In this document: one piece after another, positions 1 to 64,000 of the stretch
Position numbering within the stretch: the stretch's first letter is position 1
Layout of the letters: each line of letters begins with the position of its first letter
Origin: Parvibaculaceae bacterium
GTDB taxonomy: Bacteria > Pseudomonadota > Alphaproteobacteria > Parvibaculales > Parvibaculaceae
Direction of reading: 5' to 3'
NCBI GenBank assembly: GCA_029209985.1
Contig: JARGNZ010000008.1
Span: 67,054 to 131,053 of the forward strand
Length of the DNA: 64,000 nt
Position numbers and translations under genes: made by a program
The notes under the pieces: generated by a model
Databases searched by the model: none
Told to the model about the DNA's origin: nothing
The model's input: only the letters and a program-made list of their open reading frames with translations

Positions 1-347
1 AAATCCATTTCCAACATGCCATCAGCCTGCTTGCTGACAATCAACTCACCACCCCCATATTGGAATTTGATCTCAGGCCTATCCCAACCTAAGTGAGAAA
101 AAAGCACATGGGCCGTCGCAAGCGTTGCATGTCCACATAGCTCAACTTCCACCGTCGGCGTAAACCAACGCAGCCGAAAGCCATCTCCTTCAGGGACAAA
201 GAAGGCTGTCTCCGCCAAGTTGTTTTCTGCCGCAAGCGCCTGCATCGTCTCATCTGAAAGCCATTCCTCAAGCGGCACAATAGCCGCTGGATTTCCTTCA
301 AATACAGTGTCGGCAAAAGCGTCGACTTGAAAGAGATGCAGTTCCAT
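1..347 (-). CDS. PhzF-family isomerase, N-terminal part (runs off the window)
   Basis: Only the first 115 codons are present; the gene continues past base 1. The start is the ATG whose complement lies at 345-347. The N-terminus (MELHLFQVDAFAD) and the segment ENNLAETAFF at about residues 41-50 are the classic PhzF opening, and the Glu of LAET (residue 46) matches the catalytic Glu of the family. VELCGHATLA further on is the second conserved block. PhzF proteins have a diaminopimelate-epimerase-like fold and catalyse isomerisations. Outside phenazine producers their substrates are mostly unknown, so no pathway is assigned. It lies downstream of thiD on the same strand after a 150-base gap. Confidence 0.85.
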   Translation of the reverse strand, partial: MELHLFQVDAFADTVFEGNPAAIVPLEEWLSDETMQALAAENNLAETAFFVPEGDGFRLRWFTPTVEVELCGHATLATAHVLFSHLGWDRPEIKFQYGGGELIVSKQADGMLEMD

Positions 348-499
348 AACCTATCCAATCTATTAAAACTCAAAATCACTCTGCACGAGTTGATCTGGGG
401 TCAAAACATGGCTGCCCCAGCCGTCTATTTCAATGCGAAAAATAGAACGAGGTGAGAAAATTCAACAGATGAAGAGAGTAAAAGCGCCCCGCCAAAGGC

Positions 500-1393
500 C
501 TACGCGTCGTCGCCAGCTTCAGGCTCAAGATAAAGCGGGTGCATATGATTGATCGGCCCATGCCCCTTGCCAAACCCGGGCGCTAAGCGAATAGCTTCGC
601 GCACATAATCGCGGCCCACATTCACAGCCACATGCAAAGGAGCCCCTTGCGACAGCACCCCCGCAATTGCAGAAGCCAACGAGCAGCCCGTACCATGTGT
701 GTGCACCGTCTCCAAGCGTTCAGCCGACATCACCTCGACCTGCTCTTCGGTCACCAGCACATCATGCACCAACGCATCGCTGCCATGCCCGCCTTTAACC
801 AGCACCGCACCGCAGCCAAGGGCCAATAGAGCCTCGCCTGCACGTTTCTGATCATCCAACGTCTCCACCGGGAAGCCCGCCAGCACAGCCGCTTCCGGCA
901 TATTCGGCGTAATCAAATCAGCAAGAGGTAATAATTTATCACGCAAGACAGTCACCGCCTCACGGTCCAGCAATCTGTCGCCACTTGTCGCCACCATCAC
1001 GGGGTCTACAACCAATTGACAATGTTCATCTGCCCTAGAAAGGCCCGCAATAACCGCCTCAACAACCTCAGTAGAATGAAGCATGCCCGTTTTGATCACA
1101 TCTGCGCCAATATCATCGAGAACCGCCAGCATTTGCGCCGTGATCAACTCTGGTGCAAGGCCATGCACATCCTGCACACCTAACGTATTCTGCACAGTAA
1201 TGGCGCTCACCGCTGTCGCAGCGTAAGCGCCCATCATCGTCACCGATTTGATATCGGCTTGAATACCTGCACCACCAGAGGAATCAGATCCAGCAACAAT
1301 CAGCACACGCCCTTGCGGTGCCGGGGCTTCAGCAAACTGATTAAGAAACTCAAGGTCGCCATCGCTCCCATTCGCATCATTGTCGCTCATCAT
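500..1393 (-). CDS. thiD: Hydroxymethylpyrimidine (phosphate) kinase
   Basis: ThiD phosphorylates 4-amino-5-hydroxymethyl-2-methylpyrimidine and its monophosphate in cytosolic thiamine synthesis. The protein (297 aa) carries a ribokinase-fold signature: VLIVAGSDSSGGAGIQADIK near residue 30, an ITVQNT block, a DPVMVATSG block and the anion-hole motif HTHGTGC near residue 235. The first 26 residues are an acidic extension before the usual start of the family. The start codon overlaps the glmM stop (TAATG), so translation is probably coupled to glmM; a second ATG follows immediately. No TPP riboswitch is visible upstream, as expected for an internal operon gene. Confidence 0.93.
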   Translation of the reverse strand: MMSDNDANGSDGDLEFLNQFAEAPAPQGRVLIVAGSDSSGGAGIQADIKSVTMMGAYAATAVSAITVQNTLGVQDVHGLAPELITAQMLAVLDDIGADVIKTGMLHSTEVVEAVIAGLSRADEHCQLVVDPVMVATSGDRLLDREAVTVLRDKLLPLADLITPNMPEAAVLAGFPVETLDDQKRAGEALLALGCGAVLVKGGHGSDALVHDVLVTEEQVEVMSAERLETVHTHGTGCSLASAIAGVLSQGAPLHVAVNVGRDYVREAIRLAPGFGKGHGPINHMHPLYLEPEAGDDA

Positions 1394-2739
1394 TAGGCAG
1401 CCACATGCTTGATTGCGGAAATCACATCATCCACGACGTTATTCACCAGCGACGCGTCATCTCCCTCGCCCATCACCCGGATCAAAGGTTCCGTACCAGA
1501 TTTACGCACCAACAAACGCCCACCATCTTTCAAGCGGCTCTCACCTTCTGCAATGGCGTCCTTTACATGTATGTCGTCCAAAGGCGCACCACCAGAAAAG
1601 CGGATGTTTTTAAGCAGTTGCGGCACAGGTTCAAACAAATTGCAAATCTCACTCGCAGGCTTGTCGGTTGATTTAAGCACCGACATCACTTGCAAGGCAG
1701 CAATCAATCCATCACCCGTCGTAGAAAAGTCAGACAAAACAATATGGCCAGATTGCTCTCCGCCAACATTAAAGCCCTTCGCCCGCATGGCTTCCACCAC
1801 ATAGCGGTCCCCCACTTGCGTGCGCTCCAAGCTCAAATCAATGTCTTTGAGAAAACGCTCCAACCCCAAGTTGGACATCACAGTTGCCACAATGCCCGGT
1901 GCGGTTAGCAGCTCCAGATTTTTCCAATTGCGCGCAACAAGCCCCATGATTTGATCGCCGTCAATGATCTCGCCTTTTTCATTGGCAACAATCACCCGGT
2001 CCGCATCCCCGTCTAAGGCAATACCAATATCCGCCCGACGTTCGCGCACAACACGGCACATCATCTCCGTGGACGTAGACCCGCATTCTTCGTTGATATT
2101 AAATCCATTCGGCTCTGTACCGATGGTAACAACCTCCGCGCCCAGCTCCCACAAAACTGCAGGTGCGACTTTATAAGCAGCCCCATTGGCGCAATCGACC
2201 ACCACCCGCAGGCCCTCTAGACTGAGGTTGCGTGGCAGCGTGCCTTTGACAAATTCGATATACCGCGCCTGTGCATCTTCGATACGCGTCGCTCGGCCAA
2301 TTTTGTCAGAGGATGCCAAATGCTCATGAAGGCCATTGTCAATCAACGCCTCAATTTCTAATTCCACATCATCAGACAATTTATAGCCATCCGGCCCAAA
2401 TAGCTTAATGCCATTATCCTGATACGGATTATGTGAGGCAGAAATCATAACACCCAGATCAGCCCGAAGCGATCGCGTGAGCATCGCAACAGCAGGTGTT
2501 GGCAAAGGCCCAAATTGAAAAACATCCATGCCAACCGATGTGAACCCGGACATCAACGCATTTTCGATCATGTACCCAGAAAGGCGCGTATCTTTCCCAA
2601 TTACTACGCGGTGCTTATGGCTACCGCGAATAAATTTCCGTCCAGCCGCCATGCCAACGCGCATCGCCGTCTCAGCCGTCATCACGGTGCTGTTCGCTTC
2701 GCCTCGAATACCATCGGTGCCGAAGTATTTTCTCGACAT
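1393..2739 (-). CDS. glmM: Phosphoglucosamine mutase
   Basis: GlmM converts glucosamine-6-phosphate to glucosamine-1-phosphate on the way to UDP-GlcNAc, peptidoglycan and lipid A. At 448 aa it is full length. The start [13 protein letters not shown] is canonical, the phosphoserine loop ISASHNP puts the catalytic Ser at residue 102, the metal loop is ALDGDADR, and the sugar/phosphate-binding loop [12 protein letters not shown] lies near the C-terminus. It follows folP with a 143-base gap and is coupled to thiD by a 1-base overlap. The folP-glmM order matters because truncated glmM remnants accompany mobile sul2 genes. Confidence 0.97.
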
Positions 2740-2882
2740 ATCACGCCTTCACTTTTGGGGTTCCATTTGGCTCATAGTATAAACCGGAAATTCTGGAGAT
2801 GGGGTTAACGAATTGTTGCGGTTTTTTTCAGGAAATAAGTCAAAATCACCGGCTAGATGCCAAGTCCCTAAACAGCACCCCC

Positions 2883-3710
2883 CTAAGAGCGCGCATTCAA
2901 AGCATCCCAAACTGCCAAACCATCCCGCAGCGGACCTGCTTTATGCGTCCGTATAAAGTCCGCCCCATTCTGCACGGCCCTTAGCTCAGCCGCTAAACTC
3001 GCAGCGCCCGCATCAACAGCCGCCTTGCCCGTCACACTGCGTAAAAAGGATTTACGCGAAACCGAAATCAAGAGGGGCAAGTGATAGCGTGCTTTAAGTT
3101 CATCAAGACGCGCGAGCACCTCAAATGAAACCTCAGGGTTTGCTCCCAAAAAGAACCCCATGCCGGGATCCAGAACAAACCGCTCCCGAGCAATACCAGC
3201 ACGTTCCAGTGCCTCTAGACGATCATCGAAAAATGCACATATATGCGCAATTATATCTTTCACACGAACATCATCCCGCGTGGCAATGCCCGCGCGTTGA
3301 ACCGAATGCATCACCACCAGCTTTGCATCGCTCGCAGCCAATTCTGGATAAAATGCAGAGTCCGAAAACCCTTGAATATCGTTCAGGTAATGCACCCCCC
3401 GCGACAAAGCATATCGCTGGGTTTCCGTTTGAAAGCTATCAACCGAAATGTGAAACGGGCTTAGCCCAGAGCCTGAAAGGCCCTCCAGCCCATCAAACAC
3501 GGGCGCGAGACGGGAAATCTCATCAGCAGCACTCACATGCTCTGCATCAGGATTACTCGATGCCGGACCAAGGTCCAATGTATCAGCGCCTTCTGTGAGC
3601 AAACTTTGGCAATGCTCAAGCGCCCGAGCGGGGTCAAGAAACTGTCCGCCATCGGAAAAAGAGTCCCTTGTAATATTCACAATGCCAAAAATATTTGTGT
3701 GCGTGCTCAT
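2883..3710 (-). CDS. folP: Sul2-like dihydropteroate synthase (chromosomal folP variant)
   Basis: Dihydropteroate synthase joins p-aminobenzoate to dihydropterin pyrophosphate in folate synthesis. Starting at MSTHTN (complement of 3708-3710) the protein is 275 aa. An in-frame extension upstream would run through the ftsH terminator and is rejected. FGIVNIT and DSFSDGG open the TIM barrel, SVSRKSFLR holds the catalytic Lys, and IRTH is near the C-terminus. It departs from ordinary FolP in several places: DLGPASSNPDA (residues 46-56) replaces the usual GGESTRPGA loop, and QRYALSRGV, YLNDIQGF, LVVMHSVQ and DPGMGFFLG (residues 181-189) follow. From memory, these are the diagnostic stretches of Sul1 and Sul2. 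The family assignment is direct; sulfonamide insensitivity is inferred. Confidence 0.93.
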   Translation of the reverse strand: MSTHTNIFGIVNITRDSFSDGGQFLDPARALEHCQSLLTEGADTLDLGPASSNPDAEHVSAADEISRLAPVFDGLEGLSGSGLSPFHISVDSFQTETQRYALSRGVHYLNDIQGFSDSAFYPELAASDAKLVVMHSVQRAGIATRDDVRVKDIIAHICAFFDDRLEALERAGIARERFVLDPGMGFFLGANPEVSFEVLARLDELKARYHLPLLISVSRKSFLRSVTGKAAVDAGAASLAAELRAVQNGADFIRTHKAGPLRDGLAVWDALNARS

Positions 3711-3748
3711 AGGTTTGCCTAACACCCCTCTTCTTCTGAGGCAAAGAA

Positions 3749-3776
3749 AAAGAGGAAGCCCGAAAGCTTCCTCTTT
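3749..3776 (-). terminator. Intrinsic terminator after ftsH
   Basis: A perfect 11-bp stem (3749-3759 with 3766-3776) has a 6-base loop. On the minus strand it is followed by a run of T residues (TTTTTCTTTG). It lies 25 bases past the ftsH stop and 39 bases before the folP start, so folP-glmM-thiD may have its own promoter or depend on read-through. Confidence 0.85.
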
Positions 3777-3800
3777 GATCTCAACATCACTCAAAAGCCA

Positions 3801-5714
3801 TTAGGTGCCTTGAGGAGACGGGTCTATGCCTGAAGGCGCTGGACCTGAACTTGGCACCGAAGAACTCGGCCCGGAAGGTGCTGGAGGGTCGGTCAGGTCT
3901 TCGCGCACAGGGCGAACACCCTTGAGCAAAGCAATAATTTCATCACCGCTCAAAGTTTCAAATTCCAGCAACCCCTTACCAATAAGGTGAAGCTCATCCA
4001 AATTCTCCGTGATGACCTTACGCGCCAACTCATAAGCATCTTCGACGATAGTACGTACTTCACTATCAATCATTTTTTGAGTTTCTTCAGATGCATTTTG
4101 CTGTCGAGCAACAGAATGACCTAAGAAAACCTCTTGCTCATTTTCAGCGTAAGCCAGTGGACCCAATTTGTCGGACATGCCCCACTGCGTCACCATGGCC
4201 TTCGCCATATTGGTCGCCATTTGAATGTCAGATGACGCCCCAGAAGTGACTTTGTCGTAGCCAAAGATAACTTCCTCAGCAACCCGGCCACCCATCGCAA
4301 CCGCAAGGTCAGCGTGCATTTTCTCACGGGTCATCGACAATTGATCCCGCTCTGGCAAACGCATCACCATACCCAACGCACGTCCACGAGGAATAATCGT
4401 CGCTTTGTGGATTGGATCAGAAGCAGGCATATGAAGGGCAAGCAACGCATGGCCACCCTCATGATATGCCGTCAGCTTACGCTCTTCATCAGACATCACC
4501 ATTGACCGGCGCTCCGCACCCATCATGACTTTGTCTTTAGCGTCTTCGAATTCAGACATGGTCACCAAACGGCGTCCGCGTCGCGCAGCCAACAAAGCCG
4601 CTTCATTCACAAGGTTCGCCAAATCAGCACCAGAGAACCCCGGCGTACCGCGCGCAAGTGTGCGAGCAGAAACATCAGGAGCCAACGGCACTTTTTTCAT
4701 GTGCACTTTGAGGATTTTCTCACGGCCAATGATGTCAGGGTTGTTCACAACCACTTGACGATCAAACCGGCCCGGACGCAACAGCGCAGGGTCAAGCACG
4801 TCAGGGCGGTTGGTTGCAGCGACCAAAATAATGCCTTCGTTCGCTTCAAAGCCATCCATTTCAACCAGCAATTGGTTCAATGTCTGCTCACGCTCATCGT
4901 TCCCGCCGCCAAGGCCTGCACCACGGTGACGACCAACCGCATCGATCTCATCGATAAAGATGATGCACGGCGCGTTCTTTTTAGCTTGTTCAAACATATC
5001 CCGGACACGGCTTGCACCGACACCGACAAACATTTCCACAAAATCAGAACCAGAAATCGTAAAGAACGGCACATTTGCTTCGCCCGCAATCGCACGCGCC
5101 AGCAATGTTTTACCCGTACCAGGAGGGCCCACCAAAAGAGCCCCTTTAGGAATGTGACCGCCCAGACGTTGGTATTTTGAAGGATCGCGCAAGAAATCAA
5201 CGATCTCGGACAAGTCGTCTTTTGCCTCATCAATGCCCGCGACATCATCAAATGTCACACGTCCATGGCGCTCAGTCAAAAGCTTGGCTTTCGACTTACC
5301 AAAGCCCATCGCTTTGCCGCCTCCGCCTTGCATTTGGCGCATGAAGAAAATCCACACACCAATCAACAACAACATTGGGAACCAGCTCAACAACACACTC
5401 AGAAAACTAGAGCCGCCGCTTTCCTGTTCCGGCGTCGCAACTTCAACACCATTTTTCACCAATTCATTCAGAAGCGCATCGCTTTGCGGCGGAATATCCA
5501 CCACAAATTCGCGCCCGCTTTTGGTTTTCCCTGTGGCGCGGCCACCTTCAATTTTAACAGATTCAATATCGCCATTATTCGCCTTAGTGACCAATTCCGA
5601 ATAGATCAATTGATCTCGGTCTTGGCGCACAGGCTGCGGATTGAATGTTTGGAACAAAACAAACAACAAACCGGCAATAACCACCCAAAGGGCTAAATTT
5701 CTATAATTTGACAC
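3801..5714 (-). CDS. ftsH: ATP-dependent zinc metalloprotease FtsH
   Basis: FtsH is an inner-membrane AAA+ protease that degrades misfolded membrane proteins and short-lived regulators. The protein (about 637 aa) has two transmembrane helices (about residues 8-25 and 105-125) around a periplasmic domain. The AAA module follows, with Walker A GPPGTGKT and Walker [10 protein letters not shown], a pore motif near [12 protein letters not shown], and the zinc site HEGGH in [13 protein letters not shown] near residue 420. The tail is Pro/Ser-rich. The GTG at 5712-5714 is preferred over the TTG just before it because AAGG sits 8 bases upstream. It follows tilS, as in many bacteria, after a 245-base gap. 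Confidence 0.97.
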
Positions 5715-5959
5715 CAACCGGACCTTTCGTCAGGTGTGCCTGAAAGACAATTGAGGCTTCCTAAAATACAACTGCGCGTTCAGTTGGAAGGAAACAACTT
5801 GAGGGATCAATTATCAATCCGGCCTTTTAGAGTTCTTCTAACACTACATAGAAGATAGGTATGTTTGGACCATTTACTAGGTATGAACTGATATCAAGTC
5901 CAAGAATCAGCAAACGTTCCATTCCCTTCTAGCATAGTGTCAGAGCCGTAAAAACAGGT

Positions 5960-7327
5960 CTAAGAACTTGAGTAAAATGAGATGAAATCAAGCTCTCTGT
6001 CCCAAATAGGCACACATTGCACCTTGTCTGTTAAGTCTAGCAAATTTGTCTCCAAACTGCACTCTTCCCGATGAAGAACCCCTTCAGGCAGCCCGACAAG
6101 GCGGTCATCCCTAAAAAAGGCCGGACAACAGGCTAAAGCTTGAAATAAAGGCCGGGGCAAACCCAACAGCTCATCACAGAATCTATCTTTCAAAGCCCGC
6201 ATCGCTTCCAAACCTAAAGCCCGCACGTCCACCCCCGCACTAAGTGGGTCCGCCTCGTCGCCCTCCCAAGATACGACAAAGCGATTGTCCCATGCGCCAC
6301 TTCCTTGCGGAGGCAGAGCAAAGGCCCCAGTAGCTGCTGAAATTTCACGGCAAAGCCAAAACCATTCCGGGTCCGGAAAGAGTTGCACCCCGCCCAATGT
6401 CCGCGCACCCTCAATCGTCCCTTCATCGAGGTCTTTCCATAAAGCTTCTAGCTTGGCAAAACGAGGCGCATAAGACGCCCCCGCAACAGCTTGAAAAAGG
6501 CGCGCCAAAACACGCAAGCTAATCTCATCGGGCAACGCCCGAAACGGCGCGAGCTCAACGCGCACAGCCCCCCACTTATGGCGGACACAGAACTGCGCCA
6601 AAAATTGAGAAACCGCACTTTCCAGCGCCCCGCGCGCCCGCGCCATATGGCGCGACGTGGTGACAAGGCGCTCACGTCCCAGCCCCAACCCGTCCAACAC
6701 ATCCAAAGCCTGACGCACTTGCACACGCAGATATTGTTCATCCGTATTGCTGGGGTCCTCTATCCATGGGTGCTCGCCCGCTTCCATAAACCGCATCAAC
6801 CGCGCACGCGGCACCGAGAGGAACGGGCGCAAGAGCCTCACCTCTGCCCCCCGCGTGACCAGCGGCGTACTTGGTGCCATGGCTGCCAAACCATCCACCC
6901 CACTGCCACGCTGCAAACGCATCAAAAAGGTTTCCGCCTGATCATCCTCGTGATGCGCCACCAACAAATCACGGATATTGTGCTCAAGGCAGTAGTCCAC
7001 CATGAGGTCATAACGTGCCGATCGCGCGGCAGCTTGAATGGCTCCTTGGGGCTTTTGCCCCTCCCACACCAGCGTTTTGTGAGAAAGTCCGGCGGCCCGC
7101 ATCCATTGCTGAACCTGTTCAGCCTCATGCGCAGCCTCAGCCCTCAACCCGTGATCAACGGTAAGAACATGCACCTCACGCCCCGCTTCTTGGCGCTGCC
7201 ATTGCGCAAGCAAAAGAGCCAACGCCAGCGAGTCCGCACCACCAGACACGCCCACAGCCACCCGTTGCCCACAAGCTAGCGAGGTCAAAAAACGATCAAA
7301 TTCATCAAATGTAAGGGCGCGGGTCAT
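5960..7327 (-). CDS. tilS: tRNA(Ile)-lysidine synthase
   Basis: TilS ligates lysine to C34 of tRNA-Ile(CAU) so that it reads AUA codons. The N-terminal PP-loop motif VGVSGGADSLALALLLA binds ATP. The segments VLTVDHGLRAEA and VAHHEDDQAETFLMRL are the usual second and third blocks of the N-type PP-ATPase core. The protein is 455 aa, typical of the family, with a less conserved C-terminal substrate-binding part. It starts 9 bases after the cpoB stop, so the two are probably cotranscribed. Confidence 0.95.
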   Translation of the reverse strand: MTRALTFDEFDRFLTSLACGQRVAVGVSGGADSLALALLLAQWQRQEAGREVHVLTVDHGLRAEAAHEAEQVQQWMRAAGLSHKTLVWEGQKPQGAIQAAARSARYDLMVDYCLEHNIRDLLVAHHEDDQAETFLMRLQRGSGVDGLAAMAPSTPLVTRGAEVRLLRPFLSVPRARLMRFMEAGEHPWIEDPSNTDEQYLRVQVRQALDVLDGLGLGRERLVTTSRHMARARGALESAVSQFLAQFCVRHKWGAVRVELAPFRALPDEISLRVLARLFQAVAGASYAPRFAKLEALWKDLDEGTIEGARTLGGVQLFPDPEWFWLCREISAATGAFALPPQGSGAWDNRFVVSWEGDEADPLSAGVDVRALGLEAMRALKDRFCDELLGLPRPLFQALACCPAFFRDDRLVGLPEGVLHREECSLETNLLDLTDKVQCVPIWDRELDFISFYSSS

Positions 7328-7336
7328 CGCACAGGC

Positions 7337-8383
7337 TTAACAGCCCGCCCGTTGCCGTTCAAGTTGCGCCCGCTGATTGATAGCAGGTGGCGCATCTGGG
7401 AACCGCCGATTAAGCTCGCCCAATGTGCTACACGCCGCATCTGTTTGGCCCAACCGCACCAATGTCATCCCCAATTTCAACAAGCTATCAGGCGCTTTAG
7501 GACTGGCAGAATACGTTGTGTACCCTTTCAAGAACGACTGTGCGGCTTGCTTATAAGCGCCGCGCACATAATAACTCTCACCCAGCCAATATTGGGCATT
7601 CCCGGCTAACCCGTCAGACGGATATTTGTCCAAAAACTGGGTAAAACTGGCCTCAGCCACATCATATTCACCCCGTTGCAACGTGTTAAACGCTTGCTGA
7701 TAAGCCATTTTCGGATCGCTGTTCAGCGCAACCGGGGCCGCTTTTTCTGGCATTGTCCCCAACGTACCCACTGTTGAGGCAGTCGCAGAACTTCCACTTG
7801 CCGCAACAGAAGCTGCTTTAGGTTGTGTAAGCTTAATAGCCGCCCCCGCACCAGATGCAGCAACAGAGCCGTCCGCCCCACCAGCACCCTGTTGGAAGCG
7901 GTAGTCCACGTCCTTAGAAAACTTATTAAATCGCTCGCGGCTTTGGTTGACTTGAAAAGATAACTCTTCCATGCGCCCGGTAATCTGGCGCAATTGCGCT
8001 TCAACGGATTCAAGCCTCAAAGAAAGCGAAGCCGTGCTTGCGGGGTCAGCTCCATAAGCAGAAGCCGCCGCCGCTGTTGTTTGCCCGGCTTGATAGGTTT
8101 GGCGCTGAACGTCCAATAAATCACGCTCAATCTTTTCCAGCCGATTATTCATCGCCCGCAACTCAAGCTCCGCATCCGCCGACAAGGCAGGGGAAGAATA
8201 ACCAGAGACACCACCGAGAGACACCGCGACCATCATCGCCGCACCGGCAATCAAGCGGCTCAGCCGAAACCGACCAAGGGTGCAAGTATCCTCATGAGAG
8301 CGCACAAGGGAGGACATTTCTTGCCCATGAACAGTTCCATTTGCCATTTGACCTCTACCTTTTACCCGCATCATACTTTTCAT
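7337..8383 (-). CDS. cpoB: Tol-Pal system periplasmic protein CpoB (YbgF)
   Basis: CpoB links Tol-Pal to peptidoglycan synthesis during division. The mature protein has an N-terminal coiled coil (LRAMNNRLEKIERDLLDVQ onward), an Ala/Ser-rich linker, and a C-terminal TPR domain beginning near KMAYQQAFNTLQRGEYDVA. A signal-peptide-like core (RLIAGAAMMVAVSLGG) ends near SPALSADA. The start is uncertain. The ATG at 8381-8383 has GAGG 5 bases upstream, the ATG at 8345-8347 also has a GAGG, and a TTG further up is unlikely. The later start would give a more normal signal-peptide length. The gene sits between pal and tilS. Confidence 0.9.
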   Translation of the reverse strand: MKSMMRVKGRGQMANGTVHGQEMSSLVRSHEDTCTLGRFRLSRLIAGAAMMVAVSLGGVSGYSSPALSADAELELRAMNNRLEKIERDLLDVQRQTYQAGQTTAAAASAYGADPASTASLSLRLESVEAQLRQITGRMEELSFQVNQSRERFNKFSKDVDYRFQQGAGGADGSVAASGAGAAIKLTQPKAASVAASGSSATASTVGTLGTMPEKAAPVALNSDPKMAYQQAFNTLQRGEYDVAEASFTQFLDKYPSDGLAGNAQYWLGESYYVRGAYKQAAQSFLKGYTTYSASPKAPDSLLKLGMTLVRLGQTDAACSTLGELNRRFPDAPPAINQRAQLERQRAGC

Positions 8384-8477
8384 ATTCCCCTCAGTAGCGC
8401 CACTTTTCGGCAAAAATGAGGCTTACAAGCGCACGCCCCCCGCGCTGCTCCAACCCCTCACACCTTTATGAATCAAA

Positions 8478-8507
8478 ATGCCCCCGCCAGTAAACCAGCA
8501 GGGGCAT
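8478..8507 (-). terminator. Probable intrinsic terminator after pal
   Basis: A 7-bp stem ATGCCCC/GGGGCAT encloses about 16 bases. On the minus strand the 3' arm is followed by TTTTGATTC. It begins 30 bases past the pal stop and precedes cpoB. Confidence 0.65.
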
Positions 8508-8537
8508 AATTTAACGTCAATGTCTCAAAACTTGCGT

Positions 8538-9050
8538 TTATGAGCCAGCCCGTGTGTTCACAACAGTCACACCGCGCCGGTTCTGAGACCAGCAAGTGGA
8601 GTTGGAGCACAAAGCAACCGGACGCTCTTTACCGTAAGAAATGGTACGAATGCGTGAAGGGTCAATGCCCTGCGCGACCATGTAGTTTTTGACAGAAGTT
8701 GCACGACGACCACCCAACGCAAGGTTATATTCGCGTGTGCCGCGCTCATCCGCATGACCTTCAACCAAAACAGTCACCGCAGAATTCAATTTCATCCAAG
8801 CCGCTTGGCGGTTCAGGCTGTTGCGCGCTTCTGGGCTTAGATCTGAACGATCTGTTGCGAAGAAAACACGGTCACCCACGTTTACAACCAAGTCCTGCTG
8901 AGAACCAGGAGTTGGGCCACTTGGCGCAGGCTCCACGGCTGCTGCAGATGTATTCACAGCTACTGTTTCTTCTGTTGTTGAACAGGCTGCGACACCCATC
9001 ATCAAAACTGCAACCGCCGCAAACCGGACCCCGGCATTAAGATACTTCAT
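8538..9050 (-). CDS. pal: Peptidoglycan-associated lipoprotein Pal
   Basis: Pal is an outer-membrane lipoprotein that binds peptidoglycan and TolB. From MKYLNAGVRF (complement of 9048-9050, with GGGAG upstream) the product is 170 aa. The signal peptide ends in a lipobox (GVAAC) with Cys about residue 23. A short Thr/Val/Pro linker leads to the OmpA-like domain: VEGHADERGTREYNLALGGR carries the Asp and Arg used to bind diaminopimelate. A Cys pair six residues apart lies in the CSNSTCWSQNRR segment. It has its own upstream region, separate from tolB. Confidence 0.97.
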   Translation of the reverse strand: MKYLNAGVRFAAVAVLMMGVAACSTTEETVAVNTSAAAVEPAPSGPTPGSQQDLVVNVGDRVFFATDRSDLSPEARNSLNRQAAWMKLNSAVTVLVEGHADERGTREYNLALGGRRATSVKNYMVAQGIDPSRIRTISYGKERPVALCSNSTCWSQNRRGVTVVNTRAGS

Positions 9051-9424
9051 CGAAGTGATCTCCCTTTTTTCACATGCAGCAGGCATCAGACCTCTGCCAT
9101 CAAACTATTTCACCAAACAACACGTCCCACTCCACACATCCGGTCGGTCAACCTTAGACGCAAAGCGAAGCATATGATCTGCCACCAAAGTGACAAAATA
9201 TTGTAAGGAAACAAATCACATTAAGTAACAAAGTGCAGATAAGCGCTCAACACCTTCTCAGTCCCTAATATCTGGCCTATTTCCTCAATTTAATCAAAGT
9301 ACAACGAACGTCTAAATTCATCGTGCCGGTGCCTTGAAGGGCCACCTTATCCGTCAGTTAAGCGATGCGTAAAGGGCAATCGAGCAAAAGGCTTAATAAG
9401 CCGCGATTTTCCTAATGCATCTAC
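9051..9424 (-). other. pal-tolB intergenic region
   Basis: This 374-base stretch has no convincing reading frame. It should hold the pal promoter on the minus strand. A small hairpin GGCTT-ATT-AAGCC with a following TTTT (9390-9402, read on the minus strand) lies 22 bases after tolB and could be a weak terminator. Confidence 0.5.
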
Positions 9425-10762
9425 CTACCGCAACAACGGCGACCAAGCCGGGTCTGAACCAAATGTTGGCGTATAAACAGGCCGCTCATTATAGCCCGTC
9501 ACATCCACCGACCAAAGACTAGGCCCGCCCTGCTCTCCGCGCGTTTCGCGGAAGAAGGTCAACACACGCCCATTTGGCGACCACGTTGGGCCTTCATTGT
9601 GATAGCCCTCAGTCAAAATCCGTTCTCCAGACCCATCCGGGCGCATCACCCCAATAAGGAACCGGCCTTTATACATCTTAGTAAAGGCAATCAAATCTCC
9701 GCGCGGCGACCAGATCGGCGTTGCATAACGCCCGTCGCCATAACTAATACGCTTAGGGTTAGACCCATCAGCCTGCATGACATAAATCTGCTGCGATCCT
9801 CCCCGGTCGGATTCAAACGTTATCTGCTTGCCATCAGGCGCATAAGAAGGAGCTGTATCAATAGCGGCCGTATTCGTTAGGCGCTGTGTCACACGACTGC
9901 GCAAATCCATTTCATAAATGTCGGAGTTACCACCCCGCTGTAAACTCATCGCAATTTTATTGCCATCCGGCGAGAACCGTGGCGCAAAGGTCATGCCGGG
10001 AAAATCTCCCACCACTTCTTGCTGCCCTGTCTCAATGTCGAGGAGATATACACGCGGCCTATTGCCGTAATATGACAGGTAGGTAATTTCTTGATTGCTC
10101 GGAGAGAACCGAGGCGTCAGCACCAAATCCGCCCCATTCGTCAGCATGCGTGGATTGTGCCCATCTTGGTCCATGATCGCCAAACGCTTAACCCGTCGGT
10201 TTTTAGGACCACTTTCAGCCACATAAACCACCCGTGTATCAAAGTAACCGCCCTCACCGGTGAGACGCGTATAGATCGCATCCGCAATAATATGCGACAC
10301 ACGGCGCCAATTATCCGGCGTGGTAAAAAACTGCAACCCTGTCACTTGGCTTTCGGAATAAACATCCCACAGACGAAATTCCACCTTCAGCCGACCATCA
10401 GCTTCCAGCTTCGATTGTCCCGTTACCAACGCTTGTGCATTGATCACCCGCCAGTCACCAAAACGCGGCTGCACATTCACATCAGCCACTTTTTCGATAA
10501 AGGAGGCTTTCGCCAACGGGCGGAACAAACCGGACCGCTCAAGATCTGCTGAAATAACTTTGGCAATATCGGCACCGATAGTGCTGTCTTGTGTACCGCT
10601 ACCGATAAAATCGGTCACTGCCAACGGCATCGGGTCCACATTGCCTTGTGTGATATCGATTTGCAGCGCGGCTTGTGTAGGCCCCACAAAGGACACCGCC
10701 ACCAATACAGCCAAAATCAACGCTTGGCTCATAGCTCTCACACTCGAAACACGCTGCATCAT
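9425..10762 (-). CDS. tolB: Tol-Pal translocation protein TolB
   Basis: TolB is a periplasmic beta-propeller that shuttles between Pal and TolA. The protein (445 aa) has a signal peptide ([18 protein letters not shown]), then the N-terminal domain with DFIGSG and [18 protein letters not shown]. The C-terminal propeller is made of repeated WD40-like PD40 blades such as [31 protein letters not shown] and [16 protein letters not shown]. Two adjacent ATG codons could start it. It is separated from tolA by 139 bases that contain an 11-bp inverted repeat. Confidence 0.97.
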
Positions 10763-10802
10763 AATCCTATCCCTCAGACCAACTCAAAAGCATCTTAGCA
10801 AA

Positions 10803-10836
10803 GCTTTATGACTAAAGTTTTCTCTAGTCATAAAGC
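10803..10836. repeat. 11-bp inverted repeat between tolA and tolB
   Basis: GCTTTATGACT (10803-10813) and its exact complement (10826-10836) flank a 12-base loop. Only TTT follows the stem on the minus strand, so it is a poor terminator. It may be an attenuator, a processing site or an operator for an internal tolB promoter. Confidence 0.6.
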
Positions 10837-10901
10837 CCTCTTCCCACAGGCCAAACACACCGCTTTAATGCGGCAAAATGATGGTCGCCAGCCCAACAGC
10901 C

Positions 10902-11747
10902 TTAACGGCCCAGCATTTCACCCGGATCAAACCGCAAATCTAACTCCTGCCAACTGCGATACTTTGCCGGTGGCATCTGAAACGGCTGGCATTGGTCAAT
11001 CGCGCGCAGCGCACTTTCCGTTGCAGCCCGCAGATACCGATCCCCAGACAGCAGGCTCCCTTTGTTAACGATCTGAGTTGGTCGGGCAAGTGATCCATCA
11101 ATGTTGAGGTACACTTTCAACGACACAACCAACCGGCCTGCTTCTGGGGCACCAGCTGGAACGCTCCAACATCGACGCATCTGAACTTTGAAAGCATCAA
11201 TCTCAGAAACCGTCATCTCTGAGTTAGAACCCGCCGCCGCTGCAGGGGCCACCGTTTGAGACCGCGCAGGCTTTTTGGCAACTTTATCGTCAGGCTGTTT
11301 GTCCAACAAAGCGGCCAAAGACGAAGGATCGAAAGCTTTCTTCGCTTTCGCCTTCTTCACCGGCTTTTTCTTCACTGGTTTCGGCTTCGGCTCAACCTTG
11401 GGCTCTGGTTTTTTTTCTTCAACAACGGGCTCTGGCTCTGGCTCCGGTTCGGGAGCTGACGGCGCGGGAGGGGCAGCTTCAGGCTCAATAGCCGGAGCTG
11501 GAGGTTCCGGGGCTGGCACAGGTTCCGGCGCTGGCTCTTCTTCTGGCTCAGGCTCCACAACAGGTTCAGGCTCTGCCTCAGGTGTCGGCGTGCGCTTTAA
11601 GTTCGTAAACTCATCGATGGTCACAAGCTCAACAGGAAGCACCTTCTCGGCAACAGCAGGAAAAGGGTCCACTGAAGGCAACGCCACATACGCTGCCAAG
11701 AGAATGACAACGTGAAGACAAAATGAAACGATGAGCCCAATGCGCAT
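10902..11747 (-). CDS. tolA: Tol-Pal energy-transducing protein TolA
   Basis: TolA spans the periplasm and transmits proton-motive force from TolQR to Pal. The 281-aa protein has one N-terminal transmembrane helix (about residues 4-20). A long low-complexity rod follows, first Glu/Pro-rich with EPEP repeats (about residues 55-110) and then Lys/Pro-rich. The compact C-terminal domain runs from about residue 185 (FKVQMRRCWSVPAG) and carries the two conserved Cys of the TolA/TonB fold (RRCW and DQCQPF). The rod is much shorter than the Ala/Lys coiled coil of E. coli TolA. It lies 12 bases after tolR. Confidence 0.93.
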   Translation of the reverse strand: MRIGLIVSFCLHVVILLAAYVALPSVDPFPAVAEKVLPVELVTIDEFTNLKRTPTPEAEPEPVVEPEPEEEPAPEPVPAPEPPAPAIEPEAAPPAPSAPEPEPEPEPVVEEKKPEPKVEPKPKPVKKKPVKKAKAKKAFDPSSLAALLDKQPDDKVAKKPARSQTVAPAAAAGSNSEMTVSEIDAFKVQMRRCWSVPAGAPEAGRLVVSLKVYLNIDGSLARPTQIVNKGSLLSGDRYLRAATESALRAIDQCQPFQMPPAKYRSWQELDLRFDPGEMLGR

Positions 11748-11759
11748 ACTATCCAGCCG

Positions 11760-12230
11760 CTACTTGGTTTTCTTTGCCGCGTCACGCGGCGTCTCAGTCA
11801 CCAGTCCAACGCGAGAAAAACCCGCACTGGAAATCGTTCCCATCACATTCATGACTTCGCCGTACTGAATGACCTTATCTGCCCGCACATAAATGCGCTG
11901 ATCGTATCCATTCTCACCAATAGCCAATAAACGCGGCACCAGCTCTTGGGTTGTCACGACGGTTTCTTGCAAATAAATCTGCCCATCCGCCTGTAGCGTA
12001 ATGGTCAGCGGTTCATCATCCCCTTGCAAAGGGGGCGAAGTCGTTTGCGGCAAATCTACTGGCACGCCCACAGTCAGCAAAGGAGCCGCCACCATGAAGA
12101 TAATCAGCAGCACCAACATGACATCCACCATCGGCGTCACATTGATTTCGCTCATCGGTTGATGACGCCCCCCAGCACGACCACTGGAGCGCCCTCGGCC
12201 AGAAGAACCGCGCGACGTTGACATGCCCAT
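11760..12230 (-). CDS. tolR: Tol-Pal channel subunit TolR
   Basis: TolR forms the inner-membrane proton channel with TolQ. The single transmembrane helix follows EINVTPMVDVMLVLLIIFM, where Asp36 is the ion-binding acid of the ExbD/TolR family. The soluble part ends with a TolR-type domain (IYVRADKVIQYGEVMNVM). The first 25 residues are Ser/Arg/Gly-rich and cytoplasmic. It starts 3 bases after the tolQ stop, so coupling is likely. Confidence 0.96.
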   Translation of the reverse strand: MGMSTSRGSSGRGRSSGRAGGRHQPMSEINVTPMVDVMLVLLIIFMVAAPLLTVGVPVDLPQTTSPPLQGDDEPLTITLQADGQIYLQETVVTTQELVPRLLAIGENGYDQRIYVRADKVIQYGEVMNVMGTISSAGFSRVGLVTETPRDAAKKTK

Positions 12231-12233
12231 GGC

Positions 12234-12977
12234 TTAGCTCCGCTCATCAAGTTGGCGCGAAACAATGGCAGAAAATTCATCCGCAAAACCATCTAAGCGG
12301 GCCCCAAGGCGGGAGACTTCGCTAGAAAATTTATTATAAGCGACCACTGCAGGAATAGCAGCAAGCAGCCCAAGGGCCGTTGCAAACAACGCTTCCGCAA
12401 TCCCCGGTGCCACAACAGCCAAATTGGTATCGCGACTAATCGCAATCGCTTGGAAGGAATTCATAATCCCCCACACCGTCCCAAAAAGGCCAACAAACGG
12501 CGCAACCGAGCCAACTGTTGCCAAAAACAACAACCGGTTTTCCAACGCCAACATTTCACGCCCAATGGTGACACCCATCACTTTATCAATCCGCTCTTTT
12601 AGACCAGCAAAATGGGTTGTCATATCTGAGGAGCGTTTCCACTCACGCATGGCAGAGACAAAAAGCAGCGCCAGCGGATTACTGGGCCGCGCGCTCACTT
12701 CGTCAAAAATTTCATCTAAAGATTTGCCAGACCAGAACAAACGCTCAAAGGCATCAGCTTGCCGGTTCACCCGGCCAAAACGGATCCATTTTTCAAACAC
12801 AATGCCCCATGACCAAATAGAGGCAAAGATCAATCCAATCATCACGCTTTTCACGACCAAGTCAGCGCGCATAAACAACGACCACACTGTAAAATCAACA
12901 GCTGCGGCCGCAGCGTTCCCCCCGCCAATGCCAGCAGTGCCATCAGCGATAAGTTGGGTAGCTTGGGTGGGATCCAT
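12234..12977 (-). CDS. tolQ: Tol-Pal channel subunit TolQ
   Basis: TolQ is the multi-helix ExbB/MotA-type subunit of the Tol motor. The ATG at 12975-12977 is preceded by GAGAGG at good spacing, giving 247 aa; an earlier in-frame ATG lacks this. The first helix is around residues 35-55, and the conserved pair of helices includes LLFLATVGSVAPFVGLFGTV and IAEALFATALGLLAAIPAVV, with the family Thr/Gly/Pro pattern. It heads the tolQRAB run. Confidence 0.96.
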   Translation of the reverse strand: MDPTQATQLIADGTAGIGGGNAAAAAVDFTVWSLFMRADLVVKSVMIGLIFASIWSWGIVFEKWIRFGRVNRQADAFERLFWSGKSLDEIFDEVSARPSNPLALLFVSAMREWKRSSDMTTHFAGLKERIDKVMGVTIGREMLALENRLLFLATVGSVAPFVGLFGTVWGIMNSFQAIAISRDTNLAVVAPGIAEALFATALGLLAAIPAVVAYNKFSSEVSRLGARLDGFADEFSAIVSRQLDERS

Positions 12978-13278
12978 CAAGGCCTCTCTAAAAGCAAGTA
13001 TCGTCAAAAGTCATACGATCAAAGTCACAGCGTAAAATACACGAGCCCAAGAGCGCATTCTGGTTATCCATTAAGGCGTCAACGCGACGAGAAAACGACG
13101 AAAGAACGGTTTTCTCAAAAGCATTTACCCGCCTCAAACACCATAAGGTAGCTAGCCGATGAAATGTGGCCAAACTGGGGCACAATCACCTTGGCCAACC
13201 CGATTCATGTCACGCCCTCAAAGGTTTAGCAAAATGTTGTGTAGGAACCACACGTCCCGAACACCCGCCCAACGGCAC
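12978..13278. other. ybgC-tolQ intergenic region
   Basis: About 300 bases between the ybgC stop and the tolQ start. No gene, tRNA or clear hairpin was found. It presumably carries a tolQ promoter. Confidence 0.4.
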
Positions 13279-13749
13279 TCATGAGGATACGGTAAGCGGT
13301 CGAACAAGCGGCGACAGTTTTGCCACCACAGACTTTGGCAACCGGCGCGGCTTGCCTTGCTGGTCAATCACAGCCGCCATCACCTTAGCCCGCCACAATT
13401 CCTCGTCCCCGCGCCAGATAGATTGCAGTACTTCCAGCCGCGCCCCTTTGGCGGTGACATAGCGCGTGCGCACTTCCAACACATCATCGATGCGCGCCGG
13501 ACGCACAAAATCCATTTCCATGCGGTGAATGGCAAAGGCCAAAGGATTATCACCTTCAAACAATTCGTGGTGATGCACACCCGCCAGCCGCAAAAAGTCA
13601 GATCGACTGCGTTCTGCAAAGCGCAAATAATTTGCGTGATACACGATGCCGGAAAAATCCGTATCCTCGTAATAAATTCGGATCGGCAACAAATGAATGC
13701 CGTCTTCAATGCGGCCCGCAAGATCTGGCCAAGCTTCTGGCGTACTCAT
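13279..13749 (-). CDS. ybgC: Tol-Pal associated acyl-CoA thioesterase
   Basis: YbgC is a hot-dog fold thioesterase encoded with tol genes in most proteobacteria and thought to act on acyl-CoA or acyl-ACP in phospholipid metabolism. The motif [20 protein letters not shown] near residue 25 carries the catalytic Asp, and [14 protein letters not shown] follows it. At 156 aa the length is normal. Its start overlaps the ruvB stop by 4 bases (ATGA). Confidence 0.95.
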
Positions 13750-14807
13750 AAATCACCCTCCTCCTCATCGGAAGTCTCAAAAAGGGCAGCCTGCCCTGCT
13801 GGGGTCCGCGCAATATCATTAGGCAGAGCAACTCCCAAATGCGTGAACGCTTGCGGCGTCAAAATACGCCCGCGCGGGGTGCGGTTCACAAACCCCTGCT
13901 GGATAAGATACGGCTCAATAATCTCTTCAATGGCGTCGCGTGGTTCAGACAAAGACGCTGCAATTGTCTCAATGCCCACAGGACCCCCGCCAAAATTCAC
14001 CGCCACACACCGTAAATAACGGTGATCCAGCGCATCCAATCCACGTTTATCTACTTCCAAACGCGAAAGGGCACGGTCTGCCGTCGCATAAGAAATTTCG
14101 TGATCGCCATCCACCACAGCAAAGTCACGGACACGGCGCAACAGACGTCCCGCCACACGCGGCGTCCCCCGCGCTCGGCGTGCAATTTCGCGCGCCCCCT
14201 CTTCACTAATGCCAATGCCCAATACCCCCGCGCCACGCCGCACGATAGAAAGCAATTCATCTTCTTCGTAAAAGTTCAGTCGCACAGGAATGCCAAAGCG
14301 GTCACGCAAGGGCGTCGTCAGCAATCCGGTACGCGTTGTTGCGCCCACCAGCGTAAAGGGGGCTAAATCAATTTTGACAGACCGCGCCGCAGGCCCTTCC
14401 CCAATAATCAAATCCAGCTCGAAGTCTTCCATGGCCGGATAAAGAATTTCCTCCACAGCCGGAGAGAGGCGATGAATTTCATCGATGAACAGAACATCGT
14501 GCTCTTCCAAATTGGTCAACAGCGCCGCAAGGTCGCCCGCCTTTGCAATCACAGGCCCCGACGTCGCTTTGAAACCAACATTGAGTTCACGCGCCATAAT
14601 CTGGGCAAGTGTTGTTTTACCAAGTCCCGGAGGACCGGCAAAAAGCACATGGTCTAGCGCTTCATTACGTTGTTTTGCCGCCTGAATAAAAACCTCAAGA
14701 TTAGCTCGCACTTGAGCTTGGCCAACAAACTCAGAAAGACGTTGAGGGCGAAAGTGGGCATCCCCATCCTGCTCATTCTTTAAGGCATCGATCAACCGCT
14801 CGCTCAT
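13746..14807 (-). CDS. ruvB: Holliday junction branch-migration ATPase RuvB
   Basis: RuvB is the hexameric AAA+ motor that drives branch migration with RuvA. The 353-aa protein has [15 protein letters not shown], Walker [12 protein letters not shown], Walker [11 protein letters not shown], sensor GATTRTG and the arginine-finger region LRDRFGI. A winged-helix C-terminal domain ends with [12 protein letters not shown]. Its ends overlap ruvA and ybgC by 4 bases each, indicating tight translational coupling. Confidence 0.98.
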
Positions 14808-15430
14808 CGCGCCAACTCCTTCAACCCACGTCGGATCAACAATTCCGCCGTCGCATCTTCATCTGATACAGCCACTGCCGCCCCAATGGCTTGGCGCGCA
14901 TGTGCATCAGGATAGCCCAGATTCACAAGCGCCGAAATCGCGTCTTCGGCTGGCCCACCACTTGACGCAATCGCGGAGACCGCCGCAGAGCCTTCAGGTA
15001 ACGTGCCCACCTGCAAACTCAAGGCACTTGAAGGCACCTTGTCTTTAAGCTCACTCACAATACGTGCGGCCAGCTTAGGGCCCACCCCAGACGTTTGAGC
15101 CACGGCCTTTTTATCTTGGGTATTGATGGCACTTGTCAGGCCCACAATGCCAAGCGTGCCAAGCACAGCCAGCGCAACCCGCGCACCAACCCCCTGCACG
15201 CTTTGTAAAACTTTGAACCAATCGCGTTCTGCAACATCCAAAAAGCCAAACAACCGGAATTGGTCCTCGCGCACATATGTCTCAATCAGCAAGACTGCCG
15301 CCTCACCCGGGCTGCCAAGCCCGCGCAGTGTCGTGGCAGAACATGAAACCAAATAGCCCACGCCGCCCACATCTAGGATCACCCAATCCTCGCCCAGCTC
15401 ATCAACAATACCTTTGAGTTTGCCGATCAT
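14804..15430 (-). CDS. ruvA: Holliday junction DNA helicase subunit RuvA
   Basis: RuvA forms the tetramer that binds four-way junctions and loads RuvB. The protein is 208 aa. Its OB-fold N-terminus is [20 protein letters not shown], two helix-hairpin-helix motifs are seen ([16 protein letters not shown] and [19 protein letters not shown]), and a C-terminal domain III ([13 protein letters not shown]) contacts RuvB. It overlaps both ruvC and ruvB by 4 bases. Confidence 0.97.
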
Positions 15431-16020
15431 CGCCGCGCACTCCCCACTGTTCGCTTAGCCCCGAGCCCCCGCGCGGCGGAAGCTTTTTTCGGCCTGCCAG
15501 CCCCTTCCGCCTTCGCCAAGGCTGCTTCAATCCGCCCGGAACTGCCCCGCATATGCGCATGGCAAATCGCAGTGGCCAGCGCATCAGCAGAATGCTCGCT
15601 ATCTATCTCACAGCGTGGCAGTAAAATTTCCACCATCATGCGGATTTGCGCTTTGCCCGCATGGCCAGCACCCACCACTGATTTTTTGATTTTGTTCGGC
15701 GCATATTCTGCCACGGAAATACCCGCGCGCGCAGGCACCAAAAGCGCAATGCCCCGCGCTTGGCCAAGCTTTAGGGCAGCCACCGCATCCCGCGCCATAA
15801 AGGCCGTTTCAACGGCCGCTTCATGGGGCTGAAAATCCGCCATCACATGCGCCAGCCCCGTTTCCAGCATCACCAACCGCTCTGCCAAACTCAGCGTGCC
15901 GTCAGACTTAACAGTGCCATTGCCCAAATGGGTCAACTTAGCACCGGACATTTCAACCACACCCCAGCCAGTGGAGCGCAAGCCGGGGTCTATCCCCAAA
16001 AGTTTGAGTGCACCGCTCAT
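15427..16020 (-). CDS. ruvC: Crossover junction endodeoxyribonuclease RuvC
   Basis: RuvC resolves Holliday junctions by paired cuts. The catalytic Asp11 sits in [16 protein letters not shown], the second acid in [20 protein letters not shown], and the last acids in [15 protein letters not shown]. The C-terminal 35 residues are a basic Ala/Arg/Lys-rich tail beyond the usual core. It is the first gene of the ruvCAB-ybgC run, 165 bases after yebC, from which it is separated by a terminator. Confidence 0.96.
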
Positions 16021-16119
16021 CAGATATCAGATCGTCCCTAAAGCCTGACGCAACCCGCGTCGAATCTTTGAAATCTCACTATACCTAACTTGACCGAACA
16101 TGAAACAAAACAGAAACAA

Positions 16120-16161
16120 AAACCCTCCCGCTGGTTGCAGTAAGGACCAAGGGGAGGGTTT
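16120..16161 (-). terminator. Strong intrinsic terminator after yebC
   Basis: A 10-bp stem (AAACCCTCCC paired with GGGAGGGTTT) closes a 22-base loop. On the minus strand it is followed by TTTTTGTTTCTGTTTTG. It starts about 25 bases past the yebC stop. Confidence 0.9.
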
Positions 16162-16185
16162 GTGATCGCAAAAACGTGGGGAAAA

Positions 16186-16932
16186 TTAATCCTCCAGCTT
16201 TGCCAGCTCTTCTTCTGAAATATCAAAGTTTGCATAGACGGTTTGCACATCATCGCAATCTTCTAGCGCATCAATCAATTTAATGACCGTACCGACTTTA
16301 TCGCCCACAACTTCGATCAAGTTTTGTGGCTTCCAAATCATCTGCGCAGATTTCGGCTCACCAAACTTATCTTCCAATGCGCGCGCAACCTCATGCAAAG
16401 CGCCCACTTCGCAAATCAGCTCATGCCCATCATCGTCTGACACGCAATCATCCGCGCCAGCCTCAATCGCCGCTTCCAGCATTGTGTCCGCGTCCGCCGC
16501 ATCAGGACCAAATTCGATCGAACCAACATGGTCAAACATGAAGGAAACAGCACCAGTCTCACCCAAGTTCCCGCCATTTTTGGTGAAAATAGCCCGGACA
16601 TCACTGGCAGAACGGTTTTTATTATCCGTCAGCGCCTCAACGATCACGCCAATGCCCGCCGGTCCAAAGCCTTCATAGCGAATTTCAAAGAAATCTTCGC
16701 CGCCCTGCTCCGTCGCTCGTTTAACCGCCCGATCAATATTATCTTTGGGCATGGACTGCGATTTCGCCGCCTGGATGGCCGCGCGCAAACGGGGGTTATG
16801 GTCTGGATCAGGCATCCCCATCTTGGCCGCAACCGTCACCTCTTTGGCAAGCTTGGCAAACATCTTAGAGCGCTTCTTGTCCTGAGCGCCTTTTCTGTAC
16901 TGGATGTTCTTAAATTTGGAATGGCCTGCCAT
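16186..16932 (-). CDS. yebC: YebC/PmpR-family regulatory protein
   Basis: YebC proteins bind DNA as regulators, and related proteins act on ribosomes stalled at proline-rich stretches. The 248-aa protein opens with the canonical [21 protein letters not shown], and further blocks are [39 protein letters not shown] and [19 protein letters not shown]. The acidic C-terminus is typical. The start has GGAGG 5 bases upstream. It is monocistronic in appearance, with a terminator below and a long structured intergenic region above. Confidence 0.96.
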
Positions 16933-17464
16933 AAGTCCTCCGACATGGAATTAAGAGATCAAATCAATCGGGAGGTCCAATGGTGCACCACCAATAGATA
17001 TTGCATTTGGGGTTCTTATACGAATGCTCACGCGGAAAATCCATACTGGAATTGGTTTTACCCCGGTTCCCTCACCCCTCACCCAGAATTACACCTCTAA
17101 GTTGCTTAACGATTTGGTAACCTATCTAAGGTTTAGTTGGACACAGAGAGCAACTTATGAGAGCTTTCTGACATCGAAGCAACTTAGAGAAGAGTTGATT
17201 CGATGTGCCACCAACCTGCTCTTCCGATGAGCCCTACCTCACCCAGTAGGCCTCACTTCGCTCAGCGAAACCGGACACCCAAGACAGGTTGGCGGAACCA
17301 AGGGCTCTGGTGGCTTCCCGCCCCACTCCATCTGTCAGGGCCCGACAGACGCTGTTAACACCCCAGCAGCGTTCCAGCACTCCGTCTCCCTCGCGAACGC
17401 CTCACGAGGGAGACGGAGCATTGGAAAACGAAGCCATCAGTTTATTAAATAATATTCCCCGCAA
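16933..17464. other. Intergenic region between ymdB and yebC with a hairpin-rich core
   Basis: No reading frame here looks real. The part next to yebC (16933-17090) probably holds its promoter. The part from 17171 to 17418 is a chain of long complementary arms: 17171-17206 (hairpin, ACATCGAA/TTCGATGT plus CAACT/AGTTG); 17207-17213 with 17308-17314; 17229-17235 with 17301-17307; 17208-17218 with 17285-17295; 17331-17336 with 17344-17349; 17349-17354 with 17367-17372; and 17380-17393 with 17405-17418 (14 bp perfect). The density suggests a structured RNA or a degenerate mobile repeat. It does not match SRP RNA, RNase P RNA or tmRNA as I know them. Confidence 0.55.
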
Positions 17465-18301
17465 TTAAGCAATGTGCGGTCTTGCAGGCCGTGTGGGCGT
17501 CGCGGTTTTAAGCCGCCCACCCCGGCGAAACGGTTCAATGCTCGTCGCCAAGCCGGTCACAGGGTCAGTTTCCACCAAAACACCACAAAGCGTGGCTGGC
17601 CCCAAAGCCGGCGTAAAGCGGCCGCTGGATATTTTCGTCTGAAACCGATTAACCGGCTCGTTTTTATCCATGCCAATGACCGAATCGTAATCTCCACACA
17701 TGCCCGCATCTGTTTGATACGCCGTGCCGCCAGAGAGAATTTGCGCATCTGCCGTTGGCACATGGCTATGTGTTCCCACAACCAAGCTTGCCCGCCCGTC
17801 GCAAAAATGCCCCATCGCCATTTTTTCAGACGTTGCTTCTGCGTGGAAATCCACCATGACAAAATCAGCAAGATCCCCCAACGGCGTTTCATCCAATGCG
17901 TCCCCCACAGAAGCAAAAGGACAGTCCAACGCATCCATAAAGACACGCCCCATGGCATTAATCACCAGCACTTGCTGACCCTTTTCCGTGTGATAGAGAC
18001 AGCTCCCTCGGCCTGGCGTCCCTTTAGGGAAGTTACGCGGGCGAATAAGGCGGCTTTCTTGGTCCACATGCATCATCGCTTCACGTTGGTCCCACGCATG
18101 GTTGCCCAAGGTGATCACATCAACACCGCAATCATAAAGCTCCTCGCAAATGGCTTTGGTAATACCGAACCCACCCGCTGCGTTTTCACCGTTCACGACA
18201 ACAAAGTCTAAATCCAGCTCCGTACGCAACCGAGGCATTTGATCCACAATATCCTCGCGTGCAGAACGCCCAACAATGTCACCTAGAAACAAAACACGCA
18301 T
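17465..18301 (-). CDS. ymdB: YmdB-type metallophosphoesterase (TIGR00282 family)
   Basis: This family of binuclear-metal phosphoesterases includes B. subtilis YmdB, a 2',3'-cyclic nucleotide phosphodiesterase. Metal ligands are visible in MRVLFLGDIVGRSARE (Asp8), VVVNGENAAGG, DVITLGNHAWDQ, VDFHAEATSEK and VVGTHSHVPTADAQ. The length (278 aa) is usual. It follows fau by 24 bases, so fau-ymdB is probably one unit. The biological substrate in alphaproteobacteria is not known. Confidence 0.9.
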   Translation of the reverse strand: MRVLFLGDIVGRSAREDIVDQMPRLRTELDLDFVVVNGENAAGGFGITKAICEELYDCGVDVITLGNHAWDQREAMMHVDQESRLIRPRNFPKGTPGRGSCLYHTEKGQQVLVINAMGRVFMDALDCPFASVGDALDETPLGDLADFVMVDFHAEATSEKMAMGHFCDGRASLVVGTHSHVPTADAQILSGGTAYQTDAGMCGDYDSVIGMDKNEPVNRFQTKISSGRFTPALGPATLCGVLVETDPVTGLATSIEPFRRGGRLKTATPTRPARPHIA

Positions 18302-18325
18302 ACAAAATTCCTTAAAAACTGTGCC

Positions 18326-18949
18326 TTAAAAACAGGTCACGCCCTGCTCAGTCACCATCCAATCAAGCCGCTGGTCGTGCACGCCGCGCGGCACCTCCTC
18401 CAACAGCTGACATTCGTACCCCAAGCCAATGGCCACAACGTCGCCTGCTTGCCGCAATTTCTTGAGCGTTCGGTCATAAAACCCGCCGCCATATCCCAAC
18501 CGATAACCTGCCGCGTCCACCCCAAGCAACGGCACCAACACCACATCAGGTACAAATTGGGCGGCCCCCGCTTTGGGCACACGCGTGCCAAATGGCCCCT
18601 CAGCGCTCATCTCACCCGGCGCCCATTCCCCAAAAACCAACGGCACATCCACATCAATCACCCACGGCAAGCCAGTCTGATGTCCCATCTCCACAAGCTG
18701 CGCCAACAAAGGCAGCGGACTCATTTCAGAATGTATGGGGAAATAGCCACCAATGGTCGCCTTACGCGCCAACGGCAAATCAGCCAAAACTTCAAAAAGA
18801 ATAACATCACTCACCTGCGCAGCGACATTCTTGTCCGCCTGCGCCGCCGCAAGGTCCCGTCGTGCCCGTAGGTCCGTGCGCAAAGCAGTTTTGCGAGCCA
18901 TCAGCTCATCGCTATCTCTTGGGTCCAAAGCTCTGCTCAAATCTGACAC
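18326..18949 (-). CDS. fau: 5-formyltetrahydrofolate cyclo-ligase
   Basis: The enzyme converts 5-formyl-THF to 5,10-methenyl-THF with ATP. The motif RLGYGGGFYDRTL near residue 155 is the ATP/folate-binding signature, and VPLLGVDAAG and IGLGYECQLLE flank it. The first block, KTALRTDLRARRDL, is a variant of the usual KxxLRxxxxxxR. The start may be the GTG at 18947-18949 (207 aa) or the ATG at 18899-18901, which would match family length more closely. It lies just downstream of 6S RNA, the classic ssrS-fau arrangement. Confidence 0.93.
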   Translation of the reverse strand: MSDLSRALDPRDSDELMARKTALRTDLRARRDLAAAQADKNVAAQVSDVILFEVLADLPLARKATIGGYFPIHSEMSPLPLLAQLVEMGHQTGLPWVIDVDVPLVFGEWAPGEMSAEGPFGTRVPKAGAAQFVPDVVLVPLLGVDAAGYRLGYGGGFYDRTLKKLRQAGDVVAIGLGYECQLLEEVPRGVHDQRLDWMVTEQGVTCF

Positions 18950-19063
18950 CTTTCCAACTGTGTCACTTCCTAGTGCGTGCCTTCATGCTGAAAGCTTGAC
19001 TAGATATGGATAGCACCTCAAAAGCACCTATAGCCGAGAGAGTATCAGCCGAAAGTATAGAGT

Positions 19064-19217
19064 GAGAGCCGCCCAGACCGTTGAATGATGTTTCCTCGGA
19101 GACCTACAAGTGTAGGTGGGCGCCGTTTACGCAAGACCACGGTCGAGCACAGGGACAGCTCCCTAGAAGAACGTAAGGCCCCAAGCGATGTATATTCTGA
19201 CGCATCGGGCAGCTCTC
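19064..19217 (-). ncRNA. ssrS: 6S RNA
   Basis: 6S RNA binds sigma-70 RNA polymerase holoenzyme and down-regulates transcription in stationary phase. Position is the first clue: it lies between zapA and fau on the same strand, the conserved site in proteobacteria. The second clue is structure. The minus-strand 5' end GAGAGCTGCCC (19207-19217) pairs with the 3' end GGGCGGCTCTC (19064-19074) with one G-U pair. A long interrupted stem lies between, with an open central region around GGGGCCTTACG and GCGTAAACGGCGCC. Ends are estimated from the closing stem; the length of about 154 nt is normal. Confidence 0.82.
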
Positions 19218-19293
19218 AAATCAACTTATCATCGAAATAGGCGCTCAACGCAACGGTTTAGACATGCAGGCCAGCCGATTAACCCTATGCGGC

Positions 19294-19653
19294 TTAACTG
19301 GTTTCCAAACGGATCGCCATATCTTCAATCCGTTTGGCAGAATTCACTAAAATATTAGCAATATTCTCTTCTGTTTGGTTCGACGCGGCCTGCGCATCAA
19401 CCCCTTGTGCATTCAATGTGGCAATTTCATCTTTAAGCTTCTTTGATTTCTCAAGCGCATCCGACAAATCATCACAAATCAACAACCCAGCCATCAACAA
19501 CAAGCGCGCATCCCCCACCTGTCCCACAGCCTCGGTCAATTCCCCGACCCGTTTATCAAGATATTGGGCCAGCTCGGTCAGGTGTTGCTCTTCGCCGTCG
19601 CCACACGCCACGGTATAAGAGCGCTGGTTCACTGTGACATTAACTTGTCCCAT
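19294..19653 (-). CDS. zapA: Cell division protein ZapA
   Basis: ZapA cross-links FtsZ filaments at the division ring. The 119-aa protein has the N-terminal block VNVTVNQRSYTVACGDGEE, then LTELAQYLDKRVGEL, then a helical dimerisation region with LLLMAGLLICDDLSDALEK and a C-terminal coiled coil. It follows the DUF4164 gene by 64 bases and precedes 6S RNA. Confidence 0.93.
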   Translation of the reverse strand: MGQVNVTVNQRSYTVACGDGEEQHLTELAQYLDKRVGELTEAVGQVGDARLLLMAGLLICDDLSDALEKSKKLKDEIATLNAQGVDAQAASNQTEENIANILVNSAKRIEDMAIRLETS

Positions 19654-19717
19654 AGTAATGGCCTTACATATTCAAAGTAGATTTCAGATTGCAACGTCGG
19701 GTTCTCGTCCACAGCCC

Positions 19718-20053
19718 CTAAGAACGGCCAGACGCCACAGCATCAGCTTGCGGAGCGTCCGCCGCCTCATGCCCTGCGTCAGATTTCTCAGTATGCGGCT
19801 CAGCAACAGACCGGATCAAGGTTACCGCAGCGCCAATTTCCTCCGAAGCCCGATCATTCAACTCAGACAACCGCCGCGCCTCAGCCTTCATCACATCAAG
19901 TTCTTCAGATAACTTGGCGCGATCTGTCCGCAACTCCAAAATCTGCGTATTCACGCGATCGCGCCCACTGGCACCAATCCGACGGTTCGTCACCGCTTCT
20001 AACCGGTCCAAGGCGCGTCCAAAACGCTGCAATGCTGATTCTAAATTACTCAT
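19718..20053 (-). CDS. DUF4164 coiled-coil protein
   Basis: This small protein (111 aa) is almost entirely helical. SALQRFGRALDRLEAVTNRR begins a coiled coil that runs to about residue 80 (DRAKLSEELDVMKAEARRL), followed by an acidic Ala-rich tail. The family is common next to zapA in alphaproteobacteria, which suggests a role at the division site, but no function is established. Its start has no strong ribosome binding site. Confidence 0.8.
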   Translation of the reverse strand: MSNLESALQRFGRALDRLEAVTNRRIGASGRDRVNTQILELRTDRAKLSEELDVMKAEARRLSELNDRASEEIGAAVTLIRSVAEPHTEKSDAGHEAADAPQADAVASGRS

Positions 20054-20501
20054 CGAGATCGTTACTTTCTATAGACGCTCGCACCGCGCCTAATATTCTT
20101 TACCATGACGTACGAACAATACCGCCGATGACGTTTCCAAAAGCAGTATAGCCCACACACACCCCACGACCAAAAGCATAAGGGCCCGCCCCCATAAGCA
20201 CCAGCCCAAATTCAGCCTAACAAAGTCCGCAAAACAACATCCCAGCGCAACCAAACCTGCTCAAATCTCTCCCCACACCCGCTTCATACAACTTGTAGGG
20301 CCGTTTCAAGGCAAAACCACCGCAATTGGCCCAGAATGCCCCATTGACTCTGTGATAGCACATAGTCATTGTGGCGCCGCCTTTGGCAGGCAATTGCCTA
20401 AAGTGAGCAAAACGGATTTCCGATGCCGGGGAATGATGAGGCCCCGATCCGGGCGCCAATTAGTTGGCTCCATCAGACCGGCAGATATTAAGAGTTAAAG
20501 C
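20054..20501 (+). other. Divergent promoter region upstream of tkt and DUF4164
   Basis: This 448-base region separates the minus-strand zapA group from the plus-strand carbon operon, so it must carry promoters for both. Small dyads are seen near tkt (GCCAATTAGTTGGC at about 20455-20468; GGCAATTGCC upstream), which could be regulator sites. No convincing gene is present. Confidence 0.4.
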
Positions 20502-22556
20502 ATGTCGTCAACAGATCAGTCTGCAACCCGCACCTCCTCGGGGGGCGAGTCCGCATCCGCCGATGCATCTTTGGGTGCAACACACACGCAAATGGCCAAT
20601 GCCATCCGCGCTTTGTCCATGGATGCAGTGCAGGCAGCAAAAAGCGGCCACCCGGGCATGCCCATGGGAACGGCCGACATCGCGACTGTCCTTTTCACAA
20701 AATTCATGAAGTTTGATCCGTTGTGCCCCAACTGGGCCGACCGCGATCGCTTCATTCTATCAGCCGGCCACGGCTCCATGTTGCTCTATTCTCTTCTTCA
20801 TCTTCTCGGCTATGAAGATATGACAATTGAAGAGTTGAAAAACTTCCGCCAACTCGGTGCAAAAACCGCTGGCCACCCAGAATACGGCCATGCCCAAGGC
20901 ATTGAGACAACAACCGGACCGTTGGGCCAAGGCATCAGTAACGCTGTTGGTTTCGCTCTCGGCGAGCGGATGATGAATGCGAAATTCGGCAATGACCTCG
21001 TGGATCACTATACATATGTGATCGCAGGCGACGGGTGCCTGATGGAAGGCATCAGCCACGAAGCCATTTCAATGGCGGGTCACTTAAAGCTGAACAAGCT
21101 GATCGTCCTATGGGATGACAACAACATCACCATCGACGGTAAAGTAGAATTGTCCGAAAGCGGCGATCAAATTGCGCGTTTCCAAGCTGCAGGCTGGAAT
21201 ACCATCGCCATTGATGGCCACGATCCAGAAGCCATTGAGGCCGCCATTACAACGGCCCGCACCTCAGACAAGCCAACAATGATCGCGTGTAAAACAATCA
21301 TTGGTAAAGGCTCCCCAAACAAACAAGGCACATCCGGCATTCACGGGGCGCCTTTGGGTGAAGATGAAATCGCGTTAGCCCGGAAAGAACTTGGCTGGAC
21401 AGACGAACCCTTCGTCATCCCAGCACCGATCCGCGACGCATGGCGTGTGGCCGCACTAAAAGCGGCGAAAGCACACAAGACGTGGGAAGCACGGTTGGCA
21501 GCAACAAATGCTGACACCCGCGTTGAATTTGAACGTCGCATGGCAGGCGACACCACAAAAGCTGTGGGCGTGGCCATCAACGAATTCAAAAAGAAAATTT
21601 CCGCAGAACAACCTGGCTGGGCAACACGCAAGTGTTCAGAAGAAGTGTTGAATGTTGTAAACCCCATCATGCCAGAAAACGTGGGCGGCTCTGCCGACCT
21701 CACCGGGTCCAACAACACCAAGTCTAAAGATCAGCTTCCTGTTCAAGCCCCGGACTATAACGGCTCCTACATTTACTACGGCGTACGTGAGCACGGCATG
21801 GCCGCTGCAATGAACGGTCTCGCACTGCACGGCGGGTTCATCCCCTACGGCGGCACATTCATGGTCTTCACAGACTATTGCCGCCCCTCCATTCGCTTGT
21901 CAGCCCTCATGGAAACACGGGCCATCTACGTGATGACCCACGATTCCATTGGCCTTGGCGAAGATGGCCCAACCCACCAACCGGTTGAGCACCTCTCCGC
22001 CCTCCGCGCCATTCCAAACCTGATGGTATTCCGGCCTTGCGATGCGGTTGAAACCGCTGAGTGCTGGCAGCTCGCTTTGGAAACAAAAAAATCGCCTTCT
22101 ATTTTGGCTCTAACCCGGCAGGGCTTGCCAACGCAACGCACAGAGCACACGGATGAAAATCTTTGTGCACGCGGCGCGTACGAACTATCTCCTGCCAAAG
22201 GCGCAGCAAAAGTAACGCTGCTTGCGACCGGTTCAGAAGTTAAAATCGCTATGGCTGCACAAGAGCAACTTCAAGCAGACGGTATTGCCGCCCGCGTTGT
22301 TTCTGTGCCATGCCAAGAACTATTCGACGCTCAATCTCGTGAGTACCGAGAACAAACATTGGGTGAAGGAACAGTCCGCGTGGCCATTGAGGCTGGCACG
22401 GGCATGAGTTGGGACAAATATCTCGGGTTCGAGGGTGCCTTTGTGGGCATGACCGGCTTCGGCGCGAGCGCCCCAATTGACGACTTGTACAAACATTTCG
22501 GGATTACAGCTGAAGCAGCCGTCGCGGCGGCGAAAGAACGGCTGCAAAACGACTAA
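20502..22556 (+). CDS. tkt: Transketolase
   Basis: Transketolase moves two-carbon units between sugar phosphates in the pentose phosphate pathway, using thiamine diphosphate. The 684-aa protein has MANAIRALSMDAVQAAKSGH, SAGHGSMLLYSLLHL, GPLGQGISNAVGFALGER, the TPP/metal motif IAGDGCLMEGISHEA with DDNNIT, and in the second domain PTHQPVEHLSALRAIPN. The first 25 residues are a Ser/Thr-rich extension. It is the first gene of tkt-gap-pgk-fba. Confidence 0.97.
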   Translation: MSSTDQSATRTSSGGESASADASLGATHTQMANAIRALSMDAVQAAKSGHPGMPMGTADIATVLFTKFMKFDPLCPNWADRDRFILSAGHGSMLLYSLLHLLGYEDMTIEELKNFRQLGAKTAGHPEYGHAQGIETTTGPLGQGISNAVGFALGERMMNAKFGNDLVDHYTYVIAGDGCLMEGISHEAISMAGHLKLNKLIVLWDDNNITIDGKVELSESGDQIARFQAAGWNTIAIDGHDPEAIEAAITTARTSDKPTMIACKTIIGKGSPNKQGTSGIHGAPLGEDEIALARKELGWTDEPFVIPAPIRDAWRVAALKAAKAHKTWEARLAATNADTRVEFERRMAGDTTKAVGVAINEFKKKISAEQPGWATRKCSEEVLNVVNPIMPENVGGSADLTGSNNTKSKDQLPVQAPDYNGSYIYYGVREHGMAAAMNGLALHGGFIPYGGTFMVFTDYCRPSIRLSALMETRAIYVMTHDSIGLGEDGPTHQPVEHLSALRAIPNLMVFRPCDAVETAECWQLALETKKSPSILALTRQGLPTQRTEHTDENLCARGAYELSPAKGAAKVTLLATGSEVKIAMAAQEQLQADGIAARVVSVPCQELFDAQSREYREQTLGEGTVRVAIEAGTGMSWDKYLGFEGAFVGMTGFGASAPIDDLYKHFGITAEAAVAAAKERLQND

Positions 22557-22576
22557 ACTATTAGGAGAAGAGGCTC

Positions 22577-23584
22577 ATGGCAGTACGTGTTGCTATTAAC
22601 GGTTTTGGCCGTATCGGACGTCTGGTTCTACGCGCAATCGCAGAATCTGGTCGTAAAGACATTCAAGTCGTTGCAATCAACGATCTAGGGAACGTTGAAT
22701 CCAACGCTCACCTGTTGAAATATGATTCTGTGCACGGCATTTTCCCGGGCAAAATCCGCACCACCAAGTCATCAATGAACGTTGGCCAAGGCGCGATCAA
22801 AATTCTGTCTGAGCGCGACCCAGCACAATTGCCTTGGGACAAGCTCGATATTGATATTGCGCTAGAATGTACCGGTATTTTCTCTGCCCGCGATAAAGCA
22901 GCATTGCACCTTGAAGCTGGCGCGAAAAAAGTGCTCGTTTCTGCACCATCCGCAGGCGCTGACTTGACCGTCGTTTACGGCGTCAACGAAAAGAAATTGC
23001 GCAAAAGCCACAAAGTGGTTTCCAACGCATCTTGCACCACCAACTGCTTGGCCCCTGTAGCCCAAGTGCTCAACAAATTGTGCGGCATTGAGCAAGGCTA
23101 CATGACAACAATTCACGCCTTCACAGGCGACCAACAAACTGTTGATACATATCACTCAGACCCACGCCGCGCCCGCGCAGCTTCAGTCTCAATGATCCCA
23201 ACATCAACAGGTGCGGCAAAAGCTGTTGGTTTGGTCTTGCCAGAACTCGCAGGCAAATTCGACGGCACCGCAATCCGCGTTCCAACGCCAAACGTTTCCA
23301 TGATCGATCTGTGCTTCAATGCAGGCCGTGAAGTAACGGCTGAAGAAGTAAACGCTGCGATTGTGAAAGCTGCTGACGGCCCGCTTAAAGGCGTGTTGGG
23401 TTACACAGATGAGCCATTGGTTTCCATCGACTTCAACCACAATCCAAACTCCTCTACCTTTGACCTAACCCAAACACAGGTTATCGAAGGCAGCTTGGTG
23501 CGTGTGTTAAGCTGGTATGACAATGAGTGGGGCTTCTCCAACCGTATGGGCGACACTGCTGTTGCCATGGGTAAATTGCTTTAA
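22577..23584 (+). CDS. gap: Glyceraldehyde-3-phosphate dehydrogenase, type I
   Basis: The enzyme oxidises glyceraldehyde-3-phosphate to 1,3-bisphosphoglycerate with NAD(P). The Rossmann start VAINGFGRIGRLVLRAI, the active site SNASCTTNCLAP with Cys about residue 152, and NDNEWGFSNRM-like YDNEWGFSNRM near the C-terminus are diagnostic. The length (335 aa) is normal. GGAGAAG lies 7 bases before the ATG. It is 20 bases after tkt. Confidence 0.97.
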   Translation: MAVRVAINGFGRIGRLVLRAIAESGRKDIQVVAINDLGNVESNAHLLKYDSVHGIFPGKIRTTKSSMNVGQGAIKILSERDPAQLPWDKLDIDIALECTGIFSARDKAALHLEAGAKKVLVSAPSAGADLTVVYGVNEKKLRKSHKVVSNASCTTNCLAPVAQVLNKLCGIEQGYMTTIHAFTGDQQTVDTYHSDPRRARAASVSMIPTSTGAAKAVGLVLPELAGKFDGTAIRVPTPNVSMIDLCFNAGREVTAEEVNAAIVKAADGPLKGVLGYTDEPLVSIDFNHNPNSSTFDLTQTQVIEGSLVRVLSWYDNEWGFSNRMGDTAVAMGKLL

Positions 23585-23635
23585 GCAGGCAAACGCTGTT
23601 ACCGCAGCGCTGATTTAACTTAGGAGAAGAAACAT

Positions 23636-24844
23636 ATGGCCGAGCACAAAACGCTCGACGATCTGTTCGCAACTGGTTCGGTGGAGGGCAAACGTGTCCT
23701 CCTCCGTGCCGACTTGAACGTTCCGACAGACGGCACCACGATCACGGACACAACCCGTCTAGAACGCCTCTGCCCTACCCTTGACGCCCTTGCGGCCAAA
23801 GGGGCAAAGATCATCATCCTGTCCCACTTCGACCGTCCCAAAGGCAAAGTGGTTCCCTCGATGAGCCTCGCTCCCGTTGCACATGCTCTGAGCGAGCTGA
23901 TCGGAAAACCCGTCGCCTTCGCAAGCGACTGCATTGGAGAAGCTCCAGCAATCGCCTCAAGCGTATTGCCTGCTGGCGGCATTCTCGTGCTGGAAAACAC
24001 CCGATTCCATGCTGGTGAAGAAGCTAACGACGCTGAATTTGCTCAAGCGCTTGCCGCCAATGGCGATTTCTTCGTCAATGACGCTTTCTCCGCCGCACAC
24101 CGTGCCCATGGCTCAACAGAAGGCATCACTCGCTTCCTCCCCTCCTTCGCAGGGCGGGCAATGGAAGCTGAGCTCGACGCTCTGAACAAAGCCCTTGGCA
24201 CTCCGGTTAAGCCCGTTGTGGCGATTGTTGGCGGCGCAAAGGTTTCCTCCAAGCTCGACCTACTCGGCAACCTTGTGTCCAAAGTAGACGCCTTGGTAAT
24301 TGGGGGGGGCATGGCCAATACGTTCTTAGCAGCTCAAGGCCACGACGTTGGCAAGTCACTGTGCGAACACGACCTTGCAGACACCGCCCGCGACATCCTA
24401 AGCAAAGCAAAAGACGCTGGCTGCCGCATTGTGCTGCCAACCGACGTTGTTGTTTCAGCTGAGTTTGCGGCAAATGCACCGTGCAAAACCGTGGCCGTTG
24501 ACGCCGTACCAGCCGACATGATGATTTTGGATGCAGGCGAAGAAACCGTTCGCACATTGTCTGGGCATTTTGAATCTGCCAATACAGTGGTCTGGAACGG
24601 GCCATTAGGGGCTTTCGAAATTACCCCCTTCGACACCGCAACCAATGCAGCAGCGCAACAAGTTGCCATGCTCACCAAAATAGGCGAGCTCACATCTGTT
24701 GCAGGGGGAGGAGATACCGTCTCCGCTCTCAACAATGCAGGCGCAGCCGACGATTTCACATATGTGTCTACCGCAGGCGGTGCCTTCCTTGAATGGTTAG
24801 AAGGCAAACCGCTTCCAGGCGTCATTGCTTTGCAAACCAACTAA
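23636..24844 (+). CDS. pgk: Phosphoglycerate kinase
   Basis: Pgk makes ATP from 1,3-bisphosphoglycerate. The 402-aa protein carries [13 protein letters not shown] at the N-terminus, [19 protein letters not shown]-like [25 protein letters not shown], the hinge [18 protein letters not shown], and [13 protein letters not shown] with the nucleotide-binding loop. A strong ribosome site (TAGGAG) sits 9 bases before the ATG. Confidence 0.97.
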
Positions 24845-24912
24845 TTCACGATATTAAATGACAAGACCCCCAAGGCAGGGCGCCGGGGTCATCGACAATA
24901 GGACTTTGAAAG

Positions 24913-25926
24913 ATGAGCGAAACACTCGAATCCATTGCACTCGCCATGGTTGCCACTGGTAAGGGCATCCTTGCCGCTGATGAAAGCTCTGGCACCATCA
25001 AAAAACGTTTCGACGCCATCAACGTGGAGTCAACCGAGGACAACCGTCGCGATTACCGCGAAATGATGTTCCGCACCACAGACGCCATGACCAACGCCAT
25101 CTCAGGCGTCATCTTGTTTGACGAGACGATTCGCCAAAAAGGCGCTGATGGAACGCCATTGGTAGACATTATCAAAGCCGCAGGCTCTATCCCCGGCATC
25201 AAAGTAGACGGTGGGGCAAAAGAACTTGCAGGCGCACCGGGCGAAATGATCACAGAAGGCCTCGACGGCTTGCGGGACCGCTTTGCTGAGTATTACAAAA
25301 TTGGGGCACGCTTCGCCAAATGGCGCGCAGTCATCAACATCGGCGAAAACATTCCTTCTGCTTATTGCATTTCCACAAACGTACATGCCCTCGCACGCTA
25401 CGCGAAATTGGCGCAAGAAGCAGGCATCGTGCCAATCGTGGAACCAGAAGTCATCATGGATGGCTCACATTCCATCGAGCGCTGTGAAGAAGTAACCCAA
25501 ACTACTTTGGTTGCCCTCTTCGACGCCTTGCGCGAACAAGAAGTCAACTTGGAAGGCTGCATCCTGAAACCAAACATGGTGATTTCAGGCTCAACAGCTC
25601 CCAACCGGGCAGGCGTACAAGAAGTAGCAGAACGCACCCTTAAAGTGTTCAAGCGCACTGTACCTGCAGCCATCCCCGGCATTGTCTTCCTTTCAGGTGG
25701 CCAATCAGACGTGGAAGCAACAGCCCACCTTGACGCAATGAACAAAATGGGCCCTCTCCCGTGGAAACTCTCTTTCTCCTACGGCCGTGCCCTCCAAGCT
25801 GCCCCACAAAAAGCATGGGCGGGTAAAGCCGACAACGTGCCAGCAGCTCAAGCAGCCTTTGACCACCGCGCTAAAATGAACAGCTTGGCGGCAACAGGAC
25901 AATATTCTGCTGACTTAGAAAAATAA
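24913..25926 (+). CDS. fba: Fructose-bisphosphate aldolase, class I
   Basis: This is the Schiff-base (metal-free) aldolase of the animal/plant-like class I family (337 aa). The opening GKGILAADESSGTIKKRF is unmistakable, and LEGCILKPNMVISGS contains the Schiff-base Lys. IVPIVEPEVIMDG and VFLSGGQSDVEATAHLDAMN follow. It is the last gene of the tkt-gap-pgk-fba operon. The 68-base pgk-fba gap contains a GACCCC/GGGGTC stem. The operon supports glycolysis/gluconeogenesis linked to the pentose phosphate pathway. Confidence 0.96.
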   Translation: MSETLESIALAMVATGKGILAADESSGTIKKRFDAINVESTEDNRRDYREMMFRTTDAMTNAISGVILFDETIRQKGADGTPLVDIIKAAGSIPGIKVDGGAKELAGAPGEMITEGLDGLRDRFAEYYKIGARFAKWRAVINIGENIPSAYCISTNVHALARYAKLAQEAGIVPIVEPEVIMDGSHSIERCEEVTQTTLVALFDALREQEVNLEGCILKPNMVISGSTAPNRAGVQEVAERTLKVFKRTVPAAIPGIVFLSGGQSDVEATAHLDAMNKMGPLPWKLSFSYGRALQAAPQKAWAGKADNVPAAQAAFDHRAKMNSLAATGQYSADLEK

Positions 25927-25948
25927 GCCAAGCACAAGCAACACAATC

Positions 25949-25976
25949 AAACGCCTCGGCTCACGCCGGGGCGTTT
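25949..25976 (+). terminator. Intrinsic terminator of the carbon operon
   Basis: AAACGCC-T-CGGC pairs with GCCG-G-GGCGTTT across a 4-base loop (TCAC), followed by TTGCGTTTG. It lies 22 bases past the fba stop. Confidence 0.9.
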
Positions 25977-26000
25977 TGCGTTTGCCCTCACAACAGCATG

Positions 26001-26167
26001 GATTGCCGGAACAAGTCCGGCAATGACGCGTGGGATGAGCTGCTCATAACATCTTGAGTTGGTAGCGCACTGACCCCTTCCCCACGCCCTCGCATTGCGC
26101 CCTCTCCCCTCTCTCCAGCGTCCAGCGTCCAGCGTCCAGCGTCATCTTCGGGCTTGTCCCGGAGATC
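26001..26167. repeat. Inverted pair of REP-like hairpins
   Basis: Element 1 (stem 26002-26010 with 26016-26024, loop ACAAG) and element 2 (stem 26144-26152 with 26158-26166, loop CTTGT) are inverted copies of one pattern. On its own strand each reads GGAT, stem, ACAAG, stem, ATGAC. The stem bases differ between the copies but stay paired. Such palindromes are frequent between genes in alphaproteobacterial chromosomes. No gene is credible in the whole 25977-26365 stretch. Confidence 0.7.
26115..26142. repeat. Tandem repeat of CCAGCGT, four perfect copies
   Basis: Four head-to-tail copies of a 7-base unit lie just before the second REP-like hairpin. A multiple of seven bases points to slippage in non-coding DNA. 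Confidence 0.9.
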
Positions 26168-26365
26168 CAAGAAACGGCACAGAAAAGTAGATAAATTGCT
26201 CAAGGCGTCCCTCCCAGCATAAGGGCCACAGAACCACCACACTCAACAAACCACTCCCCTTTAACGGCTCATCCACCCGCTTTCCCGGGACCACTCACCC
26301 CCGCAAACGCCCTTTCGCCCTATTTCTGCCTCGACCTCACCCTAGAAAGGCGCTATGGGAAAAGC

Positions 26366-27076
26366 ATGAGCAAAAAATCTAAAAAATCTAAAACGCCGCC
26401 AAAGCCACTCAAAGAAGAAGTGAGAGAGCCCTGCCAGCTTTATCTCATCACCCCTCCGCGCTTTGAACCTGTGGGCTTTGGGGACACCCTTCGGGCCGCC
26501 CTAGACGCAGGCCCCGTTTCCTGCCTTCAACTCCGCCTCAAAAACGAAGATGAAAGCAAAATCGCTGCTGATGAAGTCAAAAAAGCCGCTGAAATCCTCA
26601 TGCCAATTGCCCACGAATATGATGTTGCTTTCTTGGTAAATGATGACCCGGTCCTTGCCCATGAGATAGGGGCTGACGGCGTTCACATCGGCCAAAAAGA
26701 CATGCCATACGCAGAAGCCCGCCAGATTGTGGGTGAGAACCAAATCGTCGGCGTTACCTGCCATGACCAACGCCACTTAGCGATGGAAGCAGGCGAAGCC
26801 GGTGCGGACTATGTTGCTTTTGGCGCCTTTCATCCTACTGTCACAAAACTCGCGTTGAGTGCCGCCGAACCCGATATTCTGACATGGTGGTCAGAACTTT
26901 TCGTGGTCCCGTGCGTCGCCATTGGCGGCATAACGACGGCAAATGCCGCACCTCTCGTAAAAGCGGGTGCAGACTTTCTTGCTGTGTCGTCCGGCGTATG
27001 GGGATTTGAACAGGGCCCTGCCGCTGCTGTAAAAGAGTTCGATCGGTTGTTGATCGAGGAAAGTAAAAACAGATGA
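26366..27076 (+). CDS. thiE: Thiamine-phosphate synthase (ThiE/TenI family)
   Basis: ThiE couples the pyrimidine and thiazole halves of thiamine. The 236-aa TIM-barrel protein has LQLRLKNED for the usual LRxK, LVNDDPVLAHEIGADGVHIG, the phosphate loop GVTCHDQRHLAMEAGEAGADYVAFG, and a C-terminal CVAIGGITTANAAPLVKAGADFLAV. A Lys/Pro-rich 20-residue N-terminal extension is present. Key ThiE positions look mostly kept, but TenI-type relatives are hard to separate by eye. The stop overlaps the next gene by 4 bases (ATGA). Confidence 0.8.
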   Translation: MSKKSKKSKTPPKPLKEEVREPCQLYLITPPRFEPVGFGDTLRAALDAGPVSCLQLRLKNEDESKIAADEVKKAAEILMPIAHEYDVAFLVNDDPVLAHEIGADGVHIGQKDMPYAEARQIVGENQIVGVTCHDQRHLAMEAGEAGADYVAFGAFHPTVTKLALSAAEPDILTWWSELFVVPCVAIGGITTANAAPLVKAGADFLAVSSGVWGFEQGPAAAVKEFDRLLIEESKNR

Positions 27077-28098
27077 ATAAAACCTTCGCCAATGCTCTCG
27101 CTGCCGCAGTGATCACCCTGCCACTCACTCTGATGTCAGGATCTGCCATGGCCGAAACCGCTTTTGAAGCAGCCGCGAAACTCTACGCCACACACCAATA
27201 CGAACTCGCCTTTGGCCGCGCCATGGAAGGCGCACAAGGCGGCGATACCAATGCACAATTATTGCTGGGCACCATGTACCTCAATGGAGAAGGGGTCGAA
27301 GCCAATGGCACTGAAGCGCTACGCTGGATCGAAGCCTCTGCGGAGAAAAACAATGCCTCCGCGCTCTACGCCCTCGGCGTGATCTATCGCGATGGCGCAA
27401 TCACCCTCCAAGACCTGGGCCGCGCCAGATCACTCATTGCCCGCGCCGCCGATCAACAACATACCGGGGCCGAATTTCTCTACGCACAGTTTTTAGCCAC
27501 CGGCACTGGCGGGAAGGCAGACCCCGAAACCTCCATTAAATATTATGAGCGCGCGGCCAAAGAAGGCCACCCCGACGCCCTCTATTCATTGGGAGCCATC
27601 TATGCCGCTGGCACAATACGGCCCCAAGACATGGCAAAAGCGGTCGACTACTTCCAAAAAGCTGCCGCTAAAAAACAACCCGACGCAGCCTTTAACATGG
27701 CCCAACTTAAACTCGATGGAACCCATGTCCCTCAAGATCGCGAGGGCGCAGCCAAATTGTTAGAAGTGGCTGCGAAAGAAGGTCTGGTAGAAGCACAGAC
27801 CTACCTCGGGCAACTCTATTTCAGTGGAGACGGCGTAACTCAGAGCGACGAAAAGGCTGTGATTTGGTTCGGCAAGGCAGCAGAAGCCGATGAACCCTTT
27901 GCTCAAGCCCGTCTCGCACGCATGTACGCCCTAGGGCGCGGTGTCGAGCAAGACCCACTCATGGCCTACACCTACTATCTGATTGCACGTAAAAACGGCT
28001 ACGATGACACACAACTTGGCGATCTGCTTTCCAGCGAGCTCACGCCCGAAAAAGTCGCACAAGCCGAAGCCCGCATGAAAAAATGGTTTAGCCAATAA
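27073..28098 (+). CDS. Secreted Sel1-repeat protein
   Basis: The 341-aa protein has a signal peptide (ALAAAVITLPLTLMSGSAMA, about residues 9-28) and then six or seven Sel1-like TPR units: GTMYLNGEGVEANGTEALRW, GVIYRDGAITLQDLGRARSL, GAIYAAGTIRPQDMAKAVDY, GQLYFSGDGVTQSDEKAVIW and ARMYALGRGVEQDPLMAYTY. Sel1 repeats mediate protein contacts; in alphaproteobacteria they occur in periplasmic regulators of polysaccharide or envelope processes. The partner is unknown. It is translationally coupled to thiE, but no functional link is evident. Confidence 0.85.
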   Translation: MNKTFANALAAAVITLPLTLMSGSAMAETAFEAAAKLYATHQYELAFGRAMEGAQGGDTNAQLLLGTMYLNGEGVEANGTEALRWIEASAEKNNASALYALGVIYRDGAITLQDLGRARSLIARAADQQHTGAEFLYAQFLATGTGGKADPETSIKYYERAAKEGHPDALYSLGAIYAAGTIRPQDMAKAVDYFQKAAAKKQPDAAFNMAQLKLDGTHVPQDREGAAKLLEVAAKEGLVEAQTYLGQLYFSGDGVTQSDEKAVIWFGKAAEADEPFAQARLARMYALGRGVEQDPLMAYTYYLIARKNGYDDTQLGDLLSSELTPEKVAQAEARMKKWFSQ

Positions 28099-28116
28099 CA
28101 GTGCCAAACCGGTAAA

Positions 28117-28145
28117 AAACAAGCGCTCCTCTGGGGCGCTTGTTT
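28117..28145 (+). terminator. Intrinsic terminator after the Sel1-repeat gene
   Basis: A 10-bp stem AAACAAGCGC/GCGCTTGTTT is extended inward by three further pairs and followed by GTTTTAAG. Confidence 0.92.
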
Positions 28146-28384
28146 GTTTTAAGCTCTAACACCCCTCCAAATTCGTCCATTTTGGCCCATTTGCGCCAAT
28201 AATCCTTCATTCGTTAGTGATTTGTTTGTGGAATGGTGCAGCAAATGCTATCAGAGCGGCCAAACCAGTTTTTGAGCTCCAAGGGAAGAGCGCGCCGCAA
28301 GGCTGCCTCTCTGCCTAAAGCCGACCTCAAATGCTCCGATCGCCAATTTATGATCACAATACGATCAAACCTGAGAGCAGAACC

Positions 28385-28948
28385 ATGAAGATCAACGGCA
28401 ATGAAATTCGTCCCGGCAATCTGATCGAGCATAAAGGGGGTCTTTGGGCCGCTGTGAAGCTCCAACACGTTAAGCCCGGCAAAGGCGGTGCATTTGCTCA
28501 GGTTGAACTAAAAAACCTTGTCGATGGCACAAAGCTCAACGAGCGTTTCAGATCATCAGAGACTGTTGAAAAAATTCGCCTCGAACAAGAAGAGTACCAA
28601 TATCTCTACGCTGAAGGCGACATGCTGGTATTCATGAATCAGAAAAATTACGAGCAAATCGAATTGCCTGCTGATTTCATTGGAGAGCGCGCGGCGTTTC
28701 TTCAAGACAATATGATTGTCACTCTAGAAACATATGAAGAACGCCCCATCGGCATTTCATTGCCAGATCACGTCACGCTCGAAATCACAGACACGGAGCC
28801 TGTTGTAAAAGGTCAAACAGCGACCTCTTCTTACAAGCCTGCGAAACTAGAAAATGGCTTGCGGGTTATGGTGCCGCCATTCATTGGCACAGGCGACAAA
28901 GTCATTGTCGATACCAATGAAGTCACCTATCTCAAACGGGCTGAATAG
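28385..28948 (+). CDS. efp: Elongation factor P
   Basis: EF-P relieves ribosome stalling at polyproline stretches. From [12 protein letters not shown] the protein is 187 aa with three beta-barrel domains. The tip loop KPGKGGAF places Lys33 at the position that is beta-lysylated in E. coli. Other blocks are [31 protein letters not shown] and [20 protein letters not shown]. An in-frame ATG 54 bases upstream is not supported by conservation. No EF-P modification gene lies in the window. Substrates in this window with Pro-rich stretches include TolA and the 30162-31508 product. Confidence 0.97.
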
Positions 28949-28990
28949 CACTCGTTTCCCCCTCACTTTAAGATACGGACCAACTGCCTG

Positions 28991-29806
28991 ATGCAGAATC
29001 TATCTCCCACTTTGACTGTCATGGTGAACGCCGCCCGCAAAGCCGCACGCGGCCTCCAACGGGACTTTGGCGAAGTCGAAAACCTCCAAGTTTCGATGAA
29101 GGGCCCCGGCGACTTTGTCTCAAGCGCGGACCTCAAAGCGGAAAAAATTCTACGCGAAGAGCTTCAAAAAGCACGCCCCGGCTACGGCATGTTACTTGAA
29201 GAAACCGGTGCGATTGAAGGCTCTGACAAGAGCCACCGTTGGATTGTTGATCCATTAGACGGCACCACAAACTTTCTGCACGGCATTCCACAATTCGCCA
29301 TTTCAATTGGCCTAGAGCGCCAAGGACAAATGGTTGCAGGCGTGGTCTACAACCCCGTCAGCGATGAAATGTTTATTGCCGAAAAAGGCCGTGGATCTTT
29401 CCTCAACAACCGCCGTTTGCGGGTCGCCAATCGCCGCGACATCAACCAAGCTGTTGTCTGCACCGGCATTCCCCACATGGGCCGTGGCAACCACCCCCAA
29501 GCACTGGCTGAATTGGCTGCTGTGATGCCCCACGTGGCGGGTATCCGACGCACCGGTTCTGCCGCACTCGACCTCTCCTATGTCGCTGCGGGACGTTTTG
29601 ACGGCTTCTGGGAAAGCGACCTTGCCCCATGGGATATGGCTGCAGGTCTCATCATCTTGCGCGAAGCAGGCGGGTTTGCCACAGACATCACAGGCGGCGA
29701 ACAGATTTTCAAAACAAAATCTGTTATCGCGACAAATGATATGCTGGCAAGGCCCTTGCTGGACCTCATTCGTAAAGGTCGCCGCTCAGCCCCAACCGCA
29801 AGCTAG
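28991..29806 (+). CDS. suhB: Inositol monophosphatase family protein (SuhB-like)
   Basis: This is a Mg-dependent sugar/inositol phosphatase of 271 aa. It has FVSSADLKAEKILREEL, LLEETG for the GEE motif, the metal site WIVDPLDGTTNFLHGIPQFA, and the second signature SDLAPWDMAAGLIILREAGG. SuhB also acts with the Nus complex on rRNA transcription in enterobacteria; whether that holds here is unknown. It lies 42 bases after efp, probably in one operon. Confidence 0.93.
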   Translation: MQNLSPTLTVMVNAARKAARGLQRDFGEVENLQVSMKGPGDFVSSADLKAEKILREELQKARPGYGMLLEETGAIEGSDKSHRWIVDPLDGTTNFLHGIPQFAISIGLERQGQMVAGVVYNPVSDEMFIAEKGRGSFLNNRRLRVANRRDINQAVVCTGIPHMGRGNHPQALAELAAVMPHVAGIRRTGSAALDLSYVAAGRFDGFWESDLAPWDMAAGLIILREAGGFATDITGGEQIFKTKSVIATNDMLARPLLDLIRKGRRSAPTAS

Positions 29807-29841
29807 TTCACAGAACCTCTTCGATAAAAATCAAATAGTTC

Positions 29842-29873
29842 TTACAGCCAAGCCGTCACACGCTTGGCTGTAA
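29842..29873 (+). terminator. Hairpin after suhB, probable terminator
   Basis: A perfect 12-bp stem TTACAGCCAAGC/GCTTGGCTGTAA has an 8-base loop, followed by the weak tail TCGTTTC. Confidence 0.7.
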
Positions 29874-30003
29874 TCGTTTCAGCACCCTAAAATGACCGTT
29901 TGTTTCGCCAGACCACACAGAATCGGATAAAAGCTTTATGCAAGGGGGAGAAATTTAGGATGCGATTTGATCGAATATACGCCACTATTAGGCTGTATTT
30001 CGG

Positions 30004-30165
30004 ATGAGTAACCAGCCTATTTCCTCACCCTCACCGACATATGCTGCAACGTCGACCAAAATCACGAACGATGCGCAGGAAGACCCGCAAACGCAGGACG
30101 CTTTTGCGGCGGATGGAACTGACAGGCAAACCGTGCCGAACGGCGCGAAATGCTGGATTAAATGA
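30004..30165 (+). CDS. Possible small ORF (53 aa) overlapping the next gene
   Basis: The frame reads MSNQPISSPSPTYAATS and so on to NGAKCWIK, with the stop TGA overlapping the ATG of the next gene by 4 bases. It has no hydrophobic segment and no recognisable family. There is no clear ribosome binding site, which argues against it, while the ATGA overlap argues for it. It could be a leader peptide for the downstream cluster. The rest of the 29807-30161 gap holds only the suhB hairpin and presumably a promoter. Confidence 0.3.
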   Translation: MSNQPISSPSPTYAATSTKITNDAQEDPQTQDAFAADGTDRQTVPNGAKCWIK

Positions 30166-31508
30166 GAACGATGAACGCCTTAGCAACGACATTGATACGG
30201 CTTAGCACCGCGAGCAGTCTTGTTCTTCTAGCCCTCCCTGTAACAACCGTTACGGTCAGCGCTAACCCTGTGAGCATTAATTGGGATGCCCTCGAGCAAG
30301 CAGGTCAAACCAACGCGCCCATCGTTTTGAATCCAAGTAAAGCAGAAGCCCCAACATCTTCTGCCCCGCAAAAAACAAAAACCTTCAAACTCACCGCGCC
30401 CAAACTACTCAACCCGAAAAACAAAACAGCCGGGGCAAGCCCTTCCCCCAAAGCGCGTCCGAGTAAAAAGCCTGAAGACCTACGCACATCTGATAGCCAG
30501 CCAACACGTGCCCCCCAACCCCCTGCTGTAAAACAAAAAGCGCCGACCACCGTATCAGCTCAAAAAAAGACACCCGTCAAAAAGACGACATCAGTCGCCA
30601 GCAAACCAACACCGCCTGCCACACCAAATGTGCCGTCATCGGACGCCGCAAACACAACAGCGCGGGCAGCCCCAACAAAACGCATCCCAACCAAATTACC
30701 TGCCGCACAAGCAACAGCAAAAAAGGCACCGGCACGCCGCCCAAGCCATGCGCAGACCATGCAGGAATATGCACACACGCTGTCCACCCCCCGCGCCCAA
30801 ACAGATGCCCATTGGGGGGCCGAGCCTAAAGATAAAATCCTCCCTGCAGCCCCCACGCAAAGCTTTGCCGTCGCCACCTTTGGTTCTGAAAAACGCGTGA
30901 AGACACCTCCATCAGCTCAAGCAATAGCGCCAACCTCCACGCCAGCCAAAGCAGCGACCAAACCGGCTCCACAAAAAGAGCCTCAACAGTCAGCAAGCGT
31001 GTCCCGCCCGCCCGCGCCCGCCCGCCCCGCAGAGGCCGCGCCAGCAAAACCAACAAAGCCCGCCGCGTCAATCATCGCCACAAGCCCCGCAGCACCACGC
31101 AGCGCTCCCGTCGATACATTTGAAGCAACAGCACGAGAACTGGCAGCGATTGAAGACGCCCCAAGTTCCCCCAAAACCTTGCGCTCTCCCGAACCTGCAG
31201 AAGGACGTATCGTGTTTGATGTAGATAGCGCGCAGCTCATGACCAGTGGCCGCTCAACACTTGCTGCGGTAGCTAAAAAGCTCAATCAAACAGCAGCCCG
31301 CATTCAACTCAAAGCCTATACCAGCCAAAGCACACTGACGTCCGTTTCAGCCCAGAGACGCCTCTCACTCAAACGCGCCATGGCTGTGCGACAACACCTA
31401 ACGACAGAATTTGGTATTTCCAGCAGCCGCATCGATGTGCGCGTGTTGGGCACCGTGGAAGACAGCGGTCCTGGCGACCGTGTTGATATTGTGATGACCT
31501 CAAGTTAA
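30162..31508 (+). CDS. Proline/alanine-rich secreted protein with OmpA-like C-terminus
   Basis: The 448-aa protein has a signal peptide (ASSLVLLALPVTTVTVSANP). About 300 residues of low-complexity Pro/Ala/Lys/Thr sequence follow, a likely extended periplasmic linker. The C-terminal domain is of OmpA/Pal type, starting at GRIVFDVDSAQLMTSG and containing RRLSLKRAMAVRQHL and SSSRIDVRVLG. The loop that normally holds the peptidoglycan-binding Asp (TD) reads YTSQSTLTS, so diaminopimelate binding may be lost or altered. It leads a three-gene set with MotA- and MotB-like proteins. A scaffold spanning the periplasm is inferred. Confidence 0.8.
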   Translation: MRTMNALATTLIRLSTASSLVLLALPVTTVTVSANPVSINWDALEQAGQTNAPIVLNPSKAEAPTSSAPQKTKTFKLTAPKLLNPKNKTAGASPSPKARPSKKPEDLRTSDSQPTRAPQPPAVKQKAPTTVSAQKKTPVKKTTSVASKPTPPATPNVPSSDAANTTARAAPTKRIPTKLPAAQATAKKAPARRPSHAQTMQEYAHTLSTPRAQTDAHWGAEPKDKILPAAPTQSFAVATFGSEKRVKTPPSAQAIAPTSTPAKAATKPAPQKEPQQSASVSRPPAPARPAEAAPAKPTKPAASIIATSPAAPRSAPVDTFEATARELAAIEDAPSSPKTLRSPEPAEGRIVFDVDSAQLMTSGRSTLAAVAKKLNQTAARIQLKAYTSQSTLTSVSAQRRLSLKRAMAVRQHLTTEFGISSSRIDVRVLGTVEDSGPGDRVDIVMTSS

Positions 31509-31544
31509 CAACAATGAAACAGAAACAAGGCGGAGAGTTTAGGC

Positions 31545-32483
31545 GTGGCAAAGGATTATTCAGACAGTTTCACCCTGTCCAAACCACGGGCTTATTTAAC
31601 CCGCATGGCGCTCTTCCTTACCCTTGTTGGGTTTTTATTGCTGATCCTTTATTCCAAATTGATCACGGCCTTTCTCGCAAACCCCGGCCTAAACGGGTTG
31701 ATCGTTTTTGTTTTGGTCATCGGCATCCTATATGCCGTCCGCCAAGTGTTCATGCTCAATCCAGAAATTAACTGGGTCAATTCCTTTCGTCGTGCCGACC
31801 CCGGCTTAGCCCTTCCCCCGCCTCCCCAATTGCTTGCGCCCATGGCCACCATGCTGGGCAATCGTCGAGGTCGAATGAACCTTTCGGCTCAAACCATGAC
31901 GTCATTGCTCGACTCCATCGGCTCCCGCCTAGACGAGCAACGCGAGATCTCACGCTATGCAATTGGACTGCTGGTTTTTCTGGGGCTGCTCGGCACCTTC
32001 TGGGGTCTTCTCTCCACCGTTGCCGCTGTCGGCGACACCATGCGCAGCCTGAACGTCGAAAGTACCGATAGCACCGCCGTGTTCACTGAACTGCGCGCAG
32101 GTTTAGAAGCGCCCCTTAAAGGCATGGGCACAGCCTTTTCCTCATCCCTCTTCGGCCTTGCAGGCTCTCTCGTTCTAGGTTTTCTAGATTTACAAGCAGG
32201 CCAAGCTCAAAATCGCTTCTACAATGAATTAGAAGAATGGATGGCAACAGTTACCGATGTTCTTGGCGAAAATGAAGCCCACGCGACCCCAGCAGCCGAG
32301 GCGGGCGTTGAGAGTGCGGCGGCGGCCAACACAGCCCTACTGGCACTCACCGGCCAAATTGCAGCCCTTACCGAGCAAATACAGCTTGAACAAGGCCTGT
32401 TACAGCAAGTGTCAGCAAATCAAACCCAGCTCAAACCAGCTCTTGAAAACTTGCTGATTGAACTTCAAAAACAACGCGACTAG
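31545..32483 (+). CDS. MotA/TolQ/ExbB-like inner-membrane channel protein
   Basis: The 312-aa protein starts at a GTG with GGAGAG upstream. Four hydrophobic segments are seen near residues 17-36, 48-70, 137-160 and 195-215. The third and fourth (IGLLVFLGLLGTFWGLLSTV and GMGTAFSSSLFGLAGSLVLG) match the conserved TolQ/ExbB/MotA channel helices, with the family Thr and Gly pattern. A C-terminal coiled coil (AALTEQIQLEQGLLQQV) follows. With the next gene it should form a proton-driven motor separate from Tol and from the flagellum. Confidence 0.85.
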   Translation: MAKDYSDSFTLSKPRAYLTRMALFLTLVGFLLLILYSKLITAFLANPGLNGLIVFVLVIGILYAVRQVFMLNPEINWVNSFRRADPGLALPPPPQLLAPMATMLGNRRGRMNLSAQTMTSLLDSIGSRLDEQREISRYAIGLLVFLGLLGTFWGLLSTVAAVGDTMRSLNVESTDSTAVFTELRAGLEAPLKGMGTAFSSSLFGLAGSLVLGFLDLQAGQAQNRFYNELEEWMATVTDVLGENEAHATPAAEAGVESAAAANTALLALTGQIAALTEQIQLEQGLLQQVSANQTQLKPALENLLIELQKQRD

Positions 32484-32497
32484 GCGGAGGCCCAGCT

Positions 32498-33517
32498 ATG
32501 GCGCTTTCACGCCGTCGGAAAAAGAACACCCCATCAGCTGACTATTGGCCGGGCTTCGTCGATGCCATGGCAACGCTGCTGCTCGTCCTCATTTTTCTGC
32601 TGTCCATCTTCATGCTCACCCAGTTTTTTCTCGCCAAAGCCATCACCGGAAAAGATTCTGCTCTGGAAGCCCTGCGCTCCCAGATGGCCGAACTCACCAG
32701 CCTTTTGGCCCTAGAAAAACGCGAGAACGCCAGCCTTCAAGCCACCATATTTTCGCTTAACGATGACATTGCAAACGCCGAAACTGAAAAGGCAAGACTC
32801 AGCGCCCTTTTGGCAGAGGGTGCGGGATCAGGGGATCAGCTCGCCAGCTTACAAGCAGACTTAGACAAAGAGCGGAAAGTCTCCGCCCAAGCACTTGCCC
32901 AAATTGAATTGGTCAACCAACAGCTCGCAGCCCTGCGCCGTCAACTTGCCACTTTAGAAAAAGCCCTCGAAGCGTCCGAAGCAAAAGACCGCGAAAGCCA
33001 AGCTCAAATTGCAGACTTGGGCAAACGCCTCAACAAAGCATTGGCACGCAAAGTACAAGAGCTTGCCCGCTATAGGTCAGAGTTTTTTGGCCGCCTCCGC
33101 TCTATCCTTGGTAACCGCACCGACATTGAAGTTGTCGGAGACCGCTTTGTCTTCCAGTCTGAACTATTCTTCTCCTCCGGGTCAGCTCAAGTCAGCGCTG
33201 CCGGCCAAAAAGATCTCAGAAAAATTGCCGTCGCCCTGCGCGAAATCGCAACACAAATTCCAGAAGACGTGAATTGGATTTTACGTGTGGATGGTCACTC
33301 AGATGCAGCCCCCATCAACACCCCGGAATTTCCGTCCAACTGGCACCTGTCCGCAGGGCGCGCCATTTCAGTGGTGGAATTTCTCGTCGCCAATGGCGTA
33401 CCGGCAAACAGATTGGTTGCCGCTGGCTTTGGGGCCTATCAGCCGCTTTCACCGCAAAAGTCAGCAGAGGCGTATAAACGCAATCGGCGGATCGAGTTCA
33501 AACTCACCCAAAGGTAA
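32498..33517 (+). CDS. MotB-like peptidoglycan-binding protein
   Basis: This 339-aa protein has one transmembrane helix (about residues 21-46). It starts with YWPGFVDAMATLLLVLIFLL, where Asp22 is in the place of the proton-carrying Asp of MotB. A long coiled coil (about 50-195, many Leu heptads) is followed by an OmpA domain with the peptidoglycan motif VDGHSDAAPI and LSAGRAISVVEFL. No flagellar genes are nearby, and the long coil differs from MotB. It starts 14 bases after the MotA-like gene with GGAGG-type spacing, so the pair is cotranscribed. Confidence 0.88.
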   Translation: MALSRRRKKNTPSADYWPGFVDAMATLLLVLIFLLSIFMLTQFFLAKAITGKDSALEALRSQMAELTSLLALEKRENASLQATIFSLNDDIANAETEKARLSALLAEGAGSGDQLASLQADLDKERKVSAQALAQIELVNQQLAALRRQLATLEKALEASEAKDRESQAQIADLGKRLNKALARKVQELARYRSEFFGRLRSILGNRTDIEVVGDRFVFQSELFFSSGSAQVSAAGQKDLRKIAVALREIATQIPEDVNWILRVDGHSDAAPINTPEFPSNWHLSAGRAISVVEFLVANGVPANRLVAAGFGAYQPLSPQKSAEAYKRNRRIEFKLTQR

Positions 33518-33565
33518 GTCCGACCTCCATCCGCCGATGATCACACTCAATGGCACCTTGGTGCC

Positions 33566-34666
33566 CTATTGAGGCAACGCCTGTGGCATGTCACACGCCA
33601 AGACACGCGGGTCAAACACAGCACCAACCAACATCGTATCTTTATAAGACGCCGCGACACTAGACGCTGAAAGCTCTTGTCCCTCATTCAGGTAAATTGT
33701 ACCCGCAGCACCACCTTGTCCCTCAGCTCCCGGCACCACCAAAAGCACTTGGCTTGGGGCAAAGATATTTTGATCTCCTGCATGTTCCAGAAAATCCAAA
33801 ATCCGAATATGCGCGCCAATCAGCAAAGCCCCATCCGCACGCACATCGATATTATCAACGCCAGTACCAAGGTCCACAATTTCACTCAGCGCCAAAGCAC
33901 CCGTTTCAATCGTGCGGTCATAAATGCGCAGCGTGCGGTCGAGGGTTTCTGCCACGTAAAGCGTCTCACCATCCCCGCTCACATTCACACCATTGGTCAT
34001 GGTCAAACCATCTGCGGCAACGGATGCTTTTTCGCCATCCCAATAAATCAAATCAGCGGCATCCCACGCCATAAATGTTTCAAGCTGCCGCACCAATGCA
34101 CCGCTCGTCCCATAATCGTTCCCCACATAGAAGGCGTCATGGCTCACAGGCACAAGGTCATTCGGCGACGTAATCAAGGGATCCTCAATAGACGTTCTAT
34201 GCGCCAACATACCGTCCGCCAACACGTCAAACACTTCGATCACTTGACGTCCATCAGAAGGATGGCTGGCAGCAATGAGTGTGCGCCGCCCCGTTGGCCC
34301 AACATAAAGCCCAATACCATGCGGACGAAAATCTAGGGGCGCTTGCGGGGTCACATTCCACAAAGCCCATTCAGCCCGTGGCTTGTTCAAATCTATGCCG
34401 TAGATACCGCCCCGGATCGCATCCGTCCCAGGCCCTCCCGCGGCCACTTTCCGCCGATCATAGGCTGAAACATAGGCAATGCCGCGCTCTCTATCGACCA
34501 AAATATCCTCTGGTCCCGGCACAGCCTCAATAACGGTGCAATTTGCATCAATGTTTTCCGGCAACGCCGTAAAGGCACCTGCCCCCGACAATGTTTGAAA
34601 CACATAGAAACTAATGAGGGTCAACACCACAACGATTGGCAGTGCGATTTTCATACTTGTGGACAT
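33566..34666 (-). CDS. Paraoxonase/SMP-30-like beta-propeller protein
   Basis: The 366-aa protein has an N-terminal signal anchor (IALPIVVVLTLISFYVFQTL) and then a six-bladed propeller. Segments that recall serum paraoxonase and gluconolactonases are GPEDILVDRERGIAYVSAYD, FRPHGIGLYV, SPNDLVPVSHDAFYVGND (the Asn-Asp pair that binds catalytic calcium in paraoxonase), TNGVNVSGDGETLYVAETLD and VDNIDVRADG. Lactonase or arylesterase activity in the periplasm is inferred. It lies 92 bases after the ABC exporter and converges on the MotB-like gene. Confidence 0.75.
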   Translation of the reverse strand: MSTSMKIALPIVVVLTLISFYVFQTLSGAGAFTALPENIDANCTVIEAVPGPEDILVDRERGIAYVSAYDRRKVAAGGPGTDAIRGGIYGIDLNKPRAEWALWNVTPQAPLDFRPHGIGLYVGPTGRRTLIAASHPSDGRQVIEVFDVLADGMLAHRTSIEDPLITSPNDLVPVSHDAFYVGNDYGTSGALVRQLETFMAWDAADLIYWDGEKASVAADGLTMTNGVNVSGDGETLYVAETLDRTLRIYDRTIETGALALSEIVDLGTGVDNIDVRADGALLIGAHIRILDFLEHAGDQNIFAPSQVLLVVPGAEGQGGAAGTIYLNEGQELSASSVAASYKDTMLVGAVFDPRVLACDMPQALPQ

Positions 34667-34758
34667 AGCTCTCCCCTAAATTAAGGGGGCCAATCTAAAC
34701 CAGTCCAAGCAAAATGAACAATCGAAACGCCGTCAGCGCCCGACAATAGTTTGTGAGG

Positions 34759-36576
34759 TCAATGCCCCGCCAAAGCGTCACGGCCAAATTGCAGCTTCGC
34801 AAGGCGTGCATAAAGGCCATTTTGCGCAATCAATTCTTCATGGCGACCAATGGCAACCACACGGCCCTCATCCATGACGACAATCTGATCTGCTTTTTTC
34901 ACGGTCGCAAGCCGGTGGGCAATCACAAGCGTCGTGCGCCCTTTTTCCAAACCATCCAAGGCTTGCTGCACCAGTTTCTCACTCTCAGCATCCAAGGCAC
35001 TTGTCGCCTCATCCAGCAACAAAACAGGGGCATCACGCAAAATCGCCCGCGCAATAGACATCCGCTGGCGTTGCCCGCCCGACAATGTAATGCCGCGCTC
35101 CCCAAAGGCCGTGTTCAGGCCATCAGGCAAGGTCTCGAAGAAATCACCCAGCAAAGCATCTTGCGTCGCCTGCCGCACTTCCGCGTCAGTCGCATCGGGA
35201 CGTCCATACCGAATGTTGTCCGCGGCACTCATACCGAACACAACCGAGTCTTGCGGCACCAGCGCCATCTCTGCACGCAGCGCGGCCGGGTCTGCCTGAC
35301 GCAACTCAACCCCATCCAAGGTTACAGACCCATGTTGTGGATCATAAAAACGCAGCAACAATTGGAAAACTGTACTCTTACCAGCCCCAGAGGGGCCGAC
35401 AATCGCAACTGTTTGGCCCGGTGTGATTTTCAACGAGAAGTCATTGAGCGCAGAAACACCCGGACGCGTCGGGTAGGAGAAGGTGACATTAGAAAACTCA
35501 ATGGCGCCCTGTGCAGGAGTAGGCAATGCAACTGGGTGAGCAGGCCCTTGAATGTCGCTTTCCACTTCCAACAATTCGATCAACCGCTCGGTCGCCCCGG
35601 CAGCCATTTGCACATCACCCCAGACGTCACTCAAGGCAGTCAAAGCGCCTGCGACCAAAAACGCATAAAATACAAATTGGGCAAGCTCCCCGCCCGACAT
35701 CTGCCCGGCTTGCACTTCTAACGCGCCAAACCACAGCACACCCACCAACGCACTAAACCCAATAGAAACAATCAAAGCCGTCAAAATAGACCGCGCCAAA
35801 ATCCGCTTGCGGGCTGCGTCAAAGGCTTGGTTGACCGTGCTCATAAACCCGCGCCGGTCAATTTCTTCATGGTTAAACGCTTGCACCGTTTGCACCGCTC
35901 CAAGCGTTTCCGTCCCAAAAGCACTCGTATCAGCAATCCGGTCTTGGCTATCGCGCGACAACCGGCGCACCCACCGCCCAAAGACCACCAACGGCAAAAT
36001 AATAAGAGGTGTTGCAGCCAAGGTCAGCCCAGACAAGGTAGCACTAGTCAACACCATGCCAATAGCTGCCCCAAACAACGTAAAGAGATTACGCAACGCA
36101 ACAGAGGCACTTGAGCCAACCACGGTTTTAATCAACGTCGTATCTGCAACCAAGCGCGACACCACTTCACCCGTGCGCGTAATTTCAAAAAACGAAGACG
36201 AGAGGGTCAGCACATTGGCATAGACCGCTTGACGAAGGTCAGCGACCAACCGCTCCCCAAGCCAGCTGACAAAATAGAACCGGATAGCACTTGCCGCCCC
36301 CAGAACCACGCCGACCAAAATCAACAGCGCAAAATACTGACTGATCACGCCCGCATCAGAATCAGCAAACCCTCGGTCCAGCACCTGCCGGGCCGCAATT
36401 GGAAAAGACAGCGTTGCCGCCGTTGCCACCACAAGCGCCACAAAGGCCGCCGCCAACATTGACTTATACACCAACAAAAAGGGAAGCAACTTCGCAAGCG
36501 GGCCAATGCCCTTACTTGGCTTGCGGCGCAGGGCCTCTTCTTCAATAGCTTCAACAACAGTATTTGAGGTGCTCAT
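34759..36576 (-). CDS. ABC exporter half-transporter (fused membrane and ATPase domains)
   Basis: The 605-aa protein has six transmembrane segments (about residues 30-300) and a C-terminal ATPase with Walker [22 protein letters not shown]-loop [12 protein letters not shown], signature [17 protein letters not shown], Walker [13 protein letters not shown] and switch His in VIAHRLATV. It belongs to the MsbA/ABCB-type exporters and would act as a homodimer. The substrate cannot be told; lipid or drug export is typical. Its place upstream of rpmE is common in alphaproteobacteria. Confidence 0.9.
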
Positions 36577-37021
36577 GCGATGGTCTCTTAAAATACGATA
36601 AGGCAGCGCGGAGAGATGCGCCGAAGTCAGCTATGGAGATATAACAACCTCAACTCCAGATTGCCATGCGACATCGTTATTTAGCGCCTGTTTCTGCCCG
36701 TCTCAATGACGCACCACCCCCAAAGCACGCCCAAGGGTGAAATCGGCGGCAAATAAGGCGCTAAAGGCGCGATCATGGTTTTGCAGCCCACAACCAATCT
36801 CATAGGGCGCACATAGGGGCACAAACGGCACAAAACCGACTCTATTTGGCCAGAGAAGCCCATCATTTTCTTGCCATGCCCTCAAAGCTCAGCTATACAC
36901 CCGCAATCTCTAGATTCACTGTGGAAAGTGATGTGCCGCGCGTTTCGCCCTTGCTCGGTAAAGGCCTTTTATTTGGCCCTCTCTTTTCACCAATGGGCGG
37001 TAGAAGTACGGAACGAGCGCG
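36577..37021. other. Divergent region between ABC exporter and rpmE
   Basis: This 445-base stretch must contain promoters for the ABC exporter (minus) and rpmE (plus). I see no credible gene. The 60 bases before rpmE are A/T-rich and contain GGCCTTTTATTTGGCC, a short dyad that could be part of an rpmE leader. Confidence 0.4.
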
Positions 37022-37246
37022 ATGAAAAAAGACACTCACCCAGATTACCACATGGTTACGGTGCAGATGACAGACGGCACAACTTTCCAAACCCGCTCTA
37101 CCTATGGGTCAGAAGGCGACACAATCGTATTGGACATTGATCCAACAACGCACCCAGCCTGGACTGGTGGCGATGCTAAATTGATGGACCGTGGTGGTCG
37201 CGTTAGCCGCTTTAAAGATAAATTCGCTGGTTTCTTGGGCGAATAA
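37022..37246 (+). CDS. rpmE: 50S ribosomal protein L31 (cysteine-free type)
   Basis: The 74-aa protein opens [19 protein letters not shown] and ends with [13 protein letters not shown], the L31 signature. No Cys is present, so it is the zinc-independent form, which is usual in alphaproteobacteria. The insertion [20 protein letters not shown] replaces the zinc-knuckle region. It is followed by a strong terminator, so it is monocistronic. Confidence 0.96.
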
Positions 37247-37280
37247 GTCGATCTGGCCTACGAGCCAACCGAAGAATCAT

Positions 37281-37316
37281 GAAAACCCGCCTCTCCATCT
37301 GGAGTGGCGGGTTTTC
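37281..37316 (+). terminator. Intrinsic terminator after rpmE
   Basis: An 11-bp stem GAAAACCCGCC/GGCGGGTTTTC has an inner CTCC/GGAG pairing. It has T-rich 3' sides on both strands and could also serve the convergent DUF1465 gene. Confidence 0.92.
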
Positions 37317-37354
37317 TATGGTTCAGGCACCTGTAACGTCAAATCTCCTCAAAA

Positions 37355-37372
37355 GAGGGCCAAAGCCCCCTC
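37355..37372 (-). terminator. Probable terminator after the DUF1465 gene
   Basis: Read on the minus strand, GAGGG pairs with CCCTC across a short loop and is followed by TTTTGAGG. It is 18 bases past the stop codon. Confidence 0.6.
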
Positions 37373-37389
37373 TCAAAGTCTGTGAGAGA

Positions 37390-37944
37390 TCAATAACGAC
37401 GCTCTAAGTTTTCCTGAAAAAAGTTTTCCACTTGGGCAAATTGCTTCGCCAAAGGTGAAGCCTGTTCAGCAACCACAGGCGTCTGGTTCACCAACATCTG
37501 CTCAAGACGCTCAATCCGGTCATAAATAGAGTGCGAGCGGGCAACCATATCTTTTAGCGCTTCTGGCAAATCCTCAGCCCCCTCAACGGGCTTAGCACGA
37601 GAAATCTCTTTGCCCCCCAAGCGGTACTTATTTTGAGCAGCGTCCGCCGCGCTCATTTCGCCCTCTGCCACAGCCTTTTGCACCAGCAACCAAGCGGCCA
37701 CCTGCATGAGACGTGTCGTCAAACGCATACTTTCAGCCGCATAAGCAAGGCTGGAATTACGGGGAAGCAATTTCGACTCACTACGTCCAGCCCCATCCAA
37801 ATAAGACGCTGTTTCCTCAACAAGAGACATGCCTTCACGGTACGTACGGCTAAACAACTCACTTGATGCAAAATCACTTGTAAAGGCCCGCACTTCCGCA
37901 CCTTCAACATTACCTTCACCAGAAACTGTACGATCCTCAGACAT
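37390..37944 (-). CDS. DUF1465 family protein
   Basis: The 184-aa soluble protein is mostly helical, with FTSDFASSELFSRTYREGMS, LVEETASYLDGAGR and the central MRLTTRLMQVAAWLLVQKAV. DUF1465 is found almost only in alphaproteobacteria, and members include regulators with cell-cycle-linked expression. No enzymatic motif is visible. GAGGAG sits 8 bases before the ATG. It converges on rpmE. Confidence 0.85.
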   Translation of the reverse strand: MSEDRTVSGEGNVEGAEVRAFTSDFASSELFSRTYREGMSLVEETASYLDGAGRSESKLLPRNSSLAYAAESMRLTTRLMQVAAWLLVQKAVAEGEMSAADAAQNKYRLGGKEISRAKPVEGAEDLPEALKDMVARSHSIYDRIERLEQMLVNQTPVVAEQASPLAKQFAQVENFFQENLERRY

Positions 37945-38217
37945 AATTCACTGCTCCTCAAACTCAATTCAACCAGAGCGTCACCGACAAAACAGCTTAG
38001 AGGGCTGTCCTGCCCATGTCCCGCATCCGAACACTTTCCCCAAATGTTTCAACATATGTGCCAACCCCTGTTTCCTGCCAGTTTTACCAAAAACCAGCAC
38101 AAAACAGCGCCATTTGACCCAAATCCTTACAGATTGAGGCAAATAGCGATGATGAGAGAAAGGATACGCGCAATTTGGGAAAACCAAACGACGGATAGGA
38201 ATAGGGGCAAGAAAAAC

Positions 38218-38259
38218 TGAGAACAAGCTGAGTTGAGAACAAGCTGAGTTGAGAACAAA
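38218..38259. repeat. Tandem 16-bp repeat, about 2.6 copies
   Basis: The unit TGAGAACAAGCTGAGT occurs twice perfectly (38218-38233 and 38234-38249), and a third partial copy begins at 38250. It lies directly downstream of the terminator of the DUF1192 gene. Confidence 0.9.
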
Positions 38260-38262
38260 AAG

Positions 38263-38285
38263 GAGCCGCGGGCTAACCGCGGCTC
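38263..38285 (-). terminator. Intrinsic terminator for the DUF1192 transcript
   Basis: A 9-bp stem GAGCCGCGG/CCGCGGCTC with a 5-base loop is followed on the minus strand by CTTTTTGTTC. It is more than 200 bases past the DUF1192 stop, leaving a long 3' untranslated tail. Confidence 0.85.
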
Positions 38286-38496
38286 AAGTTCTAACAGGGA
38301 GGCGTCAAACAAAGTGGATAGGAACCACTCAAATCCATAGAATTGGATTACGCTTGACTACAATGGCAGTGTAATACCCAATGAATAGTTAAGGGAAACA
38401 CCAAAATACTCAGAAGATGATATAAATCAGGGCAATTTTTCAGAAGATTCAAATTATGTAGTTGTATCAACTGCTTAATACAAACCTGACACAAAG

Positions 38497-38694
38497 TCAT
38501 TTCTTGAATAATTGTTCAGCAGCACTCAGCGTACCCTCTTTTGAGACGATATCAGCCCGACTTCGTGCAATTTCACCTTCTAACGCTGTGATTCGTGCTT
38601 CGAGCTCACCAACCCCATAAGCACTCAAATCTTCGCTCACAAGCGCCCGCAGCACCTCGCTTTGGTTGCGCTCAACCCATTTATCATCCGCCAT
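38497..38694 (-). CDS. DUF1192 family small protein
   Basis: The 65-aa protein has an N-terminal LRALVSEDLSAYGVGELEAR segment and a coiled-coil region EARITALEGEIARSRADI. DUF1192 is an alphaproteobacterial family of unknown function, typically this short. GAGGA lies 7 bases before the ATG. Together with DUF1465 it forms a conserved neighbourhood near rpmE in the class. Confidence 0.85.
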   Translation of the reverse strand: MADDKWVERNQSEVLRALVSEDLSAYGVGELEARITALEGEIARSRADIVSKEGTLSAAEQLFKK

Positions 38695-38938
38695 TTTACG
38701 TCCTCAACCTTCAGCTATTTTCAAAACCAATGATGCGACCAACAGCCTGGCCCACTGTAGAGATATAGTCTGCTCTCAAAGATAATGAACCAGCCAGCCC
38801 TGAATAACCACGCCCCAAATACATATCCCCGATTTTCCAACGCTTCGCAAAAGGGGCAGCGTTTCCCTTCTGGCGCAGACTTTACCAGTGCCATAGAGTA
38901 TCCCTATTCAAATTCATCTGAGCGATTAAGGAACGACA

Positions 38939-39958
38939 ATGAGCCCATCTCTTGCCCAAAACGCCCCCCTTCCCGAAACAATGGAAGCCATTTCAATTCG
39001 CGAACCGGGCGGCCCGGAAGTTCTGGAGCTGGTCAATATTCCTCTCCCCATTCTCAAAGATCAGGAAATTTTGGTGAAAGTGGCTGCCGCCGCCATCAAT
39101 CGCGGGGACATCATTCAACGTATGGGCTTCTACCCCGCCCCTCCCGGTGCATCCCTCACCCCCGGCCTTGAAGCGGCTGGAACCGTTGTCGCCGTTGGCA
39201 AAGGCGTGACCAAGTGGAGCGCAGGCGATGAAGTCATGGCACTTCTTGCAGGTGGCGGATATGCCCAATATTGCTCAGTACACGAAGATCATGCCCTCGC
39301 CATTCCAAAAAACTTCTCCATGGAAGAAGCAGGCGCCACACCAGAATCCATTTTCACGGTGTGGACCAATGTATTTGAAGACGCAGCCCTTAAAGCCGGC
39401 GAAACGCTTTTGATCCACGGCGGCACCAGTGGCATTGGCTCCATGGCCATTCAAATGGCCAAAGTTTTCGGAGCAACGGTGTATGCTACAGCCGGCTCGG
39501 AAGAAAAATGCAAAGCATGTGAAGCTTTTGGGGCCGATCGCGCCATCAATTACAAAGAGGAAGACTTCGTGCTGGTCACCAAAGACCTCACTGACAATGT
39601 CGGGGCCGATGTCATTTTCGATATGGTGGGCGGAGACTACATTCAACGCAACATCACCACCGCCGCACGGCGCGGGCGCATCGTCAACATCGCCTACCAA
39701 AGCGGCTCGGTGGCAGAGGTCAACTTCTTACCCATCATGCTCAAACGGTTGGTAATGACCGGCTCCACGCTCCGCGCCCGCTCCATTGATGAAAAAACAG
39801 CCCTGACCCAAGCCATTACACGCGAAGTCATGCCCCACCTCACCAGCGGCGCTCTTAAACCCATCGTGCACAAAACCTTCCCTTTAAGCCAAGCCGCAGA
39901 CGCTCAAATCCTTATGGAAAGCAGCGCCCATATCGGGAAAATCGTACTCATTCCCTAA
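38939..39958 (+). CDS. NAD(P)H-quinone oxidoreductase, PIG3 type
   Basis: This zinc-free medium-chain reductase (339 aa) has METMEAISIREPGGPEVLEL-like opening residues, the block INRGDIIQRMGFYPAPPGAS, PGLEAAGTVVAVGKGV, and the nucleotide loop LLIHGGTSGIGSMAIQMAK with YATAGSEEKCKACEAFGAD. It reduces quinones or other enones with NADPH. AAGGA lies 8 bases before the ATG. It has its own terminator and reads divergently from the DUF1192 gene. Confidence 0.9.
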   Translation: MSPSLAQNAPLPETMEAISIREPGGPEVLELVNIPLPILKDQEILVKVAAAAINRGDIIQRMGFYPAPPGASLTPGLEAAGTVVAVGKGVTKWSAGDEVMALLAGGGYAQYCSVHEDHALAIPKNFSMEEAGATPESIFTVWTNVFEDAALKAGETLLIHGGTSGIGSMAIQMAKVFGATVYATAGSEEKCKACEAFGADRAINYKEEDFVLVTKDLTDNVGADVIFDMVGGDYIQRNITTAARRGRIVNIAYQSGSVAEVNFLPIMLKRLVMTGSTLRARSIDEKTALTQAITREVMPHLTSGALKPIVHKTFPLSQAADAQILMESSAHIGKIVLIP

Positions 39959-39983
39959 AAGGCACTTGCCTCATGCGCACGTG

Positions 39984-40016
39984 AAAGGCGGGACCTGCAC
40001 ATCAGGTGCCGCCTTT
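39984..40016 (+). terminator. Intrinsic terminator after the quinone oxidoreductase
   Basis: The outer stem AAAGGCGG/CCGCCTTT encloses an inner stem ACCTG/CAGGT, followed by TTGTG after the last T. It lies 26 bases past the stop. Confidence 0.88.
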
Positions 40017-40170
40017 TGTGCGAAACACCGAAAAAAAGCCGCAGAAATCAGGGGAAAAACGAAAACTCTTTTCATCCCCCTCCAGACCGCTTATACATAA
40101 AGCAATCCCTATTTGTTTCCGAAGTTACGAAGAGTCCCCCGCTAAAACCGGGTGGGTCAAAGGAGAAGAA

Positions 40171-40932
40171 ATGTCTCGGCCTCTTATGCCAAAGGCAACT
40201 GCCGTATGGCTTGTTGACAATACATCACTGACATTCGACCAAGTCGCAGAATTCTGCGGCCTTCATGTGCTCGAAATCAAAGGCATCGCTGACGGTGATG
40301 TCGCCCAAGGGATCAAAGGTATGGACCCAGTTTCCAACGGTCAATTGAACCGTCAAGAAATTGAGCGCTGCCAACAAGACCCCCGTGCGCGGTTGGTGTA
40401 TCTAAAACCTAAACACGACGTGCCAGAGCAAAAGCCTCGTAAGGGACCCCGCTACACGCCCCTTTCACGTCGCCAAGATCGTCCGGATGCAACAGCATGG
40501 TTGCTGCGTAATCACCCAGAGCTAACAGACGCGCAAGTGGGTAAATTGGTAGGCACCACCAAACCAACGATCCAATCTATTCGCGATCGCTCCCATTGGA
40601 ACAGCTCCAACATTAAACCAGTTGATCCCGTCACCTTGAGCCTTTGCTCACAGGTTGAATTGGATGCGGCTGTGCAAAAAGCTGCCAATCGCATCGCTAA
40701 GGAACGCAAGAAAGCCGGTTTGCCACCATTGGAACAAACCAACACCTTGCGCCCTGCTGAGGAAACAACAGGCTACGCAGCGATTGCTGGATCAACAGTA
40801 AATGAAGAGAACAGCGACGATCCTTTCTCTAATCTGCAAGCCGCCCCTGAAAAGGAAGAAGAGCAAGAATATGATGCCGCTTCTGTCTTCTCCAATCTGC
40901 AGGGCAGCGCCGAAGACGACGACAACGCCTAA
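40171..40932 (+). CDS. trcR: DUF1013 transcription regulator TrcR
   Basis: The ATG at 40171 has AAGGAG 6 bases upstream, giving 253 aa. An extension further 5' is not conserved. The N-terminal two-thirds (MSRPLMPKATAVWLVDNTSL, AEFCGLHVLEIKGIADGDVAQ, DATAWLLRNHPELTDAQVGK) contains two helix-turn-helix-like units (FDQVAEFCGLHVLEI and DAQVGKLVGTTKPTIQSI). In Caulobacter the DUF1013 protein TrcR travels with RNA polymerase and supports cell-cycle promoters. The C-terminal 60 residues are acidic and variable. It ends at a strong bidirectional terminator. Confidence 0.9.
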   Translation: MSRPLMPKATAVWLVDNTSLTFDQVAEFCGLHVLEIKGIADGDVAQGIKGMDPVSNGQLNRQEIERCQQDPRARLVYLKPKHDVPEQKPRKGPRYTPLSRRQDRPDATAWLLRNHPELTDAQVGKLVGTTKPTIQSIRDRSHWNSSNIKPVDPVTLSLCSQVELDAAVQKAANRIAKERKKAGLPPLEQTNTLRPAEETTGYAAIAGSTVNEENSDDPFSNLQAAPEKEEEQEYDAASVFSNLQGSAEDDDNA

Positions 40933-40962
40933 GTTAAGCGTTTGACGTCAGACAGAATGTAT

Positions 40963-40991
40963 AAAGGGGCGCTGTAATACAGCGCCCCTTT
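40963..40991. terminator. Bidirectional terminator between trcR and the acyl-CoA synthetase
   Basis: A perfect 13-bp stem AAAGGGGCGCTGT/ACAGCGCCCCTTT has a 3-base loop and A/T runs on both sides. It lies between convergent genes, 30 bases past one stop and 25 past the other. Confidence 0.93.
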
Positions 40992-41016
40992 TGCATCCAT
41001 CATCCGCCCGATCGAC

Positions 41017-42909
41017 CTACCCACGCCCGATCGACTGGAGCGCCAACGCAATCTCAGATAAAATTTCTGGATCATCAATGGTTGCAGGCATATTCCATGC
41101 TTCCGCATCCGCAATTTTTCGCATTGTCCCACGCAATACTTTACCAGACCGGGTTTTCGGCAAGCGCTGCACCACAAGCGCCTGCTTAAAGGCCGCAACA
41201 GGGCCGATCTGATCGCGGACCATCGACACAACTTCTAACTCAAGCTCGCTCTCCACCCGCTCAACACCTGAATTGAGCACGAGAAATCCCAAAGGCACTT
41301 GGCCTTTCAAGGGGTCTGCAATGCCAATGACCGCACATTCAGCCACGTCGGGATGTGCAGAAAGAACCTCTTCCATTGCCCCCGTCGAAAGGCGGTGTCC
41401 CGCAACATTAATAATATCATCCGTACGCGCCATAATATAAAGATAGCCATCTTCATCCTTATATCCCGCATCAGCAGTTTTGTAATATCCGGGAAATTCG
41501 GCCAAATAGGCATCGTGGAATTTTTGGTCATTTTGCCAAAGAGTCGGCAAGCATCCTGGCGGCAACGGAAGCTTCACAACAACGGCCCCACTTTCACCCG
41601 CGCCCACCGGATGCGCCCCATCATCAACAATCTCTACTTGATACCCCGGCATCGCGACACAGGGCGATCCATATTTTACAGGTAAACGCTCCAAGCCCAT
41701 CGGATTGGCCGCAATTGCCCACCCCGTTTCGGTCTGCCACCAATGGTCAATCACAGGCACCTTCAAAGCATTTTCCGCCCACTTAATCGTATCAGTATCC
41801 GCCCGCTCCCCCGCGAGGAAAAGCGTCTGGAGAGAAGACAAGTCATACTTCGCCATCAGCAACGCATCTGGGTCTTCCTTTTTGATCGCCCGAAAGGCAG
41901 TCGGCGCCGTAAACAACGCCTTTACTTTGTGCTCTTCAATGACGCGCCAGAATGTGCCTGCATCCGGCGTACCCACCGGCTTACCTTCAAACAACACGGT
42001 CGTGCACCGCTGCAGCAATGGGGCATAAACAATATAGGAATGGCCCACAACCCACCCCACATCTGACGCGGCCCAGTACACATCACCGGGGTCCATGTCA
42101 TAAATGTTTTTCATAGACCATTTAAGCGCCACCATGTGTCCGCCATTGTCCCGAACAACCCCTTTCGGCTGGCCTGTCGTGCCAGACGTATAAAGAATAT
42201 AAAGAGGATCCTCGGCCAACACTGGCACACAGTCTGCGCGCGCGTCCCCAACCGCCAACAGCTCTTCAGCCCAGTCAAAATCGCGACCTTCTTGCAGGGT
42301 GGCTTTTTGCTGAGGGCGCTGCAGCACCACACAGCTTTCTGGTTTATGGCTCGCCAACTCAAGGGCGGCATCCATAAGCGGCTTATACGCCACCACTCGA
42401 TTAGGCTCAATTCCGCACGAGGCCAGCACCATTACTTTAGGTTTTGCATCATCAATCCGCGTCGCCAATTCCTGTGCCGCAAAACCACCAAAGACAACCG
42501 AGTGGATCGCCCCAATGCGGGCACAGGCCAACATGGCAATCGCAGCCTCGCTAATCATGGGCATATACAAAATAACCCGGTCGCCCTTGTCCACACCGCG
42601 CCGTTGCAACACAGCAGCAAAGTGCGAAACAGCCTCAAGCAATTCAGCGTAGCTCATCTGCATTTGTGTATTGGTCACAGGAGAATCGTAAATCAAAGCG
42701 GTTTGTGCCCCATGCCCGCTCAGCACATGACGATCAACGGCATTGAAGCAGGTGTTGCACTGCGCTCCGGCAAACCAGCGTGCGCCCCCGCCATTCCATT
42801 CCAAAACGCGATCCCACGGGCTTATCCAGTCGATCTCGGCGGCTGCGTTGGCCCAAAAGCCTTCTGCATCCGCTGTCCACGCATCATAACTATCCTGATA
42901 CAGCCCCAT
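41017..42909 (-). CDS. prpE: Propionyl-CoA synthetase type acyl-CoA ligase
   Basis: This AMP-forming ligase is 630 aa from the ATG at 42907-42909, which has GGAGG 5 bases upstream. Signatures include ILYTSGTTGQPKGVV (P-loop), HWWQTETGWAI, ARTDDIINVAGHRLS and the C-terminal Lys in KTRSGKVLRGTMRKIA, the residue acetylated in Acs/PrpE. The long N-terminal Acs-type domain with WFAGAQCNTCFNAVDRHV is closer to PrpE than to AcsA. Propionate or another short acid is the likely substrate. Convergent with trcR. Confidence 0.88.
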   Translation of the reverse strand: MGLYQDSYDAWTADAEGFWANAAAEIDWISPWDRVLEWNGGGARWFAGAQCNTCFNAVDRHVLSGHGAQTALIYDSPVTNTQMQMSYAELLEAVSHFAAVLQRRGVDKGDRVILYMPMISEAAIAMLACARIGAIHSVVFGGFAAQELATRIDDAKPKVMVLASCGIEPNRVVAYKPLMDAALELASHKPESCVVLQRPQQKATLQEGRDFDWAEELLAVGDARADCVPVLAEDPLYILYTSGTTGQPKGVVRDNGGHMVALKWSMKNIYDMDPGDVYWAASDVGWVVGHSYIVYAPLLQRCTTVLFEGKPVGTPDAGTFWRVIEEHKVKALFTAPTAFRAIKKEDPDALLMAKYDLSSLQTLFLAGERADTDTIKWAENALKVPVIDHWWQTETGWAIAANPMGLERLPVKYGSPCVAMPGYQVEIVDDGAHPVGAGESGAVVVKLPLPPGCLPTLWQNDQKFHDAYLAEFPGYYKTADAGYKDEDGYLYIMARTDDIINVAGHRLSTGAMEEVLSAHPDVAECAVIGIADPLKGQVPLGFLVLNSGVERVESELELEVVSMVRDQIGPVAAFKQALVVQRLPKTRSGKVLRGTMRKIADAEAWNMPATIDDPEILSEIALALQSIGRG

Positions 42910-43054
42910 CGGGTCCTCCATTTGTTTTCTAAAGCTCTTCGGCTTCATTTGGTGCTAGTTTGCCATTCAAAGGTAGGGCTTGCGAAGCTTTTTTCTACCC
43001 CGACCCCTTTAATATGGACGACGACAGAAACACGCAGGAAGCAGCACCTTATTT

Positions 43055-43816
43055 ATGATCACCGACATTTGGTTTTACGCCGCCGCCATCCCTGCCATTT
43101 TGCTTGTGGGTCTCTCAAAAGGAGGCTTTGCAGGGGGCCTCGGCATCCTAGGGGTGCCACTCATGGCCCTCGTCATCTCCCCCTTGCAATCGGCTGCCAT
43201 CATGCTGCCCATTCTTGTGTTGATGGACGCCATCGGCGTATGGGCTTATCGCAAAAGCTTCGACAAAACCAATCTGCTGATCCTCGTTCCCGGCGCCATT
43301 ATTGGCATCCTCATCGCCACATTCACGGCAAGCTATGTCACCGAATCTTTTGTGCGCTTGCTCATCGGCGGCATCGCCCTCAGCTTCGCCCTCGATCATT
43401 GGATAGGACGGCGGGCACAGGCCGAACCAAAACCACGCAATCGACTAAAAGGAACATTTATGGGAATGGTCGGCGGGTTCACCAGCTTCGTCGCTCATGC
43501 AGGCGGGCCACCCTTCCAGATTTACATGTTGCCGCAAAAGCTTCAAAAGGTCATTTACGCAGGCACCAGTGTGATGTTTTTTGCCAGCATCAACGTCATC
43601 AAACTGCCGCCCTACGCTCTGCTAGGACAATTCAATGCGGAAAATTTGTGGACAGCTTTAGTGCTTGCCCCGCTTGCCCCCATTGGCATGGGGCTGGGCA
43701 TCAAGGCGCTGCATGTCATCCCAGAAAAGCCATTCTATCGCTTAGCCTATATTGTTTTGTTTTTGGTTGGCCTCAAATTATTCTGGGAAGGCCTCACCCC
43801 ATTTTTTACCGCTTAA
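43055..43816 (+). CDS. TauE/SafE family membrane permease
   Basis: The 253-aa protein is almost wholly hydrophobic with seven or eight transmembrane segments. The hallmark LLVGLSKGGFAGGLGILGVP begins near residue 14, and MGMVGGFTSFVAHAGGPPFQIYM starts the second half, the internal repeat of the family. Family members export sulfite, sulfoacetate or other organic anions, but many are uncharacterised. It is divergent from the PrpE-like ligase and convergent with the next small gene. Confidence 0.9.
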   Translation: MITDIWFYAAAIPAILLVGLSKGGFAGGLGILGVPLMALVISPLQSAAIMLPILVLMDAIGVWAYRKSFDKTNLLILVPGAIIGILIATFTASYVTESFVRLLIGGIALSFALDHWIGRRAQAEPKPRNRLKGTFMGMVGGFTSFVAHAGGPPFQIYMLPQKLQKVIYAGTSVMFFASINVIKLPPYALLGQFNAENLWTALVLAPLAPIGMGLGIKALHVIPEKPFYRLAYIVLFLVGLKLFWEGLTPFFTA

Positions 43817-43836
43817 CAAAACGATCTCGTAACAGG

Positions 43837-44109
43837 TTAGCCTGACGTGCCAATACGCGGCTCATCACTTTCCTCTGACGCGGGGCCAAATGAGCGGTCC
43901 AATACATGCGTGGAATCTTCAGCCAATCGAATGGACTGAGACAGCAGCTGCAAAATTTGAATATTGTTTTCCAACACCTGAGCTGCTTCATGCCGGTTAT
44001 CACCGATAATTCGGTCACAACGTTTAATAATATCTGCCCGAATAACGGTCAGAATATCTTCCAACTTAAAGCCATTTGCATTGGCCTGAGACGCAAGAAA
44101 GTGGGTCAT
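43837..44109 (-). CDS. Small helical protein of unknown function
   Basis: I do not recognise this 90-aa product. It is soluble and helical, with KLEDILTVIRADIIKRCDRII followed by QVLENNIQILQLLSQSIRLAE and a disordered acidic C-terminus. AGGAGAGG is 5 bases before the ATG, a strong sign that it is translated. It converges on the TauE gene with 20 bases between the stops. Nothing in the context indicates its job. Confidence 0.7.
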   Translation of the reverse strand: MTHFLASQANANGFKLEDILTVIRADIIKRCDRIIGDNRHEAAQVLENNIQILQLLSQSIRLAEDSTHVLDRSFGPASEESDEPRIGTSG

Positions 44110-44302
44110 AACCCTCTCCTAAGCTAAACATTTCCAAAAGTTGAACCAAAAGAGTGGCATAGACCCCTTAACAAACTCTTCGAAACTTGTCGGTTGTTAA
44201 TAGGTTGTTTAGCGTGGTCACCGTAAGGGCCGCCAAAGAATCGGCCTAAATGCGGCAGAAACACCACCAAACGCCGCCTAATAAAGCTTCAGGGAGATCA
44301 AA

Positions 44303-45937
44303 ATGGACGGCACCCACATCTACGAGCAAGGCCTCGACAAAAACACGGCCAATCATCAGGCCCTTTCCCCCTTGTCCTTCCTCAAACGCACAGCCAGCAT
44401 TTACCCGAATAAATGCGCCGTTATTCACGGCGACCTCCGCCGCTCCTACAGCCAGTTTTATGAGCGCTGTCTGAAACTCGCCTCCGCCCTGAATGCACGC
44501 GCCATCGGTAAAGGCGACACGGTCGCCGTCATCGCCCCCAATGTACCCGAAATGTTGGAGTTACATTACGGCGTGCCAATGCTGGGTGCGGTCATTAATA
44601 CAATCAACATCCGTTTAGATGCAGCCGCCATCGCGTTCATTTTAGATCACGGGGAAGCCAAAGTTCTAATGGTTGACCGGGAGTTCTCCCAACTGGCCCA
44701 TGAGGCTGTGCAACTGGCAAAGGCCAACCCAATCATCATCGACATCGACGACCCAGAGTTTGATGGCCCCGGCGAGCTGATCGGCGAAATGGATTATGAA
44801 GCCTTCATCAAAGACGGCGATCCGGCTTTTCAGTGGTCCCTCCCCGCAGATGAATGGGACGCCATTGCGCTCAACTACACATCGGGCACAACAGGCAACC
44901 CCAAAGGCGTCGTCTACCACCACCGAGGGGCCTATCTGCTCGCCATGGGCAACATCATCACCGCCCAAATGGACAAATCATCCAACTACCTTTGGACCGT
45001 CCCCATGTTCCATTGCAACGGCTGGATTTTCACATGGTCGATGAGCGTCGTCGGCGGCACCCATGTGTGCCTGCGTAAAGTCACAGCCCCCAATATCTAC
45101 GCGACCATCAACGAGCATAAGGTCACTCATATGGGGGGCGCCCCCACCGTGATGGGTTTCCTCATCAATGCCGAGCCAGCAGACAAAAAACCTCTTCCCA
45201 ACACCGTGCACTTTTTTGCAGCAGCAGCTCCCCCACCAGCCGCAACCATTCAGGCATTGGAAGAAGAAGGCTTCAACGTGATCCACGTCTACGGCCTGAC
45301 CGAAACATATGGCCCGGCGGTCGTTAACGCATGGCATGACGAATGGGATGAGCTGCCCCCCGCCGAACGTGCCCAAGTTAAAGCCCGCCAAGGTGTCAGC
45401 TACCCAGTGCTCGAAGAGCTCAGCGTCATCGACCCTGAAACCATGGAACCCGTACCCCAAGACGGCGAGACCATTGGCGAAGTCATGTTCAGAGGCAATG
45501 TGGTCATGCGCGGCTATCTCAAAAACCCAACCGCCACACAAGAAGCGTTTGAGGGGGGCTGGTTCCATTCTGGCGACTTAGGTGTTTGGCATGACGACCA
45601 ATATGTGCAGCTCAAAGACCGCTCAAAAGACATCATCATTTCCGGCGGTGAAAACATCTCCTCTATTGAAGTAGAAGACACGCTCTACAAACACCCTGCC
45701 GTATTGGAAGCCGCTGTTGTTGCAGCTCCAGACGAAAAATGGGGGGAAACACCGTGCGCATTTCTCACTTTAAAGAAAGGCGCACCCGCATTGACCAAAG
45801 AAGATGTGATTGCATACTGCCGCGAGAATTTGGCGCACTTTAAGTGCCCCACAAAAGTGGTCTTTACAGACCTACCTAAAACCTCCACCGGCAAGGTTCA
45901 AAAGTTCAAGCTACGGACCATGGCAAAGGATGTTTGA
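44303..45937 (+). CDS. Acyl-CoA synthetase (AMP-forming)
   Basis: The 544-aa ligase carries LNYTSGTTGNPKGVVYHHRGA, the acyl-pocket region TVPMFHCNGWIFTWSM, VIHVYGLTETYGPAV, GWFHSGDLG, DRSKDIIISGGENISSIEVE and the C-terminal catalytic Lys in PKTSTGKVQKFKLR. The length and the FHCNGW block are those of medium-chain FadD-like ligases, a group that includes DmdB, the methylmercaptopropionate-CoA ligase of marine bacteria. Substrate cannot be decided from sequence alone. GGGAGA lies before the ATG. Confidence 0.88.
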   Translation: MDGTHIYEQGLDKNTANHQALSPLSFLKRTASIYPNKCAVIHGDLRRSYSQFYERCLKLASALNARAIGKGDTVAVIAPNVPEMLELHYGVPMLGAVINTINIRLDAAAIAFILDHGEAKVLMVDREFSQLAHEAVQLAKANPIIIDIDDPEFDGPGELIGEMDYEAFIKDGDPAFQWSLPADEWDAIALNYTSGTTGNPKGVVYHHRGAYLLAMGNIITAQMDKSSNYLWTVPMFHCNGWIFTWSMSVVGGTHVCLRKVTAPNIYATINEHKVTHMGGAPTVMGFLINAEPADKKPLPNTVHFFAAAAPPPAATIQALEEEGFNVIHVYGLTETYGPAVVNAWHDEWDELPPAERAQVKARQGVSYPVLEELSVIDPETMEPVPQDGETIGEVMFRGNVVMRGYLKNPTATQEAFEGGWFHSGDLGVWHDDQYVQLKDRSKDIIISGGENISSIEVEDTLYKHPAVLEAAVVAAPDEKWGETPCAFLTLKKGAPALTKEDVIAYCRENLAHFKCPTKVVFTDLPKTSTGKVQKFKLRTMAKDV

Positions 45938-45983
45938 AGCACCTGCCATAAGTAACAGCGTATTTGGTGCCTAAAATACAAAA

Positions 45984-46009
45984 AGCGTCGGGCCTTCTGG
46001 CCCGACGCT
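45984..46009 (-). terminator. Intrinsic terminator for the minus-strand DUF465 gene
   Basis: An 11-bp stem AGCGTCGGGCC/GGCCCGACGCT has a TTCT loop (AGAA on the minus strand), followed on the minus strand by TTTTGTATTTT. It also lies 46 bases past the acyl-CoA synthetase stop. Confidence 0.92.
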
Positions 46010-46040
46010 GGATATAACGCCTAATAATACGGGGGATACA

Positions 46041-46223
46041 CTAGGCGGCGTCTTCTACCTCGGTCTGCAAACGATCAATTTCGTCTTTAAGACGTAGCTT
46101 GTGCCGCTTGAGTTCTGAAATTTCTAAATCATCACTGCCCGGACTTAAAAGTTCTGCTTCAATACGACCTTTAAGTTCCTCGTGCCGACGCTCAAGTTCG
46201 GCTATATGTGACGTTAGAGCCAT
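46041..46223 (-). CDS. DUF465 (YdcH-like) small coiled-coil protein
   Basis: The 60-aa protein is a single helical hairpin: SHIAELERRHEELKGRIEAE, a short loop, then ISELKRHKLRLKDEIDRLQ. The KxxKLxLKDEI pattern marks DUF465. Function unknown. GGAGG is 7 bases before the ATG. It faces a second DUF465 gene across 280 bases. Confidence 0.88.
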   Translation of the reverse strand: MALTSHIAELERRHEELKGRIEAELLSPGSDDLEISELKRHKLRLKDEIDRLQTEVEDAA

Positions 46224-46503
46224 ACGCTATCCTCCTGTTGAAGTTTCTGCAGTACAACAAAAGTGTGACTCTTCTACAGTGCTTTGTCGACAGTCATTTT
46301 AAGAATAAAACCCATCATTTTTCTAAAATTTTATCCAACTCGATCAAAGCCCACAGGCACACATTTCAAGCCCGAATATAAGTTCGAATAAATGAGAACG
46401 AGGGATCAATATTTCACCCTTCCTATGGCTTCATTGCCCGTCGCGCCCTATGATGGGTACACAGCATGCCCTCCACATACGCCCTATTGGATAACACGCC
46501 CAT

Positions 46504-46710
46504 ATGGATGATTTCGAAGAACAAGAGCTACGCCAAACTCTTTTCCGTCTCAAGCAAGAACACCGAGACTTAGATGATGCCATAGCAGCCTTGCAAAACA
46601 CCATGTCACCGGACCAACTTCAGCTTAAACGCCTGAAGAAAAAGAAACTGAATTTACGCGATAGCATTATCGACATCGAAGACAATCTGTTTCCCGACAT
46701 CATCGCCTAG
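46504..46710 (+). CDS. Second DUF465 (YdcH-like) small coiled-coil protein
   Basis: The 68-aa protein has TLFRLKQEHRDLDDAIAALQ and LQLKRLKKKKLNLRDSIIDI, the same two-helix DUF465 plan as its divergent neighbour but from a different subgroup. The basic run KRLKKKKLN is conserved in the family. It converges on the GGDEF gene, whose stop lies 22 bases away. Confidence 0.88.
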   Translation: MDDFEEQELRQTLFRLKQEHRDLDDAIAALQNTMSPDQLQLKRLKKKKLNLRDSIIDIEDNLFPDIIA

Positions 46711-46732
46711 TCGCCCCTTGAGGCAAACACAG

Positions 46733-47506
46733 CTATTGATCCGACGATCCGTCCCGTGCCTTTTTCATCGCATACATCAGCGCATCAGCACGCGCGAAAG
46801 CCTGCTCCGGGTCTTCTTCCAAATTCAAGCCAACCGCACCGACAGACGCGCTAATAGAGAGCGCCTGATCCTCAAATGCAACTGGGGTCGCACGAATGCG
46901 GCGCTCAATATCCGCCGCTTTTTGCCGAGCCCCCGTCTCATCAATATGCTCGAGCAATATCCCAAATTCATCCCCGCCCAGCCGGGCCACAACATCAGAT
47001 TCGCGCACTTCCGCCATCAGCAATGTTGCAACCCCGCGCAGGGCCGCATCACCAGCAGCATGACCATACATATCGTTGAGAGGTTTCAGGCCGTTCAAAT
47101 CCAGGTAGATCAGCCCCAAAGAAGAACCATACCGTTTTGCAGCCGCCATCGCCCGCGTAACCTCGCGCACAAAAGCCCGCCGGTTATAAATCGGCACCAG
47201 CGCATCAGTGTCCGCCAAGCCCTCCGCATCGCGCAACCGCTCTCGCACACTAGAGAGTTCTTTGCGTAATTCAGTCACCTCTCCCATCAGCTTCATCAGC
47301 GCATCACGCACAGCAGGCGTCAATTCTGTTTCAGAGATGCCCTGTATGCTCGTACTATCACTCACAACCCGTGCGGGGGCCGTTGGTGTAAGCTCTGCAT
47401 TCGCCCCATAGGCAGCGGCGCCAGCAGCATGAGAGGAAGACATGCTCGCAGCATTGCTCTTAGCCGCCCCCACATCCCCTACGGGCCGTTTATCACGAAT
47501 TTTCAT
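46733..47506 (-). CDS. GGDEF-domain diguanylate cyclase
   Basis: The protein makes cyclic di-GMP, to judge from an intact GGDEF domain. ALVPIYNRRAFVREV, LGLIYLDLNGLKPLNDMYGH (metal and guanine contacts) and the active-site loop ARLGGDEFGILLEH are all present. The N-terminal 100 residues are Ala/Ser-rich, lack a known sensor and end in a short coiled coil (KLMGEVTELRKELSSVRERL). No RxxD inhibitory site is obvious five residues before GGDEF. The ATG at 47504-47506 (257 aa) is the likely start. Confidence 0.88.
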   Translation of the reverse strand: MKIRDKRPVGDVGAAKSNAASMSSSHAAGAAAYGANAELTPTAPARVVSDSTSIQGISETELTPAVRDALMKLMGEVTELRKELSSVRERLRDAEGLADTDALVPIYNRRAFVREVTRAMAAAKRYGSSLGLIYLDLNGLKPLNDMYGHAAGDAALRGVATLLMAEVRESDVVARLGGDEFGILLEHIDETGARQKAADIERRIRATPVAFEDQALSISASVGAVGLNLEEDPEQAFARADALMYAMKKARDGSSDQ

Positions 47507-47749
47507 GTGTACCCCAACGCCCCTCATCACAATTCCACCTGAATGTCCCACGCATCCTGCCGGAATTCTGCGATTTTTTCCAGAATAAGGGCTCCCCTGC
47601 CTCAGAGCAAGCACTCCACTCTATACCTTCACCCACCAGCGGCCTTGCGAAACCAGCACCGATGCCTATACTCCGCCGCTTCCCGCACTTCTCACAACAG
47701 AATTCGGGTCTTGAGCGAAACCAATTAACAGCACCTGTGGGGTTCCATT

Positions 47750-48244
47750 ATGGCTGACACGCAGCCTCTCATCGGCATTATTATGGGAAGTCAATCCGAT
47801 TGGCCCACCATGCGCCTTGCCGCCGACATTCTCACCGATCTGGAAATACCCTTCGAAGCCAAGATTGTTTCTGCTCACCGCACACCTGACCGCTTGGTCT
47901 CTTATGCAAAAACAGCAAAAGAGCGCGGTTTACAGGTTGTTATTGCAGGAGCAGGCGGGGCGGCCCACCTTCCCGGCATGGCAGCTGCCATGACCCCGCT
48001 ACCCGTTTTTGGCGTGCCCATTAAAAGCCGCGCGTTAAGTGGAAAAGACAGCTTACTGTCTATCGTCCAAATGCCCGGCGGCGTCCCTGTCGGCACGCTG
48101 GCGATCGGCGACGCGGGCGCAAAAAATGCTGCATTATTAGCAGCCGCAGTGCTCGCCTTGCATGACACCGCCTTACATGACCGTTTGGTCGCATGGCGCC
48201 AAGCTCAAACTGATTCTGTAGCAGAAGAACCTAAAGATGACTAA
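47750..48244 (+). CDS. purE: N5-carboxyaminoimidazole ribonucleotide mutase
   Basis: PurE (class I) rearranges N5-CAIR to CAIR in purine synthesis. The 164-aa protein has [35 protein letters not shown] and [20 protein letters not shown], each a known active-site segment. It overlaps purK by 8 bases, so the two act and are made together. Confidence 0.97.
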
Positions 48245-49325
48245 ACGCATAGCGCCGGGTGGCCGTATTGGTATTTTGGGAGGCGGTCAATTAGGCCGAA
48301 TGCTTGCGCTTGCCGCAGCCGAAATGGGTTTTTCCACACATATTTATTGCCCTGAAGAAACCTCCCCAGCAGCAGAAGTTGCCACCCATACCGCCCGTGG
48401 TGCCTATGAAGATGAAACCGAATTGGCCAAATTTGCAGCCCAAGTCGATGTCATCACCTATGAATTTGAAAATGTACCAGCTCATACAGCGGAATTTCTC
48501 AGCACGCTAAAGCCAGTGCGCCCCGGTGTGGCAGCACTGGCGACCGCACAAGACCGCCTCGTGGAAAAAGATTTCATGCGCTCAAATGGCATTGCCACAG
48601 CGCCATATGCACAAATCGATAGCCTCGAAGATCTGACCCAAGCCTTACATGAGATCGGCACTCCCGCTATCCTAAAAACCCGCCGGTTTGGCTATGACGG
48701 CAAAGGCCAAACAAAAATTGATGCCCTAGTCGACGCAGAAAACGCATGGCAAATCATTGGCAAGCAACCTGCCATTCTTGAAGGTTTCGTCCCATTTGCT
48801 CGGGAAATATCCGTCCTCGTGGCCCGCAACACCAATGGCGACCTTGCCGCCTTCGAGCCGGGGGAGAATATCCACCGAAACCATATTCTGCACACAACCA
48901 CTGTCCCCGCCGCCATTGACGCATCTTTAGTGGCGTACGCAATGAAAATAGCCGAGCAGATCGCGGCGAAACTCGACTATGTTGGTATCATGGGCGTAGA
49001 GTTTTTCCATGTGGCAACCAATGAAACCACCCCACTGGTGGTCAACGAAATTGCCCCCCGGGTCCACAACTCCGGTCACTGGACACAAGATGCCTGCCAA
49101 ACCTCTCAGTTTGAACAGCATATCCGTGCCATATGCAATTGGCCTCTTGGACCAACAAAACGTCTGTCAGATGTGATTATGACAAATCTTATTGGCAACG
49201 ATATAGATGAGTGGGCTGCCTTGCTAAGCGAGGAAAATACAACCCTCCACATGTATAATAAGGCTGACGCCCGCCCCGGTCGAAAAATGGGTCACATCAA
49301 TCAGCTCAATACCCGTAAATCCTGA
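48237..49325 (+). CDS. purK: N5-carboxyaminoimidazole ribonucleotide synthase
   Basis: PurK makes N5-CAIR from AIR, bicarbonate and ATP. This ATP-grasp protein (362 aa) begins [20 protein letters not shown]. It has [34 protein letters not shown], and metal ligands in [16 protein letters not shown]. The C-terminal KMGHINQL is typical. The 8-base overlap with purE suggests coupling. Confidence 0.97.
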
Positions 49326-49386
49326 AACTCTGCACCGTCCGATAACGGAATATTTACCCAGAACTAACATTCTAGGTCTCCGGCAA

Positions 49387-49992
49387 ATGACAGAGTGCGG
49401 TGACGACGTGAACGATTCGAGATTAAATCGCGAAGAATTTATTGATTTTCATGAGGATGATAATCAATGGATGACGCGCGTTTTAATGACCAGTCCCTTC
49501 TCGGACCTTCTATCCGACTGGCATGCGGCACGCCAAACCGAACCAACACCCACAAAGCTCCCGGACGCAACTGTTTTAACAGCCGAGAAAATGTCTCCTT
49601 ACCTAAAGGACATTTCAATCTTTGACTGCATCTCTGAGGACGAAGTGGTTTACCGCTTTGTCGGCACAGAGATTGTAGAACGCATGGGCCATGATGTAAC
49701 AGGCGAAAACGTTCTCACGCTCACAGAGGGCGAAGGCACGAAACAAGTCAAGGAAGTCTTCCAACGTGTGCTCAACACACCTGAGGCCGCTCTTATATTC
49801 TATGTAAACGGATATTCTTCCGGCCGACAGGCAGGGGTTATCAGCCTCATCCTACCAATCCAAGGACCAGAAGACTGCCCACCGAGAGTCGTGGCAGTCC
49901 ATAGACCAGCCTCCGTGCGTTCTTATTTGAGCAAACAAGAAAAAGTACAGATAGGCAAAACCATCGACCGACAGATCAGAATTTCCATATAA
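49387..49992 (+). CDS. PAS-fold protein (PAS_5 family)
   Basis: The 201-aa cytosolic protein matches the alphaproteobacterial PAS_5 group, with SDLLSDWHAARQ, LPDATVLTAEKMSPYLKDIS, IFDCISEDEVVYRFVGTEIV and the heme- or ligand-pocket region LIFYVNGYSSGRQAGVISLI. No output domain is attached, so it may work as a free-standing sensor. The first 30 residues are acidic. It converges on the COQ9-like gene 33 bases away. Confidence 0.8.
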   Translation: MTECGDDVNDSRLNREEFIDFHEDDNQWMTRVLMTSPFSDLLSDWHAARQTEPTPTKLPDATVLTAEKMSPYLKDISIFDCISEDEVVYRFVGTEIVERMGHDVTGENVLTLTEGEGTKQVKEVFQRVLNTPEAALIFYVNGYSSGRQAGVISLILPIQGPEDCPPRVVAVHRPASVRSYLSKQEKVQIGKTIDRQIRISI

Positions 49993-50025
49993 GCCGATAG
50001 CCTATAATGCCCACCCCAAAGCTCT

Positions 50026-50703
50026 CTAAGAGCGAGATGTGCGATACCGCAAACGCGCCAGCAGGCCTAATGGATCTGGAAGCTTGCCCGCAATCTTTGT
50101 GACTTGCGCTTTCACTTTCTCAAACTGCATAACACCGGCAATGCGCCGATCCAAGAAGGCCCATGTTTCTGCAAGGTCATCAGAATCATCGCCCAGCCAA
50201 ATCGTCAAAGTCGATCCATAAACAATCGAGAGCGTGGCCCGCTTCGTATAAAAGTTATAGTCCGTTGATGTATCGCCAATAGCGCGCCAGATCGCATCAA
50301 CAGTGTGATAGATAACCTGCGGTGCCCGCGTGCCAGAAGTAGGCATCGCCAGATACGTACCCGCCCGCCGCACGGCCTCACGGTGCTCTGTGTCCACCTC
50401 AAGGCGTGTACGCACGGCCAATGTCACCTTTTCCCGAATTTTCAACGCATCAAGGTCTACTTCACCTAACGCCTCCGTCATGCGGCGGTCCCCATCAGCC
50501 AAAAAGTAACTGACCAGATCCACAGGGCCACATGGAAAAGCCAATTGCACTTCCCCACGGTCAATGCCCAATCGATCCGCCGATTTCATCATCACGGTCC
50601 GGGTCCAGCCATCAAAAGGAACATCAGGTAAGACGTCGCTCAAAATCCGCGCCTTCAAACTATTTAAGACATCTTGATCCTGACCTGTTGCATTATCAGT
50701 CAT
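50026..50703 (-). CDS. COQ9 family protein
   Basis: COQ9 proteins bind lipids and help ubiquinone synthesis. The 225-aa protein starts at MTDNATG, downstream of the def stop. Characteristic parts are VPFDGWTRTVMMKSADRLGI, FPCGPVDLVSYFLADGDRRM, KIREKVTLAVRTRLEV, IWRAIGDTSTDYNFYTKRATLS and LDRRIAGVMQFEKVK. It follows def by 53 bases on the same strand, so the two may share a transcript. Confidence 0.9.
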   Translation of the reverse strand: MTDNATGQDQDVLNSLKARILSDVLPDVPFDGWTRTVMMKSADRLGIDRGEVQLAFPCGPVDLVSYFLADGDRRMTEALGEVDLDALKIREKVTLAVRTRLEVDTEHREAVRRAGTYLAMPTSGTRAPQVIYHTVDAIWRAIGDTSTDYNFYTKRATLSIVYGSTLTIWLGDDSDDLAETWAFLDRRIAGVMQFEKVKAQVTKIAGKLPDPLGLLARLRYRTSRS

Positions 50704-50756
50704 CACATCACTCTTTCTGCAGCCAAGTAGACATAAACATTTACGGGATGGATGAG

Positions 50757-51305
50757 TTATTTCTTCATCCAATGGACCGCTTCAGTCTCAAAAATCAATT
50801 CACTCAAATCATCCATACGTTCAGGGTAAAGGATACCCTCCAAATGGTCGCACTCATGTTGCACCACCCGCGCATGAAAGCCCCGTGCACGGCGTTCCAA
50901 GACCTCACCGTCCACAGTTGTCCCCTTATAGATAATGTCTGTATGGCGTGGAACCAAGCCCCGCATGCCCGGAATAGAGAGGCATCCCTCCCAGCCTTTT
51001 TCCATCTCATCTGATTGAGGGGTGATCACAGGATTAATCAACACCGTCAACGGCGCAGTATGATCAAACGCCTCTTCCTCTGAAAGACCGGGGTCCACAC
51101 TGCGCTCACCGGGGGCCTGAAACATCACCAGACGCAAAGGCTCATAGACCTGCGGTGCCGCCAAGCCAGCGCCATTGGCGTCAATCAGCGTCTCCAGCAT
51201 ATCATCCACAAGGTGCTGAATTTCGGGCGCTGTAGGATCATCGATCCATTCAGCCGGTTTAAGAAGCACAGGATGCCCCATGCGAGCTATTTTGCGTATT
51301 GCCAT
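50757..51305 (-). CDS. def: Peptide deformylase
   Basis: The enzyme removes the formyl group from nascent proteins. From MAIRKIARMGHPVLLKPAEW the protein is 182 aa. The three catalytic motifs are complete: GAGLAAPQV, EGCLSIPGMRG with the metal Cys, and QHECDHLEG with the metal His pair and catalytic Glu. It reads divergently from rpsU. Its start lacks a strong ribosome binding site. Confidence 0.96.
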   Translation of the reverse strand: MAIRKIARMGHPVLLKPAEWIDDPTAPEIQHLVDDMLETLIDANGAGLAAPQVYEPLRLVMFQAPGERSVDPGLSEEEAFDHTAPLTVLINPVITPQSDEMEKGWEGCLSIPGMRGLVPRHTDIIYKGTTVDGEVLERRARGFHARVVQHECDHLEGILYPERMDDLSELIFETEAVHWMKK

Positions 51306-51621
51306 GGCGATAATATGAGGCCCGCCCCCCATCGGGTAAAGGCCAATTTAGACTCACTTCAGCCCACCCCAGCTACCCCCGCACAGCGAATTGCACGGTT
51401 TACAGCGCAGGTTTCGACAAAAGCCAGACAGAAATCCAAGGAAATCCGTACAAAAACAACCAAATAAGGGCGAAACTGCTGATTCAGCCTCGATTACCCC
51501 CTCACACTATGGACAACCTACGATTCTTCTGCTACCTAAGCGCCCCTATGACGCATTTGCGTTTGGAAACTATTTCCACTAATTGACAGACTTTTAGCCA
51601 CCAAAAAGGCAGGAATTACAC
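51306..51621. other. Divergent promoter region between def and rpsU
   Basis: These 316 bases should hold promoters for both genes. A TTGACA hexamer at 51583-51588 faces rpsU, but I see no well-spaced -10 after it. No further gene is seen. Confidence 0.4.
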
Positions 51622-51840
51622 GTGCAGGTACTCGTTCGCGATAACAATGTTGACCAAGCCCTTAAAGCTCTTAAGAAAAAAATGCAGCGCGAAGGAATCT
51701 TCCGCGAAATGAAATTGCGTGGCCACTACGAAAAGCCATCAGAAAAAAGAGCACGCGAAAAAGCTGAAGCTGTTCGCCGTGCGCGCAAATTGGCACGTAA
51801 GCGCCTACAGCGTGAAGGCCTTCTCCCAGGCGCTAAATAA
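51622..51840 (+). CDS. rpsU: 30S ribosomal protein S21
   Basis: The 72-aa basic protein starts at a GTG with AGGA 8 bases upstream. [40 protein letters not shown] and the Arg-rich C-terminus ([15 protein letters not shown]) match S21, which helps start-site recognition in initiation. It is monocistronic and ends at a long perfect hairpin. Confidence 0.97.
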
Positions 51841-51871
51841 GCCAGGTTGAGACGACAAAAGTTTGTCACTT

Positions 51872-51904
51872 GAAATGCCTCTGAGTCTGACTCAGAGGCA
51901 TTTC
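51872..51904 (+). terminator. Terminator of rpsU
   Basis: A perfect 15-bp stem GAAATGCCTCTGAGT with its complement has a 3-base loop (CTG), followed by GCGTTTGCG. The T run is short, but the stem is the longest in the window. Confidence 0.85.
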
Positions 51905-52038
51905 GCGTTTGCGCTACCGCCCCCTCAGTACCAGAGAAGAACACACAGAGAAGGGTAGACCAACAACGCCGCCGCGCCACCCACTGGCAACAGTCTCACC
52001 CGGCCCTCTCCAGCCCTCCTCAGCGCTCGCCAACAAAA

Positions 52039-52068
52039 AAAAGGCGGCACCCGAGAGCACCGCCTTTT
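52039..52068 (-). terminator. Intrinsic terminator of the pnt operon
   Basis: AAAAGGCGG/CCGCCTTTT is followed by a run of eight T residues on the minus strand. It lies 20 bases past the pntB stop. Confidence 0.92.
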
Positions 52069-52087
52069 CAAAACATATATCAAACGA

Positions 52088-53497
52088 CTAGAGCGCTTTG
52101 ACAATATCCTCGACCATCTTCTTGGCATCCGCAAACAACATCATTGTATTGTCCCGGAAGAAGAGTTCGTTTTCCACGCCCGCATAACCAGAGCTCATGC
52201 CCCGCTTAATGAAGAGAACGGTTTGTGCTAACTCCACATCAAGAATAGGCATGCCATAAATGGCACTCGATGGGTCTGTTTTCGCCGCTGGGTTGGTCAC
52301 GTCATTCGCACCAATCACAAAGGCAACATCAGCTTGTGGGAACTGAGAGTTAATGTCTTCCAGCTCAAACACTTCATCGTAAGGCACATTAGCTTCAGCC
52401 AAAAGAACGTTCATGTGACCCGGCATCCGCCCCGCAACAGGGTGAACCGCATAAGACACTTTCACGCCTTCTTTCTTCAACTCATCCGCCATTTCACGCA
52501 AAGCATGTTGAGCTTGAGCAACCGCCATACCGTAACCCGGTACGATGATCACAGAGCCAGCATTCTTCATGATGAAAGCTGCATCATCGGCAGAACCCCG
52601 TTTAACAGGACGAGTTTCTGCTTGGCCACCCGCACCTGCTTGCGCTGCATCTGAGCCAAAGCCGCCCAAAATAACGCTGAAGAAGGAACGGTTCATCGCC
52701 GCACACATGATGTAGGAAAGGATCGCCCCAGAAGAACCAACCAAGGCCCCCGTGATGATCAACGCCATATTACCAAGCGTAAAGCCGATACCTGCTGCAG
52801 CCCAACCGGAGTAGGAGTTCAGCATGGACACAACCACGGGCATATCCGCGCCACCAATTGGAATGATGATCAAAAAGCCCAGAACGAATGACAGCAACGT
52901 CACCAGCCCAAACATTTCAATTGTCTGATAAGAACTATCAATGCAGATCATGGTAATGCCACCGATGATCGCAGCGGCCAACAGAATGTTGATCAGATGA
53001 CGACCAGGAAGCATGATCGGTGCGCCCGACATATTGCCGTTCAATTTGGCAAACGCGATCACAGAACCTGAGAAGGTGATCGCACCAATAGCAACACCCA
53101 CTGACATTTCAACGATCGAAGCAGCGCCGATATTGCCCAATGTGCCAACACCGAAAGCTTCTGGCGACAGATAGGCCGCCCAAGCGACCATCACCGCCGC
53201 AAGCCCCACCAATGAGTGGAAAGCCGCAACAAGCTGAGGCATTGAGGTCATGGAGATGCGGCGTGCAATCACAGCACCGATCAGACCCCCAAGCCCAATA
53301 CCGGCAACAATCATCCCGATAGTTAGGCTATCAGATGACTGTACGAGGCTAAGCGTCGTGACAATGGCAATCGCCATCCCCACCATACCGAACATATTCC
53401 CCTGACGGGAGGTGTCCGGTGAAGACAAGCCCCGCAATGCGAGAATGAAAAGAACGCCAGAGGCGAGATAGAGTAGTGCAACAATATTTGCAGACAT
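52088..53497 (-). CDS. pntB: NAD(P) transhydrogenase subunit beta
   Basis: PntB holds the proton channel and the NADP-binding domain III. The 469-aa protein has about nine hydrophobic helices, then the NADP fold with VIIVPGYGMAVAQAQHALRE, VAGRMPGHMNVLLAEANVPY, DVAFVIGANDVTNPAAK and the closing KRGMSSGYAGVENELFF. GGAGG is 7 bases before the ATG. It is the last gene of a three-gene operon making NADPH from NADH with proton-motive force. Confidence 0.97.
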   Translation of the reverse strand: MSANIVALLYLASGVLFILALRGLSSPDTSRQGNMFGMVGMAIAIVTTLSLVQSSDSLTIGMIVAGIGLGGLIGAVIARRISMTSMPQLVAAFHSLVGLAAVMVAWAAYLSPEAFGVGTLGNIGAASIVEMSVGVAIGAITFSGSVIAFAKLNGNMSGAPIMLPGRHLINILLAAAIIGGITMICIDSSYQTIEMFGLVTLLSFVLGFLIIIPIGGADMPVVVSMLNSYSGWAAAGIGFTLGNMALIITGALVGSSGAILSYIMCAAMNRSFFSVILGGFGSDAAQAGAGGQAETRPVKRGSADDAAFIMKNAGSVIIVPGYGMAVAQAQHALREMADELKKEGVKVSYAVHPVAGRMPGHMNVLLAEANVPYDEVFELEDINSQFPQADVAFVIGANDVTNPAAKTDPSSAIYGMPILDVELAQTVLFIKRGMSSGYAGVENELFFRDNTMMLFADAKKMVEDIVKAL

Positions 53498-53506
53498 ATA
53501 CGCCTC

Positions 53507-53815
53507 CTATTTCTTTTTCTTATACATGGCAAGCATGCGTTGAGTGACAAGAAAGCCGCCGAAAATGTTGACAGAAGCAAGCACAATGCCGCCGAAACCA
53601 AGCCATTTCGACCACCCAGCTGCAGAGCTCAAGTCCACAACTTCAACGCCAACAGCAGTCAGCGCGCCAACGATAATCACAGAAGAAACCGCATTCGTTA
53701 CAGACATCAACGGCGTATGAAGCGCTGCGGTCACGGACCACACAACATAGTAACCGACGAAAATCGCCATTACGAATACACTGCCTAAAAAGACAATTGG
53801 ATCAATATCGCTCAT
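53507..53815 (-). CDS. pntAB: NAD(P) transhydrogenase subunit alpha 2 (membrane part)
   Basis: The 102-aa protein carries three hydrophobic helices (about residues 8-30, 38-58 and 70-90) with HTPLMSVTNAVSSVIIVGAL as the signature. In organisms with split PntA, this is the separate membrane piece. The start codon overlaps the upstream stop by 1 base (TAATG), and it leaves 9 bases before pntB. Confidence 0.95.
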   Translation of the reverse strand: MSDIDPIVFLGSVFVMAIFVGYYVVWSVTAALHTPLMSVTNAVSSVIIVGALTAVGVEVVDLSSAAGWSKWLGFGGIVLASVNIFGGFLVTQRMLAMYKKKK

Positions 53816-54951
53816 TACTTAGCCTCCGTCAGAGCCGGATGAACCACCGCACCATCTTTGGTGAGCAGCGTTCCGGTGATGACTTCATCTTCCCAATCAA
53901 TGGCAAGCGCACCGTTTTCGGTGTCTACCAAAGGCTGGATGAAGTTGAGAAGATTGCGGGCGTAAAGGGCAGAGGCGTTCACTGGCAAACGACCAGCAAC
54001 GTTCTTATGACCAAGAATAGTCACCCCATACTTTTCAACCACTTCGCCTGCAACAGACAGCGGACAGTTGCCGCCTTGCTCTACAGCCAAATCAACAATC
54101 ACTGAGCCAGACTTCATGCTTTTGACCATTTCTTCGCTCACAAGCACAGGCGCCGCCCGGCCAGGGATCAAAGCAGTCGTAATAACGATGTCTTGCTTCT
54201 TAATGTGCTCAGCCACAAGTTCTGCCTGACGGCGCTTGTAGTCTTCACTCATTTCTTTGGCATAACCAGCCGCCGTTTCGCCGTCACCTTCTCCGTCATC
54301 TTCAACCATGACGAAGGTGCCGCCCAAACTTTCGATTTGTTCAGCTGCTGCCCGGCGCACATCTGTCGCCGACACAATTGCGCCCAACCGTTTGGCCGTC
54401 GCAATAGCTTGCAAACCAGCAACACCGGCCCCAAACACGAAGACCCGCGCTGGTGCAACGGTACCCGCCGCCGTCATCATCATTGGCATAGCACGTGTAA
54501 ATGTCGCCGCCGCATCGATAACAGCTTTGTAGCCTGCCAAATTGGATTGTGAGGACAGCACATCCATAGACTGCGCCCGCGTAATCCGAGGCATGAACTC
54601 CATGGAGAACGTATTAATGCCAGCTTGTGCAAGCTTAGCAATCCGTTCTTTCTCCCCATGTGGGTTCATGATCGCGGCGAGCATCGCGCCTTTTTTGATC
54701 AAGCCGATCTCATCATCCTCAGGACGACGAACTTTGAAAATAACATCTGCATCTGCATATGTTTCAGCCGCAGTGGCAGCAATGCTGGCCCCTGCTTCTG
54801 TAAACTCAGCATCTGAGACATGACTAAGCACACCCGCACCCGTTTCAACTACGACGTTAAAACCTAGGCTGGTGAGCTTTTTGACGGTATCTGAAGACGC
54901 AGCAACGCGTGTCTCTCCATCAAACCGTTCTTTTGGGATTGCGAGTTTCAT
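53815..54951 (-). CDS. pntAA: NAD(P) transhydrogenase subunit alpha 1 (NAD-binding part)
   Basis: This soluble domain I subunit (378 aa) begins MKLAIPKERFDGETRVAASS. It has the alanine dehydrogenase-like blocks MEFMPRITRAQSMDVLSSQ and VFVFGAGVAGLQAIATAKRL, GAIVSATDVRRAAAEQ and IITTALIPGRAAPVLV-type residues (VITTALIPGRAAPVL). It leads pntAA-pntAB-pntB, the layout of Rhodospirillum-type transhydrogenases. A start further upstream is in frame but lacks conservation. Confidence 0.95.
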   Translation of the reverse strand: MKLAIPKERFDGETRVAASSDTVKKLTSLGFNVVVETGAGVLSHVSDAEFTEAGASIAATAAETYADADVIFKVRRPEDDEIGLIKKGAMLAAIMNPHGEKERIAKLAQAGINTFSMEFMPRITRAQSMDVLSSQSNLAGYKAVIDAAATFTRAMPMMMTAAGTVAPARVFVFGAGVAGLQAIATAKRLGAIVSATDVRRAAAEQIESLGGTFVMVEDDGEGDGETAAGYAKEMSEDYKRRQAELVAEHIKKQDIVITTALIPGRAAPVLVSEEMVKSMKSGSVIVDLAVEQGGNCPLSVAGEVVEKYGVTILGHKNVAGRLPVNASALYARNLLNFIQPLVDTENGALAIDWEDEVITGTLLTKDGAVVHPALTEAK

Positions 54952-55330
54952 AGTCTGGCGCCTACCCTTTCTGGCGCATGGCACGTCTCGGGTTTCCGAG
55001 GGTCCATGGACCGATTGCACGAACAGGGACTTACCTGCAGTTTAAAATTACTGTGAACATTTACCTAGTAAATCTAGGAGCTGATGTACGCGCCGCGCCT
55101 TACTTGGCCTATCTCCAAAGGGTCGGAAACAGGCTGTTGAGCGCGGTTAGATCGTCAAATGGGCCTACCAAAGGCAGGCAACCTACCCAACAACCCGTGT
55201 CGATCTCATCAGCCGATGCATCGTTGCGATTCTTGAGATGCGCCATTGCTTCTCAAGTAAATCCTGAGCGTCGCCGAAGCCACGCCAAAACTTTCGTAAG
55301 GGACCCAAGCCCCTCACAAAAGCAAGCTGT
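54952..55330. other. Region between pntAA and the oxidase subunit IV gene
   Basis: These 379 bases carry the pnt promoter. A 7-bp hairpin (CTTGAGA/TCTCAAG, 55232-55257) lies about 75 bases past the small oxidase gene, without a T run. No gene is evident. Confidence 0.4.
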
Positions 55331-55480
55331 TTACACGAGGAAAAAAGCCATCCCGGCAACAAGCACAATACAAGCAATCGTGCCGTATTTGGTGAGCTTG
55401 TAGAAACCGTCAAACGTGTTCAAATGCGCTTCCGCATCCATTTCTTTGCCCCAAGTGGACTGATCATCAAATCCTGACAT
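55331..55480 (-). CDS. aa3-type cytochrome c oxidase subunit IV (49 aa)
   Basis: This short gene encodes MSGFDDQSTWGKEMDAEAHL and continues to LNTFDGFYKLTKYGTIACIV, ending in one transmembrane helix (IACIVLVAGMAFFLV). The HxNTFDGFxKLTKYGT pattern and the single helix are those of the bacterial aa3 oxidase subunit IV family of alphaproteobacteria (as in Paracoccus and Rhodobacter), a small peripheral subunit next to the catalytic ones. No other oxidase gene is in the window, which is usual for this subunit. It is missed easily because of its length. Confidence 0.88.
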   Translation of the reverse strand: MSGFDDQSTWGKEMDAEAHLNTFDGFYKLTKYGTIACIVLVAGMAFFLV

Positions 55481-55627
55481 ATTTTTGCCTTCTACTTATA
55501 GGTCCATTGGCCCGGACTATACCAGACACCTTTGTCGCGGCAAGCGCCCTAACGTCGTGTTTGCTTAATTGTGAAAATGAATGAACATTTTTGATCAAAT
55601 TGTGTCCGTCATTTCATGCGGAAGTAC

Positions 55628-56608
55628 TCACACCCGCCGAGTAGGGTCTGAATGTTCCCAATCTGCCAAAAGAGCCCGCAAAGCGCTGACAAAAGCCAAC
55701 GGCTGGTCCAGCATCACATGATGGCGTGCTTGTGGAATTTCGACAATTGGTGCCGCTTTCCCGAGCAGTCCAAACATATAAGTCCCAATATCTTCTGGCA
55801 AAAGCACTGAGTATTCGCCGCGAAAGACAGCGATTCGACATTTCGTGGCTCGCAATCGTTCCGACGGATCGCCAATCGTAAAGCGCCGCCAGATGCTCGG
55901 GTCAAATTTCCACGTATAGCCACCCGAAATTTTCTTCAGTGACATTTTCGCGATGTAATCGAGAATATATTGATTTTCGCAAGGCTGCGGGGGCGCCAAC
56001 CGGAACCGCTCATGCGCCTGCTCAAAGGTAGAATAAATTCTATGAGGTCGCCCGCGTCGGCTAGGAGGCGAGTGCTGGCGGTCTGGGGGATTTACCGGAC
56101 TATCAACAATGATCGTGCCCGCCAACCGCTCGCCGTAAAGCGCACCAGCCAAAATCGTCGCAAAGCCCCCAAAGGAATGACCAACGATAATCGGCGCTTC
56201 TTCATTATCGAAAAAGCCCGCGTCTTCGCACACAGCCATCAGCTCTTCGGCAAATAATTCCATTGAATAATGCGACCGGTGGCCACTATCGCCCATGCCT
56301 GAAAGATCCATGGCCACAACGCAATATTCCCGCGCCAAAAACGGTGCAATGAAGGACCACCAATAGGCATGCGCACCATTGCCGTGCACAAGCAGCAAGC
56401 CCGGCTTTTCAGGGTCTCCCCAGCGCAAATAATGCACAGGGACGCCTTCCACATCCACGTAAAACGAATCTGCTTTAGTCTCCACCGCACGGGTAAACCA
56501 AAGAGGTGCATCACGCACAATCGGCCCCTCAGCATCGCCGGGTGCCAAACTAAATTGAGTGTCGCCAACTTTTTGATCCGCGACTAAAGGGTTATCTTTT
56601 TCACTCAT
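55628..56608 (-). CDS. Alpha/beta hydrolase
   Basis: The 326-aa protein has an alpha/beta-hydrolase core with LLLVHGNGAHAYWW (oxyanion region), the nucleophile elbow IIVGHSFGGFAT, and a C-terminal catalytic His in ARHHVMLDQP. An N-terminal extension of 50 residues (acidic) precedes the fold. Substrate unknown. The start overlaps the thioesterase stop by 4 bases (ATGA), so the two are likely to act in one pathway such as acyl or aromatic ester turnover. Confidence 0.88.
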   Translation of the reverse strand: MSEKDNPLVADQKVGDTQFSLAPGDAEGPIVRDAPLWFTRAVETKADSFYVDVEGVPVHYLRWGDPEKPGLLLVHGNGAHAYWWSFIAPFLAREYCVVAMDLSGMGDSGHRSHYSMELFAEELMAVCEDAGFFDNEEAPIIVGHSFGGFATILAGALYGERLAGTIIVDSPVNPPDRQHSPPSRRGRPHRIYSTFEQAHERFRLAPPQPCENQYILDYIAKMSLKKISGGYTWKFDPSIWRRFTIGDPSERLRATKCRIAVFRGEYSVLLPEDIGTYMFGLLGKAAPIVEIPQARHHVMLDQPLAFVSALRALLADWEHSDPTRRV

Positions 56609-57126
56609 TTCAGTCCAGACTTTCGCTCTAGGCCCTTATAAACAGCAGTTCCCGTCATCAGCACACGCTCCGCGCACCACAATTGGCCTTTGGTTGTCAC
56701 AAACCCATCTATATCGGAGGTGATATCGCCCCCGCCTTCCACCCACTCCCCAAGTTGGGCAGAGGACAGAAAATCAGTCATCAAACGAACGGTGACCCAT
56801 TTGTCATAAGTATGCCCTACTGCCATACCAAAACAAACATCTGCAAACGCAGAAAGCATGCCACCGTGACAGGTCCCATTGCCATTCAAATGATGTTTTT
56901 GGACAAAAAAACCGCGCCGCGCGGTGCCATTGGAAAATTCGCGGCCATATACGGGGCCCATCTGCGCCCCAAACCCAGAAGTCCAGGTCAGCAGCTCAAA
57001 GCCATCTGGAGGGCAAGGTTGGGCGGGATCCGTTGCAGGCTCATACTGGTCTGCAGCTTGAACACCAAGCACACCAGCATCGCCGTCTCTTTGACGGTTT
57101 TCTATCACTTCAAGGGAATCGGTCAT
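56605..57126 (-). CDS. PaaI-type hot-dog thioesterase
   Basis: The 173-aa protein has the hot-dog fold core KHHLNGNGTCHGGMLSAFAD, with HGGMLSAFADVCFGMAVG as the PaaI/YdiI signature and the helix that carries the catalytic Asp/Asn. The start has GAGG 5 bases upstream. It likely hydrolyses an acyl- or phenylacyl-CoA. Located between the ABC1 kinase-like gene and the alpha/beta hydrolase on the same strand. Confidence 0.85.
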   Translation of the reverse strand: MTDSLEVIENRQRDGDAGVLGVQAADQYEPATDPAQPCPPDGFELLTWTSGFGAQMGPVYGREFSNGTARRGFFVQKHHLNGNGTCHGGMLSAFADVCFGMAVGHTYDKWVTVRLMTDFLSSAQLGEWVEGGGDITSDIDGFVTTKGQLWCAERVLMTGTAVYKGLERKSGLK

Positions 57127-57157
57127 GTCGTCCTCACGCAACTACGTGACACCGAAA

Positions 57158-58534
57158 TCAGGAGGGAGATGGCACGCCAGCCTTGTTTAGCGCCATTTCT
57201 TGCCGTTTTTCAAGCTTTCTAGGGTCAAAACCCTCAAAAGTTTCATTAAAAAGACGGTAGAAGTTCAACTCAGCACCCAAATGTAGAAAAACGCCTCCCA
57301 ACCCAATCGCGGCACGGTCCATAAAGACAAATTCTTTGGGCGGCGTAACCGGTCCATGCTGCTTAAGAGCTTTGTGCACAGCCATCGCTTCCTTGCGCCC
57401 ATATTCTCCCGGCGTCACACCGTCCGCAATAGAACGCACACGGTCATCCAACATCGGCCCATAAATAAATTGCGCCCAGACATTCAGCGTATCCACCAGC
57501 TCATTCGAAAGCCCCTGAAAGCCCCAGATTTCATAGGCGGCGACAGAACGGTCCCGGTCATCGGTCAAAAGGGCTTGGTAAAGCTCAGATATCCCCTCAA
57601 CAAATCCGGGGCGGAAAACCCGAATACAGCCAAAATCGAGCAAATTAAGCGTCAAATCTTCGCGTACAGAATAATTGCCCAAATGCGGGTCCCCATGGAT
57701 CACCGCATATTGGTTAAAAGGCAGCCACCACGCCAAGAACATGGCTTCCGCAATCTGATTACGCTCTGCCAAGCTCCGATCCTTAAACGAGAGCATGGGA
57801 CGGCCCTCCAACCAGCTCATCGATAAAAGCCGCCCAGTCGAAAGCTCAGGCTGGCATTCAGGGATATGCACGCGCGGCTCATGAGCAAAAATATCCCCGT
57901 AAAGCCGCATATGCGCCGCTTCCCGTGTGTAATCCAGCTCCTCGCGGAGCCGGTCACCAATCTCAACCGCCATTTGCGATGTATCCACAGAGCCATCAAT
58001 ACGGCGCTGCAAGGAAAACAACATCGATAATTGAGAAAGGTCTGCTTCTACAGCCGATTGCATATCTGGATATTGTAATTTGCACGCAAGGGCTGTCCCT
58101 TCAAGGGTGGTCGCTTTGTGCACCTGCCCAAGCGATGCGGCAGCGCAGGCATCTTTTTCAAAGCTACCAAAGCGCCCTTCCCAATTTGCCCCCAACTCCG
58201 ATCGCATCCGCCGTTTAACGAACAATCGCGACATAGGAGGGGCAGCAGACTGCAATTCTGAAAGCTCAGCTGCGTATTCTGGAGGTAAAAAGTCAGGAAT
58301 AGTGGCAAACATTTGCGCCACCTTCATCATGGGGCCTTTTAAGTCACCCAGAGCGTCTTTCAGCGCCCGCGCATTATCTTCCGGCGTGCCACTGCCCATC
58401 AGTTTTTGGCCCGCCATACGCGCTGCAAAGCCACCCATATTGGCACCGACCTTTGCATACCGCCCAACCCGTCGCCCAAGTCGATTGGCCTCTTGGTCTC
58501 TTACAGCTTGGTCATCGTCTTTTGAATCACTCAC
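57158..58534 (-). CDS. ABC1/AarF/UbiB-like atypical kinase
   Basis: This protein-kinase-like (PKL) family member (458 aa) has the diagnostic AAASLGQVHKATT (Ala-rich loop), QVH, RLREELDYTREA, VIHGDPHLGNYSV (catalytic loop) and NLLDFGCIR (metal loop). The usual KxGQ motif reads KVAQ (PMMKVAQMFATI), a Gly-to-Ala change. I prefer the GTG at 58532-58534: it has GGAGG 9 bases upstream and overlaps the pepF stop by 8 bases. The ATG 24 bases further up would overlap by 32. Family members support ubiquinone synthesis or lipid homeostasis; the exact role here is unknown. Confidence 0.85.
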   Translation of the reverse strand: MSDSKDDDQAVRDQEANRLGRRVGRYAKVGANMGGFAARMAGQKLMGSGTPEDNARALKDALGDLKGPMMKVAQMFATIPDFLPPEYAAELSELQSAAPPMSRLFVKRRMRSELGANWEGRFGSFEKDACAAASLGQVHKATTLEGTALACKLQYPDMQSAVEADLSQLSMLFSLQRRIDGSVDTSQMAVEIGDRLREELDYTREAAHMRLYGDIFAHEPRVHIPECQPELSTGRLLSMSWLEGRPMLSFKDRSLAERNQIAEAMFLAWWLPFNQYAVIHGDPHLGNYSVREDLTLNLLDFGCIRVFRPGFVEGISELYQALLTDDRDRSVAAYEIWGFQGLSNELVDTLNVWAQFIYGPMLDDRVRSIADGVTPGEYGRKEAMAVHKALKQHGPVTPPKEFVFMDRAAIGLGGVFLHLGAELNFYRLFNETFEGFDPRKLEKRQEMALNKAGVPSPS

Positions 58535-60317
58535 CCTCAAGCGCCTCCAGCTCATCAATCAACCCGCTGATCACAGACAATCCCCGCGACCAGAAAGTGG
58601 GATCACTCGCATCCAGCCCAAAAGGTTCGAGTAATTCTTTATGGCGCAATGTGCCACCCGCCCGCAGCGCGGCAAAATACTTCTGATCAAAGCCGTCTGG
58701 CGCCTCTTGGTAAACCGCATACAGGGAATTAACCAAACAATCGCCAAATGAATAGGCATAGACATAAAACGGGGAATGAATGAAATGCGGGATATAGGCC
58801 CAATAGGTTTCATAACCCGCGCCCAAGTTTACGCTCGGCCCTAAGCTTTCCACCTGAACCGACATCCACGCGGCATTAATATCCTCAACAGTTAACTCGC
58901 CAGCCACACGCGCTTCATGCACCTTGCGTTCAAATTGATAGAACGCGGTTTGGCGCACGGCTGTATTGATCATGTCTTCAACTTTAGAAGCCAGCATAAT
59001 ACGGCGCTGCTCTACTGTTTTGGTATTCGCCAACAACTGCCGGAAGGTCAGCATTTCCCCAAACACACTTGCCGTCTCTGCAAGCGTGAGCGGTGTTTCA
59101 GCCATCAATAATCCTTGGTCAGCTGCCAAACGTTGATGCACCCCGTGCCCAAGCTCGTGCGCCAAGGTCATCACATCACGAGTACGTCCCAAATAATTCA
59201 ACAGCACATAGGGGTGAGCAGAGGGAATCGTCGGGTGTGAAAACGCTCCCGGCGCTTTTCCCGCGCGCGGTGCTGCATCGATCCAGCCTTGCGTAAAAAA
59301 TGGTTCGGCAAGCTCTGCCATCTCCGGCGCAAATCCTCGGTAAGCATCCAAGACAATATCTTGCGCCTCCCCCCATGCAATGCGCTCACCACCATCTCCC
59401 GGCAAGGGCGCGTTCCGGTCCCAATGCTCCAGCTTTTCTAAGCCAAGCCATTTGGCTTTCAGCGCATAATAGCGATGTGAAATATCTGGATACGAATCAC
59501 GGACCGCATCCACCAGCGCACTAACAACATCACTTTCCACTCGGTTAGAAATATGGCGCGGGGTGGCAACATCATCATACCCACGCCAGCGCTTTTCAAT
59601 TTCCATATCTTTCATCAGCGTGTTGTAGATATGCGAAAACACTGGCAGCTGTGTTTGGAATGTCGTTGAAAGCGCCTGAGCGGCAACTTGCCGTTTTCCA
59701 CGGTCCACATCAGACAACTGGTCCAAGGTGGCCTCCAGAGGCAGACTTTGCCCCGAGACATCGAATCGCAACCGGGCCATCGTATCGTCAAACAACCGAT
59801 TCCACGCTGCACGCCCCGTTACCGACTTTTCCAATAGCAAACGTTCTTGGGCATCATCCAATTGGAACGGCTTTTCCAATCGCAAATCCCGCAACCAAGG
59901 CCGATACCGCTCCAATGCAGAACAATCAACCATCAAGTTTTCTAACTGATGATCTGAAATATCATTCAGCTCAAGGGGAAAAAACAGCATGTCAGCCGAA
60001 ATCGTCGCAGCCTGTGCCTGCACATCACCGTAAAGCTTGCCATGGGCTGGCGCGGTTGTATCCGTCGCATACAGCAAGCCAGCATAGGAATAAAGCCGAC
60101 CCAGAATTTCTTCCAGCGCTTCAAATTCTCCAATAGCCCCCGCAAGCGCAGCCCCATCCCCTGCCTGCGCCAAAGAACCCACCTGTCCTTTGTAGCGTGC
60201 GGAGAAATCTTTAGCGCCCTGCGTTACCGTTGCAATGTCATCCGCGACTTTTGGATCTACGGGAGCCTCATAAAGAGCTGACAAATCCCAAACCGGTAAC
60301 GCTTCTTGCTTAATCAT
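58527..60317 (-). CDS. pepF: M3 family oligoendopeptidase (PepF-like)
   Basis: The 596-aa zinc peptidase has the active site VMTLAHELGHGVHQRLA (HELGH with the third ligand Glu further on) and HPYVLLNYLGRTRD upstream. PYVYAYSFGDCLVNSLY near the end is a family signature. The ATG at 60315-60317 is chosen because conservation begins there. It cleaves oligopeptides in the cytosol. Its end overlaps the ABC1-like gene. Confidence 0.92.
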   Translation of the reverse strand: MIKQEALPVWDLSALYEAPVDPKVADDIATVTQGAKDFSARYKGQVGSLAQAGDGAALAGAIGEFEALEEILGRLYSYAGLLYATDTTAPAHGKLYGDVQAQAATISADMLFFPLELNDISDHQLENLMVDCSALERYRPWLRDLRLEKPFQLDDAQERLLLEKSVTGRAAWNRLFDDTMARLRFDVSGQSLPLEATLDQLSDVDRGKRQVAAQALSTTFQTQLPVFSHIYNTLMKDMEIEKRWRGYDDVATPRHISNRVESDVVSALVDAVRDSYPDISHRYYALKAKWLGLEKLEHWDRNAPLPGDGGERIAWGEAQDIVLDAYRGFAPEMAELAEPFFTQGWIDAAPRAGKAPGAFSHPTIPSAHPYVLLNYLGRTRDVMTLAHELGHGVHQRLAADQGLLMAETPLTLAETASVFGEMLTFRQLLANTKTVEQRRIMLASKVEDMINTAVRQTAFYQFERKVHEARVAGELTVEDINAAWMSVQVESLGPSVNLGAGYETYWAYIPHFIHSPFYVYAYSFGDCLVNSLYAVYQEAPDGFDQKYFAALRAGGTLRHKELLEPFGLDASDPTFWSRGLSVISGLIDELEALEGE

Positions 60318-60519
60318 TATGATCTTTCTATCGAACGTTTGCAGCGCAATGTTTACAGTCCATGAGCTGACAGTCACCAAATACCTTCAACATATATCGG
60401 CCCTTGGGCCTCACACTTCAACATTATGCGATCTAGAAGGCCAGACCTGACCGCATAAAGATACAGCCTTAGAGTCGCAGCCTCGTTATTCAAAGTTCCC
60501 GGAAACCTGCCCATAAAAA

Positions 60520-60547
60520 AAGGGCCTCGGCGAATGCCGAGGCCCTT
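60520..60547 (-). terminator. Strong terminator of the OmpA lipoprotein gene
   Basis: A perfect 12-bp stem AAGGGCCTCGGC with its complement has a 4-base loop, followed on the minus strand by TTTTTATGG. It lies 25 bases past the stop. Confidence 0.95.
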
Positions 60548-60571
60548 CTCATATCGGTTGAAACAACCGAA

Positions 60572-61414
60572 TTAGTCCATCGATACGACAGCACGACGGT
60601 TAAGAGGTTCGCGTACACCGTCACCGGTAGATACTGCGAGATCGCTCTCACCATATGTTGACGCGCTAGATACAGTTGCGTTTTGTGCACTAAGAGCACC
60701 AGCAACTGAGTTAGCACGACGCTGACCAAGACCTTTGTTGTAAGCTGCGCTACCGGACGTATCCGTGTAACCAGCAACAGACAAGGAAGAGCTGCCAACT
60801 GAAGAGGCAATCTCATCAACCACAGCTTGCGCTGCAGATGTCAGGTTGAACTTGTTGTATCCGAAGTAAATAGTCCAAGGACCCATTTTCTTCGCTTCAC
60901 ATTCTGTAAGCGCTTCATAGAAAGCAGCTTTTTCGGCTTCTGCGCGGTTTGGTTGAACTGGACCACCGGCGCCACCAAAATGAGAGCCTTCAACGCCCCA
61001 TTTGTTGTCGCTAGCTTGTTCTACCCAACCATCGTAGTAGCGCTGAGCTTTAGCACATGCACAAGCACGATCGCCTTCACGACCGCCATTGTCCAAAGCA
61101 GCCATCAGGCGCGAACGCCCAGATTGCAGCTCGCCAAGATCAGATGCTAGAACACCGTGGTTTGCCGGATCGTATGGCAACACGGTTTCACCAGCAGCAG
61201 CAGCGCGACCTTTTTTCACGATTGCAGCGGTATCAACCCAGTTGCAATCTACATAGGCTTCGGACGTTGCCCGATCCTGATATTCCCGAGCAAGACACGC
61301 GTTAAACGTGTCGCCAGAAATAGTTTCTTCTAGATACGATTCTGCATGCCAGGTGCCGCAAGCTGCTAGCCCTAGAAATGCCCCCATCGCAATCAGCCGG
61401 GATAGTATTTTCAT
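60572..61414 (-). CDS. OmpA-like outer-membrane lipoprotein
   Basis: From MKILSRLIAMGAFLGLAACG (GGAGA upstream) the product is 280 aa with a lipobox at residues 16-19, so it is a lipoprotein. The N-terminal 160 residues are unfamiliar and hold four Cys (in NACLAREY, VDCNW and CACAKAQRYYDGW). The C-terminal domain from about 185 is OmpA-type: VAGYTDTSGSAAYNKGLGQR with the peptidoglycan Asp and Arg, and NRRAVVSMD at the end. It likely ties the outer membrane to peptidoglycan. Monocistronic. Confidence 0.88.
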   Translation of the reverse strand: MKILSRLIAMGAFLGLAACGTWHAESYLEETISGDTFNACLAREYQDRATSEAYVDCNWVDTAAIVKKGRAAAAGETVLPYDPANHGVLASDLGELQSGRSRLMAALDNGGREGDRACACAKAQRYYDGWVEQASDNKWGVEGSHFGGAGGPVQPNRAEAEKAAFYEALTECEAKKMGPWTIYFGYNKFNLTSAAQAVVDEIASSVGSSSLSVAGYTDTSGSAAYNKGLGQRRANSVAGALSAQNATVSSASTYGESDLAVSTGDGVREPLNRRAVVSMD

Positions 61415-61919
61415 CCCAATCTCCGTCATAAGCTTTTTCGACTAACCACTACCCCTCGCGAGTAGCAGCCCGGACCCCACGGGTTCGCCTTATCCCTTCA
61501 TAGATCGCATAGATCAATCTATTGCATCAATGAAAAACGTCTGAACTTCACCGTTTAGACCTAATGAGTCACTTCACCGCAACACTTCTAATCCAACAAA
61601 ATCAATTAATTAGCGGCTCCCGACCATAATTTACGAGAATCCCCTAAAGAAGTGTGACTTTTTTATGCATCTGCCAAAAACAACATCATTTTAATACTAA
61701 AACCTCGCACTTATGTTTGAAACGTATTTTACCTGCCTCTTTCTTTCTTCAAACCACTGCTTGTCCACAATGAGACACTTTCGGCCCCAAGAAGGTAAAT
61801 CCCTTAAACTCGTCTTTACCTGTCTGCATCATTATGACCCAAACCCGGCACGTGCCGGATGGGGGATTAAAAGGTGCGTGGCGCAACCCACACACATTGT
61901 TGGTAGAGGTTAATAGGGT
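61415..61919. other. Divergent region between the OmpA lipoprotein and the sigma-54 activator
   Basis: A 505-base A/T-rich stretch with promoters for two divergent genes. It contains a perfect 14-bp palindrome at 61845-61858. No gene is convincing. Confidence 0.45.
61845..61858. promoter_or_regulatory. Perfect 14-bp palindrome CCGGCACGTGCCGG
   Basis: It lies 61 bases before the ATG of the response regulator. A dyad of this type and place suggests a dimeric regulator binding site, or an RNA hairpin in the leader; it has no T tail, so it is not a terminator. Confidence 0.6.
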
Positions 61920-63467
61920 ATGACGCATACGATCCTGATCGTAGATGATGATCCAGCGCAACGCCGCATACTAGAGGAAGTCGTCAAACGCGACGGCTAC
62001 CGCGCCATCACAGCGCAAAGCGGCCAAGAAGCCTTGGACAAAGTGATGAACGCAGGCACCGGGGCCAGCGAAGTCGCCATGGTCATCCTCGATTTAATTA
62101 TGCCTGAAATGGACGGCATGGAGGTGCTGGAACGTCTGCGTCCAACACACCCCTCTCTACCTGTCATTGTTCTCACGGCTCATGGCGGCATTGAAACCGT
62201 CGTAAAAGCCATGCGGGCAGGTGCTGATGACTTTGTTGTCAAACCTGTCAGCCCAGAGCGTTTGCATGTGTCGATTCGCAACGCCCTCAAGGTCACAGCC
62301 TTAACCGGAGAAATTTCACGTCTCCAAAAGAAAAAGACAGGCGCCCTTACATTTGATGACATCATTGCGGGCAGCCCCGCCATGACCAACGTCTTAAAAC
62401 TCGGCAAACGTGCGGCCCAATCAACCATCCCCGTTCTCATCGAAGGTGAAAGCGGCGTGGGTAAAGAAGTCGTTGCCGCTGCCATACAAGGCGAAAGCGC
62501 CCGGGTTGGCGCGCCCTTCATTACCGTAAACTGTGGTGCCTTGCCCGAAAACCTTGTGGAAAGCATTCTCTTTGGACATGAAAAAGGGGCATTTACCGGC
62601 GCCAATGAAAAACATGCGGGTAAATTTGTCGAAGCCAATGGTGGCACGCTCTTTCTAGATGAAATCGGCGAACTCCCACTCGACATGCAAGTCAAATTGC
62701 TCCGCGCCATTCAAGAAGGCGAAGTAGACCCGGTTGGCGCGAAGAAACCTGTCAAAGTAGACATTCGGTTGATTTCCGCTACCAACCGCGATCTCATTCA
62801 AATGGTAAAAGACGGAGACTTCCGGGAAGACCTTTTCTATCGCCTCAATGTCTTCCCCATGACCATTCCCCCTTTGCGCCAGCGTAAAGATGATTTGCCA
62901 GCACTCATTGCGCACTTCACCCGCCGCCTTTCAGCAGAAGAAGGCAAGCCTGTGATGGGCATTGCCCCCGACGCATTAAATTTGCTATCCGCGTTTGATT
63001 GGCCCGGCAATGTGCGTCAACTCGAAAACACCATTTTCCGCGCGGTTGTTTTGTGTGATGGCGACATGCTGTCTCTTGCAGACTTCCCTCAAATTGCCAG
63101 CCAAGTTGAGGGCTTTGAGCAAGCCTTGCTCACCCCTGACCTGAACTCTCAGATGGTCGGACAAGCAGCGCCCCAAACACCAGGCAGCCAAATGTCTGAG
63201 CCATCCGCAATGATTGGCGACAATTCCCGCCATACACTTGCTGACTTTGCCCGCTCAAACTTCGGATCATCGTATGAAGAAAACGTCGAAGTCACCGACG
63301 ACACAGGCAACATGCGTAAGCTTGAAGACATTGAGGCGGATCTCATTCGTCTGGCAATAGAGAAGTACAAAGGGCATATGTCCGAAGTGGCCCGCCGCTT
63401 GGGCATTGGCCGCTCTACTCTTTACCGTAAGGTCAGAGAACTTGGGCTAGACGTGCGCGGTGACTAA
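61920..63467 (+). CDS. Sigma-54-dependent response regulator (NtrC family)
   Basis: The 515-aa protein has a receiver domain (residues 1-120, phosphoacceptor Asp58 in VILDLIMPEMDG, acids at 9-11), then the AAA+ domain with Walker A GESGVGKE, GAFTGANEKHAG for sigma-54 contact, Walker B GGTLFLDEIGELPLD and the sensor R-finger region REDLFYRLNVFPM. The C-terminal Fis-type helix-turn-helix is GHMSEVARRLGIGRSTLYRK. A 100-residue spacer separates the last two. No histidine kinase is adjacent, so it is an orphan. Confidence 0.94.
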   Translation: MTHTILIVDDDPAQRRILEEVVKRDGYRAITAQSGQEALDKVMNAGTGASEVAMVILDLIMPEMDGMEVLERLRPTHPSLPVIVLTAHGGIETVVKAMRAGADDFVVKPVSPERLHVSIRNALKVTALTGEISRLQKKKTGALTFDDIIAGSPAMTNVLKLGKRAAQSTIPVLIEGESGVGKEVVAAAIQGESARVGAPFITVNCGALPENLVESILFGHEKGAFTGANEKHAGKFVEANGGTLFLDEIGELPLDMQVKLLRAIQEGEVDPVGAKKPVKVDIRLISATNRDLIQMVKDGDFREDLFYRLNVFPMTIPPLRQRKDDLPALIAHFTRRLSAEEGKPVMGIAPDALNLLSAFDWPGNVRQLENTIFRAVVLCDGDMLSLADFPQIASQVEGFEQALLTPDLNSQMVGQAAPQTPGSQMSEPSAMIGDNSRHTLADFARSNFGSSYEENVEVTDDTGNMRKLEDIEADLIRLAIEKYKGHMSEVARRLGIGRSTLYRKVRELGLDVRGD

Positions 63468-63489
63468 ACCGCCCGCTCTCCCGAAACAC

Positions 63490-63523
63490 AAAAGCCGCGC
63501 CCAAAGTTTTGGACGCGGCTTTT
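63490..63523. terminator. Bidirectional terminator after the sigma-54 activator
   Basis: AAAAGCCGCG/CGCGGCTTTT with an inner CCAAA/TTTGG pairing is followed by GTTTTAAA on the plus strand. The mirrored strand gives a T run for the convergent DUF2312 gene. Confidence 0.92.
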
Positions 63524-63554
63524 GTTTTAAATACGTACGTATTAAGCGGGGTGC

Positions 63555-63824
63555 TTAATCAATCGCCATACCGAGCGCATGTAAGTAAAGGTCCAATAAC
63601 GCTTGCTCTTCTTGGCGCTCAGCAGTTTCTTTCTTACGCAGCGAAACCACTTTCCGCATAATCTTCACATCAAAGCCGGTGCCTTTGGCTTCCAAATAAA
63701 TCTCTTTGATGTCCGCCGCAATCGCGGCTTTTTCTTCTTCCAATCGCTCAATCCGCTGAATAAAAGCATGTAATTGATCGTGCGCAATTGTGCTGGCCCC
63801 AACGGGACTACTGCCATCAGCCAT
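63555..63824 (-). CDS. DUF2312 family protein
   Basis: The true start is the ATG at 63822-63824 with AGGAG 8 bases upstream, giving 89 aa. The core [40 protein letters not shown] and [20 protein letters not shown] is the GapR/DUF2312 type. Caulobacter GapR is a nucleoid-associated protein that binds overtwisted DNA ahead of replication forks, and the family matches this product closely, so that function is likely. Upstream bases to 64000 hold its promoter region and no other gene. Confidence 0.93.
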
Positions 63825-64000
63825 GATTGGTCTCCTGAAAACGGTAGGGCCAGAAACAATTCCAGGCCCCGCTATCTCAAATGCAAAAGGGCTCGCACCA
63901 TAAGTGCCCCCTCGTCCCCTCGCAAGCATTGCCATCAACAAATCTGTGGATGCCTGCAGCGCCTTGACTTATCCGCCCTATTTATGGGCCTTTTGGGCCG

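Follow-up and report, generated by a model that had tools for sequence, protein, structure and literature searches.

The window, which is the whole 64,000-nt stretch of DNA analysed here, encodes a further proton-driven stator in addition to a complete Tol set, a conclusion that is well supported by the conservation of its A-B subunit pair and of the channel residues, and that upholds the extra envelope system proposed in a preliminary description of this DNA. We consider it probable that the pair forms a rotary stator of the Zor/Sii/PRK09039 division, with an inferred composition of five A to two B subunits, which serves Alphaproteobacteria as a housekeeping motor of the cell wall. Directly established are the A-B pair and its conservation, the invariant channel residues, the intact wall-binding site of B and the helical tail of A.

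The locus comprises the three consecutive genes described previously, read from the window as successive intact open reading frames on the forward strand at 30162-33517. Gene 1 (30162-31508) encodes P1, a secreted, Pro/Ala-rich protein of 448 aa with an OmpA-like C-terminal domain, gene 2 (31545-32483, GTG start) the MotA/ZorA-like A subunit of 312 aa, and gene 3 (32498-33517) the MotB-like B subunit of 339 aa, a member of the PRK09039 family, with gaps of 36 bp between the P1 and A genes and 14 bp between the A and B genes. On the same strand upstream lie a conserved thiE-like gene (26366-27076), named after the annotation of relatives (the S. meliloti counterpart is annotated as 'thiamine phosphate synthase'), a gene for a Sel1-repeat protein conserved mainly within the order (27073-28098), and efp (28331-28948) and a suhB-type inositol monophosphatase gene (28991-29806), both kept across relatives; a convergent SMP-30/arylesterase-like gene on the reverse strand (33566-34666) closes the locus. 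Scanning 29600-33700 for promoters gave a single site, at 29864, and the mean of 1.7 sites in shuffled sequence was not exceeded. The normal Tol set that had been reported for the window was located with Pal at 8538-9086, TolB at 9425-10762, a TolA-like protein at 10902-11747 (37.1 bits, under the NCBIfam cut-off), TolR at 11760-12230 and TolQ at 12234-13007.

The MotA/TolQ-like character of the gene 2 product was borne out, yet the Pfam match reaches 16.9 bits against a cut-off of 22.9, and the match to the PADLOC model ZorA3 is clearer (5.3e-13, PADLOC hits being partial). TolQ (TIGR02796) gave no match at E <= 0.1. When the AF2 model of the A subunit was compared with the PDB by Foldseek, ZorA (8vvn) ranked first, followed by ExbB, TolQ and MotA chains, none of these structure matches being at E <= 0.001, and querying PDB sequences with the alignment of A subunits returned only coiled-coil or helical matches, which we took for chance. 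TM3 (residues 136-168, 31950-32048, forward strand; helix 115-168 in the model) carries the channel motif GLLGTFWGL, and TM4 (residues about 190-218, 32112-32198, forward strand; helix 176-236 in the model) the sequence PLxGMGTAFSSSLFGLAGSL, in which P190, F198, S201, G204, L205 and G212 are each conserved in 77 of 77 sequences. A helical tail follows at the C-terminus (residues 256-311 of the AF2 model, 32310-32477, forward strand) and is cytoplasmic by homology. Measured from Trp232, this tail is 80 aa long in the window; it reaches at least 110 aa in 50 of 77 family members, is short in the window's own order and nearly absent in two class loci (12 and 16 aa), and many tails (36/77, counted with one regular expression) end in an EIKLLARTIA-type motif.

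The B subunit is a full-length PRK09039 protein, scoring 454.5 bits with NF006544 (cut-off 362) over profile positions 1-343 of 343 and residues 1-339. The PRK09039 records (NF006542-NF006546) bear the title 'peptidoglycan -binding protein' and give no motor, partner, mechanism or function. All the features ascribed earlier to gene 3, namely Asp22, a long coiled coil and a peptidoglycan domain, here of OmpA type, were found again. The protein has one TM segment, and its AF2 model shows predicted helices at 18-107 and 112-204. Asp22 (32561-32563, forward strand), the presumed proton-carrying residue, is unchanged in all 78 sequences of the alignment and the TM3 core GLLGTF of the A subunit is invariant in 77 of 77, so that the channel residues singled out beforehand proved to be conserved; the hallmarks of a 5:2 ion-driven stator, a TM Asp in B and a conserved TM3/TM4 core in A, are thus present. 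Directly behind the TM segment lies a strongly conserved stretch that could serve as a plug. The long periplasmic helix or coiled coil (residues 46-204, 32633-33109, forward strand; mean pLDDT 79, predicted break at 108-111) spans about 155 residues, or some 23 nm if straight, and the usual distance between inner membrane and wall seems shorter than that, a difficulty for the proposed way of anchoring. The OmpA domain, wall-binding by homology (residues 224-330, 33167-33487, forward strand; PF00691, 9.4e-17), keeps H267, D269 and R288 in 78 of 78 sequences, and its Foldseek matches are MotS, MotB and Pal, mostly MotB/MotS. It stands in place of a TolR/ExbD-type domain, for which Pfam gave no match to B at E <= 0.1.

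The A and B genes co-occur as proposed, being adjacent in 76 of the 77 loci examined and separated by a median of 5 bp, figures that are biased high because the class loci, drawn from 60 of the 260 positive genomes by taking roughly one per family from the top of the listed matches, under-represent distant or weak lineages. A conserved trio beside efp and suhB had also been anticipated; the A-B pair is usually found there, but P1 is missing in 13 of the 60 class loci. One locus (L128) has no adjacent A gene. Within the order, the B family was detected in 37 of 40 genomes (the three that lack a match are 57-83% complete), and the gene order thiE-efp-suhB-P1-A-B is kept in 16 of 17 loci, the 17th being a contig of 3.9 kb. 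At E <= 1e-40 the B gene is present in 260 of 387 sampled class genomes, and the 127 without it at this threshold include reduced ones, hence the motor is not universally needed. All 20 reduced genomes (0.7-1.6 Mb) picked for carrying the B gene also retain one gene of TolQ/ExbB type, and since both are kept they seem not to be interchangeable. No phage record among 50,697 matched the motor family; five plasmid records did, all from Rhizobiaceae and 3.5-4.6 Mb in length, and these are probably chromosomes filed as plasmids.

P1 was detected in all 17 order loci and 47 of the 60 class loci, after one class match (L128) that turned out to be the B subunit itself had been dropped, and is absent from the S. 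meliloti locus. Where present it lies directly upstream of the A-B pair, at a median distance of 48.5 bp in 64 loci. By inspection, its first 34 residues (30162-30263, forward strand) resemble a signal peptide, with a hydrophobic stretch at 7-34 followed by VSA/NP and no Cys, hence no lipobox, and no other hydrophobic segment was seen in the sequence. The Pro/Ala-rich composition (21% Ala and 16% Pro in the middle part), the predicted secretion and the OmpA-like end (PF00691, 4.1e-12) that had been reported for this protein all held, and several order members have a P1 of only ~145 aa. The mature protein starts with VSINWDAL (30270-30293, forward strand), a version of a VxVNLxxL motif that occurs in 30 of 49 P1 proteins of at least 180 aa (shuffled mean 0.3); in many relatives, this start peptide may resemble a TonB box. 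In the OmpA-like domain (residues 352-431, 31215-31454, forward strand) there is no canonical GHTD, and of the residues that define peptidoglycan-binding OmpA domains, the His and Asp of GH(T/S)D and the Arg of LSxxRA, the Arg alone is kept (Asp 3/65, His 0/65, Arg 65/65). With a single hydrophobic segment, absence from 13 of 60 class loci and loss of Asp and His, P1 is, judged from its sequence, a secreted accessory that differs both from TolA-type transducers and from an ordinary Pal.

In a tree of A subunits, from whose 82 rows 13 had been withdrawn (5 as long, gappy or doubtful and 8 mainly for thinning), the family together with the Zor and Sii proteins splits from TolQ/ExbB and flagellar MotA with a support of 100/100. 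The family does not come out as one clade in the free tree, but the data remain compatible with a single clade (p-AU 0.586). The profile also picked up three Sii-like loci, two of them with ABC and HlyD genes by Pfam, one of which also has OEP. By the tree, the A subunit belongs to the ZorA/SiiB type and shares ancestry with ZorA, which denotes kinship and not Zorya membership, and the motor looks like kin to phage-defence and adhesin-secretion motors rather than to Tol.

These results bear on several other readings of the locus. The layout had been compared to TolQ, TolR and TolA-Pal, and a motor that pulls on the outer membrane via P1 as TolQR does via TolA and Pal could make use of a secreted protein that is encoded directly upstream, can be long and Pro/Ala-rich and has an OmpA-like end; we nevertheless regard it as unlikely, given that P1 has no second hydrophobic segment, is short in several order members and is lost in 13 of 60 class loci and in S. 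meliloti. The parallel is not supported, as A groups with ZorA/SiiB and apart from TolQ, B has an OmpA instead of a TolR domain and P1 is not TolA-like. Somewhat less probable again is an auxiliary motor driving secretion or envelope transport, in the manner of SiiAB and its type I secretion system: the SiiB-like A subunits are closely related, and two of the Sii-like loci hold ABC and HlyD genes, one of them OEP as well, whereas the conserved neighbourhood here consists of efp, suhB and thiE, with no type I secretion genes adjoining the motor in the window, the order loci or the S. meliloti locus. We would give as little weight to a wall tether or sensor without proton conduction, for which an invariant Asp22 and TM3/TM4 core would be superfluous, although the intact wall-binding domain, the long coiled coil and a post-TM segment acting as plug would suit it.

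Least probable is an extra flagellar stator or a phage-defence system. The statement that there are no flagellar genes can be true of the window at best and fails for the genome, which has fliF, fliG, flhA and a gene of motA type on the contig that also contains the window (at about 7-16 kb, with the window beginning only at 67054), and on a second contig a motA-motB pair. As the genome is flagellated, that statement is unusable as evidence, and it is the sequence classification that separates the motor from flagellar stators: Pfam found neither MotA_N (PF20560) nor MotB_plug (PF13677) in the A and B subunits, both of which occur in the genome's own flagellar pair, and a flagellar MotA-type row is missing, among the matches listed, in 16 of the 20 reduced genomes. 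For a role in defence speaks that ZorA3 and ZorB3 were the best-scoring PADLOC defence models for A and B; against it, the A subunit missed the NCBIfam ZorA cut-offs (14.6 vs 100 bits and 14.5 vs 500 bits), the phage records gave no match, the housekeeping location is fixed, and no ZorC/D, ZorE or ZorF/G effector gene stands beside the motor in the window or the order loci, the neighbours being efp, suhB, thiE and the Sel1 and SMP-30-like genes.

For the wall-coupled rotary stator that we favour, the ZorAB complex offers a template, with its 5:2 composition and its requirement for ion flow, wall binding by ZorB and the ZorA tail, as far as covered by the part of the work considered here (PMC11890865). 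By analogy to ZorAB and MotAB, the Asp22 pair of a B dimer would pass protons while an A pentamer turns around B. B would be attached to the wall by way of its long coiled coil and the OmpA domain; movement would then fall to the A ring and the cytoplasmic tail that it carries, and the condition of the wall would thereby be translated into movement or a signal at the cytoplasmic face. P1 could be an optional regulator, soluble in the periplasm, whose altered OmpA-like domain and conserved start peptide make contact with B, with the wall or with a partner in the outer membrane. Most likely, the process served is envelope growth or wall upkeep, as suggested by the conserved housekeeping location and the retention in some reduced genomes. 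More tentatively, the pair may be a so far undescribed housekeeping rotary motor of Alphaproteobacteria, with the B dimer as axle and the A ring plus tail as rotor, that reports wall state to the growth machinery or drives it, with Zorya and SiiAB as specialised relatives and P1 as a non-standard OmpA-like regulator specific to the family. If the motor operates in the way favoured here, it would place a wall-coupled machine in a class whose envelope growth is only partly understood and give Zorya housekeeping relatives.

We found no study of the PRK09039 motor family, nor experimental, expression or essentiality data on it; most subscription journals, preprints and supplementary tables lay outside the search, and essentiality data may well exist. 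The portion consulted of a 2025 list of proton-driven pentamer:dimer motors names the flagellar, gliding, Tol, Ton, Zorya and Sii motors, SiiAB thus being counted among them, and the PRK09039 motor is missing there (PMC12204202). According to the consulted part of a 2025 survey, non-flagellar B subunits are without homology to OmpA (PMC12505986), a statement, as worded in that part, to which the PRK09039-type B subunit is a clear exception. Term searches of the CenKR paper for OmpA, MotA, MotB, ExbB, efp and 'proton channel' gave nothing, and the DalA paper mentions OmpA and has no occurrence of MotA, MotB, ExbB or 'proton channel'. Two candidate links were discarded: the consulted text on the eight S. 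meliloti Rgs growth factors (RgsB-H and RgsS) holds no mention of OmpA- or TolQ-like proteins and no link to the motor (PMC7327166), and Agrobacterium atu2682, from an LD-transpeptidase Tn-seq paper, is an unrelated Bax-inhibitor gene.

Among known entries, PRK09039 matches the B subunit over its full length, and the record covers this one protein only. Flagellar MotAB has in common with the motor a B subunit with a TM Asp and an OmpA domain, but the A and B subunits described here are without MotA_N or MotB_plug and stand separate on the tree. Tol-Pal is a proton-driven A/B stator of the same kind, from which the motor differs by an A subunit of the other division, an OmpA instead of a TolR domain on B, the lack of TolA and an optional P1. 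SiiAB-type motors share the side of the A tree and a B subunit with a MotB/OmpA-like end. With Zorya ZorAB (PMC11890865), the motor has in common the A/B stator pair, the OmpA domain on B, a helical tail on A and the side of the tree, whereas its A tail is much shorter, its B subunit contains a long coiled coil and its genes occupy a fixed housekeeping locus.

Three consecutive ORFs on the plus strand of the window (30162-33517), located where the preliminary description had placed them, encode a secreted protein that we named P1, a MotA/ZorA-like A subunit and a MotB-like B subunit, with gaps of 36 bp between genes 1 and 2 and 14 bp between genes 2 and 3. P1 begins with a signal-peptide-like segment, continues with a region rich in Pro and Ala and ends in an OmpA domain. 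The A subunit matched Pfam MotA/ExbB weakly (16.9 bits, below the cut-off of 22.9) and ZorA3 with an E-value of 5.3e-13, and the B subunit belongs to the NCBIfam family PRK09039 ('peptidoglycan -binding protein'), with 454.5 bits where 362 are required. The normal Tol set is also within the window (8538-13007), and the genome (99.8% complete) also contains two ExbB-type and two flagellar-type MotA genes as well as the flagellar genes fliF, fliG and flhA, some of them on the window's own contig. A second proton-driven envelope complex besides the Tol set is well supported. A further OmpA-domain protein (285 aa) is encoded at 60572-61429 on the minus strand, distant from the trio.

The label 'Tol-like' found no support: in a tree of 69 A subunits, a branch with 100/100 support divides the family of the window's A subunit, ZorA and the Sii-like proteins from TolQ/ExbB together with flagellar MotA. 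The family did not come out as a single clade in the unconstrained tree, but a single clade is not rejected (p-AU 0.586). The family's profile also recovered ten ZorA-like and three Sii-like loci. A 'ZorA3/ZorB3'-like pair occurs in ten genomes from a few non-alpha families (L256-L265), and in the one locus tested (L256) the gene upstream is DUF3348, identified in PMC11890865 as ZorF of Zorya III; a defence role of this pair may be worth a check.

The expected conservation of the channel residues was borne out, with Asp22 of B, the presumed proton carrier, kept in 78/78 aligned sequences, GLLGTF of A in 77/77 and many positions of membrane helix TM4 invariant. The wall-binding domain of B keeps H267, D269 and R288, each in 78/78. 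The coiled coil length differs widely within the family; one relative's B ORF (L268:6330-8726) reaches 798 aa, more than twice the length of the window's. The predicted A structure (pLDDT 84) has helices at 15-34, 47-69, 115-168 and 176-236 and a tail at 256-311, shorter than the tails of at least 110 aa in 50 of 77 A subunits, and the top PDB hit of this model is ZorA (8vvn, E 4.5e-3). The model of B (pLDDT 79) shows helices at 18-107 and 112-204, and its wall domain has MotS, MotB and Pal as structural matches.

Among the matches listed (at least 80 loci), which include Stappia, Roseibium, Bradyrhizobium, Nitrobacter, Hyphomicrobium, Acidisoma and Kordiimonas, the closest named relative is Tepidicaulis marinus (69% across the A subunit). 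The B family was found in 37 of 40 Parvibaculales genomes, the other three being 57-83% complete, and in 260 of 387 alphaproteobacterial genomes (E <= 1e-40). In a phylum sample the A profile matched 107 of 348 genomes (E <= 1e-10), 18 of them outside the class: six strong matches (from three families), two that their gene context marks as Sii-like and ten weak ones with long ZorA-like ORFs. Neither efp nor suhB adjoined the pair in the five strong outside-class loci inspected, out of six.

Conservation of the trio next to efp-suhB held within the order, where P1, A and B occur together in 17/17 loci and with efp and suhB in 16/17, the exception being a short contig, but only in part across the class (n = 60: A 59, suhB 48, P1 47, efp 43, thiE 34), where several loci are truncated by contig ends. 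In S. meliloti Ak57 the order is thiE, Sel1, suhB, A ('MotA/TolQ/ExbB proton channel family protein') and B ('peptidoglycan -binding protein'), without P1. From these counts and this locus, A and B form a stable unit and P1 is a frequent companion. In one class member (L253:4140-7716) a B-A pair of Sii-like type, accompanied by genes for an ABC transporter and HlyD, lies a few hundred bases from efp, possibly a replacement at the same site or a coincidence.

In OmpA domains an Asp binds diaminopimelate; this Asp is kept in 3 of 65 P1 domains. At the preceding position all 65 have Tyr, Phe or Ala instead of His, and all 65 retain the Arg. According to PMC11890865, wall binding by ZorB is disrupted when residues that include H186 and R203 are mutated, and since we take these as counterparts of the P1 positions, P1 probably does not bind the wall in the standard way. 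Among P1 proteins of at least 180 aa, the start carries a conserved peptide, VxVNLxxL in 30/49 (shuffles average 0.3) and IGG..VxVN in 20/49 (0.03). P1 need not span the periplasm, because it has only about 145 aa in several order members. In two members of one neighbouring genus, a short P1 has another P1-like OmpA gene upstream of it (L040:4129-4929, 266 aa; L047:7802-8647, 281 aa), apparently a duplication within the locus.

That the A-B pair has a role distinct from both the Tol and the flagellar one is argued for by 20 reduced genomes (0.7-1.6 Mb, selected for carrying the B gene), since all 20 have a TolQ/ExbB-type gene in addition to B and for 16 no flagellar-type row is listed, with types judged by score and length. 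However, the B gene is missing from many other reduced class genomes (E <= 1e-40). ZorAB, according to PMC11890865, is a 5:2 complex that depends on ion flow, on binding to the wall and on its tail. By analogy, A-B would be a wall-anchored rotary motor with its moving part towards the cytoplasm; this step is inferred, as are the 5:2 stoichiometry and the process that the motor would serve. The family is already named (PRK09039), without an assigned function.
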